From Microcoleus sp. bin48.metabat.b7b8b9.023 (GTDB lineage: Bacteria; Cyanobacteriota; Cyanobacteriia; Cyanobacteriales; Microcoleaceae), in NCBI RefSeq assembly GCF_013299185.1, contig NZ_JAAFKG010000018.1, positions 1 through 64,000 on the forward strand: a stretch of DNA of 64,000 nucleotides, read 5' to 3'. Positions 1 through 64,000 of the stretch are shown piece after piece; position 1 is the first letter of the stretch, and the number at the start of each line of letters is the position of its first letter. The notes beneath the pieces were generated by a model. The model worked only from the letters and a program-made list of their open reading frames with translations, was not told the DNA's origin and searched no databases. A program made the position numbers and the translations under genes.

Positions 1-504
1 TGATAGGCTTGACAGTATTCGTCTACAAAACTGACTGTAGGGACTGGTTCGCGGGGTACTACCATACATTTTAACTATTTGACGGCTTCAGGAATATTAT
101 ACTATGGCTAAAGTGATGAAAGAGCGCTAAACCCACAGGCAATAGAACCACGGGTTGGACGACGTGGAACGGTAAGCGATATCCGCTTTCATGCTGGAAA
201 TAAGTAGAAGGAAGAAGTCCGAGGGAAGTCGGAAGAAGGAAGAAAAGCCAGCCAGTAAGCTTTTGAGAGAAGGAGATCTTGGTTTTAATTAAGTGGACTT
301 ACTTAGTACAGTCTCGTTTCTTTTCTTCGCTTTCTATAAAAAAGCAAGAAATGAGGTTAGGTCTAACCTTCAAACATTTAGTGCGATCGCCGATTTTAAT
401 TAGGTTAGTTTTCCCGATCGATCTCACAAGCCCAATTGTTTTTGTCGATCGGGCGATCGCCAGCTACATCTCAAATTACTCGAAGTTCTATTTATGGAGA
501 AAAC
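1..504. other. Intergenic region before GH5 gene, nothing recognised
   Basis: I see no convincing coding region here. Short open stretches carry no recognisable domain. HIP1 sites occur near the right end. A GGAGA at 496-500 is the ribosome binding site of the next gene. Confidence 0.5.
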
Positions 505-1629
505 ATGATGTCTGATGAGCTTTGCCGCCGTCAATTTTTGAAGGCAGGTGTCGGTTTAATTGCTGGAATAGGAAGTGCAGTTATGTTTGGCGATCGCCCC
601 GTCGTTTTAGCCCAACCCGCTAGGCAGCCTTCGCAAACCAAGAATACACTTTATACAAAGGGACGCTATCTTTTTGATTCAAGCGGGCAGAAGATAGTCC
701 TGCGAGGAATTAACCTACCCCTCCTGGATGACTGGAATTTTCCTCAAAGCGATCGACTGGCAGAATTGGAAAAAACAGGAGCCAATGCTGTCAGAATCCA
801 ATGGTACAAGGATTACGGTCAACTGACTCGCCCTGCCTATTCGCTGCAAAACTTGGATAATTTTCTCGCCAAATGCAAGGCGAACAAAATTATTCCGATC
901 CTGGGGTTGTTTGACTTAACCTGTCAGCCCGATACCACCCTCCTCAACACCCAGTTGATTCCTTGGTGGACTTCCGAACCTGTTTTGGCTGTATTGAAAA
1001 AACATCAGCGGTATCTGATTGTTAATCCTGCTAACGAATTGGGTGTCTATCGTTGGGCGAGCAATTCTGTGGCAGCATTGGAGGCGTATAAAACCTCATA
1101 TAAAAATGCAATTGCTAGGATTCGACAACACTTGCAAGTTCCGATCGCAATTGATGCACCTGATTGCGGTAGTTCGATCGAAGTGTTCGCCAAGATAGGT
1201 CGGGAATTAATCGATAGCGATCCAAATCGCAATCTTTTGTTTAGCGGACACGCTTATTGGGCTGGTTATGATGGAATGTCGCATCTTAATGCAGTCATCA
1301 AAGCTAATTTACCGATCGTCTTTGGTGAAATCGCCAACAAACAAGATGAATCGATCGCGGGAAAAACCGCATACTGCTACTACGATATCGATGGCCGTAA
1401 GGAAAATCATTCACCCCAGAATAATTTTACCTATCAAGCGCTTTTGAAGGTGCTAAAAGAGCAGGAAATTGGTTGGCTGGCTTGGTGTTGGTGGAAGGAT
1501 GGTTGCGATCGCAGGGAAATGACTCGGGACGGGAATTTCTCAGGTCTTACGCCCTACGGCAAAGATCTGGTAAATAATCCTATCTACGGCTTGAAGGCGA
1601 CTGCTCGGCGCTCCACTGCTTTTGAATAG
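505..1629 (+). CDS. Tat-exported glycoside hydrolase family 5 (cellulase-like)
   Basis: Predicted secreted beta-glycanase of 374 aa. The N-terminus carries a twin-arginine motif RRQFLKAG at residues 8-15, followed by a hydrophobic stretch, so export in folded form by the Tat pathway is expected. The barrel begins with a GRYLFDSSGQKIVLRGIN strand typical of GH5. The acid/base Glu is E178 in VNPANELG, and the likely nucleophile is E275 in IVFGEIAN. Aromatic residues near the end (LAWCWWKDG) fit a sugar-binding cleft. I chose the ATG at 505 because GGAGA ends four bases before it; an ATG at 508 is equally possible, and an in-frame upstream ATG at 436 lacks a Shine-Dalgarno sequence. The substrate (cellulose, mannan or another beta-glucan) cannot be read from sequence. 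Confidence 0.88.
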   Translation: MMSDELCRRQFLKAGVGLIAGIGSAVMFGDRPVVLAQPARQPSQTKNTLYTKGRYLFDSSGQKIVLRGINLPLLDDWNFPQSDRLAELEKTGANAVRIQWYKDYGQLTRPAYSLQNLDNFLAKCKANKIIPILGLFDLTCQPDTTLLNTQLIPWWTSEPVLAVLKKHQRYLIVNPANELGVYRWASNSVAALEAYKTSYKNAIARIRQHLQVPIAIDAPDCGSSIEVFAKIGRELIDSDPNRNLLFSGHAYWAGYDGMSHLNAVIKANLPIVFGEIANKQDESIAGKTAYCYYDIDGRKENHSPQNNFTYQALLKVLKEQEIGWLAWCWWKDGCDRREMTRDGNFSGLTPYGKDLVNNPIYGLKATARRSTAFE

Positions 1630-1719
1630 TTAATAGTTGATCGACAAGTATTAGACAATTGACAGCATATTTGATTTTTATGCTGCCAAATGCCCAACAC
1701 TAAATATTTGACGATCGGC

Positions 1720-2505
1720 TCAAAACTCAAAAACAGGCCAGTCTGGTTGCCGCACGTAGCTAGTCATGTCGTCAAACTTCCGCAGTTCGGCTTTGTGCAC
1801 CCACAAATCCTGGGGCGTGTCGAGCCATTGGTCGTTTAACTCAGCCATCAGGGCAGAAAAATGAGCGCGGTTTAGGTTCGGCCCGGTGTCCCCAAAATAA
1901 GCCAGAGTAATGTGTGCCGTAAAATGATATTGCTGTTCAATTCCCAAAGCAATTAAATCGGGATTTTGATAGATCGATCGACGAAACTCCAGAATTTGCT
2001 TGTAAGAGTTTTCGTCCGTCGGTGCCAAACACACACCTACAGCTCTAGTCATCACCATCAACCCCAGCACCGTCCAGCGTATGGGAGGGCCGCCCGCCAA
2101 GGGTTTGCAGGCCGCAAAACCATCTTTCATGCGATCGCGCAGTTGCCCCTCAAATTCTGGATTTTTCTCAGAGGCATCTCGAAAAGCGCTGCTCCAAATC
2201 AGATCGGCCACGGTTAAATGGAAGCTATCAGGAGGCAGTGCTACGATCGCACCGTCCGCGATTTCCTGCAATAGCCGTTGTTGGACCGAGTGTAAATTAG
2301 TATAAAGTGCAGTATTGTCTGCATCTTCTCCCGCAGGTGGCGTAATCACCGAATAACCCGGAAAAGGTACAGGAGTTCTGTGACCGACTTCATCAGGTTT
2401 AAATTTTGGAGATTCCTGAATGTGTTCCACCTGGGACTTGTAGGAGTCCAGCAGCGTCATTCGCGCCACCCGATTTACGTAAGCTTGATAAGTATCATCC
2501 AATCT
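1720..2505 (-). CDS. DUF1868 family protein, 2H phosphoesterase-like
   Basis: Matches the cyanobacterial DUF1868 family (RVARMTLLDSYKSQVEHIQE near the N-terminus). Two H-x-T motifs, FHLTVADLIW and AHITLAYFGD, are the hallmark of the 2H phosphodiesterase/RNA ligase-like fold, so hydrolysis or ligation of cyclic or 2'-5' linked phosphates is possible but untested. The start is uncertain. No ATG precedes the conserved DDTYQAYVNRVAR segment; a TTG at 2505 has GAGGAAA upstream, and TTG/GTG codons at 2538/2535 are alternatives. Remains of an IS605-type tnpB lie directly upstream, so an insertion may have replaced the native promoter and start. Confidence 0.75.
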   Translation of the reverse strand, partial: RLDDTYQAYVNRVARMTLLDSYKSQVEHIQESPKFKPDEVGHRTPVPFPGYSVITPPAGEDADNTALYTNLHSVQQRLLQEIADGAIVALPPDSFHLTVADLIWSSAFRDASEKNPEFEGQLRDRMKDGFAACKPLAGGPPIRWTVLGLMVMTRAVGVCLAPTDENSYKQILEFRRSIYQNPDLIALGIEQQYHFTAHITLAYFGDTGPNLNRAHFSALMAELNDQWLDTPQDLWVHKAELRKFDDMTSYVRQPDWPVFEF

Positions 2506-2574
2506 TGATTTCCTCGCGGTGAAATACTGCCACACCAAATTTTATATTATCGTGCGGGCTTCCAACAGATACAT

Positions 2575-2797
2575 TTAACCCGGCAAATCCAGGACTAAGC
2601 CTGATACTACCGTGTATGGCAATACAGAAAAAGCTGCAAGCTCTCCTGTCAAGGAGGTATCTCTCAAAGCTTTCAACAAGATATTGAAAGCGCCATTTGA
2701 ATTTCTGTCCACACTTTGAACGGGTTTTTGATGTGTATTCTTCCGTTATGCCTACTACAAAACTGCCATATTTAACAGCAGCTTGATGCTTCAACAT
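2575..2797 (-). pseudogene. Remnant of tnpB C-terminus (IS200/IS605 type)
   Basis: One frame reads KHQAAVKYGSFVVGITEEY then TSKTRSKCGQKFKW. This resembles the zinc-finger approach of the tnpB at 39-40.5 kb (VIDVTEEYTSKTCTHCGH). After about 2700 a second frame continues NGAFNILLKALRD to a stop at 2575, matching that copy's end (ILLKALRDTAS). The second CxxC pair and the last catalytic Asp are missing, so this is a deleted and frameshifted relic. It sits against the start of the DUF1868 gene. Confidence 0.75.
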
Positions 2798-3008
2798 TTG
2801 CTGGAAATGATAATGACTCTAAGTGACCATGGTCTTAGCTGTTTTAATCGCTAAAGCATTTTTTTTTCTCAATCTACACTACCAGCTTTTACCTAATTAT
2901 TCAAGAATTTTCTAGAAAATCATTTACTTTGTATCAACAGTCTGATTCAGGATATGTTGGACTTCGGGATCGTGCAAATCTGATTTTTTGGCCTGCTGAA
3001 CTTGAAAT

Positions 3009-3986
3009 ATGCCAATTTACCTGTTTTGGGGGGAAGACGACTTTGCGATCGCGCAAGCAGTCACAAGTTTGCGCTCCTCAGTCCTCGACCCCAACTGGGC
3101 TAGTTTTAACTATGACAAGATTGTTGCCGATCGACCCGACGCTGTGGTTGAAGGACTCGATCGAGCTTTAACGCCACCCTTCGGCACCGGCAGCCGTTTT
3201 GTCTGGCTCGCAAATACTACTGTAACGCAGCAGTGTTCTGCGGAACTTTTAGCCCAATTGGAACGCACTCTGCCAGTCATACCCCCCAGTACCGTATTGC
3301 TGCTGACATCCGTCAAAAAACCCGACAGCCGGCTCAAATCTACCAAGTTAATCGCCAAGTCCGTCGAATTTCGAGAATTTTCACCGATTCCGCCTTGGAA
3401 TGAAAAAGAGTTAGCCCAGCGGGTGCGCCAAGTTGCCGGGGAAATGAATGTTAAATTGACCGCCACCGCGATCGAACTTTTGGCCGAATCCATCGGTAGC
3501 GATACGCGCCAGCTATACAGCGAACTCGAAAAATTGCTGCTGTTTGCCGGCAATCGCAGTCAACCTCTCAACCCCGAGGAAGTCGCCGCACTGGTGCACT
3601 GTCACGCCCAGAATACCTTTCAGCTAGCCGATGCGATACGCGCCGGCAATACCTCCGGTGCTTTAGAGTTATTGGCGGGCTTAACGGCTCAGAGCGAGCC
3701 TGGTTTGAGGATTGTGGCGGGCTTGACTGGTAAATTTCGGATTTGGCTGTGGGTGAAGGCGATGATCCAAGCGGGCGATCGCGATGATAAAATTGCTCAA
3801 GCTCTAGACCTCGGCAATCCGAAACGAGTATACTACTTTCGCCAAGAAGTCAAGAACGCCAGCTTAGAAAAACTGCAAAAAAGTTTGCCTTTGCTGCTAG
3901 AGTTAGAAGCTTCTTTAAAGCGGGGCCGGGAAGAAGTCTCAACCCTGCAAACCAAAGTAATAGAACTTTCTAGCTTGTTTCGCTGA
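3009..3986 (+). CDS. holA: DNA polymerase III delta subunit
   Basis: Delta subunit of the clamp loader, which opens the beta sliding clamp. Length (325 aa) fits HolA. The N-terminus MPIYLFWGEDDFAIAQAV is the usual start of cyanobacterial HolA. The middle shows the degenerate AAA+ region with LLLTSVKKPDSRLKSTKLI, and the C-terminal helical collar ends RGREEVSTLQTKVIELSSLF. As expected for delta, there is no functional Walker A. No strong Shine-Dalgarno precedes the ATG, but the start matches the family. The gene stands alone between a tnpB relic and repeat-rich DNA. Confidence 0.93.
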   Translation: MPIYLFWGEDDFAIAQAVTSLRSSVLDPNWASFNYDKIVADRPDAVVEGLDRALTPPFGTGSRFVWLANTTVTQQCSAELLAQLERTLPVIPPSTVLLLTSVKKPDSRLKSTKLIAKSVEFREFSPIPPWNEKELAQRVRQVAGEMNVKLTATAIELLAESIGSDTRQLYSELEKLLLFAGNRSQPLNPEEVAALVHCHAQNTFQLADAIRAGNTSGALELLAGLTAQSEPGLRIVAGLTGKFRIWLWVKAMIQAGDRDDKIAQALDLGNPKRVYYFRQEVKNASLEKLQKSLPLLLELEASLKRGREEVSTLQTKVIELSSLFR

Positions 3987-4057
3987 CGAGAGACCGCGCA
4001 GCAAAATTGGCGGATTATATCATGTCCGGTCGATTACCATAACAACAACGGTTTAAC

Positions 4058-4147
4058 GGTTTGTAGTGCGGGCTTAAGCCCGCAGCCAGAGTGCGGACTC
4101 GCCGGTTTGTAGTGCGGGCTTAAGCCCGCAGCCAGAGTGCGGACTCG
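4058..4147. repeat. Two copies of a 44-bp repeat, 46-bp period
   Basis: The same 44-base sequence occurs at 4058-4101 and 4104-4147. Each copy contains the perfect palindrome GCGGGCTTAAGCCCGC, which would form a strong hairpin in RNA. A related palindrome with CTTAAG lies at 30077-30110, so this looks like a dispersed family. Confidence 0.85.
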
Positions 4148-4315
4148 TATTCCACACGTGCGATCGAATTTTACTGCCGTTAATCGATCGGACAATATCT
4201 TACTGTAAATTTTTACAACAAAGTCCGCGATCGGATATATCTTTAGATGTGCGATCGCGCACAAAAAGCTCAATAACTACGAGAAATACTCTCAGAATGC
4301 CACAGTAGAAGTTAA

Positions 4316-4845
4316 TGTGTTGACATACTCCCCACCATAAAGGCATGGGATTCTGGATTCAAACAGCTTTCTTCAAGCACAGCTTGTCTGATGTTGCCTG
4401 GCCCATAGGTTGATGCCCCAACCTATAAGATTTTTTTGGACTATAGAGTTGAGACCGGATTTTTACATCTCGCGAATCAACAATCTATGATTCTATCGTC
4501 AGTAACTCAGGGAGTCAACGCCACTGAGCTTGTAAGAGTAATTGAGCAAGCTATACTGACGGGCCAAGCGTCTTAACTGACTACGTTATTTGAGTCACGA
4601 CACCAAGCGAATGCTCTCGCTAGTTCCTTGCTCTGTCATCTGCAATTAAACAGTTTGAAAGTCACGCTCAACAGTGTTGCAGGTCTCTCAAGCTCTCATA
4701 ACCTTGGGCGTTGCCTAACATTACCCGTAAGGGCTTGGAGACAACCATATCTCCGCAGAGGGGCAACCATACCCCTCTACCCCGCAAGGGGATTCAAGGC
4801 GGTTGAAACCGCCGAGTCGTTTTCCTCTCAGATCTAAAGACTCGC
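4316..4845 (-). mobile_element. Decayed IS200/IS605-type element without tnpB
   Basis: Read on the minus strand, the left edge ends GGTGGGGAGTATGTCAA. This is close to the right end of the intact tnpB element (GGCGGGGAGTGTCAA near 11224). The other side contains GGCGGTTTCAACCGCC and several GC-rich hairpins (CCCCTTGCGGGG; AGGGG...CCCCT; GGAGA...TCTCC). No transposase frame survives. It is a non-autonomous or decayed element whose structured interior resembles the RNA that accompanies TnpB. The right boundary is approximate. Confidence 0.5.
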
Positions 4846-5005
4846 TCGTTTCCCACTTACCGAGTATTTTTATGAAAGCCGTCTGATCGGGACGGGGTTC
4901 CTACCCCAATTTTTCGGTAAATAAATATTGTCCGCCGCCTAACGCCGATCGATTAATATTATTTGTCGGCTCTCCACTCCCCCCAAAAAAAACAAGAGCG
5001 CTACC

Positions 5006-6088
5006 ATGACACAACAGAACCTGCGGGAACTTCTGAAGCAGGGCGATCCAAAAGCGATCGCATCTAGCATCAACCGTACACTCAAACCCAAAGGCATCAA
5101 CGCCGATGTGACGCGGGACAACGGCTGCCTCCACATAACTCTGGAGTCAGGCAAAGTACCGAGTCAAATGGCATTGGTGGATTTCATCCGCAGCGGGATG
5201 ACGAATTTGGGAGTCGAATCAATTCACACTGTCAAAGTTTACGGGCGTCGCACAGGTGACGGCTCCCCTGCGTGGGAAGATGAAATAGATCTGATGCCCG
5301 CAGATCCAATGCTTTATGCCTCGGATACTGGAATGCCTGACGACTCTGTAGGTTTAGATGATGTCGAACCGGATGGCGAAGACTATTATCAAGAGGGACA
5401 ATTCGATCCAGATGACAACGAGGAAGACGACGAGGAAGACGACGAGGAAGACGAAGACGAAGATGTAGCCCCCCCTCCGAAAAAACAATTCCCAAAATGG
5501 GCAATACCTGTGGGTATCTTAGTGCCTCTGGGGGCGATCGCAGCGCTTTACTTGACTGGAAATTTCCCCTTCGGTGGCGGCTCGAACCCTGAACCGAGCG
5601 CCCCCGAAGCAGCTTCGCCCTCCCCCAAAAAAGCCACATCTCCTGCGTCTAAAGCCACATCTCCATCTCCCAGCGCATCTGGGGAGACCCCACAGGCAGC
5701 ATCTCCTCCTGCACCAAAAGCCGCTCCCACTACTGCTGCTGCGCCCGCGAGCCCTGTTCCCAAACCTCCAGCGCCCAAGGCAGCATCTCCAGCGCCCAAG
5801 GCAGCATCTCCAGCGCCAAAAGCAGCATCTCCTGCACCAAAAGCCGCCGCGCCTAAGCCTGACTCTTGGAGGGAAGGCGTTAACAACGCTCAGAAGGCGG
5901 CAGTTTTGGCACAGACGGCTCAATCTCAAGCAGAGTGGATTGCGGTAGCAAGCGAATGGCAGAAAGCGGTTCAGCTTATGAGAGCCGTGCCGTCAACTAG
6001 CCCCAACCATTCAAAGGCTCAGCAAAAAGCGGCAGAGTATCAGGCAAATCTGATTGTTGCCAACCGCAGGGCGGCGGCAGCGCCTTAA
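5006..6088 (+). CDS. Single-pass membrane protein, acidic and Ala/Pro-rich linkers
   Basis: 360 aa, function unknown. Residues 1-96 form a compact domain found at the N-terminus of various cyanobacterial membrane proteins (RELLKQGDPKAIASSINRTL...IHTVKVYGRRTGD). Residues 97-154 are very acidic (runs of D/E). A transmembrane helix lies at about 164-183, followed by a long Ala/Pro/Ser/Lys-rich linker with near-tandem PAPKAAS repeats at about 250-285. The C-terminal 70 residues form a helical segment rich in Ala and Gln. The DNA repeats in the linker suggest length variation between strains. Start: ATG 5006, no strong Shine-Dalgarno. Confidence 0.8.
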   Translation: MTQQNLRELLKQGDPKAIASSINRTLKPKGINADVTRDNGCLHITLESGKVPSQMALVDFIRSGMTNLGVESIHTVKVYGRRTGDGSPAWEDEIDLMPADPMLYASDTGMPDDSVGLDDVEPDGEDYYQEGQFDPDDNEEDDEEDDEEDEDEDVAPPPKKQFPKWAIPVGILVPLGAIAALYLTGNFPFGGGSNPEPSAPEAASPSPKKATSPASKATSPSPSASGETPQAASPPAPKAAPTTAAAPASPVPKPPAPKAASPAPKAASPAPKAASPAPKAAAPKPDSWREGVNNAQKAAVLAQTAQSQAEWIAVASEWQKAVQLMRAVPSTSPNHSKAQQKAAEYQANLIVANRRAAAAP

Positions 6089-6207
6089 GAGTTTTGAGTT
6101 TTGAGTTTGATACTCGATGTGCTAAAAAGTCAAAAGTCAAAAGTAAAAAGTAAAAATCTTGTTTTTACTCAAAGCTTTATTACTTTTGACTTTTTTGAAT
6201 TTTACTG

Positions 6208-6556
6208 ATATCAAGTCCGGTAGCACCGTCCTGGCTATAATGGCGGTGTGGTGAATATAGCGTGCGATCGTACAATTATGGTCAAGCGTCTGGTTGTTGA
6301 ATCACATCTTTCAGTAGAAGAAGTTGAAGGCAACTACGGTTAGGCATCCGACCCGATCGATCTCACTTGATACCATACGATCTGGCTGGAACGCTAGAAG
6401 ATGGGTAGCCGAAGAGGTAATATTTCATCGCTGTCAGGGCTTAATTCAACAACAAGACTTAATTACTGATTTAACTTTCTTTCATTGGTGGCATTGTTCT
6501 ATTGCTAATTGCGATCGAAGCCCACCATACAAGTCCGGTAGCAGCGGACTTGATAT
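6208..6556 (+). mobile_element. Decayed IS630-like element with terminal inverted repeats
   Basis: The ends ATATCAAGTCCG (6208-6219) and CGGACTTGATAT (6545-6556) are perfect inverted repeats starting at a TA-containing site, as in IS630/Tc1 elements. Around 6285-6410 a broken frame reads HLSVEEVEGNYG, stop, ASDPID, then YHTIWL. This resembles the N-terminal helix-turn-helix of IS630 transposases (HLSxEELxxRY...DPxxRxHYxxIWLL). Only about 350 bp remain, with stops, so it is inactive. Confidence 0.6.
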
Positions 6557-6746
6557 TAAACTTTAATCTATACTGGGAGCATTCTCGGTCAAACAAGTGA
6601 TCATACCATTTTTCTCAAGATCCGATAGAGATCGAGGACGACAAGACATTGTAATTTATCCACTTTCCCTGTTTGCTAAAGTCTGTCATAACTTTAAAAA
6701 AATGGTATAAAGTCACTAAAATTGTCAGAAAAAACTGATTATATTT

Positions 6747-6884
6747 CAATACGGTTTACTTAACACTTTTTATGCCCCGGAGATCCCCCTCGCATCCCCC
6801 TGGTTGTAGGGGGACTTAAGAGCTTTCTTGTCCCCCTCTTGGGAAGGGGGGTTAGGGGGGATCTGCCTTAAGTAAACCGTATTG
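6747..6884. mobile_element. 138-bp MITE with 17-bp inverted ends and 10-bp duplication
   Basis: CAATACGGTTTACTTAA at 6747-6763 is repeated inverted at 6868-6884. The element is flanked by identical GATTATATTT at 6737-6746 and 6885-6894, a clean target-site duplication. The interior is built of CCCCCT/AGGGGG runs like those at 55545-55790. It has no coding capacity. Confidence 0.85.
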
Positions 6885-7022
6885 GATTATATTTGAGACT
6901 TTTTCTTACCAAAGCTGGTTCCAAAATGCTAGAATAAAAATGTCTCCGGTGTCGAAGTTATAGCGGTTAAAAAAAGAATGTAACTGTAGGCAAGCTCCAA
7001 AGCCTGATAGTCATAAGTCATT

Positions 7023-7078
7023 CTAAAATATTTAATTTAAAATATTTAATTTAAAATATTTAATCTAAAATATTTAAT
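7023..7078. repeat. Four tandem 14-bp AT-rich repeats
   Basis: Unit (C/T)TAAAATATTTAAT repeated four times without spacers. Each unit is itself nearly palindromic (AAATATTT). It lies 58 bases downstream of the diguanylate cyclase stop codon. Confidence 0.9.
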
Positions 7079-7136
7079 GGTATTAGTGCCGGATTCGGGT
7101 CAGTGTCTATGCCGAATTCACAAATATTGGCAGAAG

Positions 7137-9395
7137 TCAAGCGCTTGTGGGTGAGGGGAAATTAGTATTGGGTCGGGAAAAGTCAACCGGGCGCACGGGA
7201 GGGGCTGTGCCGTTGGTCTTGGCTGTGGGAGGGTCTGGTTGGTAAACTTGGATGCGATCGCGCCCGAGATCTTTGGCTTGGTACAGCGCTGCGTCGGCTG
7301 CGTCAATCAATATCGAGGCTGGGGATTTAGATGCAGGAACCGTACTCGCTGCTGCGTCGGCTGCGTCAATCACCATAGAGGCTTCGGATTCAGAGATAGG
7401 AACCATAGTCGCTATCCCAAGACTGACAGTGACGTAGTTGCTCACCTGAGAACCAGCGTGAGGAATCTGTAAAGCTGCGATTTTGAGCTGTATGTGTTCG
7501 GCTACCAGCTCGGCCCCTTCACTCGCCGTATTCGGCAAAATAACGGCAAATTCTTCGCCTCCGTAGCGAGCTACTAAATCGGCAGGGCGGTTAATTGCTT
7601 TGCCGATCGCCTGGGCGACTTGCCGCAAACACTCGTCTCCCTTTGGATGTCCGTAGGTATCGTTATAAGTTTTAAAAGAATCAATATCGCACAAAATTAG
7701 GGACAGAGGTGTTTGTTCCCGCGCTTGTCGGTGCCACTCCCTGTCTAAATACTGATCGAACCGACGGCGGTTTGCTAGCTGCGTGAGTTCGTCTAAAGTT
7801 GCTAAACGCTCTAACTTGAGGTTTGCTGCTTGCAACTGCTGGTAGAGTTCTGCTTGTTTGATCGCGATCGCCAACTGAGCTGCCAGAGAAGACAATAACT
7901 CGACTTCCAACTGCATCCACTGTCGGGGACTGCACTGGTGAGCCATCAGCAGTCCCCACAATTCCTCCCCTTGCACTAGCGGTACTACCAAATAAGCTCT
8001 GACTTCAAATTGTGCGAGCAAGTCAATTTGATCGTGCGGCAAATCGGCGGTGGAGACATCCGCGATCGGTCGGATCGCCCGATGTTGGTAGGCTTCAAGA
8101 TAGAACTCGTCAAAACAGAAATTTTCCAGGGTTTCTCCCAGCATCGGCCGACAGTTGAGTGCTACAGATTCCACTGTCACCGCTCCCGTTGCGGGTGTGG
8201 CGCAGTGACTGCCCGTGCAGGGGTTAAAGCGGACGATCATCACTCGATCGGCCTGAAGGAACTGGCGCACTTCTGTCACTGTCGTGCTGAGCACTTCGCC
8301 CAAATCTAGAGACTGGCGGATGTGCTGAGTAATCGTCGCCATCAGCAGTTCCCGTTCGTTTTGCTGTCGCAGCGCCTCTTCTGCCTGCTTGTACTCAGTA
8401 ATATCTTGAGCGGTGCCGAAAATTTGTTTGGGCTTACCCTCTGCTGTGCGGGCGAACACTTGATCGCGGCAGCGAAAGTGGCGCCATTCGCCCGATCGGT
8501 GTTGGAGCCGATAGTCCAACTCCAAAATATGCCCGTCTGCGGCTGAGGGAAATTTTTGCAGGTGGGCTGATAGCCTCGGCAAATCTTCTGGGTACACCAA
8601 ACTGGAGTACAAAGCTGTTTGCATCTGTAAAATTTCTTGGGGAGTGTAGCCTAGCAGCTTAGAAGCTTGACCGTTGACATAGACGTTGCGCTGTTCGGTC
8701 AAGTCGTAAATGTATAGTAAATAAGGCGCCGCATCGGCAATCTGCTGGATGAAATGCTGGCTCTCGCGCAATTCTGCTTCCACCCGCTGGCGCACTTCCA
8801 CTTCTTCCAAAGCTTGATCTCGCATCGTGCGGTAAGCTTGGATGCGGTGGGTGAGGTCGGTTACGTCTTGTATTACCAACAGGGCGTAAAACGATTGACA
8901 GTTTGGTGGGATAAAGCCGTAAGGCGAAATTGAATCCCGAAAGTTTGATGGCAATCCGACACCAACAGAATCTCCTTGTCGCACCATACCATCTGGTTCC
9001 AACTCCACAGTCGATCGAATCAAGTTGGGAATATTCAGTTCTGCAACGCCCGGTGAAAGTGCAGGGACAGCCGTCACAGTAGTTTGCTGGATGCGCTGCT
9101 GGCCCTCTTGCCAAGTTGCCGGAATCAGGTGCTTGTGAATTTGAGAAGAAAAAATTGTTGGCGGGCCTCCTGCAAAGATTTGCTGGAAGCGATTTGCGTA
9201 CTTGAGCTGGCTCAGGTGAGGAAAATGAGTTGTGATCTTGGTTCCCAACATTTGCTCGCGCCCTATTTTCGTCCAGTCTTCCAGACAGGCATTCCAAAAC
9301 AGCACCACAAAATCATCTCGCAGCAGGCAGGCGCCGACTGGTACACTGTCGAGAACTCCAAACTTTTCCTCAATAGTTTTGCTCTCCTCGATCAT
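7137..9395 (-). CDS. Diguanylate cyclase, PAS-PAS-GAF-GGDEF
   Basis: 752 aa, predicted soluble cyclase making c-di-GMP. Domains in order: short N-terminal PAS-like region (about 10-180), PAS/PAC (about 212-335), GAF (about 355-515), GGDEF (about 530-718). The active-site motif is GGEEF at 612-616, and an inhibitory-site RxxD (RPAD, 603-606) sits five residues before it, so product feedback is expected. The GAF resembles phytochrome-type GAFs (RAYLVVPLVQGEELWGLLMAHQC), but the usual Cys-His bilin site reads PHDQ, so ordinary chromophore attachment is doubtful. The ATG overlaps the upstream CheC-like stop as ATGA. Oddity: a 21-residue in-frame duplication (VIDAADAA at 675-682, LIDAADAA at 696-703) inside the GGDEF domain. 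Confidence 0.9.
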   Translation of the reverse strand: MIEESKTIEEKFGVLDSVPVGACLLRDDFVVLFWNACLEDWTKIGREQMLGTKITTHFPHLSQLKYANRFQQIFAGGPPTIFSSQIHKHLIPATWQEGQQRIQQTTVTAVPALSPGVAELNIPNLIRSTVELEPDGMVRQGDSVGVGLPSNFRDSISPYGFIPPNCQSFYALLVIQDVTDLTHRIQAYRTMRDQALEEVEVRQRVEAELRESQHFIQQIADAAPYLLYIYDLTEQRNVYVNGQASKLLGYTPQEILQMQTALYSSLVYPEDLPRLSAHLQKFPSAADGHILELDYRLQHRSGEWRHFRCRDQVFARTAEGKPKQIFGTAQDITEYKQAEEALRQQNERELLMATITQHIRQSLDLGEVLSTTVTEVRQFLQADRVMIVRFNPCTGSHCATPATGAVTVESVALNCRPMLGETLENFCFDEFYLEAYQHRAIRPIADVSTADLPHDQIDLLAQFEVRAYLVVPLVQGEELWGLLMAHQCSPRQWMQLEVELLSSLAAQLAIAIKQAELYQQLQAANLKLERLATLDELTQLANRRRFDQYLDREWHRQAREQTPLSLILCDIDSFKTYNDTYGHPKGDECLRQVAQAIGKAINRPADLVARYGGEEFAVILPNTASEGAELVAEHIQLKIAALQIPHAGSQVSNYVTVSLGIATMVPISESEASMVIDAADAAASTVPASKSPASILIDAADAALYQAKDLGRDRIQVYQPDPPTAKTNGTAPPVRPVDFSRPNTNFPSPTSA

Positions 9396-10000
9396 AGACC
9401 CCCGGCAAGTTGATTGATCGCAGCCAACAAGGCGTCAAAGGAACTGACATTGAAAATGAGGATGATATCTCCTTCAATGTGAAGCCTTTCAATAATGAAA
9501 CGGGTTTGGGCTAATAAAACCACTGTATCAGCAGCCAAACCGCCAGATGTGAGCAAAGTAGCGATCGTCCCTTCCGTGTAATTGGGAATTGAGTAGTTCA
9601 GGCGCTGCTGAAGTACGTTGCTGATTGCACCCATGACCCCGTTGATTACAATATTTCCTACTTCACTCAGCGTACCAATTTTGACCGAATCCAGGTCGTG
9701 AGTTCCAGCTTCTTCCCCAGTCAGCATGGTCACGAGCGTGGCCGCACTGTTGGTGGGAAAGACTAGCTGGGCAATGCCTCCAAAGGAACCAGTAAATTTG
9801 AGCTGGACGGCGGAAATTTGTTCGCCGTTGAGGTGCTGCTCTAATTCTGTTTGCACGTCGGCTGGAGACAGGATTTGGAGGTAGGGAATTTGCAAGCGAA
9901 TGGGAGATTCGATCATGTCGTTCAAAATCCCTGCTGCTTGACCGATCCCGATGTTGACGAGTTCCTGCAAAGCATCGAGCTGTCGAGCGCTTAATTTCAT
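9392..10000 (-). CDS. CheC-like phosphatase
   Basis: 202 aa, similar to CheC/CheX-type phosphatases that dephosphorylate CheY-like receivers. The first active-site helix reads DALQELVNIGIGQAA, matching the D-x3-E-x2-N pattern. A second partial motif is LSEVGNIVINGVMGAI. The N-terminus MKLSARQLDALQELVNIG is standard; earlier in-frame codons would lie inside the receiver gene. Its ATG overlaps the receiver's TGA (ATGA), and its own stop overlaps the cyclase ATG the same way, so the three genes are probably translationally coupled. The likely role is tuning the phosphorylation of the neighbouring receiver. Confidence 0.85.
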   Translation of the reverse strand: MKLSARQLDALQELVNIGIGQAAGILNDMIESPIRLQIPYLQILSPADVQTELEQHLNGEQISAVQLKFTGSFGGIAQLVFPTNSAATLVTMLTGEEAGTHDLDSVKIGTLSEVGNIVINGVMGAISNVLQQRLNYSIPNYTEGTIATLLTSGGLAADTVVLLAQTRFIIERLHIEGDIILIFNVSSFDALLAAINQLAGGL

Positions 10001-10374
10001 GGGGCGCTCTCCTCGCTGGCACTGAGAGCTTTTTTGATCCACCCGATCAGTTCGTCTGAGTTGGGCATTTTGTGAATTACTGCCAGGGCTCCGAGTTCCA
10101 TGCATTCGGATTTGGTGGTTGATTGAATATCTGCGGTAATGACGATGACTGGAATGTTATATCCTCGATCGCGCATGGCTTGCAGGACTTCGCGACCTTC
10201 CATTTCTGGCATCAGCAAATCTAAGAGCATACAGTTTGGGGTCTTAGCGGTCAGCAGTTCCAGAGCTTCCGGGCCGCTCGATGCTTCCCAAGTCTCGTAT
10301 CCTTCTGCTCGCAGGATTTTGCAGATTACCCTGCGAGTCAACCACGAATCTTCGACAACGAGAATTGATGTCAC
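9997..10374 (-). CDS. CheY-like single-domain response regulator
   Basis: Single receiver domain. Acidic pocket in ILVVEDSW, phospho-acceptor Asp in MLLDLLMPEMEG, conserved Thr in VIVITAD, and Lys in VIHKMP. I chose the GTG at 10374 because AAGGAGGAG precedes it at good distance; a GTG at 10422 would extend the protein by 16 residues. No output domain is present, so it acts through partners. It is first in a three-gene unit with the CheC-like protein and the cyclase. No CheA or CheW is in the window, so its kinase is elsewhere. Confidence 0.85.
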   Translation of the reverse strand: MTSILVVEDSWLTRRVICKILRAEGYETWEASSGPEALELLTAKTPNCMLLDLLMPEMEGREVLQAMRDRGYNIPVIVITADIQSTTKSECMELGALAVIHKMPNSDELIGWIKKALSASEESAP

Positions 10375-10548
10375 TACGTTCTCCTCCTTCAATTGTTTAG
10401 GACTGACCGATGTTGCAGGCACTGCTTCGATCTTGACAGTAGTTTAAACTGTTGGGATCGCCTGCGATCGCTCGCATTAGGTGAATTCCTGTTCTTAAAA
10501 ACTAACGCATTAAGGTGTTCGATAGTCGAGTCTCTTTGATTATGGGAA

Positions 10549-10581
10549 GAAAAAACCCGGTTTCTGAATGAAACCAGGTTT
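10549..10581 (-). terminator. Rho-independent terminator of the TPR gene
   Basis: On the minus strand AAACCTGGTTTC, a 5-base loop, then GAAACCGGGTTT form a 12-bp stem with one mismatch, followed by a T run. It lies 31 bases downstream of the TPR gene stop. The arm GAAACCGGGTTTTT is shared with the dispersed repeats at 56612, 62048 and 63189. Confidence 0.8.
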
Positions 10582-10612
10582 GCGGGATCTGTATTGCTCG
10601 TAACACCGGCCC

Positions 10613-11143
10613 TCAATTATAGATTACCAAACGCTTCCTGAGGGACTCTACTCGCTTTTTAGCAGTGGCATTTTCTGGATCGCAGGTAAGAGCTTGTTCG
10701 TACATTTCCAAGGCTTGAGCGGTTAATTTCTTGCGCTCATAGGCGTGACCGAGATTGTTGAGAGATGTAACGTAGTCGGGCTGCAACTTCAGGGCTTCTT
10801 TGTACTGACGGATCGCGATGTCGTACTGTTCTTGGCCGAAGTGGGCAAAACCTAGGGCGTTGTAAAGAAATGCTAGATCTTCTTCGCCTGCTAATTCTTG
10901 GCTTTTCAGAGCTTTTTGAAATAGTACGATCGCCTGGGAGTAAAGTTTCTTATCTACATAGATACTGCCTAACTCGTAGTATTCCTGTGCTGTTCCTTTT
11001 TCTATGGTCAGCTTATTCTCTAAGCGTTCCAAAGACATTTCCAGCTTCCGAGTTTTGAAAATCTGGCGCACAATAAACCAGGCACTGCCGCCGAGTATAG
11101 CCAACAAAACTGACAGGTAAACAATCAGCAAATTACTATCCAT
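10613..11143 (-). CDS. Membrane-anchored TPR protein
   Basis: 176 aa. An N-terminal transmembrane helix (LLIVYLSVLLAILGGSAWFIV, about 4-24) and a basic stop-transfer segment are followed by three to four tetratricopeptide repeats (ALGFAHFGQEQYDIAIRQYKEA; SLNNLGHAYERKKLTAQALEMY). It is probably a scaffold at the cytoplasmic face of a membrane. In cyanobacteria a TPR gene of this kind often follows rpmI-rplT; here an IS605-type element separates them. A strong terminator follows. Partners are unknown. Confidence 0.85.
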   Translation of the reverse strand: MDSNLLIVYLSVLLAILGGSAWFIVRQIFKTRKLEMSLERLENKLTIEKGTAQEYYELGSIYVDKKLYSQAIVLFQKALKSQELAGEEDLAFLYNALGFAHFGQEQYDIAIRQYKEALKLQPDYVTSLNNLGHAYERKKLTAQALEMYEQALTCDPENATAKKRVESLRKRLVIYN

Positions 11144-11223
11144 GTTTTTTTATGTTAGTTGGTTTGTGGAAGGTTTTATTTATTTTAATCTGTTAGCAAT
11201 CTGTGAGATTTGCCTTGGCAACT

Positions 11224-12520
11224 ATTTGACACTCCCCGCCGTAAACGGCTAGGATTCTTCATTCACAGGGAGATGCCTTGTAAAAGCAGTGCCTTTACTC
11301 GGTCTTACTCTCCCTCCTGAAGCAGTAACGGTATGCCCTACCGCCAAAATTCGTAAACCTTCATCCCGAATATTCTTAGCAGCATTAATATCTCTATCAT
11401 GGTTTTCTCCACATTTAGGACATTGCCAACTACGAATATCCAAACTCAAGCTATCCACGCGATTTAAACAGTTATTACAAGTCTTAGAACTGGGATAGAA
11501 CCTATCTACTTCGATGTAGGTTTTTCCTTCCCATTCCGACTTGTATTTCAGCATGGTACAAAATTCTCCCCAACCAGCATCACTAATTGATTTAGCTAGT
11601 TTGTGGTTTTTCACCATGTTTCTAACTGCTAGATTCTCTACAACTATGACTTGATTTTCGTCAACTAATTTACGACTTAGTTTGTGTATAAAATCTTCGC
11701 GACATCGGACAATCTTAGCGTGAACCTTGGCAACTTTAATCCTAGCTTTATGACGGTTATTAGAACCTTTAAGCTTATGGCTTAGTTGCTTTTGTCTCCT
11801 AGCTAACTTCTTTTCATATTTTCGATAATATTTAGGATTCCCATGCTTGGTTCCATCGGATGTAATAGCGTAATGGGTTAAACCAACGTCTATCCCAATC
11901 GCCTTTCCTTCTGATGATTTTTCAGGTAAATTTTTACCATCATCATAGAGGCAGGCTGCAAAATATTCCCCCGATGGATTAACTGAAACCGTGACAGATT
12001 TTAGAGTCCCTTCTGGTTGCCTTGAGACTTTACAATGAACATCACCAATTTTAGGCAATCTCAATATATCGTCTTTTAATTTACATCCTTGAGGAAATCT
12101 AATAGATTGTCTATTCCGCTTTTTCTTAAAGTTAGGATATTTAGCCCTACCTTCAAAAAAGTTAAGGAAAGCACTAGAAAGATTTAAGGCTGCTTGCTGC
12201 AGGGCTTGTGATGGTGCTTCTGTCAGCCATTCGTACTCTTTCTTAAGAGAAGGTAGAAGATTGATTATTTCATTTCTACTTAATCCTTTCCCTGTTTGCT
12301 TATAGGTTTCAGACGTTAGATTGAGCGTGTAGTTGTAAAACCATCTTGCACAGCCAAACGACTTCGCAAGCAAAATGGATTGCTCACTGGTCGGATATAT
12401 TCTGTACTTGAAGGCTTTTAGCATTTTGCTTACCAAACTACTAATACTATGGTAACATAGAAAAAGATTAAATACAAAGCCGTCTTAAAAGACGGGGTTT
12501 TAAACCCATTCTTCTGATAA
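11224..12520 (-). mobile_element. tnpB-only IS200/IS605-type element, apparently intact
   Basis: The right end on the minus strand is CTAGCCGTTTACGGCGGGGA followed by GTGTCAA, a hairpin-containing end typical of this family. Beyond the tnpB start lies a left-end hairpin CCGTCTTTTAAGACGG at about 12480-12497. There is no tnpA, so mobility would need help in trans. The element lies between rplT and the TPR gene. The outer boundary at about 12520 is approximate. Confidence 0.75.
11249..12424 (-). CDS. tnpB: RNA-guided TnpB nuclease (IS605-type OrfB)
   Basis: Full-length TnpB of 391 aa from ATG 12424; a TTG at 12436 would add four residues, and the numbers below use that longer form. The N-terminus MLKAFKYRIYPTSEQ is typical. 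RuvC residues are all visible: D183 (GIDVGLTHY), E267 (VVENLAV) and D349 (HDRDINAAKNI). The zinc finger is C320-x2-C323 and C339-x2-C342. It is therefore predicted to be an active RuvC nuclease guided by an omega-RNA made from the 3' end of the gene and the element's right end, cleaving at empty donor sites. No TnpA is present. There is no clear Shine-Dalgarno. Confidence 0.93.
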   Translation of the reverse strand: MLKAFKYRIYPTSEQSILLAKSFGCARWFYNYTLNLTSETYKQTGKGLSRNEIINLLPSLKKEYEWLTEAPSQALQQAALNLSSAFLNFFEGRAKYPNFKKKRNRQSIRFPQGCKLKDDILRLPKIGDVHCKVSRQPEGTLKSVTVSVNPSGEYFAACLYDDGKNLPEKSSEGKAIGIDVGLTHYAITSDGTKHGNPKYYRKYEKKLARRQKQLSHKLKGSNNRHKARIKVAKVHAKIVRCREDFIHKLSRKLVDENQVIVVENLAVRNMVKNHKLAKSISDAGWGEFCTMLKYKSEWEGKTYIEVDRFYPSSKTCNNCLNRVDSLSLDIRSWQCPKCGENHDRDINAAKNIRDEGLRILAVGHTVTASGGRVRPSKGTAFTRHLPVNEES

Positions 12521-12702
12521 AAAGACGAAAATGGCGATCGACTAGCCCGATCGCAATTTCTGAAAAATCAAGAATCCAGAAGTAAGAACAAAGAAGGAAA
12601 ATGAGTCTCAACCTCCTAGATTTATCAGGAGTTTTCCTTCTCTGGCAGATAGCTAAATCTTTCCTACTTCTGCTTTCTTCTGTCGGAAAACTATTCAAGC
12701 TT

Positions 12703-13059
12703 TCACGATCCGGCTCGATTTGCCATTTCCACGACTTTACCGAATGTTGCGGGGTCAATGATTGCCATTTGTGCCAGCATTTTGCGGTTGATTTCGATAT
12801 TGGCTTTCTTCATGTTGCCGATCAGTCTGCTGTAGCTCGTGCCGTGTTGGCGCGATGCAGCATTGATCCGAGCAATCCACAGGCGGCGGAAATCGCGTTT
12901 CCGTTTTTTGCGATCGCGATAACCGTTACGCAGGGCTTGCATCACCCGTTGGTTAGCTGTGCGGAACTGTTTGGACTGTGCGCCTCGGAAACCCTTGGCT
13001 AATTTGAGAATTTTTTTGCGGCGCGCTCTGGCGACATTACCGCGTTTTACCCGTGTCAT
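12703..13059 (-). CDS. rplT: 50S ribosomal protein L20
   Basis: 118 aa, the normal length for L20. The start [20 protein letters not shown] and the motif [20 protein letters not shown] are diagnostic. L20 binds 23S rRNA early in 50S assembly and in many bacteria represses its own operon. It follows rpmI by 19 bases, so the two are co-transcribed. The usual downstream TPR gene is now separated from it by the tnpB element. Confidence 0.98.
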
Positions 13060-13078
13060 CTTTAATTTCCGTTAAACT

Positions 13079-13276
13079 TTACAAGTATGGAAGCATTAAC
13101 CGCACGTTACCATCATTGGTCTCATCGATGACGACCAGCTTAGAGAGACGGCTTTTGCGAGCTGAACTTTTGTGTGAAAGCAAGTGGCTTTTGTAAGCTT
13201 TGCGGCGCACAATTTTTCCGCTGCCGGTCGCTCTAAAGCGCTTTGCGGCTGCTTTGCGAGTTTTGAGTTTTGGCAT
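13079..13276 (-). CDS. rpmI: 50S ribosomal protein L35
   Basis: 65 aa, very basic, with [20 protein letters not shown] and the [15 protein letters not shown] segment typical of L35. It is the first gene of the rpmI-rplT unit. infC is not adjacent, as is common in cyanobacteria. No leader structure could be judged by eye. Confidence 0.97.
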
Positions 13277-13430
13277 GGACTGGTGTTATTTGGACACAAG
13301 CTTCAACTGTATCACGTTTGTGGTACTTTCTGCAAGCGAGATTTGCGACGATCGATCGGGATGGGCGATCGGCTAATCTTGGCTGTGTGGATGGGCGATC
13401 GGTTACGATCTCGACATAGAGAGCGTGAAA

Positions 13431-14267
13431 ATGATGAAAACAGTTCTAATTACAGGTGCTTCAAGTGGAATCGGTAAGGCGACGACTGAGAAACTACTTG
13501 AGGATGGCTACTGCGTATACGCATCTGCACGAAGCATCGATAAATTGAAACACCTAGAAGCCAGAGGTGCAAAAATTATTGAATTGGATGTCACCCAAGA
13601 CGAATCGATGAAATCGGGAGTCGATCGCATCATTCGTGAATGCGGCAGACTCGACATCTTAATCAACAATGCTGGATACGGTTCTTACGGTGCTCTAGAA
13701 GATATTCCGATGCAAGAGGCAAGACATCAATTTGAAATCAATGTTTTTGGACTGGGAAGGCTGACACAGTTAGCGATCCCACAGATGCGCGAACAGTCGT
13801 TTGGAAAAATTGTCAATATTACATCTGTGGGCGGCAAAATCTACGAACCGCTTGGAAGCTGGTATCACGCCAGCAAGTTTGCTGTGGAAGGACTCAGTGA
13901 TTGTCTTAGACTTGAACTTGAACCTTTTGGGATTGACGTAATCATTGTTGAACCGGGACCAATTAGAACGCAATGGGGTTCGATTGCGATCGAAAAATTG
14001 ATGCGGATGTCCGGTCATACTGTCTATGCAAAGGCGGCTCAAACTGGAGCAAAATTATTAGCGCTCAGCAATGATGAGAAGGTTGCTTCTGAACCCGAAG
14101 CGATCGCAAATACAATATCAAAAGCCCTCAAAGCAGAGAAACCGAAAGCACGATATGCAGCAGGAAATGGAGCTAAGTTTTTGGTTACATTTCGCAAGTT
14201 TGCGAGTGACGCTATGATGGATCGCTTTATGCGATTCATCATAAAACAAGCAGCATCACGGCAGTAG
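13431..14267 (+). CDS. Short-chain dehydrogenase/reductase
   Basis: NAD(P)-dependent oxidoreductase of the classical SDR family, 278 aa. Cofactor motif TGASSGIG at 8-15, NNAG at 79-82, catalytic S132 (NITSVGG) and Y145-x3-K149 (YHASK). The family includes retinol/steroid-type reductases, but the substrate here is unknown. The start may be GTG 13425 or ATG 13431/13434; I took the first ATG. It lies divergent from rpmI. Confidence 0.9.
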   Translation: MMKTVLITGASSGIGKATTEKLLEDGYCVYASARSIDKLKHLEARGAKIIELDVTQDESMKSGVDRIIRECGRLDILINNAGYGSYGALEDIPMQEARHQFEINVFGLGRLTQLAIPQMREQSFGKIVNITSVGGKIYEPLGSWYHASKFAVEGLSDCLRLELEPFGIDVIIVEPGPIRTQWGSIAIEKLMRMSGHTVYAKAAQTGAKLLALSNDEKVASEPEAIANTISKALKAEKPKARYAAGNGAKFLVTFRKFASDAMMDRFMRFIIKQAASRQ

Positions 14268-14308
14268 GAAGGTGCATCTGAGCCAATCGTACTGAAATCG
14301 ATGCTTAT

Positions 14309-14428
14309 ATGGAGGCAGAAGAAGCCAAATTTGATGCGATGCTTCAACCGCTACAGTCTACAGATCCGTTTTTGTACAACAAATTAATCGCAGCAGCAAA
14401 GACAGCAAGACAGCAGGCAAAATCGTGA
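14309..14428 (+). other. Possible 39-codon coding remnant after the SDR gene
   Basis: An open stretch encodes MEAEEAKFDAMLQPLQSTDP and continues to end TARQQAKS. It looks protein-like (charged helix) but has no ribosome binding site, and the frame extends upstream without a start. It could be the end of a lost gene or a small gene. I do not recognise it. Confidence 0.25.
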
Positions 14429-14477
14429 ATATTCGTTGCCGATCCAGGCTAAAAATCCTGTGGTACAAGTCGTATCA

Positions 14478-15257
14478 TTAGTAAACTTGGCGCTGCTCTC
14501 GGTACAAGCGGAGTGCGTGATTTCCGGCAACAGTAGCCTGCAATTCTTTAATTACCGCTGCCATATCGATCGGCAATTCCTCAATTTTAGCCACCAAAAC
14601 CGGATGTTCGCGAGGCTGCAACACAGGAGCAGCTAATGCTGCAAAAGTCAAGTCTGCTGCCGATAGTCGATCGCCAGCTAAATAAGGGCGATCGTCTGCT
14701 AATCTTTGATTAACTATCTCGAAAACTTCCCGAATCCCTTGCAGCGAAAGGGCTGCTGACTCTGCTGTAATGCTGTAGAGTTGCCGCACTTTGGCGCTAA
14801 TAAACGGAAAGGCTATTTCAAATCCCACTCGCTCAAACAGGGGCGTCCCCTTGCACCAAGCTTTTCGCATTGTTTGGCGATTATCCAATCGATAATAATA
14901 TCCCCAATTGCGAATATCTACCCCCAATCTCGTATCAAACAACTCTTCCAATTCTTCGACTTCTCGACGCAATTCAGCTTGTTCTGGATACAAGCAAAAA
15001 TCTGATGAACTTAGGGTATTGAGATAATGCAAAATATCGGTTGAATCGGTAAAAATACCAGATTTAGCAACTAATATGGGAACGCTGCTACCTCCGTATT
15101 TGCGGGTAACAGAGCGGTGAAAAGCAGGTACGTGTTGTTCTTCAACGTAGGGAATTTTTAGCAAGTCTAGCGCCCAGCGAACTTTTTCGCAGTAGTGGCT
15201 GATGGGGATGGTGATAAGGCGGACAACTTCGGTATTGGAAACTGTTGAATGATTCAT
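14478..15257 (-). CDS. Glutathione S-transferase family protein
   Basis: Thioredoxin-like N-terminal domain (VRLITIPISHYCEKVRWALD, with the cis-Pro/GSH site in GGSSVPIL and DSTDILHYL) and an all-helical C-terminal domain ending in DRLSAADLTFAALAAPVL. About 259 aa. The start at ATG 15257 places the first beta strand near the N-terminus as usual; a codon at 15305 would add 16 residues. It lies about 120 bases downstream of the thioesterase gene, and both are downstream of a TetR gene and a palindromic site. A role in detoxification of electrophiles is an inference from this context. Confidence 0.85.
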   Translation of the reverse strand: MNHSTVSNTEVVRLITIPISHYCEKVRWALDLLKIPYVEEQHVPAFHRSVTRKYGGSSVPILVAKSGIFTDSTDILHYLNTLSSSDFCLYPEQAELRREVEELEELFDTRLGVDIRNWGYYYRLDNRQTMRKAWCKGTPLFERVGFEIAFPFISAKVRQLYSITAESAALSLQGIREVFEIVNQRLADDRPYLAGDRLSAADLTFAALAAPVLQPREHPVLVAKIEELPIDMAAVIKELQATVAGNHALRLYREQRQVY

Positions 15258-15377
15258 AAAGTAATTGAGATTTGTGAATGTTTGCAGTTTTTTGGACATT
15301 CGCATTATTTCTAGTCCGGAAAATTAAAGGACTGAAGTGCTTAATACAAACAGTATTTTGGCTAAAGATTTATCGAT

Positions 15378-15803
15378 TTATTGCTGTGCAAAATATGCTT
15401 GAGAAAACTCAGATGGAATCGGCACTGGTTTGCGAGTTGACAGTTCAATAAAACAACCAGATTGTTGGGCAATCGCAGCGACTTTACCAGCTACAATTAT
15501 TTCAGCTTCCATTATTAACTTAAGCGATTTCATTTTACTAATCCACATTTTACCAGTTGGTTTATCGAAAATATTAATCGGCTGCTTGTATTCAATTGCT
15601 GTTTTCATCAGCATCGGAGCTACGCCGTTTTGCAGCATTTTTTGGATGGGGAAATAAGCAGCACCAAGTGCGATTCGCAAGTCTTCTAACCAGCGGATGT
15701 AAACAATATTGCTGACGATTCCCGCAAAGTCGATATCGTAAGTTTGTACGGGAAAGCTTAATTCTATTTCCAAAGGTCTTTTTTGTTCGCTAGATACTTG
15801 CAT
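15378..15803 (-). CDS. Hotdog-fold acyl-CoA thioesterase
   Basis: 141 aa 4HBT-type thioesterase. The motif DIDFAGIVSNIVYIRWLED matches the D-x2-G-x-V-x-N-x2-Y active-site helix, with D25 as the likely catalytic residue. It probably hydrolyses acyl-CoA or acyl-ACP. It lies between the TetR gene and the GST gene on the same strand. The palindrome at 15939 is 136 bases upstream of its start, so control by TetR is likely. Confidence 0.85.
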   Translation of the reverse strand: MQVSSEQKRPLEIELSFPVQTYDIDFAGIVSNIVYIRWLEDLRIALGAAYFPIQKMLQNGVAPMLMKTAIEYKQPINIFDKPTGKMWISKMKSLKLIMEAEIIVAGKVAAIAQQSGCFIELSTRKPVPIPSEFSQAYFAQQ

Positions 15804-15938
15804 TTTGGGTACTCTTAGTCTATTTTTAATGATTGAAAAACGGGTTCGCTTGGAGTAGAAAAATTGGAGGCAGAGCCCCCGGATCTGCGTTACTAGGCAG
15901 ATCCTAGTAACGAGTAGAACTAGCCGATCGCACTTTTG

Positions 15939-15952
15939 AGACCGAACGGTCT
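15939..15952. promoter_or_regulatory. Palindromic operator candidate upstream of thioesterase-GST
   Basis: AGACCGAACGGTCT is a perfect palindrome apart from the central AA. It shares its ACCG...CGGT arms with the palindrome in front of the TetR gene. It resembles NemR-type boxes (GACC...GGTC). Binding by the adjacent TetR protein is inferred. Confidence 0.55.
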
Positions 15953-15980
15953 GTTTTGTCTCAAAAAAAATTATCCGGCT

Positions 15981-16568
15981 CTAAAGTTGACTGTCGAGAT
16001 ATCCGTGCAAATGCTCAATGGCTCTCTTGATATGAATTGCATCTCCGTAAAGTTTGCTCATCATCACTGCCCCTTCCAGCGTGCAAGTCACAATAGTTGC
16101 GACTGCATCGGCTTCGACATTTTCTCGAACTTCGCCTTTGGCAATTCCTTTGTTAATAATGTTGCAAATCAAAGCGCGCCAACCGTCCATTGCTATTTGC
16201 GCCCGCTGACGCAAAGCTGGATGAGCATCATCGCTTTCAATTGCTGTATTTAACAGGGGACAACCGCCTGGAATTGGCGGATTTTCGGTGAGATTGCTAA
16301 ATAAAGATATGATAGCTTTTAGCCGATCGACCGAATTGTGTTTTCCTTTCAAAACTATGAGAAATTGTTTGCGCGTACATTCGACAGAAAAGTCAAAAGC
16401 TTGCAGGGCTAACTCGTCTTTACTTTTAAAATGGTTGTAAATTCCTCCTTTTTGCAAGCCTGTAACGCGCATGATGTCAGACATAGAAGAACCTGAGTAG
16501 CCGTACTGATTGAACAGTGCTGCGGCTTCCCTGAGAATTTTTTCTCTGGTTTCTTGAGCTTTTGACAT
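15981..16568 (-). CDS. TetR-family transcriptional regulator
   Basis: 195 aa. The N-terminal helix-turn-helix is SSMSDIMRVTGLQKGGIYNH followed by FKSKDELA, at about residues 27-55. The C-terminal ligand domain (ENPPIPGGCPLLNTAIESDD) is of the type seen in NemR/AcnR-like repressors, in which Cys near GGCP can sense electrophiles; the C is present here. An operator-like palindrome lies 14-27 bases upstream of its ATG, suggesting autorepression, and a second lies in front of the thioesterase gene. Confidence 0.9.
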   Translation of the reverse strand: MSKAQETREKILREAAALFNQYGYSGSSMSDIMRVTGLQKGGIYNHFKSKDELALQAFDFSVECTRKQFLIVLKGKHNSVDRLKAIISLFSNLTENPPIPGGCPLLNTAIESDDAHPALRQRAQIAMDGWRALICNIINKGIAKGEVRENVEADAVATIVTCTLEGAVMMSKLYGDAIHIKRAIEHLHGYLDSQL

Positions 16569-16581
16569 TTTTATGGCGCTA

Positions 16582-16595
16582 ACCGACTTATCGGT
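16582..16595. promoter_or_regulatory. Palindromic operator candidate in the tetR promoter
   Basis: ACCGACTTATCGGT has 5-bp inverted arms and is followed by CT, as in the 15939 site. It is centred about 20 bases before the TetR start codon. Autoregulation is inferred. Confidence 0.5.
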
Positions 16596-16679
16596 CTTTT
16601 TTAGAGAATAGCAGAGCGAACTGTGAATGGCAAGGGGCGATCGGCAATTAATTTAAAATTTAACTTAAAGCCGATCGCC

Positions 16680-17282
16680 CTAACCATCCCGCACCATCCA
16701 AACCAACATCCCCAGCAAAGGTTCCACAGGCGGCACAGGATAGTCGTTGAGGTCAATTGTCAGAGTTTTTGCCTCCAACTTCAAAAATCTCCAAGCAGTG
16801 CCACTACTGACACTTCCGTAGATTGTGCCGATCGCAATATTGTTGATTTCATTAAACTTTTGAGCCGCCACCATCTCGGCCGCGCACTGTCCTAATCCCA
16901 CTTTTAAATCGGCTTTTTTAGCTTCAACAATTACGATCGCAGGTGCTTCGATTAATATTTGTTCGGGAGAACGACTGATTAAAAAATCGCAGATACCGCC
17001 CAATCCCAACTCCGGCTCTACAGTAAAATCTTCTCCCGAAAATAGACTCACTTGCCGCTGTAAAATCTTGCGGACTTCGACTAAAATAGGACTAATAATC
17101 AGTTCCGAGCGAGCTTTTTCTGAACCAGTAGCCGTAGCAAGCGGCAATCCTTCAATTAGCGATTCAGTCAAATATACACTAGGGGCGATGGGTTCGGTTG
17201 GTGGCAGAAATCGCCCTGCTTCTACGGTTGTTAATCCGAAATCGCGTTTAGCCTTTTTGAGCGTAAATTCACTGTAGGGCAT
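16680..17282 (-). CDS. PD-(D/E)XK nuclease-like protein, paralogue A
   Basis: 200 aa from ATG 17282, chosen because it aligns with the start of paralogue B (MPYSEFTLKKAK against MVYSDFTLRKVK); an ATG at 17294 would add four residues. The core reads D99 (GICDFLISRSPEQ), E120-A-K122 (VIVEAKK) and Q132 (GLGQCAAEMVAA). This is the D...E-x-K...Q pattern of restriction-endonuclease-like folds. No methylase or antitoxin is adjacent. It is divergent from the ABM gene and has a second copy 0.5 kb away. The true activity is unknown. Confidence 0.7.
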   Translation of the reverse strand: MPYSEFTLKKAKRDFGLTTVEAGRFLPPTEPIAPSVYLTESLIEGLPLATATGSEKARSELIISPILVEVRKILQRQVSLFSGEDFTVEPELGLGGICDFLISRSPEQILIEAPAIVIVEAKKADLKVGLGQCAAEMVAAQKFNEINNIAIGTIYGSVSSGTAWRFLKLEAKTLTIDLNDYPVPPVEPLLGMLVWMVRDG

Positions 17283-17316
17283 TGAAGATACCATAATATA
17301 TTTGTAGAGGGAAATA

Positions 17317-17646
17317 ATGCTCACTGAACAAATCACAATCATTGCTCGAATCAAGGCGAAGCCTGGTATGGAGCAGCGAATGCAACAAGACCTACTCAGC
17401 TTGCTGGCTCCAACGCGGTCAGAAGCGGGTTGTATTACCTTTGACTTGCTTGTAGATGACCAAGATTTAGCTGTTGCTGTGCTTTACGAAAATTGGGAAA
17501 GTCAAGCAGCTCTCGATGCCCACTTTCAACAACCCTATGTGAAACAGGTCTTGAAAGCTTATGAAGAGACATTAGCTGAACCGATCGAGGTTCTGTCTCT
17601 GAGAAAAATTGAGCCTTCGTCATTAGAATCACAGATTGGAGAATAA
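17317..17646 (+). CDS. Antibiotic biosynthesis monooxygenase (ABM) domain protein
   Basis: 109 aa ferredoxin-like dimeric alpha/beta-barrel protein. ITIIARIKAKPGMEQRM and ENWESQAALDAHFQQPYVKQ are the standard ABM motifs. The family includes quinol monooxygenases (YgiN) and enzymes with unknown substrates. GAGGG lies 7 bases before the ATG. It sits between the two PD-(D/E)XK-like paralogues, 34 bases from the divergent start of copy A. Its function here is unknown. Confidence 0.85.
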   Translation: MLTEQITIIARIKAKPGMEQRMQQDLLSLLAPTRSEAGCITFDLLVDDQDLAVAVLYENWESQAALDAHFQQPYVKQVLKAYEETLAEPIEVLSLRKIEPSSLESQIGE

Positions 17647-17785
17647 TAGAGTAAGGTTCGTCAGATCCCCAAACCCTCGATAATCCGTCTATAACTTTTT
17701 CTGGAGCACCCTACAAGTTGATTTCAGTGTGACACGCTTGCCTTAATCATAAACGTAGCATTGGATTAAATCTGAAATAAAATTC

Positions 17786-18388
17786 ATGGTATACAGCGAT
17801 TTTACACTGCGAAAGGTGAAGCAAAGCTTCGGATTGACGGCAGTTGAAGGCGGGCGCTTTTTGCCGGAAGTTGAGCCGATCGCACCCAGTGCCATTTTAG
17901 CAGGTTTGTTGGCAGATACAGTGCCTTGGGCGATCGCCGTAGGAACCGAAAAAGCTAAATCAGAAATAATTATCGCTCCTGCACTTTTGGAAGTCAAACG
18001 GTTGCTGAACCGCCAAATCAGCGTATTTTCAGGTACTGATTTCACCGTGGATACCGCAGCGGGATTAAACGGAGTTTGTGACTTTTTAATCAGTCGCTCT
18101 CCCGAACAATTTGAGATAGAAGCACCTGCTGTTATGCTGGTAGAAGCGAAGCGAGATAACATCAACAGCGGTTTGGGACAGTGCATTGCTGAAATGGTTG
18201 CGGCTCAAAGATTTAATGAAATTAACAATAATTCAATTCCGATTATTTACGGTTCAGTAACTAGCGGCACTGCTTGGAGATTTATGAAACTCGAAGGGCA
18301 AGTTGTTACTATTGATGTCAGCGACTATCCGTTTCCTCCTGTTGAGACAATTTTGTCGATGCTTGTCTGGATGGTACGTGAAGGTTGA
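17786..18388 (+). CDS. PD-(D/E)XK nuclease-like protein, paralogue B
   Basis: 200 aa, exactly the length of paralogue A and similar throughout (FGLTAVEGGRFLPEVEPIAPS; GVCDFLISRSPEQ; VMLVEAKRDNINSGLGQC). The putative catalytic set D...E-x-K...Q is conserved. The start is ATG 17786 with no clear Shine-Dalgarno. Divergence between the copies suggests an old duplication with both kept under selection. A heptanucleotide repeat tract begins directly after the stop. Confidence 0.7.
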   Translation: MVYSDFTLRKVKQSFGLTAVEGGRFLPEVEPIAPSAILAGLLADTVPWAIAVGTEKAKSEIIIAPALLEVKRLLNRQISVFSGTDFTVDTAAGLNGVCDFLISRSPEQFEIEAPAVMLVEAKRDNINSGLGQCIAEMVAAQRFNEINNNSIPIIYGSVTSGTAWRFMKLEGQVVTIDVSDYPFPPVETILSMLVWMVREG

Positions 18389-18394
18389 AAAGAA

Positions 18395-18545
18395 GTCATT
18401 AGTCATTAGTTATTGGTTATTGGTTATTGGTTATTTGTTATTTGTTATTTGTTATTAGTCATGAGTCATTAGTCATGAGTCATTAGTCATTAGTCATGAG
18501 TCATTAGTCATGAGTCATTAGTCATTAGTCATTAGTCAGTATTTA
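18395..18545. repeat. Heptanucleotide repeat tract (AGTCATT/GGTTATT/AGTCATG)
   Basis: About 20 near-perfect 7-bp units of changing sequence in tandem, typical of cyanobacterial short tandemly repeated sequences. Non-coding. Confidence 0.9.
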
Positions 18546-18577
18546 TTTGTTATTACTGAATCAGTAATCAATTATCT

Positions 18578-18710
18578 ATGCCCTCTTTGGCCAATGCCCT
18601 CTTTGGCCGATGCCCTCTTTGGCCGATGCCCAATGCCCTCTTTGGCCGATGCCCTCTTTGGCCGATGCCCAATGCCCTCTTTGGCCGATGCCCTATTCCC
18701 TATTCCCAAT
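18578..18710. repeat. Tandem repeat of ATGCCCTCTTTGGCCGA type
   Basis: Seven or so 17-24 bp units containing CCCTCTTTGGCC alternate with ATGCCCA spacers. Short open frames here are repeat artefacts. Confidence 0.88.
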
Positions 18711-19005
18711 TCCCAATTAAAAAAAATAGGCTAGCCATATTAGCGCCTATCTCTATCAATATTTTAAGGGTTCACCGCAACGCCGTCTTACCTCAGCTTT
18801 TGACCTGGTATTTTACCAGGTGGGCACCGTTGGCTCGGACTTAAAGTTTCTGGGTACAAGCCCAGTTTACTGCTGTCCAAACATCTTGATTCCCGAGAGT
18901 TAAGAGTTATAGATCAAAAAAACATTATTGGCAGTCACCAACGTCGCAGTAGAACCTTTATTCAATATACAGCAACTAACCAAATTTTGGCAAGCTTGAA
19001 GCAAG

Positions 19006-20325
19006 TTAAGTTGCATACCAGATAGATTCAATGGTTTGAGCGATCGCACTAGCCGACTTTCCTTCATTCTCCCCCAAGTCCCCGTCGAAGAGGACAGTAA
19101 CGTGACCCAGTTTTCTGCCCGGGCGCGATACTTTCTTACCATACCAATGTACAAAAGCGCCGCTAATTTGTGCCAGTTGTTTTCGTTTCTCTAAATAATC
19201 TGACTCCGCAGACTCGTAGCCCAGCAAATTTACCATCACTGCACCTGCACATTTCAGATCGCAATTGCCTAAAGGCAGTTGACAAACTGCGCGCAAATGC
19301 TGTTCAAATTGTGAAGTTTTGCAAGCATCGATTGTAAAGTGTCCCGAGTTGTGGGTGCGGGGGGCAATTTCATTGACTAACAGCTTATTGTCGGCGGTTA
19401 AAAATAATTCAATGCCAAACACGCCGACAGCTTCTAAGCTATTGAGGAGAGTACGGGCGATCGCACAAGCTTCGGTTTGCACCTCTAAACTAATATCGGC
19501 GGGGGCAATCACTACACGACAAACCTGATTTTGCTGTTGAGTTTCGACGATCGGGTAAATCGCAATTTCACCAGTTGCCGATCGAGCTGCGATCGCAGCC
19601 AACTCGCGATCGAACGGCACAAACTCTTCTACCAGCAAAGACTGACCTTTAAGTGTAGCGCTAATTGACTCAAAACTCTCGCGATCCTTAACAATAAAAG
19701 TACCTTGGCCGTCGTAACCGTGGCGGCGAACTTTGACGACAAAGGGAAAATCTCTAGGCCCAGATTCCGAGTTTTGTTCTATCTGTGTGCTGTCGGAAAC
19801 AGAAATTGCTAAATTGTCGATCGCAACTTCCCCGCACATAGGTTCATGCCCCACAGCCCCTGCTCCAATCTGCCTTCCCTGGGGTTCCTGCAACAAATCT
19901 AAGTCCAAATCCGCCATACTATCTGGCGCCCAAAACCTGGGAGTTGGCAAACCCAACCTTTGTAAATAACAGCGCTGCACGTACTTATCCAACAAAGGAG
20001 AAAGCGACGACAAACTCGGCTGAAATAACACACCTTGCTGTTCTAGCGTTCGCAAACCATCCAAATCCACAAACTCATTTTCAAAAGTAATAACATCGCA
20101 GCCATCTGCCAAATAAGCCGTAGCCAAAACATCATCAACAGCCCCCAAAACAGCACCCACAGCAACAGAAACTGCCGGGTCATCACCATTAGGAGTTTGG
20201 ACTACCAATTCAATACCCAGCGCGCTAGCAGCTTCTCCCATCATCCAAGCTAGCTGGCCGCCGCCGACAACGCCCACCCGCTTCAATTTGGCAGGCGAAC
20301 TCGCAGCGGTTTGATTAGATTTCAT
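19006..20325 (-). CDS. purK: 5-(carboxyamino)imidazole ribonucleotide synthase
   Basis: ATP-grasp enzyme of purine synthesis that carboxylates AIR with bicarbonate to N5-CAIR. The N-terminus KRVGVVGGGQLAWMM is the PurK signature; later motifs are FPFVVKVRRHGYDGQGTFIV (ATP lid) and INEIAPRTHNSGHFTIDA (as VNEIAPRTHNSGH, metal/substrate). At 439 aa it is longer than most PurK (about 360-390); the extra length is an insert at about residues 145-190 rich in D, L and G between the central domain strands. Another purine gene, purD, is divergent 340 bases away. Confidence 0.94.
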   Translation of the reverse strand: MKSNQTAASSPAKLKRVGVVGGGQLAWMMGEAASALGIELVVQTPNGDDPAVSVAVGAVLGAVDDVLATAYLADGCDVITFENEFVDLDGLRTLEQQGVLFQPSLSSLSPLLDKYVQRCYLQRLGLPTPRFWAPDSMADLDLDLLQEPQGRQIGAGAVGHEPMCGEVAIDNLAISVSDSTQIEQNSESGPRDFPFVVKVRRHGYDGQGTFIVKDRESFESISATLKGQSLLVEEFVPFDRELAAIAARSATGEIAIYPIVETQQQNQVCRVVIAPADISLEVQTEACAIARTLLNSLEAVGVFGIELFLTADNKLLVNEIAPRTHNSGHFTIDACKTSQFEQHLRAVCQLPLGNCDLKCAGAVMVNLLGYESAESDYLEKRKQLAQISGAFVHWYGKKVSRPGRKLGHVTVLFDGDLGENEGKSASAIAQTIESIWYAT

Positions 20326-20662
20326 GTGAGTAAAATTCCTGGTATCAACTTGTTTATTTTATCGCTATTTGTAGCCGAATGTATGAGAAATATTGAATAT
20401 TTAAAAGCAATTTTTTTTAGCTAATTGCACGATTTAATCGAGGCAGAACCTATAAAAAATCGCCGGCGAAAGTCTTGAATTATTGCACGATCCCAGGCTT
20501 TGGCAAATAGCGATCGCTCCCCACTCCTCCAGAAAAGTGCCACATCTAGCAATTCCTTAGCGCCAAGCATGGCATAATTGACAGCACTGCAAAAAGCAGA
20601 TAGACAGGTGCAAACACTGAAAATGCGACATTCAGGGAACAAAATTTATAGGTGAGGATACT

Positions 20663-22102
20663 GTGAAAGTTTTGGTTGTGGGGAACGGAGGTCGCGAACA
20701 CGCGATCGCAAAAAAACTGCTAGAATCTACGCGGATTAAACAAGTATTCTGCGTTCCGGGCAACGGCGGCACAGCTACCACAAAAGGCTGTCAAAATCTG
20801 TCGCTCAACATCGACGACTTCCAAGGCATAGAACGCTTTGTGATGGTGAACAACATCGGACTCGTCATCGTCGGCCCGGAATTGCCCCTATCGCTAGGCA
20901 TCGTTGACTACTTCCAACAGCGAAAACTGATGATTTTCGGCCCCAACAAAGCCGGCGCCCAAATTGAATCCAGCAAATCCTGGGCCAAAGAATTGATGCT
21001 GGAAGCACAAATCCCAACACCCAAAGCTGCCGTATTTACAGGCGCAGAAGCAGCCAAGGCATATGTTGTGGAACAAGGAGTACCCATAGTCATCAAAGCA
21101 GACGGACTCGCCTCAGGCAAAGGAGTCACCGTTGCCACCACCGTCAAAATGGCTCACAGCGCCATCAACACCATTTTTAGAGGCGAATTCGGCACCGACA
21201 ACCTCCGAGTCGTCGTCGAAGAATATGTAACCGGTCAAGAAGTCTCGATTCTCGCCCTCACCGACGGTATCACAGTAGAACCGCTGCTGGCAGCTCAAGA
21301 CCACAAAGCCATTGGCGAAGGCGACAAGGGAGCCAATACCGGCGGTATGGGAGCCTACGCCCCAGCGCCAATTGTCTCGCCCAAACTCATGGACAGGATT
21401 CAAGCAGAAATTCTTGAACCTACCCTCGCTGCGCTACAAAAACGCAACATCGATTACCGGGGCGTCCTCTACGCAGGTTTAATGATTACACCGAAAAGAG
21501 AACTTCAAGTCTTAGAATTCAACTGTCGTTTTGGAGATCCCGAAACTCAAGCGGTTTTGTCCCTCTTGGAAACTCCCCTGGAAGATTTGGTGTTTGCTTG
21601 TTGTCAGCAGCGTCTGGGTGAATATTCCAACATTCGCTGGAAGTCTGGGGCTTCTGTTTGCGTGGTTTTAGCTTCTGGGGGCTATCCCGGAAATTATCAA
21701 AAAGGCAAAGTTATTACAGGTATCGAGGAAGCTGAAGCCAAAGGTGCAGAAGTGTTTCACGCCGGCACTCAGTTGAAGCACCAGCAGTTGGTGACCGAGG
21801 GCGGCCGCGTTTTGGGGGTAACGGCGGTTGCAGAAACTTTGGAACAAGCTATCTCTAAAGCTTATGCAGCAGTTGATTGCATCCAATTTGAAGGGGTTTA
21901 CTGCCGCCGGGATATCGGCCTTCGGGCGCTGGCTCATCAAAATGTCGAGCCCAGTGTCGAGCCCAGTATCGAGGCCAGTGTTGAGCCCAGTGTCGAGCCC
22001 AGTGTCGAGCCCAGTGTTGAGCCCAGTGTCGAGGCCAGTGTCGAGCCGAGTGTCGAGCCCAGTGTCGAGCCCAGTGTCGAACCCAGTGTAGATCGAAATT
22101 AG
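20663..22102 (+). CDS. purD: Phosphoribosylamine-glycine ligase with repeat tail
   Basis: GAR synthetase, the second step of purine synthesis: PRA + glycine + ATP gives GAR. Start GTG 20663 ([19 protein letters not shown]). ATP-grasp motifs are visible ([26 protein letters not shown]). The normal enzyme ends around [11 protein letters not shown]. Here about 50 residues follow, almost entirely EPSV/EASV repeats, encoded by twelve 12-bp units at 21944-22087. The tail is acidic, low-complexity and presumably disordered. nblS follows 260 bases downstream on the same strand. Confidence 0.95.
21944..22087 (+). repeat. Twelve 12-bp in-frame repeats in the purD tail
   Basis: Unit GTCGAGCCCAGT with minor variants, twelve copies, in frame to encode EPSV. 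The repeat number is likely to vary between strains through slippage without breaking the frame. Confidence 0.95.
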
Positions 22103-22362
22103 GAATTGCGGCCTGCTGGCCGCTGCTATCCGAAAGCTGGACACGCTGGGGATAGTAGAACTACCCCAGGCAGAAGATAGAATTAAAACCCCGGAGGATA
22201 CAGGTTTTGACCGCAGCAAAGCAGAGCAATTTCAAGGTAGAAGTGCCACAATAAAGTTTGGCACATCTGCGGTGGCGGTAGCGGACAACTCGCGGCAGAA
22301 AAATCGATCGATCGCAAACTGAATTAATCTTCCTTTTAATATTCAACTGGTGAACTGCTCAA

Positions 22363-24534
22363 ATGCTGGCCATACTAAACAAAATCGGAGAAATTATTGC
22401 CCGCTGGTGGTCGGATTTTACCCTCCAGACTCGCCTGATGGCCGGTGCTACCCTCGTAGTTTCGTTAATTATGAGCGGCCTGACTTTTTGGGCCGTGAAT
22501 ACTATTCAGCAAGACGCCAGACTTAACGATACTCGCTACGGCCGGGACCTCGGTCTGCTATTGGCGGCAAATGTGGCGCCGTTGATTGCAAAAAACGATC
22601 GCTCCGAAGTGGCCCGTTTTTCCCGCCAATTTTATAGCAGCACCTCCAGCGTCCGCTATATGCTGTACGGCGACGAAGCAGGAGATATTTTTCTGGGGAT
22701 ACCTTTCTCGGAATCTGAGGTGCGTACTTCCCTGACACTGCGGCGCCAAATTAAACTCCCAGATAATTTTATCGCCGACATTGAGGCAAGAAATTTAACT
22801 TCTTTGCCTTTGGTGCGGCAGCACTTGACGCCAGACGGAGAAGTTACTGACGTATTTGTGCCGCTAATTCACGAGGACAAATATTTAGGCGTTTTGGCGA
22901 TCGGCATTAACCCCAATCCCGCAGCAGTTATCTCTTCAAATCTGACCAGGGATGTCACTTTAGCAGTATTTGTCACGATTTGGGTAATGGTGATTTTGGG
23001 CGCTGTATTTAATGCGCTGACAATTACTCACCCGATCAAACAATTAGTATTTGGGGTAAAAAATATCGCGGGCGGGAATTTTAAGCAGCGAGTTGACCTG
23101 CCTTTGGGGGGAGAATTGGGCGAGTTGATCGGCAGTTTTAACGAGATGGCCGAGAAATTAGAAAGTTATGAAGAACAAAATATTGAAGAGTTGACAGCGG
23201 AAAAAGCGAAACTAGAAACTTTGGTTTCAACTATTGCTGATGGGGCGCTGTTGCTGGATGCGAATTTGCAGGTGATTTTAGTCAACCCGACGGGGACGCG
23301 GATTTTTGGATGGGAAGGTAAAAATGCGATCGGCATTAACGTCGTCAATATTTTACCTGCGGAAGTGCAGCGCGAGTTAGCAAGACCCCTGTACGAAATT
23401 GCTGCGGGCGATCGCGAAGGCGGCGAATTTCGGATTACTCTGAGCGAACCAGTCAACCGCACAATTCGGATTCTGCTAACCACCGTAATTCTCCACAAAG
23501 CCCCGGGCACCGAACCGCTGTGCAAAAGCTGCGTGCGCGACGAGGAAAATACCTGTACCGAGTCAAAACGCCCAAACGCGATCGAGTGTACATTCTACGA
23601 GCAAACCTCGAAGCATCAAGGTTCCGGACAGTACCGAGACAGTCTCAAAGGCATTGCCATGACAGTGCAGGACATCACTCGCGAAGTCGAACTAAATGAG
23701 GCTAAAAGCAATTTTATCAGCAATGTTTCTCACGAATTGAGAACCCCTTTATTTAATATCAAATCTTTTATCGAAACTCTCCACGAGTACGGAGAAGACC
23801 TTCTAGAAAGCGAACGCCGGGAATTTCTGGAAATTGCCAATCGAGAAACCGATCGCCTCACTCGTTTAGTCAACGACGTGTTAGACTTATCGCGCCTAGA
23901 ATCCTGCCGAATTTATCAATTGGACGCTGTTGACCTCCCCCAAGCTGTCGAACAAACCCTGCGGACTTATCAGTTAAATGCCAAGGATAAAGGCATTGAA
24001 TTAGAACAAGAAGTTGACCCCTGTTTGCCGCCAGCTTTAGGTCATTACGATTTGCTGCTCCAAGTATTTGCAAATTTAGTAGGAAATGCCTTAAAATTTA
24101 CCGAGTCCGGTGGTAAGGTGGCAATTCGAGCCTATTTCCTAGAGTCGGATGCTCATCCACGCGAAGACGACGCATCCGGAACCCACAAATTACCACCAAA
24201 TACCAGCCATTTTCCGGTGGTGCGGATCGAAATTTCTGATACCGGGATTGGCATAGATCCCGAAGATCAGCAGGCAATTTTCGATCGCTTTTTCCGGGTA
24301 GAAAACCGAGTCCACACTCTAGAAGGCACGGGATTAGGTCTTTCGATTGTCAGAAACATTATTGACAAACACCACACTAAAATTAATTTAGTTAGCGAAG
24401 TTAATGTGGGTACTACTTTCTGGTTTGACTTACCAGTTTATCAGGCAAAACAAGCGCTAGATATGGAAAATGCTTGGACGGTGCAAGCACAGGCTGAGAC
24501 TAAAACAAGTTCGACTGCTACTAAAACTGTTTAA
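22363..24534 (+). CDS. nblS: Sensor histidine kinase NblS (Hik33/DspA type)
   Basis: 723 aa membrane sensor kinase. Two transmembrane helices (about 28-50 and 205-230) flank a periplasmic sensor; then HAMP (about 222-275), PAS (about 285-410), HisKA with H457 in SHELRTPLFNIKSF, and HATPase (NLVGNALKF, DTGIGIDPEDQ, GTGLGLSIV). Sequence and architecture fit the conserved cyanobacterial kinase NblS/Hik33, which responds to high light, cold, nutrient and osmotic stress and phosphorylates RpaB. A cysteine cluster in the PAS linker (EPLCKSCVRDEENTCTES) could bind metal or sense redox. The gene follows purD. Confidence 0.92.
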   Translation: MLAILNKIGEIIARWWSDFTLQTRLMAGATLVVSLIMSGLTFWAVNTIQQDARLNDTRYGRDLGLLLAANVAPLIAKNDRSEVARFSRQFYSSTSSVRYMLYGDEAGDIFLGIPFSESEVRTSLTLRRQIKLPDNFIADIEARNLTSLPLVRQHLTPDGEVTDVFVPLIHEDKYLGVLAIGINPNPAAVISSNLTRDVTLAVFVTIWVMVILGAVFNALTITHPIKQLVFGVKNIAGGNFKQRVDLPLGGELGELIGSFNEMAEKLESYEEQNIEELTAEKAKLETLVSTIADGALLLDANLQVILVNPTGTRIFGWEGKNAIGINVVNILPAEVQRELARPLYEIAAGDREGGEFRITLSEPVNRTIRILLTTVILHKAPGTEPLCKSCVRDEENTCTESKRPNAIECTFYEQTSKHQGSGQYRDSLKGIAMTVQDITREVELNEAKSNFISNVSHELRTPLFNIKSFIETLHEYGEDLLESERREFLEIANRETDRLTRLVNDVLDLSRLESCRIYQLDAVDLPQAVEQTLRTYQLNAKDKGIELEQEVDPCLPPALGHYDLLLQVFANLVGNALKFTESGGKVAIRAYFLESDAHPREDDASGTHKLPPNTSHFPVVRIEISDTGIGIDPEDQQAIFDRFFRVENRVHTLEGTGLGLSIVRNIIDKHHTKINLVSEVNVGTTFWFDLPVYQAKQALDMENAWTVQAQAETKTSSTATKTV

Positions 24535-24545
24535 TGGAAACTTGC

Positions 24546-24770
24546 GATGAAAGCGCTCCAAAAAGGCAGGTAGTTGCGCTTGGACGCTCTTAGGTACGTA
24601 GTTGCGCTTCAGCGCTCCGGAAAGGCAATTAGTTGCGCTTCAGCGCTCCGGAAAGGCACGTAGTTGCGATCGATCGCTCCGAAAAGGCACGTAGTTGCGC
24701 TCGATCGCTCTTGATAAATTTAATATACCAAGAGCGCTGAAGCGCAACTACATACCTTAGACATTTACAA
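24546..24770. repeat. Five clustered GTAGTTGCGCTTCAGCGCTC-type repeats
   Basis: Four plus-orientation units of GTAGTTGCGCTTCAGCGCTC type and one inverted unit (AGAGCGCTGAAGCGCAACTA at about 24730) fill the gap between nblS and the S1 gene. The inner GCGCTTCAGCGC-like part is palindromic. Another copy is at 32036-32106. The final inverted pair could fold into a terminator-like hairpin between convergent genes. Confidence 0.85.
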
Positions 24771-24780
24771 TTGTCAAAAC

Positions 24781-25680
24781 CTAAGAAAGAGTTTTTCTAG
24801 CACGTTCAGATCGCTCTTCTGCGGTATCCATGACATCCGCCATTTTGTCCACCATTTCCCCTGGATAATTTTCCAATACCCGAGTAGAAAGCGAAATTCG
24901 GCCGCGACTTTGATCGAGGTCAACTACCACGGCTTTCAGGGGTTGGCCAGGGGCAAAAACTTGTCCGAGGTTCTCAATATATTTTTGGCTGACTTGCTTG
25001 ATGTGCAGCAAACCGCTAACTCCTTCCAAATCCACAAACACGCCAAAAGGCTTGATGCTGCTGACTGTTCCTTCCACTAATTGACCGATTTGCAACTGAT
25101 TTAAGGCAGAAGATTGAGTGGCCATCCGCTGGGAAAGTACGAGTTTTTCTCGTTCGCGATCGACTTCCAAGAAATTCACGGTCAAAGATTGACCAATCAG
25201 CGATTCTATGTTATCGCGTTGGGCTAAGTGCGATCGGGGAATAAAACCGCGCATTCCCTCAACATCCACCGTCACGCCGCCCTTATTCGCCCCAGAAACC
25301 CGCACCTGAAGCACTTTACCAGTTTCCTGCAATGCAACTAAATCTTCCCAAGCTTGCTGAATTTGTAACTGTTTCAGAGACAGAGTAACTTGGCCGTCTG
25401 CATCTTGTTCGCGGATAATTAAAAATTCCCGTTCCTCGTCTAGCGGAACGACTTCCGACAAATCCGTTACCGTTCTCAAAGCAGCCTCTTCGATCGGCAA
25501 AAAAGCCGAAGACTTGCCACCGATATCAACATACGCGCCATTTGAGTCATACTCGAACACTTTGCCGCGCACTACTTGTCCCTTCTGGAACTCATAATTG
25601 TGCTGTTCGAGGGCTTTAGCAAAATCATCCATTGAAAAGGATGCTTTTGCGCTTTGAGAACCTGTAGATTTGGAATTCAT
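24781..25680 (-). CDS. Ribosomal protein S1 homologue (Rps1B type)
   Basis: 299 aa with three S1 RNA-binding domains: about 33-105 (GQVVRGKVFEYDSNGAYVDI), 120-185 (divergent) and 200-268 (GQLVEGTVSSIKPFGVFVDL). Cyanobacteria usually carry two short S1 proteins; this length and its N-terminal extension fit the second type. It binds mRNA during translation initiation and may have other RNA roles. The start at 25680 agrees with homologues. Confidence 0.88.
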   Translation of the reverse strand: MNSKSTGSQSAKASFSMDDFAKALEQHNYEFQKGQVVRGKVFEYDSNGAYVDIGGKSSAFLPIEEAALRTVTDLSEVVPLDEEREFLIIREQDADGQVTLSLKQLQIQQAWEDLVALQETGKVLQVRVSGANKGGVTVDVEGMRGFIPRSHLAQRDNIESLIGQSLTVNFLEVDREREKLVLSQRMATQSSALNQLQIGQLVEGTVSSIKPFGVFVDLEGVSGLLHIKQVSQKYIENLGQVFAPGQPLKAVVVDLDQSRGRISLSTRVLENYPGEMVDKMADVMDTAEERSERARKTLS

Positions 25681-25848
25681 GTCAGTTGTTAGTTGTCAGT
25701 TGTTCAGTTGTCTGTTGTCAGTTGTTAGTTGACAGTTGTCTGTTGTTGAAGCAAGAAGGAAGATGTCCTCCCACTCTCCCACTCTCCCCTTCTTCCCATC
25801 GGGGGCGGGCACGGGGGCACCGCCCCTACAAACACTATCTTCAACTCT

Positions 25849-26595
25849 CTACGCTGGTTGAAGTTCGTGTTGAAATAGCTGCTTTACCTCCTCCCACGAC
25901 TCGGCTGCTGCGGTAGCGTCGTAACTGCCACGGTGGTCGCAGAAGAAGCCATGATCGGCATTGTAGCTGAAAATTCGGTGAGGAATTCTGTGTTTTTGCA
26001 ATTCTGCGACAATTTGGTCAACTTGTTCTTTGGGAATGCTGGCGTCTTGAGTGCCGTAAAAGGCGTAGAGAGTACCTTTAATGTCCGCTGTACGATCGAT
26101 CGTGGGAGATCCACCACCGGGGGTGAGAGTGGCGATACCAGCGCCGTAGAACGACGCTGTAGCCTTGATTTCGGGCAGAGTAGCGGCGAGGTAGGCGACG
26201 TGCCCGCCAAAGCAAAAACCGATGCACCCAAAACCTTGCTGTTTGACGGAGGGTAAAGTTTTGAGGTAATCGATGGCGGCTTGGATGTCGCTCAGCAGTT
26301 GGGATGCGGTAGTTTGTTCTTTGTATTGTCTGCCGATTTTGATGTCTTCGGGCGTGTAGCCGGTTTCAAAGCCGGGGGCTTGGCGCTGATAAATGGCTGG
26401 GGCGATCGCCAGATATCCTTCCTTTGCTATTCTTTCTGTAACTTCGCGGATGTGTGCGTTGACGCCAAAGATTTCTTGAATAACGATAACAGCGGGAAAT
26501 TGACCTGTTGTGGCGGGTTGGGCTAGGTAAGCCGCGATTTGCAAATCTCCGTTGGGAATTGTGACGTTAGCTGTGCGAATTTCTGGGTTTGTCAT
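25849..26595 (-). CDS. Dienelactone hydrolase family protein
   Basis: 248 aa alpha/beta hydrolase. Catalytic triad C128 (GCIGFCFGGH), D184 (YGTQDASIP) and H215 (NADHGFFC), with E41 in QEIFGV near the nucleophile as in dienelactone hydrolases. The substrate is unknown; many bacterial members are general esterases. I placed the start at ATG 26595 (MTNPEIRTANV), because in-frame sequence upstream is encoded by the 231-bp repeat array and is not part of the family. Confidence 0.9.
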   Translation of the reverse strand: MTNPEIRTANVTIPNGDLQIAAYLAQPATTGQFPAVIVIQEIFGVNAHIREVTERIAKEGYLAIAPAIYQRQAPGFETGYTPEDIKIGRQYKEQTTASQLLSDIQAAIDYLKTLPSVKQQGFGCIGFCFGGHVAYLAATLPEIKATASFYGAGIATLTPGGGSPTIDRTADIKGTLYAFYGTQDASIPKEQVDQIVAELQKHRIPHRIFSYNADHGFFCDHRGSYDATAAAESWEEVKQLFQHELQPA

Positions 26596-26612
26596 AGGGA
26601 GTTTTAGTGCAA

Positions 26613-27536
26613 TTTTATTTGATTTGTGAATGAGATTTTTTTTTAACCGCAGAGGGCGCAGAGAACGCAGAGGAAGAAAAGAGAAGTTTTTGAGAGAAAT
26701 TGTTGGCATTGTACCAAATTTCGGACTCAATAAACTCGACTAAGGATGTTTTTTTGATCGAGCTTTTGTTCTCCAAGTTTGCGGAGTTCGCGGTTCGTTC
26801 CAAAAATCTATTTTACAACATCACATTTCCCGGAAATTGCTGTTTTTATTTGATTTGTGAATGAGATTTTTTTTTAACCGCAGAGGGCGCAGAGAACGCA
26901 GAGGAAGAAAAGAGAAGTTTTTGAGAGAAATTGTTGGCATTGTACCAAATTCCGGACTCAATAAACTCGACTAAGGATGTTTTTTTGATCGAGCTTTTGT
27001 TCTCCAAGTTTGCGGAGTTCGCGGTTCGTTCCAAAAATCTATTTTACAACATCACATTTCCCGGAAATTGCTGTTTTTATTTGATTTGTGAATGAGATTT
27101 TTTTTTAACCGCAGAGGGCGCAGAGAACGCAGAGGAAGAAAAGAGAAGTTTTTGAGAGAAATTGTTGGCATTGTACCAAATTCCGGACTCAATAAACTCG
27201 ACTAAGGATGTTTTTTTGATCGAGCTTTTGTTCTCCAAGTTTGCGGAGTTCGCGGTTCGTTCCAAAAATCTATTTTACAACATCACATTTCCCGGAAATT
27301 GCTGTTTTTATTTGATTTGTGAATGAGATTTTTTTTAACCGCAGAGGGCGCAGAGAACGCAGAGGAAGAAAAGAGAAGTTTTTGAGAGAAATTGTTGGCA
27401 TTGTACCAAATTTCGGACTCAATAAACTCGACCAAGGATGTTTTTTTGATCGAGCTTTTGTTCTCCAAGTTTGCGGAGTTCGCGGTTCGTTCCAAAAATC
27501 TATTTTACAACATCACATTTCCCGGAAATTGCTGTT
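26613..27536. repeat. Four tandem copies of a 231-bp unit
   Basis: Units start at 26613, 26844, 27075 and 27306 with almost no substitutions. Each has TTTTTTTTAACCGCAGAGGG, GCAGAGAACGCAGAGGAAG and, at its end, the sequence that is also the last 30 bases of the helicase gene. The array therefore seems to have grown by duplicating the helicase 3' end plus spacer. Each unit carries the same 62-codon minus-strand open frame (MERTANSANLENKSSIKK...), probably a by-product. Confidence 0.97.
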
Positions 27537-29961
27537 TCAGAACAGGCATTACCGGACAAGGTTTTTGCTCTTGCAAATTCTCGGGTTTGTTCCAGGTAAA
27601 AGGCCCTTTTTTAGCCGCTGCCATCCACAGCAAACTTTTTGCCCGCGTCATGGCTACATATAGCAATCGAAACTCTTCTGCTGTTTTCAAATAACCTGCT
27701 TGTTCCCACGCTTCGCCGAGATTTGGTAAAGGATGTTTTTCGTGCAAACTGGCTCGAATTTGCGCTCTCGCTACCTCGGATAAAGTGAAATCTCCTAAAA
27801 ATCTGGTTTGTGGCAAAACTCGCAAGCTTCCGGGGATTGTTTGGTCGTGCAGAAATGGTAAAAATACACAATCCCAATCTAATCCTTTGGCTTTGTGCAT
27901 GGTAATAATTGTGAGTTGACCTTTGCTGGTGTAGCGTTCTTCTATTTTGTCATCTGCATCTACAGGCTCAAATCTTTCTGAACTAACAATTTCGCTGAGC
28001 ACTCCCAAAATATTGCTCATTGAATTGTTACCTGCTGTTTGGATTGCTACCCGTTCTGCTAATTTGTCGGCGGTGGCTAATTCTGTTTGGTCGTATTGCA
28101 GGGCTAAGGCTAAGAATGAGATGATTTGGTAGGGCGGGAGTTCTAAGCGTGCTTGCAGCAAACCGCAGCAAAAATAACGGCATTTGCGGACTGGATCTGA
28201 CTGCTGGGGGTCTAGGGGGCCTGGGTAGAGGAATTGTTCGGGGCTGGTGGCGAAGGCATTATAGTCTTGTTTGGGGATGAGTTGTCGATCGCTCAAAATC
28301 TTTAAGGCTGCTTTCAGGTAGTCTGGTGAGTGCGGGCGATCGAGAAATTGCAGCAATGTTAATATTTCCCAAGGTACTTGAGAATGTCTGTCTCGTTCCC
28401 CGACATCCTCAATTTTAATCCCGTATTTGCGTAAATCGCAGCTCAATCCGTGTTTTTGCGGATTTTCTAGGACTTCTTTGATAAACTTGCCTTGTTTGTT
28501 TTCCCGCACCAAAACAGCCATTGATTTTAGATTTTCTAACGGCAATTTAGGGCGATTTTCTTCATCCCTCGATTCACTGCTAGATTGAATATTTTGCTCG
28601 TGACTTGTCCAGACAAAATCCGCAGGTAAAAATTCTTCGACTAACTCAATTACCCGCTTGCCAATTAACTCAACTGTCTGGTAAATATCGCGGGGAGTAT
28701 GCAATTCTAAGCCTCGACCTATGGGGGCGGGATTGGCATTTTGCTGCGGGTCATCGCTGGGAACTGTCTTGATAGTTTGGTCGCGAAAAGGCTGTTCGGT
28801 TCCCGCTAATTCTGAGCGGTTTACCCATTGCAACATAAAGTTAGCTGCATCAATAACGATCTGGCTACTGCGGCCTGCACCGTCCATTGTTGCTAACTTA
28901 TTTTCAACTTCGCATTCGTCACAAAATTGGTTAAAATAAATCGGATCTGCGGGAGTGAAAGTTGAATTTATTGCTTGATTTGGGTCGCCAACTCTGATAA
29001 AATTAGGAGGTGAATTAGGACGGTCGGGATCGATCGCCAATGTTTTCAAAAGCTCAGTCTGTAAAGGTGTAGAATCCTGTGCTTCATCCTCAAACACCGC
29101 AAATACTTGCTTTTGCTCGATCGCCTTCGCTCCCGGATTTTCCAACACCCGCAAAGCTGCTAAAATCATCTCGTCATAATCGATGAATTCCCGGCTTCTC
29201 AACAAAGCCTGATATTTTTGATATAAACCGCCAGCAACGGCTAAAATTTCATAACCACCGCCAGAATCAATATCGCCCATTTTTAATAACTCTTCGGGTG
29301 ATAAACCGGAAGATTTTGCCTCGTGAATCACAGTTTTAGCTAACTGCGGCAAAATCTCTGTGCGTAAAACCGATTGGCGCCGCAATCTCTCTGTTTCTTC
29401 TCCATCAAATTGCTGTCCTTCCAACAAAACTTGATATCGGCGCGGATTTTCGGCGATCCAAAGTTCTACACAAGTCCGAATTAAGCGGTGACTTTGAGTT
29501 GGAGTGACTAATGTCGAATTATCGAGATTTAAACCCGACAAATCGGGATGGCGCATCGCAATATTTAAAGCTAAACCGTGCAAAGTGTGCACGGCAAAAC
29601 CGCCTTGGGATAAAGACAATTGTGCCAATCTTTCCCGAATTTTAGCTTTAATATTAGCAGCAGCCGATCGCGTAAACGTCACTACAATTAACTGACGGCG
29701 GTTGTTAAGTCGATTGCGGGCGATCACAATTGCCGACGCAGCAGCCATTCCTGTAGACTTCCCGGCCCCTGGAACCGCCGAAACCGCAAGGGGGCCGCCC
29801 GCCCAATCCGCCATCTCGTGCTGGCCCGCACGCAAGCTGTCGCGAATTTTACCGCAAGCGGCAGCCAAAAGCGCGGCGGGCTCTAACTCGGAGAAAGTGC
29901 TGTTCGGGCGATCGATCTCGGCAGTCGATCGACTAAAATCAGTATCAAATTCATCAGTCAT
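27505..29961 (-). CDS. UvrD/Rep-type superfamily 1 helicase
   Basis: 818 aa ATP-dependent DNA helicase. Motif I GAGKST, Ia VTFTRSAAANIKAKI, II FEDEAQDSTPLQ, III GDPNQAINSTF, V TMHKAKGLDWDCVFLP and VI RLLYVAMTRAKSLLW are all present. It is probably involved in repair or recombination; it is neither full RecB nor AddA, since no nuclease domain follows. The last ten codons lie inside the first unit of the 231-bp repeat array, so the natural C-terminus may have been changed by the rearrangement. Confidence 0.92.
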   Translation of the reverse strand: MTDEFDTDFSRSTAEIDRPNSTFSELEPAALLAAACGKIRDSLRAGQHEMADWAGGPLAVSAVPGAGKSTGMAAASAIVIARNRLNNRRQLIVVTFTRSAAANIKAKIRERLAQLSLSQGGFAVHTLHGLALNIAMRHPDLSGLNLDNSTLVTPTQSHRLIRTCVELWIAENPRRYQVLLEGQQFDGEETERLRRQSVLRTEILPQLAKTVIHEAKSSGLSPEELLKMGDIDSGGGYEILAVAGGLYQKYQALLRSREFIDYDEMILAALRVLENPGAKAIEQKQVFAVFEDEAQDSTPLQTELLKTLAIDPDRPNSPPNFIRVGDPNQAINSTFTPADPIYFNQFCDECEVENKLATMDGAGRSSQIVIDAANFMLQWVNRSELAGTEQPFRDQTIKTVPSDDPQQNANPAPIGRGLELHTPRDIYQTVELIGKRVIELVEEFLPADFVWTSHEQNIQSSSESRDEENRPKLPLENLKSMAVLVRENKQGKFIKEVLENPQKHGLSCDLRKYGIKIEDVGERDRHSQVPWEILTLLQFLDRPHSPDYLKAALKILSDRQLIPKQDYNAFATSPEQFLYPGPLDPQQSDPVRKCRYFCCGLLQARLELPPYQIISFLALALQYDQTELATADKLAERVAIQTAGNNSMSNILGVLSEIVSSERFEPVDADDKIEERYTSKGQLTIITMHKAKGLDWDCVFLPFLHDQTIPGSLRVLPQTRFLGDFTLSEVARAQIRASLHEKHPLPNLGEAWEQAGYLKTAEEFRLLYVAMTRAKSLLWMAAAKKGPFTWNKPENLQEQKPCPVMPVLKQQFPGNVML

Positions 29962-30378
29962 GCGATTTTAGATTTGAGATTTTAGATTAGAAAAATATTG
30001 TTCGCGATCGACAGTTTCAAACCGTAGGGAGCATCTCATTTTTGTAAAAAGCATTTTTTCTTTGAGTGCTGTCCCCGCTCGCGTATTGTACAATACGCGA
30101 GCTCTTAAGCTCGCACTATAAATACAAAACTGAGATACCCCCCAAACCGTATCAGAAACCAAGTTGCTGAATTTCGGGTGAAAGTCCGAACCCCGAACCG
30201 TTATCGGACTCGTATTAAATCTGCGTCTATCTGCGTTCATCTGCGGTTAAAAACCAACAACTCTTCAACCTCTACCGTTTCCATTTTGGTATCGGCTAAA
30301 CTAACCCTATCTATCCGAGCTTAAATTAAAACCAGCATAAAATTCAATACCCAAACCTTTTTACAGGAAAAATCCCCA
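29962..30378. other. Spacer with 26-bp palindrome between helicase and DUF4349
   Basis: Divergent promoter region. A perfect palindrome at 30077-30102 contains GTATTGTACAATAC, which matches the NtcA pattern GTA-N8-TAC, next to a CTTAAG hairpin of the 4058 family. No gene is visible. Confidence 0.6.
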
Positions 30379-31392
30379 ATGAAAACTTACCCCAAAACCA
30401 ATTTCCCGCCACACCAGCCAAACCCAGCCAACAACAGCACAACTCGCTTTGCAGTTGTAGCATTCTTAACTTTATCCTCAGCCATTGCTTTACCAAGCTG
30501 TGCAACTTCCCCCACCGGCTCTGCAAACGGCTTTACCTCATCCCGCAGCGCTGAAAAGCAAATTGCCGCATCTGCTCCCCAATCCGCACCCGCACCTGTA
30601 AGCACACCCGGAGGCGCAGCGTCAAAAGTTGCTGCTGACACCGCAAAAAAACCAGCCGCAGAAACTCCAGCAACTGCTCCCCAACTGATTAAAAAAGCCG
30701 AACTCAGTGTAGTTGTCAAATCTATTGACAGCAGCACTAAATCAGTTACTGAGATTGTGAAAAAACAGCGAGGCGATATTTTGGGTTTCCAAAACCAAAA
30801 GCCGCCGGATTCTAGCGTGCGCCAAACTGCAACCGTGCAGATTCGGGTACCTCAAGAAAAGTTAGAAACTACTTTAGATGCTTTAGCAAAACTCGGAAGT
30901 GTCGAAAACCGAGGGCTTACGGCTGAGGATGTTAGCGAGCAATTAGTTGACAGCGAGGCTAGGCTGCGTAACCTTCGCAAATCCGAGGAAGTTGTGTTAA
31001 AAATTATGGAGCGCTCCGGCTCTGTTGGCGACGTGCTCAAAGCTTCTCAGCAGTTGAGTACGATTCGGGAGTCGATCGAGCGCATCGACGCTCAGTTAAA
31101 AAGTTTGCGGAATCAAGTAGCCTATTCGACTATTAGTTTAACTCTAGAAGCAGCAGTCTCGGCCCAGCAAGAACCGGAACCTTCTCTCGGCTTGCGGGTG
31201 CAGGAAACTTGGGGACAAGCGACTCATTCTGTGAGCGAATTAACTTTAGGTTTGTTTGCTCTGAGCATTTGGCTTTTGGCTTACAGTCCTTATTTCCTAG
31301 TAATTGGGGCGGCGACTTATGGTATAATTCGATTTAAGAAACAGCATTCTGTTCCGAAAGTTCAAGAACCGAAACCGCCTGCTGCGAATTAG
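30379..31392 (+). CDS. DUF4349 lipoprotein
   Basis: 337 aa. N-terminal signal with lipobox LPSC (Cys at about 41), so it is probably a lipoprotein. An Ala/Pro-rich linker runs to about residue 105. The DUF4349 domain (AELSVVVKSIDSSTKSVTEI...VQIRVPQEKLETTLDALAKL, then a coiled-coil SEQLVDSEARLRNLRKSEEV) occupies about 110-270. A C-terminal transmembrane helix lies at about 288-312, with a basic tail facing the cytoplasm. The function of the family is unknown; an envelope role is likely. Confidence 0.88.
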   Translation: MKTYPKTNFPPHQPNPANNSTTRFAVVAFLTLSSAIALPSCATSPTGSANGFTSSRSAEKQIAASAPQSAPAPVSTPGGAASKVAADTAKKPAAETPATAPQLIKKAELSVVVKSIDSSTKSVTEIVKKQRGDILGFQNQKPPDSSVRQTATVQIRVPQEKLETTLDALAKLGSVENRGLTAEDVSEQLVDSEARLRNLRKSEEVVLKIMERSGSVGDVLKASQQLSTIRESIERIDAQLKSLRNQVAYSTISLTLEAAVSAQQEPEPSLGLRVQETWGQATHSVSELTLGLFALSIWLLAYSPYFLVIGAATYGIIRFKKQHSVPKVQEPKPPAAN

Positions 31393-31437
31393 TCATATCA
31401 ATTCCGCTCTTCATCGGAACGATCTAAACGGAGGACT

Positions 31438-31501
31438 GTAGGGTGCGTCGCTACGACTTGTTCCATGAAACTTGCAGATTGTTGATGGCGACGCACCTTA
31501 C
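31438..31501. repeat. 64-bp inverted repeat, GTGCGTCGC family, copy 1
   Basis: GTAGGGTGCGTCGC at 31438-31451 is inverted, with one mismatch, as GCGACGCACCTTAC at 31488-31501. Further copies are at 31893 and 32553. Confidence 0.85.
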
Positions 31502-31523
31502 TTATTGCGACTCAAATGACAGA

Positions 31524-31718
31524 TTAAGAATAATACTTTTCTTTAATCTTTTCTTTTTCATTCTGGTAATCTTCGCGTGCAGATTCTTTGGCTTCTGCTT
31601 TGGTATCGCCAGTGCCATATCCACGGATATGACAATCTCGATATTTACCTTCGTAAGCAGCATACCATGCAGAATATTTATTGCCAGGATCGCATTTTCC
31701 ACATTCAACTAATTCCAT
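31524..31718 (-). CDS. Small protein of unknown function (64 aa)
   Basis: AAAGGAGATATAC directly before the ATG at 31718 is a near-perfect ribosome binding site, unusual in this window, so expression is likely. The product MELVECGKCDPGNKYSAWYA... has a CxxC pair (C6, C9), one more Cys at about 28, a Tyr-rich middle and a charged C-terminal helix (KAEAKESAREDYQNEKEKIK). I do not recognise a family. A CRISPR-like repeat starts 17 bases upstream of its start codon. Confidence 0.65.
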   Translation of the reverse strand: MELVECGKCDPGNKYSAWYAAYEGKYRDCHIRGYGTGDTKAEAKESAREDYQNEKEKIKEKYYS

Positions 31719-31734
31719 GTATATCTCCTTTTTG

Positions 31735-31856
31735 GTTTCAATCCCCTTGCAGGGAAAAGTGAATAGCAACTTTACTGATTCACTCTCCGGGAATGCGACA
31801 CCTCTTTCAGGACAATTTGAGTTTCAATTCCCCTGTAGGGAAAAGTGAATTGCGAC
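31735..31856. CRISPR. Two 36-bp CRISPR-like repeats with one 50-bp spacer
   Basis: Repeat 1 (31735-31770) begins GTTTCAATCCCCTTGCAGGG and repeat 2 (31821-31856) begins GTTTCAATTCCCCTGTAGGG; both continue AAAAGTGAAT and end GCAAC/GCGAC. They agree at 31 of 36 positions and keep a CCC...GGG stem. The GTTTCAAT start and length fit cyanobacterial CRISPR repeats. No cas gene is in the window and the spacer is long, so this may be a relic or a mimic. Confidence 0.35.
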
Positions 31857-31892
31857 GTGCCGCCACTGACCCGTTTGGTCACCCATCAGTTT

Positions 31893-31953
31893 GTAGGGTG
31901 TGTCGCTTGCAGACCATATTTGGAGCAAATCGAATATCTGGTAGCGACGCACC
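31893..31953. repeat. Inverted repeat, GTGCGTCGC family, copy 2
   Basis: GTAGGGTGTGTCGC at 31893-31906 and GCGACGCACC at 31944-31953 form the stem. Confidence 0.75.
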
Positions 31954-32035
31954 AAGCACCGAAATATTGCGATCGCACGTAATATCATTCCCAACACTTC
32001 TGAACGCAACAGTTACTCTTATGGGGGGTTAATTT

Positions 32036-32106
32036 TAAGGTACGTAGTTGCACTTCAGCGCTCTTTCCTGATATTTATAAAGAGCGCTGAAGCGCAACTA
32101 CGTACC
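32036..32106. repeat. Long hairpin of the GTAGTTGCGCTTCAGCGCTC family
   Basis: AGGTACGTAGTTGCACTTCA plus GCGCTCTTT is inverted as AAAGAGCGCTGAAGCGCAAC plus TACGTACCT, a 29-bp stem with one mismatch, followed by a T run. It could terminate transcripts or be a mobile hairpin. Confidence 0.85.
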
Positions 32107-32119
32107 TTTTTTTTTATAA

Positions 32120-32506
32120 AAAACAGTCGGGAAGCGAAAAACTCAGAGTCTTTAGACCGCTCGATGAAAGCGACGCGGGCGGTTTTAACCGCCGTGAGTC
32201 TTTCTTAATTCTTAACATTTTTGGCAGTGTAAAAAGGGCAAAAGCTCTTATACTAAGCATAGTGGGATGGATACACAGGTGCAAACCTGAGAAGCAAATG
32301 CCTACCATACATTAAAGGTACGCGGGGACTCTCGCGTTACCAAGGGCTAAAAACCCTTAAACGCTTGAGGAGCTTGCCCAAAGGCAAGGATAGCAGCCCA
32401 CCATTTTTTGGCAAAAGGATTGCGCCCAGGAACCCTAGCAATAGGGATATTAAGAACGAAATTTCTTAAGAATCTCAGTGTCTTTAGACCTGGGAGTGTC
32501 AATTAA
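32120..32506 (+). mobile_element. Mini IS200/IS605-like element with RNA-like interior
   Basis: The right end CTTTAGACCTGGGAGTGTCAA matches the ends at 11224 and 4318. The interior has no protein frame but a run of short strong hairpins: GGTACGCG...CGCGTTACC, AAGGG...CCCTT, CTTGCC-CAAA-GGCAAG and CCCTAGCAATAGGG. This is the layout expected of an omega-RNA ending at the right end. The left boundary is approximate. Confidence 0.5.
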
Positions 32507-32552
32507 TGTAACAGTTGTGCAACTCCTGCCCAAATTCAGAATCGCAAATAAT

Positions 32553-32616
32553 ATAAGGTGCGTCGCGATGAGATTGTCTATCTTTGTTTAGGATTTTCGA
32601 TCGCGACACACCCTAT
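32553..32616. repeat. Inverted repeat, GTGCGTCGC family, copy 3
   Basis: ATAAGGTGCGTCGCGAT (32553-32569) pairs with ATCGCGACACACCCTAT (32600-32616) with few mismatches. Confidence 0.75.
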
Positions 32617-32661
32617 GAATGACTGTCAACTGTCAACTGCCAACTGTCAACTGTCAACTGA

Positions 32662-33756
32662 CTAATCGTCAATTTGCCATCCATCTTTGGTATAATCTTC
32701 GTCCACAATCTTCTTCGGTCGCATCACCAAAACAACTCGCCCCAAAATCGACAACTGCGGGGATGTTTCAAACCATTGCAATTCTAAATTCCCCCCGTTA
32801 TCGGCCAGGAAATAACTCTCAGCATCCCACTGTCTTTGGGCGCGATCGGCAATAATCAAAACTTCTTCAACTTTACCTTGCAGCGGTACCGGCAGTCGAT
32901 CGCTCATTTCCAAAACCGCCACCGGATCTTCCGCGTTCAAAATTACCTGCCATCCGGGAATCGCCACCCAAGCTCCGGCTCCCGAAAACTTTACCATGCG
33001 GAAGGGCTCGATTTCCTCCGGCAAAGGCACTGCCAGCAAATCTGACGTAGAAAGCGGCAATTTGCCTACAACCGGGACAATCCGAGGCAGTTGTTCCTCG
33101 GTATCGAGCCTGTAAACTGGTAAGCGGGGCGCTTCCTGCCTCGGAACTACGGTAAAATCGACCAGCAACTGCTCGATTTGCGCCCTAGCAGTTTGGCTGC
33201 TAGCTAATTTTAAACCGCGAGCAATTAAGCGCGATCGCTCTTGCAAATCGCTTTTCTGTCTCGCCAACTGCCAACACTGGTAAGCTACAGCATCCCCAGG
33301 AGTGTCTGTGAACCCCTGTGGGAGACTCCCGAAGTGCGAAAACTCCTTCATCGCCTTAGCAACTTGGCGGGAATCATCAACATCCAAATTGTGGGCCAAC
33401 ATCAAAGCTGCCGCTCCGGCTCGTTCTGCTTGCGAAAGAATCCGAAACTCGTATAAAATATCACTACCTTTCCGCAGAAAGTGCGATCGAACTTCCTCCG
33501 AAGCACCAGCATTGACCATGCTGGTGTAAACTTGTGCTGCAACGCCGACCTGATTTTGTTGAATAGGCTCAAAACCAGTTTGTTCAAAAATCTGCTGAGA
33601 GTTGCAGCCCGCTTGCAACAGTGCCGTGCAGGCTTGTCCCCACTCTACCCAGGTGCCTTCCTTGCGGCGGAGCGATCGAATTAACTTTTCCACATCCACA
33701 GCATCAGTGGAGGGTGCAGGTTTAGAAGGGGAAGAATCTTGAGGTGTATCAGTCAT
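32662..33756 (-). CDS. raf1: RuBisCO accumulation factor 1
   Basis: 364 aa dimeric assembly chaperone that binds RbcL after chaperonin release and brackets RbcL dimers until RbcS displaces it. The N-terminal helical domain (LIRSLRRKEGTWVEWGQACT; ILYEFRILSQAERAGAAALM), a flexible linker at about 195-215 and the beta-rich dimerisation domain (LPRIVPVVGKLPLSTSDLLA; GAWVAIPGWQVIL) match cyanobacterial Raf1 over the full length. The start is ATG 33756. It is divergent from the REC-GAF regulator. Confidence 0.95.
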   Translation of the reverse strand: MTDTPQDSSPSKPAPSTDAVDVEKLIRSLRRKEGTWVEWGQACTALLQAGCNSQQIFEQTGFEPIQQNQVGVAAQVYTSMVNAGASEEVRSHFLRKGSDILYEFRILSQAERAGAAALMLAHNLDVDDSRQVAKAMKEFSHFGSLPQGFTDTPGDAVAYQCWQLARQKSDLQERSRLIARGLKLASSQTARAQIEQLLVDFTVVPRQEAPRLPVYRLDTEEQLPRIVPVVGKLPLSTSDLLAVPLPEEIEPFRMVKFSGAGAWVAIPGWQVILNAEDPVAVLEMSDRLPVPLQGKVEEVLIIADRAQRQWDAESYFLADNGGNLELQWFETSPQLSILGRVVLVMRPKKIVDEDYTKDGWQIDD

Positions 33757-33912
33757 AATTGAATCAAAAACCAGCGTTGAGTAATGTGTAATTGGATACC
33801 AGCAAGGCTCGTGTCGCGGCAGAGCAATAGATTGATAGTAAGGGAGTTATGAGACTATTGTTACAGAATAGTTGCTCGCCTAAATTTACAAAGGGGAGTT
33901 TATCGTATTGTT

Positions 33913-34857
33913 ATGGATAATGCCATTCCAGAGCTCGATCAAATTAAACGCCAGCTCATGACACTACACCGACCGAAAAAACCAAAAATGCTGGTAGTAG
34001 ACGATGAACCAGACAATCTGGATTTACTCTACCGCACTTTCCGACGAGATTTTAACGTGCTCAAAGCTGAGAGTGGGATTCGCGCCTTGGAAGTCCTCGG
34101 CATAGAGGGCGAAGTCGCCGTCATCATTTCCGATCAGCGAATGCCAGAAATGAAGGGAACTGAGTTTCTCAGCAAAACCGTGCCCCAGTTTCCGAATACG
34201 GTCAGAATTATCTTGACTGGTTTTACGGATATTGAAGACTTGGTGGATGCGATTAACTCCGGACAGGTTTACAAGTATATCACCAAGCCTTGGGATCCGA
34301 ACGAATTGAAAATGGTGGTACAAAAGGCGGCCGAGACTTATGAAGTTCTCAAGCAGCGGACTGAGGAATTGCATCGCGCCCAAAATCAAATACAACTGTT
34401 AGCAACCATCATGCAAACGGCTGTAGATCATCCAAGTTTGGAAGCAACTTTAGATCCAATTACTACTGCTGTGAGCGATAATTTTTTGGCTGATACTTGC
34501 ATTTTGCAACTGGTCGAAGGAACTGCTTTAATGCCGGCTCAAGGCACTCACACCAGCGGTAAAACTGTGGAAAATTGGCTGGCAGATGACCCTCTTGTTC
34601 TAGAAGCGATCTCCTCTCAAGCTATTCAGGGTGCTGTGAATATTGCCAGCGACGCAGCCCTAGCGAGTCTGCCACACTACCAAAAATCGGGCATTCAAGC
34701 TCACTTGGCTGTTCCGGTGATTCACAAAGGTCGATCGATCGCCCTGATATCCCTTCAGTGGAAGCAACCTTGCTCCCTGCGTCCCGACGAACTCACAACA
34801 GTTCACCTCGCCGCTCAACAAGTTGCTTTGGTATTGACGAGTTTTCAGGGTGATTAA
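33913..34857 (+). CDS. Response regulator with receiver and GAF domains
   Basis: 314 aa. Receiver at about 25-145 with D30/D31, phospho-acceptor D74 (VIISDQRMPEMKG), T102 and K125 (YITKPWDPNE); this subtype resembles receivers attached to HD-GYP or kinase outputs. A short coiled coil (VLKQRTEELHRAQNQIQL) leads to a C-terminal GAF domain (about 165-310). No DNA-binding or enzymatic output is visible, so it probably signals by protein contact or ligand binding through the GAF. The inducing signal is unknown. A heptanucleotide repeat tract follows. Confidence 0.87.
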   Translation: MDNAIPELDQIKRQLMTLHRPKKPKMLVVDDEPDNLDLLYRTFRRDFNVLKAESGIRALEVLGIEGEVAVIISDQRMPEMKGTEFLSKTVPQFPNTVRIILTGFTDIEDLVDAINSGQVYKYITKPWDPNELKMVVQKAAETYEVLKQRTEELHRAQNQIQLLATIMQTAVDHPSLEATLDPITTAVSDNFLADTCILQLVEGTALMPAQGTHTSGKTVENWLADDPLVLEAISSQAIQGAVNIASDAALASLPHYQKSGIQAHLAVPVIHKGRSIALISLQWKQPCSLRPDELTTVHLAAQQVALVLTSFQGD

Positions 34858-34858
34858 T

Positions 34859-35112
34859 TAGTTGACAGTTGTTAGTTGGCAGTTGTTAGTTGACAGTTGA
34901 CAGTTGACAGTTTTTAGTTGACAGTTGTTAGTTGTTAGTTGACAGTTGTTAGTTGTTAGTTGTTAGTTGACAGTTGTTAGTTGACAGTTGGCAGTGGTCA
35001 GTTGTTAGTAGTCAACAGTCAACAGTTATTCGTAACAGAGAAATAACTAATAACTAATAACCAATAACTAATCACAAATAACTAATCACAAATAACCAAT
35101 AACTAATAACTA
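34859..35112. repeat. Heptanucleotide repeats between REC-GAF gene and menG
   Basis: First half: tandem AGTTGTT/AGTTGAC units. Second half, after 35035: AATAACT/AATCACA units. The tract runs to within a few bases of the menG start and fills the whole spacer, leaving no ordinary promoter-like sequence. Confidence 0.93.
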
Positions 35113-35119
35113 ATCACCA

Positions 35120-35821
35120 ATGACTAATAACGCAGAAAAAATTAAAACTATATTTAATCGAATTGCACCAGTTTACAACCAATTGAATGACTGGTTAAGC
35201 TTGGGGCAGCACCGGATTTGGAAGCAAATGGCAGTGAAATGGAGCTGTGCGGGCCCGGGAAATACTTGTTTAGACTTGTGCTGCGGCAGCGGCGATATAG
35301 CATTGCTGCTGGCAAAACAAGCAGGGCCTACCGGTTCGGTATTTGGAGTAGATTTTTCTGCTGAACAACTGGCCGTTGCAGGTAAGCGCGATCGACCTTT
35401 TCTCACTCCTGCAAGTCCCATTACCTGGGTAGAAGCTGACGCCCTAAACTTGCCTTTTCCCGACAATTACTTCGACTGCGCCACCATGGGTTACGGCTTG
35501 CGAAACGTGACGGACATCCCCCGCAGTCTTCAGGAATTGCACCGCGTCCTCAAACCGGGCGCAAAGGCTGCTATTCTCGACCTCCACCGCCCCAGCAATT
35601 CCCTGATGCGGAGCTTTCAGCAGTTTTATCTAGATACTCTCGTGGTGCCAGTGGCTCAGCAATTTGGCATGACTCAAGAATATGCCTACATTAATCCTAG
35701 TTTAGAAAAATTCCCGATCGGCGAGCAGCAAGTCGCGATCGCCCGCCAAGCCGGATTTGCCACCGCCACCCACTATCCCATTGCCGGAGCTATGATGGGA
35801 GTATTGGTGTTAGTCAGTTGA
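35120..35821 (+). CDS. menG: Demethylphylloquinone methyltransferase (UbiE/MenG)
   Basis: 233 aa SAM-dependent methyltransferase that makes the last methylation of phylloquinone (vitamin K1), the photosystem I cofactor. FNRIAPVYNQLNDWLSLGQH is the UbiE/MenG N-terminal signature; LDLCCGSGDIALLLA is the SAM-binding motif, and GYGLRNVTD and RVLKPGAKAAILD follow. The gene is bracketed on both sides by heptanucleotide repeat tracts and has no Shine-Dalgarno. Confidence 0.93.
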   Translation: MTNNAEKIKTIFNRIAPVYNQLNDWLSLGQHRIWKQMAVKWSCAGPGNTCLDLCCGSGDIALLLAKQAGPTGSVFGVDFSAEQLAVAGKRDRPFLTPASPITWVEADALNLPFPDNYFDCATMGYGLRNVTDIPRSLQELHRVLKPGAKAAILDLHRPSNSLMRSFQQFYLDTLVVPVAQQFGMTQEYAYINPSLEKFPIGEQQVAIARQAGFATATHYPIAGAMMGVLVLVS

Positions 35822-35999
35822 CAGTTGACAGTTGACAGTTGACAGTTGCTATTAGTTATTTGTTACTTGTTACTTGTTACTTGTTGTTCTAATTTCCAAT
35901 AACCAATAACCAATAACCAATAACCAATAACCAATGCCCCATGCCCCATGCCCCATCCCTCCGCTTCGCTTCGCCCAATTCCCAATTTCCCAATAATTG
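35822..35999. repeat. Heptanucleotide repeats downstream of menG
   Basis: CAGTTGA units, TTGTTACT units, then AATAACC units and ATGCCCC units end next to the start of the DUF445 gene. Confidence 0.9.
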
Positions 36000-37232
36000 A
36001 TGAATCCCTCTGAACTTTGGCTGTTGTTAGCCCCGCCTGTAGTGGGAGGAATTATTGGCTATTTCACTAACGATATAGCTATCAAAATGCTGTTCCGCCC
36101 CTATCGAGCTATTTACATCAAAGGGCGGCAGTTGCCTTTCACTCCCGGTTTGATCCCCCGCAACCAAGAGCGCTTGGCTAAGCGAATTTCCGACACAATC
36201 ATGGGTTCGCTGCTGACGCCGCAGGAACTGCAAAACTTGGCGCGCCGCCTCCTTCAAACTGAGCGGATGCAGTCAGTCATTCTCTGGCTGTTGCAGTTGG
36301 CCCTGGATCAAGTAAAGGCAGACACAGAGCAAAAAACTGCTAAAATTCTTGCTAACATTCTGCGAGACTTGCTCGGGGAATCTGTGCCGCGAATTCTCAA
36401 AGTTTTGGCGCGCCGGGAAGATTTTTTAGAAGCTCAGCTAAATCAAATTTTTGACCAAGTTTTGCTGGAAATTCAGCTAACAGAAGCTCAAGCTGGTCAG
36501 TTGTCTGATTGGCTGTTGCAGGTAGTAATACCGCCAGAAGTGCTGCGGCAGGCTTTGATTGACTTTTTGACCGATCGCAATATTTCGATCGTCGATGAAG
36601 GATTTCGAGAAAAAACCAGCGGCACTTATTGGGTAGTAGCCAATTTGTTTGGTTTACGCAACACTTTAACTCGGCTGCGGACTTTTTGTCTGGATGACAG
36701 ACAAGTCACAAATCAGCGGTTAGCAGAATTAACTGTTTCTTTGGGAATTCGTGGGCGACTTCAGGAATGGCTGCAAAATTTGTCGATGCAAAACTTACCG
36801 GTTTCGACGGTGAGACAGTTGCGAAAAACTATGCGCGACAGCGTTCGCAGCTACGTTCAAGAGCGGGGCACAGAGGTACTTGATGGGTTGAGCAAATCTA
36901 TTGACTGGGAAAATATTTCGCGGTTAATTCTCAATCGATTGCAAACTTCAGCGGTGATGAGCGCTTCCCTAGAAATTGTTAGCAAAGAACTGGCTTTGGT
37001 GTTAGATCGCTATCTGGAGCGGGATTTAGAAAATATTGTAGCTCAGGCTATCCCGATTTTGAATATCGACCAGGTAATTATCGATCGAGTAAAAGGCACT
37101 TCTCCCGAAGAGTTGGAGCTAGCTATTCAGGGAATTGTCAAAAGCGAGTTGCAGGGAATTGTAAATTTAGGAGGGATTTTGGGCGTTTTTGTAGGCTGTT
37201 TGCAGACAGTTGTGATGTTGATTCAACGATGA
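36000..37232 (+). CDS. DUF445 family membrane protein
   Basis: 410 aa. An N-terminal hydrophobic segment ([20 protein letters not shown]) leads to the family motif [20 protein letters not shown] and [19 protein letters not shown] long helical middle follows, then a second copy-like region and a C-terminal hydrophobic segment ([19 protein letters not shown]). YheB-type DUF445 proteins have this layout; their function is unknown. The ATG at 36000 is preferred over an in-frame TTG one codon earlier. Confidence 0.9.
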
Positions 37233-37274
37233 TTTATTCCGGAACTTGTGAGATATTTGTTGTAGGTAAAGAAA

Positions 37275-37416
37275 ACCGGGCGGTTGAAACCGCATCTACA
37301 CAAACTTTCACGCGCCTCCGCGGGTTGAATACTGAGCGATTACAATTACGTTATTTTCTTCATTCCGCGGAGGCGTCCTGGGGTTTTTGTAGACGCGGTT
37401 TCAACCGCCGTCCCAT
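37275..37416. mobile_element. MITE-like inverted repeat (GCGGTTGAAACCGC family)
   Basis: GGGCGGTTGAAACCGC with TCTACACAAAC at the left is inverted at the right as GTTTTTGTAGACGCGGTTTC plus AACCGCC. CGCCTCCGCGG / CCGCGGAGGCG form inner arms. Similar pieces lie at 4795, 32183, 56727 and 62307. Confidence 0.7.
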
Positions 37417-37432
37417 CTTATTCTCTAAATTT

Positions 37433-37741
37433 ATGCCAGCCCCAAATTCTGACGATCGCACTTTACTCCCAAAAAACCCGCGCAACCTCAGCCGCCAACA
37501 ATACCAGCGTTTAACCGCAGAAATGGCTACTCCCTACCGGCCTCTACGACAGTTTGTGTACGTAGCTTGTGGCGCTTCGGGCTTTATCGGCGGCGTAGTT
37601 TTCCTCGCGAAAATTGCCTCGGGCCGAGAACTTGGCTCTGCTTTACCCAATTTTGCCCTCCAAGTCGGAGTCGTGGCTTTGATGGTGTTCTTGTTTCGTT
37701 GGGAGCAACGCGCCGAAGCCCGATCGGCGAAGTCGAAGTAA
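37433..37741 (+). CDS. DUF3493 small membrane protein
   Basis: 102 aa. NPRNLSRQQYQRLTAEMATPYRPLRQFVYVACG is the typical DUF3493 segment, followed by two hydrophobic helices (ASGFIGGVVFLAKIAS and LQVGVVALMVFLFRW). Homologues occur in cyanobacteria and plastids; the function is unknown, and a thylakoid role is possible. I chose ATG 37433; the open frame extends upstream only through the MITE-like repeat. Confidence 0.85.
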   Translation: MPAPNSDDRTLLPKNPRNLSRQQYQRLTAEMATPYRPLRQFVYVACGASGFIGGVVFLAKIASGRELGSALPNFALQVGVVALMVFLFRWEQRAEARSAKSK

Positions 37742-37856
37742 CAAAGGTTTACAAATCTACACAAAAAGATACCTGAGGCAAGGAAAAGTTATAATTATAA
37801 AGAAAGTATTACGAAACCCTGGTTTGCGATCGATCCCTGTCATTATATGAAGGTGG

Positions 37857-37944
37857 GTTCAATTGGGGTCAGCAAATTTAAAGACCCTAATCATAAACCG
37901 CTTGTAACTCGTTCAATTGGGGTCAGCTTTCATAAAGACCCTAA
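37857..37944. repeat. Two 34-bp direct repeats with inner dyad
   Basis: GTTCAATTGGGGTCAGC at 37857 and 37911, each followed by an A/T-rich centre and AAAGACCCTAA, 54 bases apart. GGGTC and GACCC in each copy can pair. They lie 130-220 bases upstream of the DUF1400 gene. Confidence 0.85.
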
Positions 37945-38076
37945 ACATATTAAATAAATTTCAGCCGATCGCCAGCCTTCACTTATAGAAGAGCTGGTGT
38001 TCGGCTTTGTGCTATGGGCGGGATATTGGGAAATATGTCAAAGTCAAAGTAGAACAAGATTTTGGGAGATTTTACT

Positions 38077-38652
38077 ATGAGCAAGTCATTTTGCAAAGGG
38101 CGGTGGACGTTATTTTTAGCAGCAGGTGTGGGAATCGTGTTTTACAGCAGTGCCGCGGCGGCGGCCGAAAAGGTAGTGCTCAAATACAGTGCGATCCGAA
38201 TGACTTTACCAGTCAGCGAATTAGAAATTTTTGCAGAAACTGGGAAAATGTCACCCGGGTTAGAAATGCTGCTGGGAAAGGCAAAAAAAGACCCGGAAGT
38301 GGTTCGCCGCAGTCTGATGAGACCGGTGAAAGTTAGTCAAAGCTTGTTGAATAGGACGCTCAACAGTAAAGTTGGGGAAATAATTCTCGATGAAGTGGGT
38401 CAGGTAATTCGCACTCCTTCTGGGAAAGCAAATCGAGAAGCTTTGCGCGAGGCCTTGGTGCTGTCGGCAACTAATGATAACGAGATTACGCTGCTGGAAG
38501 CTATGAAGAATTATCCTGCTCCAGAGGTTAATGTTGAGGGCGATCGCTTAGTTGAAGCTTACGGCAAACTTGTAGCTTTGTCTGAACAATTTGGTGGTGC
38601 TTCAGAACGGCTGCAAGACATTTTGAACAAGATTCGCCTGCCTAGACTGTAG
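38077..38652 (+). CDS. DUF1400 family secreted protein
   Basis: 191 aa. A signal peptide (WTLFLAAGVGIVFYSSAAAAA) is followed by EKVVLKYSAIRMTLPVSELEIFAETGK, the classic DUF1400 start. In cyanobacteria this domain often precedes an alpha/beta hydrolase; here it stands alone. The ATG at 38077 has GGGAG upstream. Probably periplasmic or outer-envelope; function unknown. Confidence 0.87.
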   Translation: MSKSFCKGRWTLFLAAGVGIVFYSSAAAAAEKVVLKYSAIRMTLPVSELEIFAETGKMSPGLEMLLGKAKKDPEVVRRSLMRPVKVSQSLLNRTLNSKVGEIILDEVGQVIRTPSGKANREALREALVLSATNDNEITLLEAMKNYPAPEVNVEGDRLVEAYGKLVALSEQFGGASERLQDILNKIRLPRL

Positions 38653-38967
38653 GGGATTTTGTCAGCAGCGGTTGATTTGTGCGATCGCACAATAGACCTC
38701 TGGCAAAAAAACCTATGTAACAATTAAAGGCTTTGAGTTTTAGACCCCCAGAGCTAACTCATAATTGTAAAGTGCCGATCTAACCTGCAATCTGCTCCAC
38801 TTAAGCCAAACCCTAGCTCGTAGCATAAAATTATTTTGCAACAGGTCTAATGTAATTGATTTTCTATTTCGTCCTAGTCCGATAGTAGCAAAATCGTTTC
38901 AAGAAGCCGGAGTTCCTAAAGATAAACTACTTTTAACGACAGAAGGTTGGTCGCCTCACAATTTCCC
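38653..38967. other. Spacer with a possible glycosyltransferase relic
   Basis: The left part is featureless. The right part overlaps the relic at 38855-39010. Confidence 0.4.
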
Positions 38968-39010
38968 CTACGATACTGAGGCTTGGGTGGAGGGAGTGCG
39001 AAAATTATCT
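38855..39010 (+). pseudogene. Possible glycosyltransferase fragment
   Basis: An open frame without start reads FRPSPIVAKSFQEAGVPKDK then LLLTTEGW. This resembles the S-P-x-V-A-x-S-F-x-E-A-G-V-P-x-x-K linker of GT-B family 1/4 glycosyltransferases just before the sugar-nucleotide site. About 50 codons remain, cut off by the neighbouring tnpB. Weak evidence by eye only. Confidence 0.35.
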
Positions 39011-40497
39011 AGTTCTGATACATTTACGCGACATTTACCCGGCAATTGCCGGACAAAGTAACGATAGCACGCTTGATCCTCATAGGAGATAGAGGCGGTA
39101 TCCCGCAAAGCTTTCAGTAATATACCTTTCATCACCATTGTAATCCCGTGGGATTGAGTAGCCACACTCAGGGCAAGTAAACACTTTAGAACCACCTAAC
39201 TTTTGATGTAAGTGACCGCAATGGGTACAAGTTTTAGACGTGTATTCTTCTGTGACATCAATCACGCTGACGTTTCTGATATTTGCTTGATGTTTGATGG
39301 TTTGTTTGAATCTGTAATGGGCCCATGTCAACATGGCTCTAGCGGTTTTTGAACGAATCTTTCTTCGTGACCGGGCTACCATTTGGGAAGACTCAAAAGT
39401 TGGAAGAAATATGACTCGATAGTTGCTAGTTAAATAGCAAGCGGTTTGTTTTTGGCATTCGTCTACTAAATTCCGAATCCGTATTCTCATGCGATGAGCC
39501 GCTTGCCTCATCCGTTTTCGGCGCCGTTTCGTGGCTTGAGATATTCGGCTCATTAAGTTATCTAAGTGTTGGCACAGACGAGCTATTCGTCCCATGTCAA
39601 CACCTCCAAACTCAAGGAATTTATTGCCATCAAATCCGGTCATAAATGTTCTCACCCCCGGATCTAATGCAATAATTCCTGTTGCTACCGTAGGCGGCAA
39701 AGTAACTGGCACAGGAAACACCCCAAACCAACGACCCTTGCAGTAGACTAACTGAGTACCTCGATCGCAATCAGGAATTACCTCAGAAGTATGATAGGTT
39801 AATCCTTTGGTTAAGGAAGGATACCAAGTGCCTGACCTGAAGTTTGAATCGTTAAACTTGATGGTTTGAGAGTAATCTCTGACGCTACGGAACTTGGCGT
39901 CTGAACTTGCCTTAAATGCTCGGTAAGCATCAAAAATAGCATTCTGCCTGATATGACAAGGTGTTTCTTTTACCCATTCTGGTAAATCACTTCGCATAAC
40001 TGAATTACGCAATTCAGCTTGCTTAATCGCTTTTTTCGCTGCATTGCTATTGCTTGGTTGAAACAATAACGACAGGCTGCTAGCCATTTACGCCAGACTT
40101 TATTTAATTCCTGACTTGGGTAAATCCTGAGCTTGTGAGATTTAAGATTTATACTTTCATCGAGAGTACAATCTACTACTCGCTCGGTGGAGGACTGCAA
40201 GCACGTCTTCAAGCATTTCTGGTTCTGGACTAAGGTTTGTTTGCTCCGGTACCAGGAGTTTACACCGGTTTTGCTCGGTATTCCATTGGCATTTGTCAAA
40301 GCCTCTTCTTGCCAATCGGTTTTTGTGGGCAACGACAACCATTCGGACATTTCATGAGAAGATTCGTTCCAATAGGGCAAGAAGCTTTTTGATTTTTCCT
40401 GTTTCTTCCCAACGTCGGAGATTTCTTTTTTTGACTCCAAGGATGGAGGAGGATGATGATTAGGGTGGGAGATACTTGACAATAGTTTTTTGTTCAA
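38968..40497 (-). pseudogene. tnpB: tnpB with two frame changes (IS605-type)
   Basis: The N-terminal frame (from 40497) reaches LAACRYCFNQAIAMQRKK, then continues in the -1 frame as AIKQAELRNSV at an A-AAA-AAG heptamer (40036-40030). The middle is long and good: IIALDPGVRTFMTGF (RuvC D), a zinc finger C-T-H-C ... C-P-E-C and SIPRDYNG (last RuvC D). Just after it a one-base insertion near 39129 moves the expected tail (GILLKALRDTASI) into another frame, giving an early stop at 39080. The middle RuvC Glu is not clear by eye. Most likely inactive; the first shift could be programmed. Confidence 0.8.
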
Positions 40498-40677
40498 CTT
40501 TTGTTTGATTGTATCAGATTGTCCGGCGATGTCTAGGTTATCTTTGATTTAGTTAGATCTCTCCCCTGCAATTTGAACTCCGAAGTTGAAAGTTAACTCC
40601 CATAGCATATTGGAGGGGATAGGGCGGAATTTGAGGTTAAATTTCACAAACTATGGCAATCTCTGGTTTTGCTACGC

Positions 40678-40902
40678 TCAGTAAGCCAAAGTTTCTAAAG
40701 TTTCCCGCAGATAGGATCGAACCTGCTGATCGATGGTGCAATTTTGCTGTTGACTCTCAAAATTGAGTTCTAGCTGCCAGCGTTGAAATCCTGAACTTGC
40801 TCCGATCGCGGATTTGAGACTGCCCCAGATTTCAGAATCTTCGCACAGCTCGATCGGCTCTGCGGCTTGAGGTTCTTGTGCGATCGGTAGATAATTCGCC
40901 AT
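40678..40902 (-). CDS. Small cyanobacterial protein of unknown function (74 aa)
   Basis: MANYLPIAQEPQAAEPIELC...FQRWQLELNFESQQ. An acidic N-terminal half is followed by an amphipathic segment. No Shine-Dalgarno is visible. The composition looks coding and the type is seen as short conserved proteins in filamentous cyanobacteria, but I cannot name a family. A CRISPR-like repeat lies 15 bases upstream of the start codon. Confidence 0.6.
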   Translation of the reverse strand: MANYLPIAQEPQAAEPIELCEDSEIWGSLKSAIGASSGFQRWQLELNFESQQQNCTIDQQVRSYLRETLETLAY

Positions 40903-40916
40903 ATTGTTATACCTCT

Positions 40917-40944
40917 GTTTTAATTCCCTGTAAGGATTGAAAGC
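40917..40944. repeat. Solo CRISPR-like repeat
   Basis: GTTTTAATTCCCTGTAAGGA then TTGAAAGC resembles the GTTT...CCC...GGG...TTGAAA(A)C layout of cyanobacterial CRISPR repeats. A single copy, just upstream of a small gene as at 31735. Confidence 0.3.
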
Positions 40945-41142
40945 TTACCTTGACTCTCTCTATTATAGATTCTTTTCTCCAAATAGCCAATATAAAATAG
41001 CCACAACCTGCGATTAAATATTAAATATTAAGATTATTAATAATCTCTATCTGAGCCGGAGCATTACCTATTTTTTCACAGCATACATCTGTCGAAAATA
41101 AAGTAGCTTAAACTACAATTATGTCGATATTAATGTTTTATT

Positions 41143-41880
41143 TCATTTTTCGATCGACTGTTGGGTTAGGGATGTAGGGCCGTTGGTGTCCGCAGGTTCT
41201 GAGTTGACTGTACTGCTGGATGACGCATTCTTGATGCCTTCGGCTGGTGGGATTGAGTCTGCGGCTGCAGTCGGATCGACAGTTGTCTCGCCCGCAAAAG
41301 TTGGCAAAAGTCGATCGACTTGCCAAGGTGCGATCGTAAAATCCTGCCTAATGTTTTCTAATACATGAGGCTTTGTCGCTGCAAATTCTGATTCCGGCGT
41401 CAGCAAAACAGCCATCACACTAGCAGACACCTGCAAAAACAAATTGCTAGCTAAAAAAGCAGCAACTGCCAACAACAATCCAGCCCACCGCCAGGAAGGA
41501 GGAAACGGAGCCACCCCAGCAGCGAGGGGAGCAAATCGATATAGCTGCCACAAAATTACTGCCAGCAAAACAGCGATAAAAAGAGCAATTCCTTGATTTA
41601 ATTTAGTTTTAAACCGAGTCAGCATCTGCTGCTGCACAGAAGTTAAATTCTGCGGTTTCACGGCCACGACTAAAATACTAAAAATGTAAAAAGGGCGGAA
41701 CCATTGCATCCACAGCACAGGAACAATACCTGCTACAGCCACTAAAAACACTTCTAACCAGACAGAGAGCGTGGGAGAACCCACTGCAAGTCCCAGCAAG
41801 CACAGTCCCAGGAAAAGCGGCAATGCAGCCACCCCAGAAAGGTGAATCCACAAGAAAGGATCTGACCAAAAAGAACGCAC
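41143..41880 (-). CDS. Low-complexity-tail membrane protein
   Basis: 245 aa. Four hydrophobic helices (LWIHLSGVAALPLFLGLCLL; LEVFLVAVAGIVPVLWMQW; IALFIAVLLAVILWQLY; WAGLLLAVAAFLASNLFLQV) are followed by a Ser/Thr/Ala/Glu-rich tail from about 195. A protein of this type is repeatedly found beside infB in cyanobacteria, as here. Function unknown. It lies 440 bases downstream of infB on the same strand. Confidence 0.8.
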   Translation of the reverse strand: MRSFWSDPFLWIHLSGVAALPLFLGLCLLGLAVGSPTLSVWLEVFLVAVAGIVPVLWMQWFRPFYIFSILVVAVKPQNLTSVQQQMLTRFKTKLNQGIALFIAVLLAVILWQLYRFAPLAAGVAPFPPSWRWAGLLLAVAAFLASNLFLQVSASVMAVLLTPESEFAATKPHVLENIRQDFTIAPWQVDRLLPTFAGETTVDPTAAADSIPPAEGIKNASSSSTVNSEPADTNGPTSLTQQSIEK

Positions 41881-42318
41881 TTTAATTAATTATTAGTTAT
41901 GAATTAGGAGTTTTGAATCTTGGATTTTGAGATTTTGAGATACACTCTTGACTCTGAAATCCGATGCGAGGAGTAAATATTTAGCTATCAAACCGAGGAC
42001 TTACAAGCAGAAATCTGGTTTATTTCGGTAATTCTTATTTGAGCGAGCAAATTTTCAATTTTAAGCAAGGGTAAAGACGATTAGGAAGTTCTTAATTCTT
42101 TCTTCTTTCTTCCGAATTCACGCTTGACTTATTCCTTCTTCTTTCGGTCAACTGTCAACTGTCAACTGTCAACTGTCAACTGTCAACTGTCAACTGTCAA
42201 CTGTCAACTGTCCGATGAGTTTGGGAGTATTGAGTGAAGAGAATAGTTGGGAGCGATCGGCAATGCAAGTTGCCTTCACTCAAAAATTCTCTTCCAACTC
42301 AACACTCACAACTCAAAA
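41881..42318. other. Spacer with CAACTGT heptanucleotide tract
   Basis: Between infB and the membrane protein gene. A run of nine CAACTGT units lies at about 42147-42211. No gene seen. Confidence 0.7.
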
Positions 42319-45300
42319 CTATTGAGATAGCGTGCGGCGCTTAGTAACCATCCGGTAGGCTTCAATAATATCGCCTTCCGCCCAGTCGCTAAACCCGCTC
42401 AAGGAAATACCGCATTCATAGCCAGTATTGACTTCCTTGGCATCTTCCTTCATCCGTTTGAGGGAGTCAAGGACACCTTCGTAAACGACATTGTTGCCCC
42501 GGCGCACCCGCACCTTACAGTTGCGGATGACCTTGCCTTCGAGTACGTAACATCCAGCCACAGCCCCGCGACCGATCGCGAAGACAGCGCGCACTTCCAC
42601 CTTACCCAGAGGTTCTTCCACCAGTTCGGGTTCCAGCAGTCCTTCCATCGCCCCTTGAATATCATCCAAGAGTTTGTAGATGATGCTGTATTCCCGCACG
42701 TCTACGCCCGCTTGGTCGGCTGCTTGGCGAGCGCCGGTGGCGAGAGTAGTATTGAACCCGATAATCACAGCATTACTAGCTGCGGCCAGGTCAATATCCG
42801 TTTCTGTGATTTCCCCAGGAGCAGATAGCAGCAATCGGAGTTGAACTTCTTTTTGAGGAAGTTGGGTCAGAGAACCGACAATGGCTTCCAGGGAGCCTTG
42901 GACATCTGCCTTCAAGATCAAGTTGAGTTCCTTAAGAACGCCTTCCTTAGCTTGTTGAGAGAAGCCACTGAGGCTGATCCGACCACCTTGAAGTAGACGC
43001 GAATCTCTTTGGGATGTAGCTCTTCCGCTTGCGATCGCCGCTGCTTCTTTTTCGTTAGCGAAGACATCAAACTCATCTCCAGCTTGCGGTACTTCCCGCA
43101 ACCCCAGCACTTCCACAGCGAAGGATGGACTTGCTTGGTCTACGCGATCGCCGCGATCGTCGATCATCGCCCGCACCTTGCCCAGAGCAGAGCCTGCGAC
43201 CACAATATCACCCACTCGCAGCGTGCCATTTTGCACCAGCAGAGTTGCCACTGGCCCCCTTGCCTTGTCGAGGTGAGCTTCAATTACAGTACCCTTAGCC
43301 GCTCGGTTCGGGTTAGCGTTGAGGTCTTCCATTTCCGCGACTGTCAGAATCATTTCCAACAGCGTATCGAGGTTTTCCCCTCGGATAGCGCTGACTGGAA
43401 CCATCGTCACATCGCCGCCCCAGTCATCTGCGACCAAGCCGTACTCAGTAAGCTCTTGCTTCACCCGTTCCGGCTGAGCGCCCTCCTTGTCAACTTTATT
43501 GATAGCCACGACAATTGGCACTTTCGCCGCTTTCGCGTGGCTGATAGCTTCAATTGTCTGGGGTCGCACGCCGTCGTCCGCCGCCACCACCAAGATGGCA
43601 ATATCTGTCACCCGCGTACCGCGAGCCCGCATAGCTGTAAAGGCTTCGTGACCGGGCGTATCCAAAAATACCACCTGCTGGCTCTTGCCTTCGTGTACCA
43701 CATCCACGTGGTAAGCACCGATGTGCTGGGTAATACCCCCAGCTTCTCCCTGAGCGACCTTGGTTTTGCGGATCGAGTCTAGCAAAGTAGTTTTGCCGTG
43801 ATCCACGTGGCCCATAATCGTTACCACTGGCGGACGGCGCTGGAGGTATTCCAAATCTGCCTCATCGATCATCTCGATGATTTTGGTAGCTGGCTCTTCT
43901 ATTTCTGGGGTTTCTACCTCTACGCCCATTTCTTCGGCTACCATTCTCACCGCTGGAATGTCCAGGGTTTCGGTAATGTTGACCGCAATACCTTTAGAGA
44001 ACAGCCTCTTAATAATTTCGGTTTCGGGAACAGCCAAAGTAACTGCTAGTTCTTGAACGGTCATCGGTCTGCTCAGCAGCAGCTTTTCTGGACGTTCTAC
44101 CTTAGCTTCGGCTGTTTTGCCGCGGTTGCCGCGTCCCCCGGAAGAACCAGAAGAGCTTTTATCGTGAGAAGGGCCCGGTCTCTTATTTTTGCCGCTGCTA
44201 CCGGGTGCGCCCGGAGTTGGTGTTGACTTTGGTGCTGCTTGTGTCTTCGCCTTAGCTGGGCGGGCTAGAGACAGGCTGACGGTGACTGGTGCTGGCATAT
44301 CCAAGCCATTTTCTAAGTCATCGTCATCCTCGTCTATGGGTTTGAGGCGACGATTTTTGGCCTTGGCTGCTTTGGCTGCTTTGGCAGCATCTGAGTTTTC
44401 GTCATCATCTTCTTCCCAAATGACCTGTGTCTTTTTGGCTGGCTTTGGCAGAGTCGGCTTTGGAAGGAGAAGAGTATCCAGCAACAACGACGTATCGTCT
44501 CCGTCATCGTCTGCGTCTTCTCCGGTGGCAGAAATGTCACCGCCCCGGCTACGCAACCCAGCGGCTGACGTTGCGGGGGCAAGGCTCCGGCGCGGGCCGC
44601 CCTGCTGGGGTCGATCGGCAAGTGCTGTTTTCACTGGCCCACCAGCACCTGGGCGAGGTCTTTGAGCGTCGCTACCGGATGGTGCAGGTCTGCTGGGGCG
44701 GCTCGGTTTCGCCGGCGCTTCCAGAGTTTCTCCCTGTTCTGATTGGTCTTGATCGGTTCTGGCCAGTTTCAGTACCGGCTTGTTTCCCAGAGTTTGTGGG
44801 TTGCGGCCAGCCTGCTCGGACGCCGCTCTGACTGGTGGCGACGTGAGTTTTGCCCCTGCTGGCGGCGCTGGAGGGGCGACCGGCGGGCGGGGGGTGCGTT
44901 CTGGAGCCTTTTCTGACGGCCGTTGAGGTGTCGCAGGTGCTTGAGCCTGGGAGCTTGTTTCCGGGGCGATCGCACCTACAGTTTCCGAGCTTGTTTCTGA
45001 AGCTGCCGCCGATCCACCGACATTTGGCTTCGAGAGTACAGGTCGATTGATATTTGGTTTAGCTGGAGGCTGGAGTTGTTGAGAGGCGGGCGATTTGGGA
45101 GGAGTGGCCACGGTGGCCCCAGGCTGGTTTTTTTGCTCCTCGTTGCCTGCGGGCTGGGACGAAGCACCAGCCGGCCGTACTTTTGGACTGCGTATTTCTA
45201 AAATTTGCTGCTTTTTTTGTTGGTCGTTAGGATGAGGGCCAGATTCTCTAGATGGCGCTGCTGCTCTTTCGGGGGGAGCTGGCTTGCCGGGGGTAGAGTG

Positions 45301-45474
45301 GCTGGCTACGTATTTTTCCGCCGTTTTGCGAATGCGCTCTGCTTCAGATTCTGTAATTGTGCTGCTGTGGCTCTTTACTGAAATATTGAGCCGCTCGCAA
45401 ACTGCCAAGATGTCTTTATTATCCAAATTTAGTTCCCGTGATAATTCGTAAATTCTTACTTTGCCGTTGTTCAT
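42319..45474 (-). CDS. infB: Translation initiation factor IF-2
   Basis: 1051 aa. GTPase that places initiator tRNA on the 30S subunit. IF2_N domain ([20 protein letters not shown]) at the start; a very long Pro/Ala/Lys-rich linker (about 60-480) with acidic patches; second IF2_N ([20 protein letters not shown]); G domain with G1 [10 protein letters not shown]3 DTPGHEAF, G4 NKVD; C-terminal beta-barrels ending [12 protein letters not shown]. Start at ATG 45474 ([11 protein letters not shown]) with GAGGGCAGA upstream; a TTG at 45498 is less likely. Last core gene of the rimP-nusA-ylxR-infB cluster. The long linker is usual in cyanobacteria. Confidence 0.97.
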
Positions 45475-45857
45475 CCACTCTGCCCTCTTTTGTGCCAACC
45501 AGTTTTTACATTTTGATTTTTTGTTCTAATGACGACATCATTCGCTGTGATTGATTCAGTGTCAAGAATCGGGGTTTTGGTACTCGCTCAGCAATTTTAT
45601 CTAAAAGATGCAATTCGCTGAAGTCTGCGGTTGGAGAATTCTCAAGTTTTTTTTGGGAAAGCGAGAACTGTCTAGTCTGAATTTTGGCAACTGCCACAAA
45701 TCAATCTTTAAAGTTTGTCTTTCCACCTTGAGGATACCTCTGCTAGTACCCTACCCTTATCTAATCTGACACAAATCTTTCCAGACTGGTGGGCAGATCG
45801 GATCGGGGTTTTAGAGCTGGCGCTACCGGTAATTACTGGTAGGGCTGCCAAGAGGGT

Positions 45858-46172
45858 TTATACAGTCGAGGCCGAACTATTGTCGGTTTGGTGTCCGATC
45901 GATTCCGAGTCAGATGTACAGTCAGATGTGGCTAAACGCTGCCAAAGTGTTTGGTACAGTTCGTCAGACACAGGCGCTTTGAGCGATCGCCCAAGTCGAT
46001 TTTTTTTCTGAGCTGCTTTGAGGCATTGGCTCGCCGGACAAAGGTAAGCGGAACGACCGAGGCCGCGATCTAATTGTACCTGATGAGAAGGATAGAGCCT
46101 GACTACTCGCCAAAAAGCTTCCTTAGGAGCTATTTTTCGACAACTTGTGCAACACCGGTAGTTCGGTTTCAT
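45858..46172 (-). CDS. ylxR: YlxR/DUF448 RNA-binding protein
   Basis: YlxR-family protein, about 104 aa, starting MKPNYRCCTSCRKIAPKEAF, with the family signature GRSAYLCPASQCLKAAQKKNRL. These proteins bind RNA or nucleoids and sit between nusA and infB in most bacteria, as here. I placed the start at ATG 46172; a frame reaching back into nusA (46322) lacks family sequence. The C-terminal tail (SDCTSDSESIGHQTDNS) is Ser/Asp-rich and unusual. Confidence 0.88.
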   Translation of the reverse strand: MKPNYRCCTSCRKIAPKEAFWRVVRLYPSHQVQLDRGLGRSAYLCPASQCLKAAQKKNRLGRSLKAPVSDELYQTLWQRLATSDCTSDSESIGHQTDNSSASTV

Positions 46173-46275
46173 TTCTAGTGATTCGGGGAGAGTTGAGAGA
46201 GTGGGAGAGGGGGGAATAGGGGAATTGTCCTCCTTGTCTCCCGTGCCAGAAACATAAAAGTGAATGTCACAGTGT

Positions 46276-47565
46276 TTAGACTGTGGCTGCGGTTTCGTCC
46301 GTGGCTGGCTCCTCTTGCTCAAATTCTGCCGTTTCCTCGTCGCCGTCGTAGCCGGATCCTTCCTCTTCGTCGTAGTCGTCGCCTGCTAGTTCTTCGAGCC
46401 TGCTTGCTTCTGCTGCCAGTTTGATGTCTTCGGCGTCGCGATCGTACTTAGCAATATCTTTGATATCGATTTTCCAACCTGTCAGGCGGGCTGCGAGGCG
46501 GACGTTCTGACCTTCTTTACCAATGGCAAGACTCAGTTGGTCTTCCGCGACCAAAATGTGAGCGCGCCTGCCTTCTGGGGCAACCAAACGCACTTCATCT
46601 ACTCTAGCCGGACTCAGAGCGTTAGCAATATAGGTTGCAGGATCTGGAGACCAGCGGATCACGTCTATTTTTTCGCCGCGCAATTCGTTGACTACTACCT
46701 GAATTCGCGATCCCCGCGCTCCGATGCAGGCTCCTACCGGGTCTACATCGCGATCGAGAGTATCTACTGCTATTTTAGTCCGAGGGCCGACGTGCCGGGA
46801 GGGCGGATTTGCCTCCCTAGCTACGGCGACAATCCTCACCACCCCATCTTCTATTTCTGGTACTTCGTTAGCAAACAGGTAAACCACCAAACCGGCGTCT
46901 GCTCTAGAAACAAGTAACTGCGGCCCTCTAGTAGAACCTTCGCCTACTTTTTTGAGATAAACCTTGAATGTAGCGTTCGCACGGTAATTGTCGTTGGGCA
47001 ACTGTTCGCGTTTGGGGAGTTCGGCATCTACTTCCGGCTGACCGAAGCTGCTGGTAACTGCCAAAATTACCGACTGCCTCTCAAACCTCAGCACTCTTGC
47101 TTGAAGAACAGTTTCTTCTAAATCTTTAAACTCTTCTTGAATCATTTTGCGCTGTTGGTCGCGCAGTTTTTGAGCCAGCACTTGTTTGGTTTGGATCGCT
47201 GCCATGCGACCAAATTCTTTTTGATCTGGTGTTACATCTACAAGTACGATGCTCCCAGGCTGAGCTTCCGTCGCTACTTCTTGTACTTCAGAAAGTGCTA
47301 TTTCGTGATCGGGATTGACGACTTCTTCGACAATAGTTTTGTTAGCTAAAACGCGAAAACCTTCTTGTTCTGCGTCTAATTCTACATCAAAATTGTCGAA
47401 GTATTCTTCGCTGAAGTGGTCGAGTTTTTGGGTGCGACGGTAGCGTTCGTATCCTTTAAGCAGGGCTTCTCGCAATGCTGCTTGGACGGCGTGTTTGGGT
47501 AAATTTCGCTCTTTGCTAATACCTTCGATCATTTCTTTGAGTCCGCGCAAGGGAACCATTGACAT
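46276..47565 (-). CDS. nusA: Transcription termination/antitermination protein NusA
   Basis: 429 aa from ATG 47565, eight bases after AAAGGAG. N-terminal RNA-polymerase-binding domain (SMVPLRGLKEMIEGISKERN), S1 domain (about 125-200), and two KH domains (RDVDPVGACIGARGSRIQVV; AIGKEGQNVRLAARLTGWKI). A very acidic tail (DDYDEEEGSGYDGDEETAEF) replaces the acidic repeats of E. coli NusA. It modulates pausing, termination and antitermination. Second gene of the conserved cluster. Confidence 0.96.
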   Translation of the reverse strand: MSMVPLRGLKEMIEGISKERNLPKHAVQAALREALLKGYERYRRTQKLDHFSEEYFDNFDVELDAEQEGFRVLANKTIVEEVVNPDHEIALSEVQEVATEAQPGSIVLVDVTPDQKEFGRMAAIQTKQVLAQKLRDQQRKMIQEEFKDLEETVLQARVLRFERQSVILAVTSSFGQPEVDAELPKREQLPNDNYRANATFKVYLKKVGEGSTRGPQLLVSRADAGLVVYLFANEVPEIEDGVVRIVAVAREANPPSRHVGPRTKIAVDTLDRDVDPVGACIGARGSRIQVVVNELRGEKIDVIRWSPDPATYIANALSPARVDEVRLVAPEGRRAHILVAEDQLSLAIGKEGQNVRLAARLTGWKIDIKDIAKYDRDAEDIKLAAEASRLEELAGDDYDEEEGSGYDGDEETAEFEQEEPATDETAATV

Positions 47566-47876
47566 ATAAAACACTCCTTTGTTTGATGGGACAATACGTA
47601 ACTTGTAATTGGAAATAGATCGATTGGTGATTGACAGCAGGTAATAGTTTAAAAAAGTGATAACTGATGATTGATGAGTTACAAAGATAGCATTAGGGTA
47701 TCTCGGTGCTGCAACAATTTATTGTTGTTCTACTTCAAGCCTGTGGCTAAAGATGTGATTCTTAAAAATTAACTCGCAGCGAAGCATTTTTAGCTTCCTG
47801 CGAGGCAATCTCAAAACTCAAATCGGGCAGACAAGGGGTACTGCCCCTACAACTCAAAATTCAAAATTTCCCTTTT
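47566..47876. other. Spacer between rimP and nusA
   Basis: 311 bases with no gene. It includes a short repeat-like GGGGTACTGCCCCTACAA and may carry an internal promoter for nusA; nothing more can be supported. Confidence 0.5.
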
Positions 47877-48341
47877 TTACTCTTTACCTTCGTCTAGTTC
47901 AACTTTGACAATCTGGGGGCGGGGAATTTTAACCTGTCGCCCTTTTAGATTGAGATAAACCGTTGTTTCATCCCTGCCCACAAGTAGTCCTTTCCACTCT
48001 TTGATTCGCGAGTCGGGTTCGGTGGCTGTGAGTGTGACGGGGAAACCTTTAAAAGTAATGAATTCTCGATCGCTGCTGAGCAATCGGGATATTCCGGGAC
48101 TGGAAATCTCTAGCACGTAGGCGTCGGGGATGATGTCGGATGCGTCTAACTCGACTTCCAGGGCTGTGCTCATCCGCTCGCAGTCGGCTAAACCGGTGTC
48201 TTGCTGGACGTTACGGATGTCTACCCGCAAGACGGGAGGATTTTGGTTGGTGTGAAACACTGCTCCCACTACTTCCAATCCCAGTGTTTCTGCAACGGGG
48301 GTAGCTAAGTCAATGATTTGTGGGATTAGGGGATGAGTCAT
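47877..48341 (-). CDS. rimP: Ribosome maturation factor RimP
   Basis: 154 aa. The two-domain RimP pattern is clear: [74 protein letters not shown]-like strand and [16 protein letters not shown]. It is needed for late 30S assembly. First gene of rimP-nusA-ylxR-infB. Confidence 0.96.
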
Positions 48342-49141
48342 ATCGAATACTTAAACTAAAACTCCTGAACTCGGACAGGGCAATGAAAAATCAGTTGTTG
48401 AGATTGCTTTGTTTCGATCGGCCAAAAAAAACGGAGACCAGCCCCGGCAGGGCCCTCGGGCTAGGCCCAAAATTTTAGACTCTAGTTCAAGCTCCCAGAT
48501 TCACCGAGGTGCAAGTAAATCTCAAATCTAAAATCCTTCGACAGTTCAACCTCGTGCCGAAGTCTCAAATCTCAAATCGACTGGTTTTTGACCGTTAGAT
48601 ATGAGTGTTTTACGCTCAAATTGATTCGTGGAATGAAGAAAAAGATGTCAGATTTTCAAGCCCGACGATGAGCTTGTGGGGTTTAAATTCTGCCTTCTAC
48701 TTTCTGCTTTCTACCTTGGGATGACTTGATTTCGTCGCCCGCGGCCCTTGGTTTTCAACTTGCAGGTGTGATGCCTTAAGCCGTTTGGCTGGGACTCGTG
48801 CAACAAAAAAAGTGGGTTCGACCCACTCCTAGGTGAAACAGTTTCTTCCAAGAAGTTTGAGGGCTACTTTCGATCGAAGGGAGGCCTCGCTACTCAGTTT
48901 AGCTCGATCGCCCGTCCAGTGACAAATCACCTTCGGAACAAGCCCATTTGCGAAGTGGGGCATTGGGCATGGGGCATTGGGCAAAGAGGGCATTGGGCAT
49001 TGGGCATCGGGCATTAGTTCCCCAACTGTCAACTGTCAACTGACAACTGAAAGAAAGAAAGAGGGCGGGCCCGCACCATCCACCGCCCCTACAACAGGCC
49101 AACTGTCAACTGTCAACTGTCAACTGTCAACTGTCAACTGT
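48342..49141. other. 800-bp spacer upstream of rimP
   Basis: Holds the terminator at 48811, a TTGGGCAT/ATGGGGCA repeat tract at about 48955-49015 and CAACTGT heptanucleotide tracts at 49021-49140. GC-rich inverted segments near 48440 (AGGGCCCTCGGGCTAGGCCC) might be part of a leader of rimP. No gene found. Confidence 0.55.
48804..48827 (-). terminator. Rho-independent terminator candidate
   Basis: On the minus strand AGTGGGT-CGA-ACCCACT forms a perfect 7-bp stem followed by TTTTTTTG. It would end minus-strand transcripts arriving from the 49-50.6 kb gene before rimP. Confidence 0.75.
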
Positions 49142-50599
49142 CTAACGCGGTGCTATCCGTTGCAGTTGTTTAGCTTGTTCTAAAATTTTCTCGAAGTCTT
49201 CTTCGCTCAACCGCTGGATGTAGTTGATTTTGAACTCTTCTAGGAAGTCGCACAATAGCAATTGTATTTCTTGCCAGGTTTGCTGCTGTTGCAGTTCGGC
49301 CCCTAAAGCTTGCCCGAAATGTTGGACTAGCTGGCTTGATAGTTTGGTACCTACGGGGTCTTCGCTGGCGATTTTAAAGGCTTCGTAGGCATCTTGGGGG
49401 CCGAGGGTGACTAATTTCGAGAGTTCTGCAACTAATTGCTCTGCTAGCTGTGCGGGGAGGTTTCCCAGTCCGGGTACTTGCTTCCATCCTTGATAGAGAG
49501 GGGATTGTTTGAGAAATAATTCTATGTTGTAGCGGAGGAGGGCTTCTAAGTCGGGTTGGAGTTGGGGCAGGACTTTGTAGACGGTGATTTGGACGAGATG
49601 GGTGGCGATCGCTTCTATTTCATTGATATTGTTGATATCTAGATAGCGTTGTTTTTGCGATTTAAATAGTTGACGGGCTAGTTCGCCTGTGGTAATTGAT
49701 TGTTGCATCTGGTTGATCAGCTGAATTACTACTACTTCGGTCAATTCTTGGGCGAAGTTGGCGACGAAACCCCGGCTGATTTGGGTGCGTATGGGTTGGA
49801 GGTCGGGCATTTTGGCTTGGTGGATGCGAATTGTGACGGGTAATACTCGCAACAGGCGCCAGAAGGGAAGGAACAGAAAGATGTCGTACCACCGCCAGAG
49901 CATGGCTGCTCGCCAACTGACACTGCGGTGGCGGCGGCTGATGAAGTAGGTGCGGGCTAGAAATTCGATCGCGAATATGGCAATAAATGGCAGGTCGATT
50001 TGCCAGAAGTTGTCTGTAAATTCCCCATTTTCACCGATCGTGCGGTAATAGTTGGTGGCGATTAACGGCTTGATTTTGGCGTCAAACCAAGTGATTTCTT
50101 GTTGCCAGCCTTTTTTGTTTAAATACTCTTGGCTCCAGAATGTTTTGAATGATTGTTTGGCTGATTGCTGCGGATTCGGCGTGCGATCGCGCATCCGGTC
50201 TTTAATTTTTTCTAAGGTGCCACTTTTTGATGCTAATCGAAACGGATCTTCGTCGATCGTGTTCGCGCTCAGAGTGTTTATTTCTTCCAATTTGGCTGCT
50301 ACTTGAGGAGAGGACAAGCCTGTTTGCACTACTTGATTTTTTAATTCTGCTAAGGTTTCTAGATATTTCTGGGTGTCTCGGTGGGGTTTAATTCCTTTGA
50401 ATGGGTCGTATATTTGGGTGAGAACCGGTAGTTGCCGGAAGTAGAAATCTCGGGAGGTAACATAAGTCATATCAAATAATACTAGGCTTAAATTTCCTAG
50501 TGCGACCAGTGCAATGAACCGCTCGAACCAGGGTACTTTCGGTGATTCTTTGCGGGAGTCTTGAGTTTGAGATGGCTGTAGTTTTGGTGTCACTGGCAT
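49142..50599 (-). CDS. Large conserved membrane protein, channel-like N-terminal half
   Basis: 485 aa. One helix near residues 28-48 (FIALVALGNLSLVLFDMTYV) is followed by a soluble charged loop (about 60-190). A hydrophobic cluster (IDLPFIAIFAIEFLARTYFI...WRWYDIFLFLPFWRLLRVLP) recalls the voltage-sensor-like region of ion-transport proteins. The C-terminal 200 residues are soluble and helical. Conserved in cyanobacteria as an uncharacterised protein, in my recollection. Function unknown. Confidence 0.75.
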   Translation of the reverse strand: MPVTPKLQPSQTQDSRKESPKVPWFERFIALVALGNLSLVLFDMTYVTSRDFYFRQLPVLTQIYDPFKGIKPHRDTQKYLETLAELKNQVVQTGLSSPQVAAKLEEINTLSANTIDEDPFRLASKSGTLEKIKDRMRDRTPNPQQSAKQSFKTFWSQEYLNKKGWQQEITWFDAKIKPLIATNYYRTIGENGEFTDNFWQIDLPFIAIFAIEFLARTYFISRRHRSVSWRAAMLWRWYDIFLFLPFWRLLRVLPVTIRIHQAKMPDLQPIRTQISRGFVANFAQELTEVVVIQLINQMQQSITTGELARQLFKSQKQRYLDINNINEIEAIATHLVQITVYKVLPQLQPDLEALLRYNIELFLKQSPLYQGWKQVPGLGNLPAQLAEQLVAELSKLVTLGPQDAYEAFKIASEDPVGTKLSSQLVQHFGQALGAELQQQQTWQEIQLLLCDFLEEFKINYIQRLSEEDFEKILEQAKQLQRIAPR

Positions 50600-51287
50600 T
50601 TCCTAAATAAGTAGACGGAGCGAAATAAATGTAACTGGTAATAGCTGGAAAAAAGGAAACAGCTTAAACTGGCTAACTGTCGGGTTGCGATCGGATTGCG
50701 ATCGAGTAAGCTAGTATTTATTTGAACCAGGGGAAAGTTGGGTAGTTTGGGATTGTTGATTTTGCCGGGTTGAGTAAAATTTTATACTTGTAAAATATTA
50801 AGGTCGATCGAACTTAACGGTAGCTGCTGCTCCCGTTAGTTTGGTTCTCTCTGGCAATAAAATTATATCTCAGGCAGAATCCTAAGTTGTTTTTCGGCGT
50901 TGCAGAGCTAACTGGGCTGGTAATAAATTACTATTTTTGTTTAATCTGCTGGCTGTTTGAGGGCTAAATCAAATCTCTTGCGTCGATCGCAGTTTAAGGT
51001 TAGATTTGGACTTCGAGTTTGAGGTCAAACCCTCAAGAGAGGTATACTTGCTCAGGGGCAGTCTGCCGAGGGCGCTTCCGAGCAAGTGCGAGGGTTCTGC
51101 AACCTCCCTAAGGTTCGGGATCTCGCTTGCACAAAAACCAGCTAGCGATCGGACTCTTGAATAAAATAACCGAAGATCGAGCCCGCCGGGCCCGAAAGCT
51201 TCAGACACGGGTTCAAGTCGGCAGCGGTTTCAAGCGCCTTGAATATTTATTGACATCTCGAAGTGCAATATATTGAGAATCAAAAAA
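50600..51287. other. Spacer with GC-rich structured segment
   Basis: Left part AT-rich with HIP1 sites. At 51080-51132 GCAAGTGCGAG pairs with CTCGCTTGC around an inner GGGTT...AACC hairpin, and several more GC stems follow to 51240. This looks like a structured RNA or an IS end in front of the tnpB fragment. No protein frame is convincing. Confidence 0.45.
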
Positions 51288-51767
51288 ATGTCTAGTTATG
51301 GCTGCCAGCAAAACTTAATTAGTTCCGATTCTCATCTGAGAGCGATTTTAGAGTTTGTATGTGGTGAGTCAAACAAGCTAGCAAATTGTGCCATTTACTA
51401 TGGACGACAGTTATATTTCAAGACTAGGAAGATTCCCGGAAAATACGATTTCCATAAAATGTTCAAGTCAAACTTGCATTTTAAAGCTCTGTACTCTCAT
51501 GTCGCACAGCAAACTCTAACCAACGTCGCCGAATCTTTTAGTTCATACATTGGACTGCTGAAACGAATTGGATCTGGAACGGTAACGCAACATCCAAGAT
51601 TGCCGGGATACAGAAAAGACTCTCTTAAATTGGTCACATTCTCCAAGGCTGATGTCAAATTAAAAAATGGAATGCTGCGCTTCCCATTGGGAAGTAAAGT
51701 CAAGCTTTGGTTAGGAATTAGTGAGTTATTTCTGCCCCTGAGTATAATTTTGTTCGCATTTTGTTAA
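51288..51767 (+). pseudogene. Truncated tnpB N-terminus
   Basis: MSSYGCQQNLISSDSHLRAI...GRQLYFKTRK...LKLVTFSKADVKLKNG then PLGSKVKLWLGISELFLPL is the N-terminal third of an IS1341-type TnpB. It stops after FLPLSIILFAFC, before any RuvC motif. The next gene starts three bases after the stop. A deletion that removed the rest of the element seems to have joined it to the kinase gene. Confidence 0.8.
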
Positions 51768-51770
51768 TAT

Positions 51771-53270
51771 ATGACATACTGCCTTAATCTCGATTGCCCA
51801 AAAGACAAGCGTCAGAACCCACCAGGCACAAAGTATTGTCTTAATTGTGGTTCCAAGCTGTTGCTAAAAGACCTTTATGCAGCAACCGAACCGCTGCGCG
51901 ACGGAGGATTTGGCAGGACTTTTCGAGCTGTCAATCATGGAAAATTTGAGGAACTTTGCGTTATCAAACAGTTGTCGCCACCGCAGGAATTTCAGCGGAA
52001 GCCGGCTCATTTTAAAAAATATGTCCGACTGTTTGAACAAGAGGCAAGAAGGCTTTACGAACTGAAGCACCCACAAATTCCTCAGCTAATTTCTTATTTT
52101 GAGGAAGATGGTCGATTGTATTTGGTGCAAGAGTTTATTGATGGGAATAATTTAAAGGATGAGTTAGAAAAGTACGGTGCTTATAGCGAACTTAAAATTA
52201 GGGAACTGTTATTAGATTTGTTGCCTTTGCTGAATTTTGTTCACGAGCGCAATGTAATTCACCGGGATATTAAGCCTGAGAATGTGATCCGCCGCAATCG
52301 CGATCGCAAGTTGGTGCTGATAGATTTTGGGGTTTCCAAACAGGTAGTAACTGATGCTCCAACCAAAACGGGGACGAAGTTGGGAACTCCCGGTTATGCG
52401 GCGCTAGAACAGCGGCACGGTAGGGCTGTTCCTGCTAGCGACCTTTATAGTTTGGGGGTGACTTGCATTCGCTTGCTGACTTCTGTGATGCCTTATTTGG
52501 ATATCTACGGGGACATTCACGATGACCTTTACGACCCGCTCGAAGGTCGCTGGCTTTGGAGGGAGGCTTTGCCGAAAGGAACAAAAATTAGCCAGGATCT
52601 AGGTCAGATTTTGGATAAGTTGATTCAGGAATATGTGAAAGACCGCTACAAGTCTTCTCTGGAAGTTTTTGAGATTTTAAAACCTGCTGCTGTTGTTGTT
52701 CCACCAGATTCTAAGTTGCAGCAGGCAACTGTTCTTAGTGCTTCTTTGCCGACTCAACCTGTGACTAAAAATCCGATTGTTTCTGTGAATTTAGAGTCGG
52801 AAAAAGGGATTGATTATTCTCAGTTGGAAAGGCTGCTGGCTGCTAAAAATTGGCGTGGTGCTGATGAGGAAACTTCTGTGAAAATGCTGGAAGTGATGCA
52901 GCAAGTTTCGAGGGGTTATTTGAGTGAGGAAGATATTAGGAAGTTTCCCGCTAAGGATTTGCAGACGATTGACCAACTTTGGGTGCGACACAGTCACCGG
53001 AGGTTCGGTTTTTCTGTACAAAAGGGTTTTTGGGTCAAGTCGGGGGGAAAGGCTGGTGTTTATGATGCTGATGTTTGGGAGAAGTTTGGCGATCGAGTGG
53101 GCTGGCGAGTTAACGGTCAGTGGGTATACTATTCTGAACTGAATTTTAGTTCTAAGGCAATGCCTGGACATTTGCCGGGAGGGACTGTTTTTGGGTGGGA
53201 AGGTGGGGTTTTGTGTGGTGTTTTGGGCTTGGGTGGGATCTGGTTTCTGCTGTCGCGGCGAGATTTGTAG
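51771..53270 (+). CDS. Serine/threonine kinase fused to GUN4 domain
   Basis: 499 aa. Zinc-ribbon start (C4, C9, C23, C26), then a Hanks-type kinase: glycine loop GGFGRTF (45-51), K66, E91, HRDIKPEN (164-171), DFG (185-187), so catalytically complete. A GUN4 domain follows at about 346-460 (DYSQLERLLAAKNWRGADEE; FPAKDLQTIDQLWVRHS), which in its family binds porphyrins, and a C-terminal hydrophobic segment (GGVLCGVLGLGGIWFLL) may anchor it. Such proteins are inferred to link tetrapyrrole status to phosphorylation. There is no Shine-Dalgarno, and a truncated tnpB abuts the start, so its native promoter may be lost. Confidence 0.9.
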   Translation: MTYCLNLDCPKDKRQNPPGTKYCLNCGSKLLLKDLYAATEPLRDGGFGRTFRAVNHGKFEELCVIKQLSPPQEFQRKPAHFKKYVRLFEQEARRLYELKHPQIPQLISYFEEDGRLYLVQEFIDGNNLKDELEKYGAYSELKIRELLLDLLPLLNFVHERNVIHRDIKPENVIRRNRDRKLVLIDFGVSKQVVTDAPTKTGTKLGTPGYAALEQRHGRAVPASDLYSLGVTCIRLLTSVMPYLDIYGDIHDDLYDPLEGRWLWREALPKGTKISQDLGQILDKLIQEYVKDRYKSSLEVFEILKPAAVVVPPDSKLQQATVLSASLPTQPVTKNPIVSVNLESEKGIDYSQLERLLAAKNWRGADEETSVKMLEVMQQVSRGYLSEEDIRKFPAKDLQTIDQLWVRHSHRRFGFSVQKGFWVKSGGKAGVYDADVWEKFGDRVGWRVNGQWVYYSELNFSSKAMPGHLPGGTVFGWEGGVLCGVLGLGGIWFLLSRRDL

Positions 53271-53674
53271 TCATTAGTCATTAGTCATTAGTCATTAGTT
53301 AGTAGTGATTGGTTATTGGTTATTGGTGGTTTGTTATTTTTAATTCTCGATTCTCAATTCTCTATTGCCTATTACCATAAATGAGGTGTTATGTATGAAT
53401 TTTATAAAAAAAAGAGAAAAAGTAAGATATAGCCTTTGTCAAAAAGATGAGGTATGACTGACAGCTTATATCACCACTAAACTAATAAACTAAGAAGGGC
53501 TCGCATCCCAACAACATACCTCATCTTTCTGAGAACTGTTGTATAATCACAAACTATTTTTTTGTGATATGTTTTGAGTGAAGGGCAAGTTTATCAAGCT
53601 ACAGACCAGTCCCGAGCCGTAGAAAAGTATGAGGACGGGCTTTAGCTCCAATTTACTAAGGAGATTTCTTTACT
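53271..53674. promoter_or_regulatory. Leader region of the 59-aa gene
   Basis: After a heptanucleotide tract (53275-53320), a 14-bp perfect inverted repeat AAAGATGAGGTATG (53443-53456) / CATACCTCATCTTT (53515-53528) is followed by a -10-like TATAAT (53542-53547). ATCACAAA (53546-53553) is inverted as TTTGTGAT (53561-53568), overlapping the likely transcription start. AAGGAG lies 11 bases before the ATG at 53675. Confidence 0.55.
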
Positions 53675-53854
53675 ATGTTGCAAGAAAAACGTCTCAAGCC
53701 GTGGACTGTAGTTCGATCGCTTCCGAATGTGGAAAAGGTGGTTGTGGGTCAGTTTCGTAGTTGGTCTGATGCAGACGGTCACTTGCAAATTCTGAAGCGG
53801 ATGGTTCCTGCCGATCGGTTAACTGTTGTGTTCGATCCGGTAGTTCCAGCGTGA
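53675..53854 (+). CDS. Small protein of unknown function (59 aa)
   Basis: MLQEKRLKPWTVVRSLPNVE...WSDADGHLQILKRMVPADRL then TVVFDPVVPA. Good signs of a real gene: AAGGAG site, -10-like box with operator-like inverted repeat upstream and a HIP1 hairpin terminator right after the stop. The compact alpha/beta pattern (WTVVRSL, TVVFDP strands with one helix) fits a small folded domain. I do not recognise a named family. Confidence 0.75.
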   Translation: MLQEKRLKPWTVVRSLPNVEKVVVGQFRSWSDADGHLQILKRMVPADRLTVVFDPVVPA

Positions 53855-53881
53855 TGTCGCTGCTAAATTGATCGGCGTGCT

Positions 53882-53917
53882 GCGATCGCCCGATCTGTGC
53901 GATCGCCTCTTTTTTTT
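53882..53917 (+). terminator. HIP1-built rho-independent terminator
   Basis: Two GCGATCGC palindromes at 53882-53889 and 53899-53906 pair across a 9-base loop and are followed by CTCTTTTTTTT. It ends the 59-aa gene's transcript. Confidence 0.75.
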
Positions 53918-53970
53918 ACATAAAAATTTACATAAAAATTTACAGAAAATATTACATAAAAATTGCGATC
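53914..53970. repeat. Short tandem TTTACATAAAAA repeats
   Basis: Four imperfect 12-15 bp units containing TACATAAAAATT between two HIP1 clusters. Confidence 0.75.
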
Positions 53971-54005
53971 GCACGCGCGGGCGATCGCAACTAAAATCAT
54001 TGTCG

Positions 54006-54533
54006 TTAACTGCGACGAATTTCAGTAACTTGGTCGGCAACATCCAAAATTGCTGGCGGCATCGAAGGCCCAGTCAAAATAATATCCAAATCGTGGGGCT
54101 TGCTGTCAATCAATTCGAGCACTTCTGTCTCCCGAATCAAACCTAAATTCACCGCCAAACTCAACTCGTCGAGAATAACTAAGGCGTAACTACCGGAGAG
54201 CACCGCATTTTGAACGTACTCCCACAATTGTGCGATCGATCGCGTTTCGATCTCATCTAAATCGGCATTCTCAATGCAGCGGGGCAAATCGCACCGCACC
54301 CAATCTAAATTTTGCCCGAGTCGCACGGGATGTTGATGCCCTTGATTGATTCCCCCTTTGAGGAACTGCACCGCCAACACCGGAGATCCCTGTCCTGCAA
54401 TTCTCAGGGCTTGAGCCATAACATTTGTAAAAAAGCAGCGGTGCGGGCCTGTAAAAACTTGCACCAGCCCTTTAACTGTGTAGGGCAAGCTGTGGGTCAA
54501 ATTGAGTTTAGGGGTTTGTAACTGAGCAACCAT
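54006..54533 (-). CDS. CobA/BtuR-like P-loop family protein lacking Walker A
   Basis: 175 aa with the core of ATP:cob(I)alamin adenosyltransferases: GQGSPVLAVQFLKGG strand, ALVILDELSLAVNLGLI (Walker B region) and DIILTGPSMPPAILDVADQVTEIR. The P-loop position, usually G-x-G-K-T, reads VFTGPHRCFFTN, so ATP binding by the normal mode is unlikely. It is therefore either a non-catalytic paralogue or has a new function. It stands alone on the minus strand between the 59-aa gene and adk. Confidence 0.8.
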   Translation of the reverse strand: MVAQLQTPKLNLTHSLPYTVKGLVQVFTGPHRCFFTNVMAQALRIAGQGSPVLAVQFLKGGINQGHQHPVRLGQNLDWVRCDLPRCIENADLDEIETRSIAQLWEYVQNAVLSGSYALVILDELSLAVNLGLIRETEVLELIDSKPHDLDIILTGPSMPPAILDVADQVTEIRRS

Positions 54534-54660
54534 AGGGCAATATTTAATTAGTAACTAAGTCTTGACTGCTGCTCCGAGCTGCACGTGGCTGGAGCCTGCT
54601 TAACAATATATAGTGTACTTGGCCGATCGCAGATCCGATCGAACGCTAGATATACAAATT

Positions 54661-54860
54661 GTCAAAAGCTCGCGGCAGTAGCATTCGGAGCCGTCAATTA
54701 GATTTTGAACTCAAGCAAGCACTTGTGCAGAAGCCTGCTTTTTTAGCGAAATATAGCAGGGAAGCCGACAGTTATGAAGTTATAGATCCAAAAACCCGGG
54801 CGATGAGAGTCTTGGTGGCTCCAGGACTGTCAATAAAACGTACAGATCGCATAGAATTTG
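54661..54860 (+). other. Protein-like open frame before adk, uncertain
   Basis: From a TTG near 54659 the frame reads ELKQALVQKPAFLAKYSREA and DSYEVIDPKTRAMRVLVAPG. It looks coding but would run 125 bases into adk, so either its end has been altered or it is not expressed. Not recognised. Confidence 0.25.
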
Positions 54861-54887
54861 AATGTCGTGGCACTAGGAGCAGGCACT

Positions 54888-55439
54888 GTGAGATTGGTGA
54901 TTCTGGGAGGGCCAGGAGCGGGAAAGGGAACTCAAGCACAACATTTGTGCACCAATTTGAGCATTCCTTTGCTGGCAGTTGGGGACATTCTGCGTGCGGA
55001 AATCGCAGGTGAGACAGACTTGGGCAAGTTGGCCGTGTCTTATGTGGAAAAAGGCGAGTTAGTTCCCGATGAAATTTTGATTCGATTTATCGGCCGTCGG
55101 CTGCTGCTGTGGGATGTTTTTAATGGCTGGGTGTTGGAGGGATATCCGCGAACGGCTTTTCAAGCTGAGGAATTGGATTTTTTGTTAGACGATTTGGCGC
55201 AGGAGCTAGATTGGGCGGTTTGGTTGAAAGTGCCTACTGAGGTGTTGCTGAGTCGATCGATCGAACGCGATCGATCGGACGATGAGCCGGAAATTTTGCA
55301 GCGCCGGCTCGATTTGTACGAGGAACGCACTATTCCGATTTTAGAGTATTACGAACATCGGAACAAGCTGTTAACTATCAATGGCGATCGATCTCCCGAA
55401 GAAGTGCAGCAGGATATTCTTAAAATGGTTAATAGTTAG
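54888..55439 (+). CDS. Adenylate kinase family protein (short form)
   Basis: 183 aa nucleoside monophosphate kinase: ATP + AMP to 2 ADP. P-loop GGPGAGKGTQAQ at 7-18, NMP-binding VGDILRAEI, and VLEGYPRT, where canonical Adk has DGFPR; the Asp is replaced by Glu. R in SRSIERDRSDDE marks a short lid (no zinc-type lid insert), and RRLDLYEERTIPILEYY follows. Start: GTG 54888, with CTAGGAG 8 bases upstream. Cyanobacteria often have a main adk in the ribosomal-protein operon, so this may be the second copy; AMP specificity is uncertain. Confidence 0.82.
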   Translation: MRLVILGGPGAGKGTQAQHLCTNLSIPLLAVGDILRAEIAGETDLGKLAVSYVEKGELVPDEILIRFIGRRLLLWDVFNGWVLEGYPRTAFQAEELDFLLDDLAQELDWAVWLKVPTEVLLSRSIERDRSDDEPEILQRRLDLYEERTIPILEYYEHRNKLLTINGDRSPEEVQQDILKMVNS

Positions 55440-55872
55440 TTGTTAGCTGTTATTTGTTATTTGTCGATCGATACCCAATGCCCAATGCTCAAGTAGTGTC
55501 AAGTTAAGACTGAAAGCCTTGATAAATCTCGTTTTTACCTGAGTCTCGGATCCCCCTAAATCCCCCTTAAGAAGGGGGACTTTGAGTAATTTCTTGTCCC
55601 CTACTTGTAGGGGCGGTGCCAAGAGTGCCCGCCCTCTTGGCTAGGGGGGATTTAAGATAAATTTCGTTTTTACCTGAGTCTAGATCCCCCTAAATCCCCC
55701 TTAAGAAGGGGGACTTTGACTGCACTCTTGTCCCCCCCTTCTTAAGGGGGAGTAGGGGGCAAGCTAAGGGGGGATCGGGGCCTAATCGTCAAACAGCAGT
55801 CTGTGACTGGGTTAGAAGTTAAATTGACACCAATTCCCAATTCCCAATTCCCCATTCCCCATTCCCCATTTT
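55440..55872. mobile_element. Spacer with two CCCCCTTAAGAAGGGGG MITE-like repeats
   Basis: GATCCCCCTAAATCCCCCTT plus AAGAAGGGGGACTTTGA occurs at about 55549 and 55683, each followed by inverted runs ending AGGGGGGAT. The interior matches the 6747-6884 MITE. A TTTTTACCTGAGTCT phrase precedes each unit. Non-coding. Confidence 0.75.
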
Positions 55873-56589
55873 ATGTCTATAAAACGTGCCGATGGCCGAC
55901 TACCAAATCAACTTCGTCCGATTTGTTTCGATCGCGAATTCAACAAATTTGCTAGCGGTTCGGTGCTAGCGAAAAGCGGCGATACTCAGGTACTTTGCAG
56001 CGTTACGATTAAGCCGGGAGTGCCTAGGTTTCTGGAGAATACCGGAAAAGGTTGGCTGACGGCGGAGTACCGAATGTTACCGGGGGCTACGCCGCAGCGG
56101 CAAGAGCGGGAATTTATGAAATTATCGGGGCGCACTCAAGAGATTCAGCGGTTGATTGGCCGGAGTTTGCGATCGTGCTTGGATATGCAACTTTTGGGGG
56201 AACGGACGATTATTGTCGATGCTGATGTGTTGCAGGCAGATGCGGGGACTCGCACGACTTCTATTAATGGCGCGTTTGTGGCTGTGGCTGATGCTTTGAA
56301 TAAGTTGGTGCAAAAAGGTGATTTAGGGCAGTCTCCTTTGATTCGCCAAGTAGCGGCCGTGTCTGTGGGACTTTTGGAAGGCGAGCTGTTTTTAGATTTG
56401 AATTATCTTGAGGATGTGGCGGCGGAAATTGATTGTAATGTGGTGATGAATGGGGATTTGAATATTATTGAAATTCAGGGAACTGCGGAGGAGGGAAGTT
56501 TTAGTCGCAGTCAGTTAAATCAAATTTTGGATTTGGCAGAAACTGGGATTCAGGAGTTGTTGGAGGCGCAGCGGCAGGCTTTGGTTTAG
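55873..56589 (+). CDS. rph: Ribonuclease PH
   Basis: 238 aa phosphorolytic 3'-5' exoribonuclease that trims tRNA 3' ends. [20 protein letters not shown] start, [38 protein letters not shown] (active site) and [20 protein letters not shown] (phosphate/metal) are all canonical. Full length. It stands between two MITE-rich spacers. Confidence 0.96.
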
Positions 56590-56611
56590 TAGGAATTACG
56601 CATGGGAGTCC

Positions 56612-56675
56612 AGAAACCGGGTTTTTTTGAGAATACTTCGTCGCAGTTGAAAGATTTGGTAAAAACCCGGTTTCT
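56612..56675. repeat. AGAAACCGGGTTTTT inverted repeat, copy 1
   Basis: AGAAACCGGGTTTTT (56612-56626) and AAAAACCCGGTTTCT (56661-56675), perfect 15-bp arms around 34 bases. Flanked by GGCGGTTGAAACCGCGTCTA at about 56728. The same arms occur at 62048 and 63189. Confidence 0.9.
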
Positions 56676-56799
56676 TTGGTCGGAGTGCGCGATACTAAAT
56701 CTGGGCAAATTTATCTTCTTTATGACTCGGCGGTTGAAACCGCGTCTACACAAACGAAGTCCGCCTCCGCGGACTAAGAGGGTATTTGTATATCTAAAA

Positions 56800-59190
56800 C
56801 TAAACTTCATCGCTCTTACCTATGGCCTTTCGGACTTTCTCAACTTGCTTCGGTGCTTCCATTTCAGTGAAGAGTCGAATCGCCTCTTGAAAATGAGTCT
56901 GACTATTTTCGGTATCACCCATCTTTTGGTGAGTTAAGGCAAGTTGATAATGAGCCTCCGCTAAATCGCATTTAGCGCCGATTTTCTCTAGAAGTGCGAT
57001 CGACTCTGAATGATGGGAAAGGGCTGTTTCAAATTCTCCCTGTATGCGATAGAGTTCTGCTAGGCCACTGAAAGCTTGTCCTTTAACTTGAGTATAGCCA
57101 CTCTCGTCAGCATCTGAGATTACTGTAAGGAAAAGTTGACGAGATTTTTCTAACTCACCCAAATTTTTATAAGTATGGGCAAGAAAAAATAGTTTATTTC
57201 CTCTGCTCCACTCGGTACAAATACCATTAGTCTTATAATTAGAATTTTCATTTTTTTCAGCAAAATGACGTGCTTCTTCAGTTAAACCCAAACATGACTT
57301 AACAAATGCAATGGAAAACCAACAACTCCTGATAGTTCCCGAAATAAGGCCCTCAGAATTAGCAAATAAAATTGACTGCTGAAGAAAATCATCTGCCTTT
57401 TCCAATTCGCCTAAAGCTATTTGACAAAGACCTAAATTCAATAAAGATCCTATTTTATTTTCTCTAAATTTGAGCCTGATTTCTTCCGAGCAATAATTTT
57501 TATTATTTAGAGAATTATTTACTATTTGATAACATTTTTCGTGGCAGTTAATAGCTTTATTTATCTTACCAGTCAACCAGTATAAATCACCTAATATAGT
57601 ATAAAGTAAACTTTTATCTACTAAGTTGATATATATTTCCTCTATAATTAAAACGATTATTTTAATGAGAGTTTCAAATCGCCCTAATCTATAAAAAGAT
57701 TGACCAAGCGCGGCTTTTTTCACCCATTTATTATCTCGCTTTTTTACAAGAACCTGACCTGCTAATTCGTAGTTAGCAATTTCTATATAGTGGAAGTAAG
57801 ATTCTAAAGCTTTCACTGCATCTTCTATAGTTTCAACCGTCAGAACACTATCTCTCCAAAATTCAGCAGCTTTATGATTTGCTTTCTCCAAATCTTCACT
57901 ATCTCTCAACCGTGCGATCGCCTCTGCCCGAATCACTGGATGCAACCAATATTCTCCTTTTAAACCCTCTACTAAAGACCGACTTCGCAAAGAATCAATC
58001 ACGCGCCTGCGCTGTGCTTCTGGCACATCCCACAGTAAGCACAATAAGCCCTCCGTGGGTACAGTCGGCACATCCTGTTGATAGCGATAACATCCCAAAC
58101 GGCAGAGGAGTCGATAGGCTTCGGGATAAGTTTTTGCGAGACGATTAAACTGCTCTTTGACAAGGTTTTCTACAGCTAACTCCACCAATAAACCAGCTTC
58201 AACTTTATGTTCTTGCCAATAGGCTACCATCCCTCCATCTCTCTGTATGGGATCGCATAAAATAGTCATCGCCAAGGCATTACCGCCATAAGCTTTGTGG
58301 ATTTCTTTTAGAGTTGTCACATCTATCTCAATATCGCGACTAAAAAAATCTTGCCACGCTTGTTCATCGAGGCTAGGTAACGAGTAATTGATGATACCTA
58401 CGCCTTCAGCTAAAGGTTCACGACTGGTAATTAACGTTACTGACTGTACCGAATAATCAGCCAAAACTCGCAACAATTCCACATAGCGGCGATGGGGTTC
58501 AATAAATCTGCCTTGTCCATCTAGCGCGGGTTCCAAATTATCAATTAATATCCCCACTCGGCGCGTCTGAAGTTGGCGCTTCAGTCTCCCAAGCGTAACT
58601 CCAAACTCCCGCCCAGGTTCTTCCTGAAAGTCCCGCTTCAGCCATTCTTCAATCACACTTTCAACCAGGGTAATATTTTCTTTCTCCTTTGCCATTAGCA
58701 ATTCCAGCACTAAGTCAAAACCCTGAGAGTTGAGATATTCCTGTGCCAAAGTTGTTTTGCCCACACCGCCGGGTGCTTGGATGACGATGATTTTTGCGCC
58801 TTGGTTGATCCGGATGTTGAGGTAGTCGATCGCCCTTTCCCGTCCCACAAAATTCTGGTTGGGTATTGAGGGATGTGCGATCGGCCCTTCACCATCTACA
58901 AAATCTGACTCTGGCTGCTGTCGCAAATAGTCTCGGATCTTCGGCAGCCAGGAGGACTTATTGATTCGTTTCACTTCTCCCATTTCCAGGGCGATCGCCT
59001 CACTGATGTCCGCGCTGACTCGTTTGGCATGGCTTTGGCTGTAACCGCTATCCTTGGCAGCATTCTGGATCGTCTTACCCTGCAAAAACTGATCGATCAG
59101 ACTGCACTGGGCATCAGTTAAAGGACTATTTTGAAAAGCTGACAAAGCTTTTTTGACCCAATTGACCATTGCGGTGCGATCGTCGCCCAT
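56800..59190 (-). CDS. HTH-STAND ATPase with TPR repeats
   Basis: 796 aa. N-terminal helix-turn-helix (about 20-70: DAQCSLIDQFLQGKTIQNAA then KDSGYSQSHAKRVS), spacer, then a STAND/NB-ARC-type ATPase: NQNFVGRERAID, Walker A APGGVGKTT (139-147), Walker B GILIDNLEP (D218), sensor TLITSREP and a winged-helix region (LHPVIRAEAIARL). The C-terminal 300 residues contain TPR repeats (GSLLNLGLCQIALGELEKAD; ALSHHSESIALLEKIG; AHYQLALTHQKMGDTENSQT). It is probably an inducer-sensing switch, with transcriptional or defence-type output. It is divergent from the oxygenase/AlaX pair. Confidence 0.87.
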   Translation of the reverse strand: MGDDRTAMVNWVKKALSAFQNSPLTDAQCSLIDQFLQGKTIQNAAKDSGYSQSHAKRVSADISEAIALEMGEVKRINKSSWLPKIRDYLRQQPESDFVDGEGPIAHPSIPNQNFVGRERAIDYLNIRINQGAKIIVIQAPGGVGKTTLAQEYLNSQGFDLVLELLMAKEKENITLVESVIEEWLKRDFQEEPGREFGVTLGRLKRQLQTRRVGILIDNLEPALDGQGRFIEPHRRYVELLRVLADYSVQSVTLITSREPLAEGVGIINYSLPSLDEQAWQDFFSRDIEIDVTTLKEIHKAYGGNALAMTILCDPIQRDGGMVAYWQEHKVEAGLLVELAVENLVKEQFNRLAKTYPEAYRLLCRLGCYRYQQDVPTVPTEGLLCLLWDVPEAQRRRVIDSLRSRSLVEGLKGEYWLHPVIRAEAIARLRDSEDLEKANHKAAEFWRDSVLTVETIEDAVKALESYFHYIEIANYELAGQVLVKKRDNKWVKKAALGQSFYRLGRFETLIKIIVLIIEEIYINLVDKSLLYTILGDLYWLTGKINKAINCHEKCYQIVNNSLNNKNYCSEEIRLKFRENKIGSLLNLGLCQIALGELEKADDFLQQSILFANSEGLISGTIRSCWFSIAFVKSCLGLTEEARHFAEKNENSNYKTNGICTEWSRGNKLFFLAHTYKNLGELEKSRQLFLTVISDADESGYTQVKGQAFSGLAELYRIQGEFETALSHHSESIALLEKIGAKCDLAEAHYQLALTHQKMGDTENSQTHFQEAIRLFTEMEAPKQVEKVRKAIGKSDEV

Positions 59191-59642
59191 AGACCAAAAG
59201 ATACTTTTTAACGTTGCTTTAGTGTACCATCAAAACCATTGCCATTACAAGGCTTTGGGTAAAACAAGTTTGGTCTTTACAGATTCGTTTCAGGAGAAGG
59301 AAACATAAAATGATACTTTTTAGTTCAAAAAAGACTCATGCGCTTTCTAGCTAGTCACCCGAACTCTAGACAAACCCAGAAGCCTTGTCAATTCTAGATT
59401 TTAGGTATCCGAATATAGTTTTGTCTGTTTTCACAGTCTTAATAGGGCGATCGAAAAGTATGAATATTTTTGTTGAAAGTTGATACAAAAAAGACTAGCT
59501 CATTAAAAAATAAGTCGATATTGTAGAACTTAATTGAGCAAGAATTTTTGTGAAGAGCAATATTCTTACTTGCAGCGATCCTTGTCTCCAAAACTTCGGC
59601 TCTAACTGATCCGAACTATACACTTCTTAAAGGAATCTGGTC
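59191..59642. promoter_or_regulatory. 450-bp divergent promoter region
   Basis: Between the STAND gene and the oxygenase. Contains AGATACTTTTTA/TGATACTTTTTA at 59205 and 59310 and AAAAAAGACT at 59325 and 59487. These direct repeats could be binding sites. No gene. Confidence 0.4.
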
Positions 59643-60467
59643 ATGCTGGCACAAACTACAGAAACAAAGACAGGTGAAGATGGTTTTTTGAATTTAGAAA
59701 GAGTGCTTAACTCAGAGGCAATTCTAGCTCTCATAAAAGGTGAATTACTCGCTATTCGAGTTCGTCATTACTATCCTGAGATTTTCTGTCAACGAGTACA
59801 AGAACGGTTGTCTAGTGAAGAACGAATGGGAGTCTATTCAACTGTTGGTGCGGAAGAGATTGGTCGCGATCGTCTTTCCTATTACGAAACACACAATGAC
59901 CCAGTACATTGGCAGCAATACTATGCCCAAGCTGGATACAACATTCGAGAAATTCGAGAAATTTTCGATCCTTACTATTCACCAATCGATCGACTGCGAC
60001 TCAACTTAGACGAAGTATGGCCCGCCGGAGCACATCTCGAAAATATTGATGGTCTACCTATGTTTGTTGGGTTGACTCGTCTTCTTAAACAAGGGTCTTA
60101 CATTTTCCCTCACAATGACAATATTCAAGAGGATTCCAATTTCAATCCGCGCGCCAAAGAAATTCGCATTCAGCTTGCGGCAAACGTTTACCTCAATATG
60201 CCAGAGTCAGGAGGCAGCTTGTTATTATGGGATGCTTCTATGCTTCCAGAAAATTTATCACATTGCCGTCGTGAAGACGCCTACGGATTTGACCCTGAAA
60301 AGATTGGCCCTCCTAAGCTTGAAATTAAACCAGAGATTGGCGATTTAATACTGTTTAACTCCCGTTATCTTCATTCTGTATCGCCTGTTGGTGTTGGCGG
60401 ACGCTTGAGTAGCTCTTGCTTTATTGGTTTTCGTTCTTTCAATTGTCCGCTGTCTTACTGGAGCTAG
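59643..60467 (+). CDS. 2-oxoglutarate/Fe(II)-dependent oxygenase
   Basis: 274 aa. The double-stranded beta helix shows the facial triad H157-x-D159 (YIFPHNDN) and H244 (RYLHSVSPV), and R254 for 2-oxoglutarate (GGRLSSSCFIGF). LQLAANVYLNMPESGGSLLLW-type strands fit prolyl/amino-acid hydroxylase relatives. The N-terminal 130 residues are family-specific. AAAGGAATCTGGTC precedes the ATG. Its partner gene, 40 bases downstream, encodes an AlaX-type tRNA editing protein, so a free amino acid substrate is the favoured guess; a protein or natural-product substrate is not excluded. Confidence 0.85.
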   Translation: MLAQTTETKTGEDGFLNLERVLNSEAILALIKGELLAIRVRHYYPEIFCQRVQERLSSEERMGVYSTVGAEEIGRDRLSYYETHNDPVHWQQYYAQAGYNIREIREIFDPYYSPIDRLRLNLDEVWPAGAHLENIDGLPMFVGLTRLLKQGSYIFPHNDNIQEDSNFNPRAKEIRIQLAANVYLNMPESGGSLLLWDASMLPENLSHCRREDAYGFDPEKIGPPKLEIKPEIGDLILFNSRYLHSVSPVGVGGRLSSSCFIGFRSFNCPLSYWS

Positions 60468-60507
60468 TGACTACTGTTTCTGACACTTTAATTTAGAGGT
60501 TTTGATT

Positions 60508-61158
60508 GTGACTACTCTTAAGCTTTACCTAAAAGACTCAGAACTCTCGGAAGCAACTGCAAAGATCGTTGAATTGATTAATGGTGAGCAACCGATTATT
60601 CGCCTCGATCAAACTATTTTTCACGCTCAAGGAGGAGGACAAAAATCTGACATTGGCTTGATTGACAATATTCTTGTCACTCACGCCTCTCATTCTGGTA
60701 ACTATGTCGATCATTATGTTTCAGATTTCGGAAATCTCGAAGTTGGGCAGGACGTAAATATTTCAATTGATATCAACAATCGTTTGATTCATTCCAATCA
60801 CCATGTTGCAGGTCATTTGATTGCAGCATTAATTGAAAAAAGTTTCCCCGATTTGCAAGCAACGGCAGGGCATCATTGGCCTGGACAATCACGAGTTGAA
60901 TTTTCAGGAACCCTACCACCAATTGAGAAGGTTCAAGAAAGCTTGAAATCCGATCTGGCAGAGGCAATCATTGAAAATCTACCTGTACAAGTCAAGGGCG
61001 ATCCTTACGGCTGTCGCAAGATTGCGATCGGAGATTTTCCTGCTGTCTCTTGTGGTGGAACACATCCTAAATCTCTTGGCACGTTGAAAGAAGTAGAAGT
61101 GACTAAAGTTAAATCGCAGAAAGGAGTGCTGAGAGTTAGCTACTCTGTAGCAAATTAG
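60508..61158 (+). CDS. AlaX-type aminoacyl-tRNA editing protein
   Basis: 216 aa stand-alone homologue of the AlaRS editing domain, which hydrolyses mischarged aminoacyl-tRNA (classically Ser-tRNA(Ala)). Zinc site: H99-x3-H103 (HHVAGH) and C182-x3-H186 (CGGTH). HAQGGGQKSD is the conserved glycine-rich motif. I chose GTG 60508, eight bases after AGAGG; a TTG at 60502 is an alternative. It is co-directional with the oxygenase, gap 40 bases, so they probably form one operon. No AlaRS catalytic domain is present. Confidence 0.9.
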   Translation: MTTLKLYLKDSELSEATAKIVELINGEQPIIRLDQTIFHAQGGGQKSDIGLIDNILVTHASHSGNYVDHYVSDFGNLEVGQDVNISIDINNRLIHSNHHVAGHLIAALIEKSFPDLQATAGHHWPGQSRVEFSGTLPPIEKVQESLKSDLAEAIIENLPVQVKGDPYGCRKIAIGDFPAVSCGGTHPKSLGTLKEVEVTKVKSQKGVLRVSYSVAN

Positions 61159-61348
61159 AGAAAATGTAGGGTTGGCATTGCCAGCCCTATCCAAGCGCGA
61201 TCGCCCTTTCCTCCATCCGCCTCCATCGTGGCACGGGCGTCCCGCCTGTGCAATAGATTGGTTCAAAAAAGAGCGATCGCCGATAAACTGTTTATAGGTT
61301 TTACTAATTTACAATTCTGCTGTTGAACTATTGAGCGATCGCCCTCCT

Positions 61349-61993
61349 TCATTCCCCAGACTGAATCCGACTCCTCACCCACCGCCTAAACCCTCGAATC
61401 ATCGACGTTTCCCCCACATTTTTTTGTGTTTCCACAAATCCCATAATCTCAGTTGGCGACAAAAAAGGAAAGTGAGGAGAAACTTCCCGTTCTACATATT
61501 CCTGACCTTCTAACTGATAGAATATCAAACGCGAACCGTCATAACGCCAAACCTCGGATACGCCCAAACTCGCATACAATTCCATGCGGTTAATAGAACT
61601 GCTAGTGATGTCAATCTCGATTACTAAATCAGGCGGCGGATATTCATTTAAGTCAATTTGCTCTACATCTCGGACAACTCGCTCATTTTCGATATAGTAA
61701 CACTGATCCGGTTCTAAACCTTTGAGCAAATCTTCGCGCTTGCAAGTTCTCGAACCCAGGCTGCGAATTTCTACATTCAATTCTTCGGTTACTGTTTCTA
61801 CAAAACGTCCTAAAATTTTTTTGTTACCTTCATGCGAGTCTAAGGGAGTCATGATTTCTAAAGTACCTCGATCGTAATTCAAGCGAATTCCCGCTTGTTC
61901 TGCTAGTTCGTTTACCAGAGATTCGTAAGTCTGCCAGCTAATGTTTTTCAGCAAAACTCCCGAAGTTTGACTTTCAATTAGGGTGGCTGTCAT
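61349..61993 (-). CDS. Uma2 family endonuclease (DUF820)
   Basis: 214 aa with the restriction-endonuclease-like Uma2 fold very common in cyanobacteria: WQTYESLVNELAEQAGIRLN, GTLEIMTPLDSHEGNKKILG, PPDLVIEIDITSSS (D...E-x-D core) and YASLGVSEVWRYDG. Members are often multi-copy and some are transposon-linked; a cellular role has not been assigned. The C-terminal tail (IRGFRRWVRSRIQSGE) is normal. Confidence 0.9.
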   Translation of the reverse strand: MTATLIESQTSGVLLKNISWQTYESLVNELAEQAGIRLNYDRGTLEIMTPLDSHEGNKKILGRFVETVTEELNVEIRSLGSRTCKREDLLKGLEPDQCYYIENERVVRDVEQIDLNEYPPPDLVIEIDITSSSINRMELYASLGVSEVWRYDGSRLIFYQLEGQEYVEREVSPHFPFLSPTEIMGFVETQKNVGETSMIRGFRRWVRSRIQSGE

Positions 61994-62047
61994 GGCTACC
62001 TGCTTGCTTTTTAGCTTATTTATTTAGTCCTCGACATACGGGCGGTC

Positions 62048-62111
62048 AGAAACCGGGTTTTTGCGATATACTTCGTCAGAGCTTGCAAAAACTACAAAAA
62101 ACCCGGTTTCT
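62048..62111. repeat. AGAAACCGGGTTTTT inverted repeat, copy 2
   Basis: Arms at 62048-62062 and 62097-62111 are perfect. Same total length (64 bp) as the 56612 copy. Confidence 0.9.
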
Positions 62112-62439
62112 TGGATTTTGATACGTCAGTCTGATTACATTTTAGCAAAACTCAGCTTAATTGTAGATCGCACTTTTTCCACTTCCATGAAATGCGATCG
62201 CCCTTTTTGAGCTATTGTAAAAACCGACTTTACGATCGCCAATTCATACCGCCAAATACAATTTTATTAGTCCCCAGAGACGGACATCGTTAGTGTAAAC
62301 CTGGTTTCAACCGCCGTCTCGTCTTTTGATTTAGCATTTCGACCCAACTTACTGGTTTCCAGCCGCTGACTCTGGTAACGAGTAAATCCAAAATCTAAAA
62401 TTCAAAATATAAAATCTAAAATCGGTTGACGGCTGGCCC

Positions 62440-62694
62440 CCTATGCGGCTACGCTGTGAATTGATAGGTTGCTTTGCTTGCACAGGAGGCAACCCGCGTC
62501 GCCCGAAAATCTAGTTGCACTGCCCAAAGCTGCGCTAACAGCCAAGGACAGCATAACCGCCAAACTGATACAAGCAGTGTGGAGGCTAACGGAGTATCTT
62601 AACACTCTCTGTGGCCGCCCTGCTATGCGTTAAAATGCGGGGCGGCTGGATTTTTGGGTTTCCTTAGAAAACCCAAAGTCAGGAGAAAAATAAT
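62440..62694 (+). ncRNA. Candidate structured 5' leader or small RNA
   Basis: Starts with TTGACG-like -35. It contains GGTTGCTTTGCTTGCACAGG-type inverted segments, then GCCGCCCTGC (about 62613) pairing with GCGGGGCGGC (about 62637), then TTTGGGTTTCC...GAAAACCCAAA just before the ribosome binding site AGGAG. Several stems in tandem suggest a regulated leader of the 94-aa gene. No known riboswitch class recognised. Confidence 0.35.
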
Positions 62695-62979
62695 ATGTCA
62701 CAGGAATTCGTGCCCGACGAAAACTCATCCGTTAGCGAAGCCCTCGAAGAGGATTGTCCAAATTCGGATTCAGCAGCGGTATCGGAACAGGATGTGCTGC
62801 TGGTAACGGTTGTGGGTTCGCCCCAGGGTGTCCGGGAAACGATTCTCACTTTGTACCGATTGGGATTTGCCGAAGTTGGTGATTGGAGTCCCGTACAGCG
62901 TGCGGCAACTCCCGGGCACGTGATGAGCGTGCTGATTCGTCGTAAAGTGCGATCTGATTGTACGCCGCCGGGAAGGTAA
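62695..62979 (+). CDS. Small conserved cyanobacterial protein (94 aa)
   Basis: The acidic N-terminus (EFVPDENSSVSEALEEDCPN) is followed by a compact alpha/beta domain VLLVTVVGSPQGVRETILTL YRLGFAEVGDWSPVQ. CAGGAG precedes the ATG at 62695 and a structured leader lies upstream. A similar short protein is common in filamentous cyanobacteria, sometimes labelled as a transporter component without evidence. I assign no function. Confidence 0.75.
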   Translation: MSQEFVPDENSSVSEALEEDCPNSDSAAVSEQDVLLVTVVGSPQGVRETILTLYRLGFAEVGDWSPVQRAATPGHVMSVLIRRKVRSDCTPPGR

Positions 62980-63422
62980 GCTGGGAGGTTTCGCGATCGT
63001 CACAGCCCTACGAATGATATCTTAACTGGTTCCCAGGCTGAGCCTGGGAACCCATGTGCGATCGCTCCTCTTCTCAAACCGATGATGAAATGAGAAATGT
63101 CGATCGATTCTTTTGGCGGCGATGATGTGGCTTACAAGCAATACCTGGAATCGGAAAAGAGCAATAATTTAAGCTTATTCGCGGGGTCAGAAACCGGGTT
63201 TTTTCGATAATACTTGGTTGTGATGCGTAGATGCAGCCAAAAACCCGGTTTCTTTGTCGGAGTGCGTCAGTGAAAGCCTTGGAATAAAGAGGGTATTAAA
63301 GCACAATCGGTATTATGATAAAATAAATCAACTCTAAAGATGCGCCTTGACGCAGTGCGGCAAACACCGGGTCAAGACGACTTCTCCAATGTTGTAGAGC
63401 CAACACAGGAGCTATATCAATA
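62980..63422. other. Spacer with inverted repeat copy 3
   Basis: Apart from the 63189-63253 repeat, it holds GGTTCCCAGGCTGAGCCTGG, a palindrome with a T-poor surround (about 63030), and an AT-rich promoter-like stretch TATGATAAAATAAA near 63315. No gene seen. Confidence 0.6.
63189..63253. repeat. AGAAACCGGGTTTTT inverted repeat, copy 3
   Basis: Arms at 63189-63203 and 63239-63253, perfect 15 bp. The tail TTTGTCGGAGTGCG is shared with the 56612 copy (TTTGGTCGGAGTGCG), so the repeat extends outside the arms. Confidence 0.9.
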
Positions 63423-63647
63423 ATGACAAATAACGATCCAAATAGGTGGCTACGCTACGATTCAGATAGGGATATCTCGCGACACAGCGCCACCAGCCCG
63501 CAGAAATGCCGGGATATGCAAAAGAAGTATGGCTGGAAACTGATCGACATTGAGGAAATCGAAAATAAGTACATTTTTGAAGTTGATTGTGTGTTCAAAG
63601 GGAAAACAGAATTTCCCAACTATCTCGAAGAAAAGGAGGAAGAGTAA
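63423..63647 (+). CDS. Hypothetical protein (74 aa)
   Basis: MTNNDPNRWLRYDSDRDISR...KKYGWKLIDIEEIENKYIFE then VDCVFKGKTEFPNY. AGGAG lies 12 bases before the ATG. Its stop overlaps the next ATG (TAATG), so the two are translationally coupled. Not recognised; the QKKYGWKLIDIEE segment looks like a small alpha/beta fold. Confidence 0.65.
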   Translation: MTNNDPNRWLRYDSDRDISRHSATSPQKCRDMQKKYGWKLIDIEEIENKYIFEVDCVFKGKTEFPNYLEEKEEE

Positions 63648-64000
63648 TGCAAAAATACATTGTTTTTCAAGCTGAGTCAGGTGAAGATGAAGGTTGGAGA
63701 CAGAGAAAACTCCAACACAGCCAAGCTCTAACTTTTATAATTGCAGAAAACTGGGATTCTTCTCAGGAACCGATTCCTGAACCGGGATATCGCCCTGTAG
63801 AATTTGTGCGGGTGGAGTCAGAACACGATCCAAACGAGCACGCACACAATACTCATTATCGGGTGAGTGATTGGGAAGTTGTGCGGGTACAAACATACAC
63901 GCCTGATATTCCAACTCCGATGAGCGATTATGATGTAATTGTGATGTGTTATTGTCGGTATAGCCCGATCGATGCTCCTCTGAAATCGATGCCGAAACGA
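63647..64000 (+). CDS. Hypothetical protein, cut by window end
   Basis: At least 118 codons open to the last base: MQKYIVFQAESGEDEGWRQR ... FIIAENWDSSQEPIPEPGYR ... EFVRVESEHDPNEHAHNTHY. GGAGGAAGAG precedes the ATG, which overlaps the upstream stop codon by one base. Acidic with many aromatic residues. Not recognised; the C-terminus lies outside the window. Confidence 0.65.
   Translation, partial: MQKYIVFQAESGEDEGWRQRKLQHSQALTFIIAENWDSSQEPIPEPGYRPVEFVRVESEHDPNEHAHNTHYRVSDWEVVRVQTYTPDIPTPMSDYDVIVMCYCRYSPIDAPLKSMPKR

What the first reader, a model, noticed from the sequence alone, without database searches (positions are those of the whole stretch)
59643..61158. 2OG-Fe(II) oxygenase paired with an AlaX tRNA editing protein
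Two adjacent co-directional genes, 40 bases apart, encode a complete 2-oxoglutarate oxygenase (H157-x-D159, H244, R254) and a complete stand-alone AlaRS-type editing domain (HxxxH, CxxxH). AlaX enzymes clear mischarged tRNA. A cell that makes a hydroxylated amino acid able to be mischarged onto tRNA would need such proofreading. The pair may be a production-plus-self-protection module, and a STAND regulator is divergent from it. The hypothesis is mine.
Basis: partly seen in the sequence, partly recalled or inferred. Interest (0 to 1): 0.62.

Follow-up and report, generated by a model that had tools for sequence, protein, structure and literature searches.

The report
Oxygenase paired with a tRNA proofreader
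A gene for an enzyme that probably hydroxylates a small amino acid sits beside a gene for an enzyme that strips wrong amino acids from tRNA, and distantly related bacteria keep the two together, often with an amino-acid exporter, so the pair may make (or fend off) an amino-acid poison while protecting the cell's own proteins.

Summary
OX (59643-60467) is an intact HxD...H...R 2-oxoglutarate oxygenase. AlaX (GTG 60508-61158) is an intact AlaX-M-type editing protein with HxxxH and CxxxH. They lie 40 bp apart, as in four relatives, under purifying selection.

The pair is not local. AlaX adjoins 26 of 54 OX loci from a genome scan (biased query) and recurs in five phyla. The commonest cassette in beta/gammaproteobacteria is LysR <-> AlaX-OX-LysE; the one exporter scanned is threonine/homoserine-efflux-like. 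In 298 genomes of Pseudomonadaceae all 29 module-clade OX adjoin AlaX. Another 23 genomes keep LysR-AlaX (2 with LysE) without that OX, like resistance-only cassettes. Two distant cyanobacterial families share a divergent STAND gene.

Best reading: OX hydroxylates a small free amino acid and AlaX clears tRNA mischarged with it. Production plus self-protection is favoured over detoxification of a foreign amino acid; neither is proven. Substrate, product and tRNA are unknown. The principle is known from FthB (different fold); my searches found no description of an AlaX/oxygenase/exporter module. The window genome has no LysE protein, a gap in the model.

The parts
59643..60467 (+). OX: Fe(II)/2-oxoglutarate oxygenase, 274 aa, hydroxylase-type HxD (H157, D159, H244, R254)
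   Evidence: AlphaFold model pLDDT 84.4 aligns with WelO5 at Z 24.9 and with 3w21 at Z 17.0
60508..61158 (+). AlaX: free-standing AlaRS-type tRNA editing protein, AlaX-M type, 216 aa, GTG start
   Evidence: AlphaFold model pLDDT 92.7 matches P. furiosus AlaX-M 9iuw, TM 0.90
56800..59190 (-). Divergent STAND-type protein (NB-ARC plus TPR), probable regulator of the pair (inferred)
   Evidence: a protein 50% identical over 693 columns is also divergent from OX in G191 (L026), where OX is 40% identical; the first 117 residues of the window protein are outside that alignment
59191..59642 (.). Divergent intergenic region, probable promoter/operator; repeated GATACTTTTTA (59200, 59312) and CAAAAAAGACT (about 59326 and 59486) stretches
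   Evidence: Present in five aligned relatives, but the whole region has 94% mean identity, so conservation alone is weak; repeats read by eye, not tested

Best explanation
OX and AlaX form a production-plus-self-protection module. OX hydroxylates a small free amino acid, probably aliphatic and giving a threonine/homoserine-like product. The product resembles a protein amino acid closely enough to be loaded on tRNA. The dedicated AlaX hydrolyses the mischarged tRNA so that the producer does not poison its own proteins. In many beta/gammaproteobacteria a LysR protein senses the amino acid and a LysE-type exporter expels it; in Microcoleus-type cyanobacteria a STAND protein probably controls the pair. 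Shown: gene content, conserved linkage, intact catalytic motifs, predicted folds, purifying selection. Inferred: substrate, product, mischarging, deacylation, regulation, and that OX makes rather than removes the toxic compound.
For: (1) Linkage across phyla: AlaX adjoins 26 of 54 OX loci, 25 on the same strand, and OX-AlaX pairs occur on plasmids of Acinetobacter, Caballeronia, Undibacterium, Photobacterium and Embleya. (2) Pseudomonadaceae, 298 genomes: 29 of 29 module-clade OX adjoin AlaX (Fisher 2e-26, uncorrected for kinship). (3) Cyanobacterial order, 291 genomes: the four close-family AlaX all adjoin OX. (4) 18 of 54 loci have AlaX-OX-LysE; the one LysE scanned (L045) fits the homoserine/threonine efflux family best, 147 bits against a cut-off of 184. 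L043 carries OX-AlaX-EamA-ATP-grasp, resembling the Hil operon, whose PF13640 enzyme HilA converts L-isoleucine (PMC3684760, abstract and passages). (5) OX's kin: HilA model 1.4e-7, 3w20 amino acid dioxygenase 3.3e-8 by profile. (6) AlaX is dedicated: in five of five module genomes searched the only strong free-standing AlaX is the module's. (7) Paired and LysR-linked AlaX form one clan, with 3 others inside it, apart from 12 other AlaX (100/99). (8) In P. tremae an AlaX plus LysE follows annotated coronamic acid genes, a pathway to a non-protein amino acid.
Against: No biochemical data. 28 of 54 OX loci lack adjacent AlaX, and so do 11 of 15 cyanobacterial OX and 12 of 41 Pseudomonadaceae OX. 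Two Stenotrophomonas loci have OX-LysE and only AlaRS-sized AlaX matches in their genomes. The window genome has no PF01810 (LysE) match, and the two genes flanking the pair are STAND and Uma2; other exporter types were not searched for. LysR-AlaX without module-clade OX in 23 of 52 Pseudomonadaceae fits detoxification as well as production. One OX clade sits with a cyclodipeptide synthase, so some family members may act on other substrates.
Confidence: 0.5

Rival explanations
1. Detoxification: the toxic amino acid comes from outside. LysR senses it, AlaX clears mischarged tRNA, OX destroys it by hydroxylation and LysE pumps it out. The module is a resistance island, not a producer.
For: LysR-AlaX alone (21 of 52) and LysR-AlaX-LysE (2 of 52) in Pseudomonadaceae, within 1.5-2 kb fetched and without module-clade OX in the genome; LysR-AlaX-LysE on a 15-kb Acinetobacter plasmid and LysR next to AlaX on Klebsiella and Ewingella plasmids; AlaX-OX-LysE on a 6.4-kb mobilizable plasmid. 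CtdA is a known editing factor against a foreign amino acid (PMC10018355, passages).
Against: Related OX genes lie in biosynthesis-like settings: ATP-grasp protein plus EamA, cyclodipeptide synthase plus MFS, PKS genes. The nearest characterised kin I read about, HilA, makes hydroxy-amino acids.
Confidence: 0.25
2. Aminoacyl-tRNA as carrier: OX hydroxylates the amino acid while it is esterified to tRNA, and AlaX works as the releasing esterase.
For: OX genes neighbour tRNA-using enzymes in two unrelated settings: AlaX and a tRNA-dependent cyclodipeptide synthase (TIGR04539, 3.2e-12, L070).
Against: OX-LysE without any free-standing AlaX match in two Stenotrophomonas genomes; AlaX without module-clade OX in 23 of 52 Pseudomonadaceae; OX is acidic (pI 5.2; weak, as AlaX is acidic too); WelO5 and HilA act on free small molecules (general knowledge; HilA).
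Confidence: 0.06
3. AlaX is an ordinary Ser/Gly-tRNA(Ala) proofreader and the linkage reflects co-regulation only.
For: All catalytic motifs are canonical and the predicted AlaX-M fold is ordinary.
Against: Close-family free-standing AlaX was listed in only 4 of 291 genomes of the cyanobacterial order, each time next to OX; it has a divergent LysR gene in 52 of 52 Pseudomonadaceae; AlaRS-sized frames with an editing-domain match are also present.
Confidence: 0.09
4. OX acts on a peptide, cyclodipeptide, lipid or N-substituted amino acid rather than a free amino acid.
For: A related clade neighbours a cyclodipeptide synthase; the fold match 3w21 is titled an N-substituted L-amino acid dioxygenase.
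Against: In the AlaX-OX-LysE loci the conserved neighbours are LysR, AlaX and LysE, not a peptide-making gene; the exporter scanned is of an amino-acid type.
Confidence: 0.1

Closest known systems
FthB/FthC of Streptomyces cattleya (fluorothreonyl-tRNA deacylase plus transporter)
   Same: A dedicated trans-acting deacylase and a transporter protect a producer from its own amino-acid analogue (PMC7162832, passages)
   Different: FthB is ProXp-ST1-related, i.e. INS superfamily (PMC11295145, passages); here the editor has the AlaRS-type fold, and the producer enzyme would be an oxygenase
Hil and IDO operons (HilA/HilB, IDO plus RhtA)
   Same: LysR regulator, PF13640 oxygenase acting on a free amino acid, sometimes exporter, ATP-grasp ligase, MFS or PALP genes (PMC3684760, abstract and passages)
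   Different: The term tRNA occurs 0 times in that paper's main text; OX is only remotely like HilA (31 bits against cut-off 500)
WelO5-type carrier-protein-independent halogenases
   Same: Best fold and profile match, shared C-terminal WS
   Different: OX has the hydroxylase aspartate (HxD), not the halogenase glycine
AlaX-M trans-editing proteins
   Same: Predicted fold, GGGQ, HxxxH and CxxxH
   Different: Known AlaX clear Ser/Gly-tRNA(Ala) (PMC11295145); this clan is tied to OX, LysR and LysE
CtdA canavanyl-tRNA(Arg) deacylase
   Same: Free-standing editor beside genes that handle a toxic amino acid (PMC10018355, passages)
   Different: B3/4-type protein; linked to degradation of a foreign compound

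Membership tests
AlaX (AlaRS-type free-standing editing proteins) | HxxxH and CxxxH metal-binding motifs | tested here: met
   H99/H103, C182/H186; 32 of 32 paired AlaX
AlaX (AlaRS-type free-standing editing proteins) | AlaX-M fold | tested here: met
   Predicted model: TM 0.90 to 9iuw, 0.89 to 2e1b; 3kew ranks first by E-value, TM 0.87
AlaX (AlaRS-type free-standing editing proteins) | NCBIfam equivalog AlaXM cut-off (300 bits) | tested here: not met
   90.7 bits: same superfamily, not the named equivalog
AlaX (AlaRS-type free-standing editing proteins) | Deacylation of Ser/Gly-tRNA(Ala) | not testable with these tools
   Needs enzyme assay
WelO5 carrier-protein-independent halogenases | HxG in place of HxD at the iron | tested here: not met
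   HxD in 77 of 77 rows; that WelO5 has Gly there is recalled, and fits the title of the G166D variant entry 5iqu
Fe(II)/2OG oxygenases (PF13640 type) | HxD...H...R in the family fold | tested here: met
HilA L-isoleucine dioxygenase | NCBIfam equivalog score of 500 bits | tested here: not met
   31.1 bits, E 1.4e-7: remote kin only
Hil operon | HilB (PF10014) and HilC (PF00106) beside HilA | tested here: not met
   The two genes flanking the pair are STAND and Uma2; genes further off were not scanned for these families
FthB-type self-protecting deacylase | INS/ProXp-ST1-related fold | tested here: not met
   Predicted fold is AlaRS-type; FthB class from PMC11295145
FthB-type self-protecting deacylase | Genetic linkage of editor, producer enzyme and exporter | tested here: inconclusive
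   Editor, oxygenase and exporter are linked in 18 of 54 loci; no LysE match in the window genome; whether OX is the producer is inferred

The most novel reading that the evidence does not exclude
OX hydroxylates an amino acid while it is attached to tRNA, and AlaX (or, in a sister clade, a cyclodipeptide synthase) takes the modified residue off. tRNA would then serve as the carrier for amino-acid tailoring, with an editing domain recruited as the releasing enzyme.
Probability: 0.05. Interest if true: 0.95.

Novelty: new variant of a known kind. Interest (0 to 1): 0.7.

Why it matters
If right, a family of tRNA proofreaders has been turned into resistance genes for a class of self-made or foreign amino-acid poisons. 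Genome miners could then use AlaX beside an oxygenase and an exporter as a flag for undiscovered amino-acid antimetabolites. It would also give free-standing AlaX a role beyond Ser/Gly-tRNA(Ala), and each step is testable with small soluble enzymes and one or two knock-outs.

Tried and rejected
Halogenase reading: rejected, HxD not HxG. FthB homology: I first assumed, from memory, that FthB was AlaX-like; a review passage says ProXp-ST1-related, so it is an analogy only. The S. cattleya AlaX (L092) has no transaldolase match among the four neighbouring ORFs scanned, so I do not call it FthB. S. cattleya OX (L025) was first taken for BesD from memory; it has HxD, so I dropped that. BesD was not among the 50 VIA rows shown, which shows nothing either way. 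HilA sequences: no match at E <= 1e-30 in 298 Pseudomonadaceae, and none in 14 controls, so the family search itself is unproven and only the model score stands. Viral contigs: 23 pattern matches, no relative, one pattern only. Phages: no match. PHROGs and PADLOC gave only generic 2OG, TPR and one unknown-function match. pI as a test of tRNA binding by OX: uninformative.

Literature (open-access PMC only): searches showed no paper describing an AlaX-oxygenase-exporter module. Of their listings I opened passages of PMC10018355 and PMC11295145 only; PMC7916415, the 20 of 48 listed, the 3 and the rest of the 15 of 36 listed were not opened. Searches were about known parts; from these, passages were read of PMC7162832, PMC10187165 (not used), PMC3684760, PMC6405952 and PMC7146990. 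McMurry and Chang 2017 and Novoa 2015 are not held, so AlaX tRNA specificity by its Arg residue was not checked.

Limits of counts: the query of the 54-locus scan was four AlaX-paired oxygenases. The Pseudomonadaceae and cyanobacterial counts are whole-genome searches, kinship not corrected. The family name Pseudomonadaceae is inferred from G302 being the P. oryzihabitans genome of L047. In one search absence of OX or LysE is judged within 1.5-2 kb; one search then searched the whole genomes for OX: of the 23 genomes without module-clade OX, one (G566) has a remote OX on another contig, and one (G331, L205) has its AlaX near a contig end. Rows dropped: seven loci (duplicates, truncated, remote), eleven near-duplicate or broken loci of the first set, and only 25 of 72 loci of the second set used (none of the 29 four-gene Pseudomonadaceae loci), root at midpoint, so its clan rests on a small background found with the same model, L020, L035, L036 and L037.

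Full report
OBSERVATION. Two complete co-directional ORFs lie where stated: OX 59643-60467 and AlaX 60508-61158 (GTG). The 40-bp gap and the GTG start are the same in four relatives with OX 92-97% identical. Both genes evolve under purifying selection (dN/dS 0.11-0.20 for OX, 0.13-0.24 for AlaX). In the 7.5-Mb genome OX has one match and AlaX one further match, in a 917-aa frame of AlaRS size.

WHAT THE PROTEINS ARE. OX matches Pfam WelO5 (1.4e-13) and 2OG-FeII_Oxy_3 (6.7e-9), and remotely the NCBIfam HilA model (1.4e-7, 31 bits against a cut-off of 500). A 41-sequence profile finds WelO5 (3e-13) and chain 3w20 (3.3e-8), which the fold search titles an N-substituted L-amino acid dioxygenase. 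The AlphaFold model (pLDDT 84) aligns with WelO5 at Z 24.9 over 251 residues (2.9 A) and with 3w21 at Z 17.0 over 223 residues (4.0 A). HxD is kept in 77 of 77 aligned rows, so this is a hydroxylase-type enzyme and not a WelO5-like halogenase. AlaX is of the AlaX-M type: model pLDDT 92.7, TM 0.90 to P. furiosus AlaX-M 9iuw.

THE PAIR IS CONSERVED. A scan of a collection of 84,980 species genomes gave 54 OX loci. AlaX is adjacent in 26 (25 on the same strand), LysE in 20, both in 18. The query was four AlaX-paired oxygenases, so this sample leans towards pairs. Hosts of pairs are Cyanobacteria, Beta- and Gammaproteobacteria, Chlamydiota (divergent orientation) and Verrucomicrobiota; Embleya adds Actinomycetota. 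Among 16 plasmid records with an OX match, 7 also have AlaX next to it by comparing: two Photobacterium records (one with broken genes), Acinetobacter, an Achromobacter record of the same 6362 bp length, Caballeronia, Undibacterium and Embleya. Not all of the other nine neighbourhoods were inspected.

WHOLE-GENOME COUNTS. Pseudomonadaceae (family of G302), 298 genomes: OX (E <= 1e-15) occurs in 40 genomes, 41 loci. The 29 loci of the module clade (E < 1e-109) all adjoin AlaX; by coordinates none of the other 12 does. Close-family AlaX (E < 1e-70) occurs in 52 genomes, 52 of 52 with a divergent LysR gene: 29 LysR-AlaX-OX-LysE, 2 LysR-AlaX-LysE, 21 LysR-AlaX within the 1.5-2 kb fetched. One of the 23 without module-clade OX has a remote OX elsewhere (G566), and one has its AlaX near a contig end (G331). 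The co-occurrence Fisher value is 2e-26, not corrected for kinship. Cyanobacterial order, 291 genomes: OX in 15; 4 of these have AlaX adjacent. The four close-family AlaX are exactly those four; three remote free-standing AlaX (E 2e-22 to 2e-24) lie elsewhere; the tail of the list was cut. In five module genomes the module AlaX is the only strong free-standing AlaX. Of ten genomes with OX but no neighbouring AlaX, seven have only AlaRS-sized matches and three a weak shorter one.

CASSETTE ARCHITECTURE. The commonest form in beta/gammaproteobacteria is LysR <-> AlaX-OX-LysE. The LysR and LysE of L045 were identified by Pfam; others by models built from such neighbours. The L045 LysE scores best with the homoserine/threonine efflux family (4e-43, 147 bits, cut-off 184) and RhtC (4e-29). 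L043: LuxR-type regulator, OX, AlaX, EamA transporter, ATP-grasp protein. Embleya: OX-AlaX-MFS. Cyanobacteria: STAND <-> OX-AlaX. The STAND protein is 50% identical over 693 alignment columns between the window and G191, a different family, where it is again divergent from the pair. The window genome has no PF01810 (LysE) match (the control rang in 11 of 14 genomes). Other exporter families were not searched there.

FAMILY CONTEXT OF OX. Other OX clades lack AlaX but sit in biosynthesis-like settings. Six loci (Pseudomonas, Nocardia, Mycolicibacterium, Streptomyces) share a neighbour family identified in L070 as a tRNA-dependent cyclodipeptide synthase (TIGR04539, 3.2e-12, 46.5 bits, cut-off 45; Pfam CDPS just under its cut-off), several with an MFS transporter. 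Dolichospermum has PKS genes upstream. L069 has tandem OX with MFS and a serine/threonine-dehydratase-like protein. This resembles the parts list of the Hil operons (LysR, PF13640 and PF10014 dioxygenases, RhtA, ATP-grasp ligase, MFS, PALP), whose HilA converts L-isoleucine in E. coli cells (PMC3684760, abstract and passages).

ALAX AS A DEDICATED EDITOR. In a tree of 51 AlaX, 25 paired and 11 LysR-linked AlaX fall with 3 others in one clan, apart from 12 other AlaX (100/99). The background is small, and was found with the same model. AlaX without OX is nested among paired ones, so OX was lost or gained repeatedly. LysR next to AlaX, once with LysE, also occurs on plasmids. A different AlaX subfamily lies between the thioesterase-like gene and a LysE gene after annotated coronamic acid genes in P. 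tremae, and a thioesterase-AlaX-LysE order occurs in L207: an AlaX plus LysE tail on a pathway known to make a non-protein amino acid.

MECHANISM. The economical reading is that OX makes a threonine- or homoserine-like hydroxy-amino acid, a synthetase loads it on tRNA, AlaX strips it off, and an exporter removes it where one exists. Known AlaX clear Ser- and Gly-tRNA(Ala) (PMC11295145, passages), so an editing pocket for small hydroxy-amino acids would need little change (inference). The main rival is that the same parts detoxify a foreign amino acid. Both share the core claim that AlaX clears tRNA mischarged with an amino acid that OX handles; I put about 0.75 on that core.

NOVELTY. The principle of a producer-encoded trans-editing enzyme plus transporter is known (FthB/FthC; PMC7162832 and PMC11295145, passages), as is an editor against canavanine (PMC10018355, passages). 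An AlaX-fold editor tied to a 2OG oxygenase, LysR and LysE was not found in searches of open-access papers, most of whose listings I did not open. I therefore file it as a new variant of a known kind.

Noticed in passing
L155 3228-5263 (P. tremae plasmid p1); L207 1225-3282: An AlaX gene lies between a thioesterase-like gene and a LysE gene, in L155 after annotated coronamic acid genes. For DC3000 a paper's table lists CmaT as PSPTO_4712 and CmaU as PSPTO_4714, leaving one number between (PMC7146990, passage), perhaps the same AlaX (guess).
   Followed up: partly
L070 6656-7504, L080 6795-7523: A sister clade of OX is linked to a divergent tRNA-dependent cyclodipeptide synthase family and often an MFS transporter in Pseudomonas gingeri, Nocardia and others.
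   Followed up: partly
L149 3420-5710; L151 2889-4540; L150 2917-4687: LysR next to AlaX, with LysE in L149, and no OX within the stretch fetched, on plasmids of Acinetobacter, Klebsiella and Ewingella, like a portable resistance cassette.
   Followed up: partly
L061 5908-7570, L066 5908-7570, L069 5118-8975: Tandem OX genes without AlaX; in L069 followed by MFS and a serine/threonine-dehydratase-like protein.
   Followed up: no
window 59200-59210, 59312-59336, 59484-59499: Repeated GATACTTTTTA and CAAAAAAGACT stretches in the intergenic region between STAND and OX, seen in five relatives; possible operators.
   Followed up: no
L217, L218, L219: A different free-standing AlaX subfamily in three cyanobacteria, in L218 beside a GTPase-like gene; function unknown.
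   Followed up: no
L064 4912-6840; L062 5053-6807: OX frames extended to 642 and 584 aa; the added N-terminal stretches match no Pfam family at 1e-4. The true starts are uncertain.
   Followed up: no
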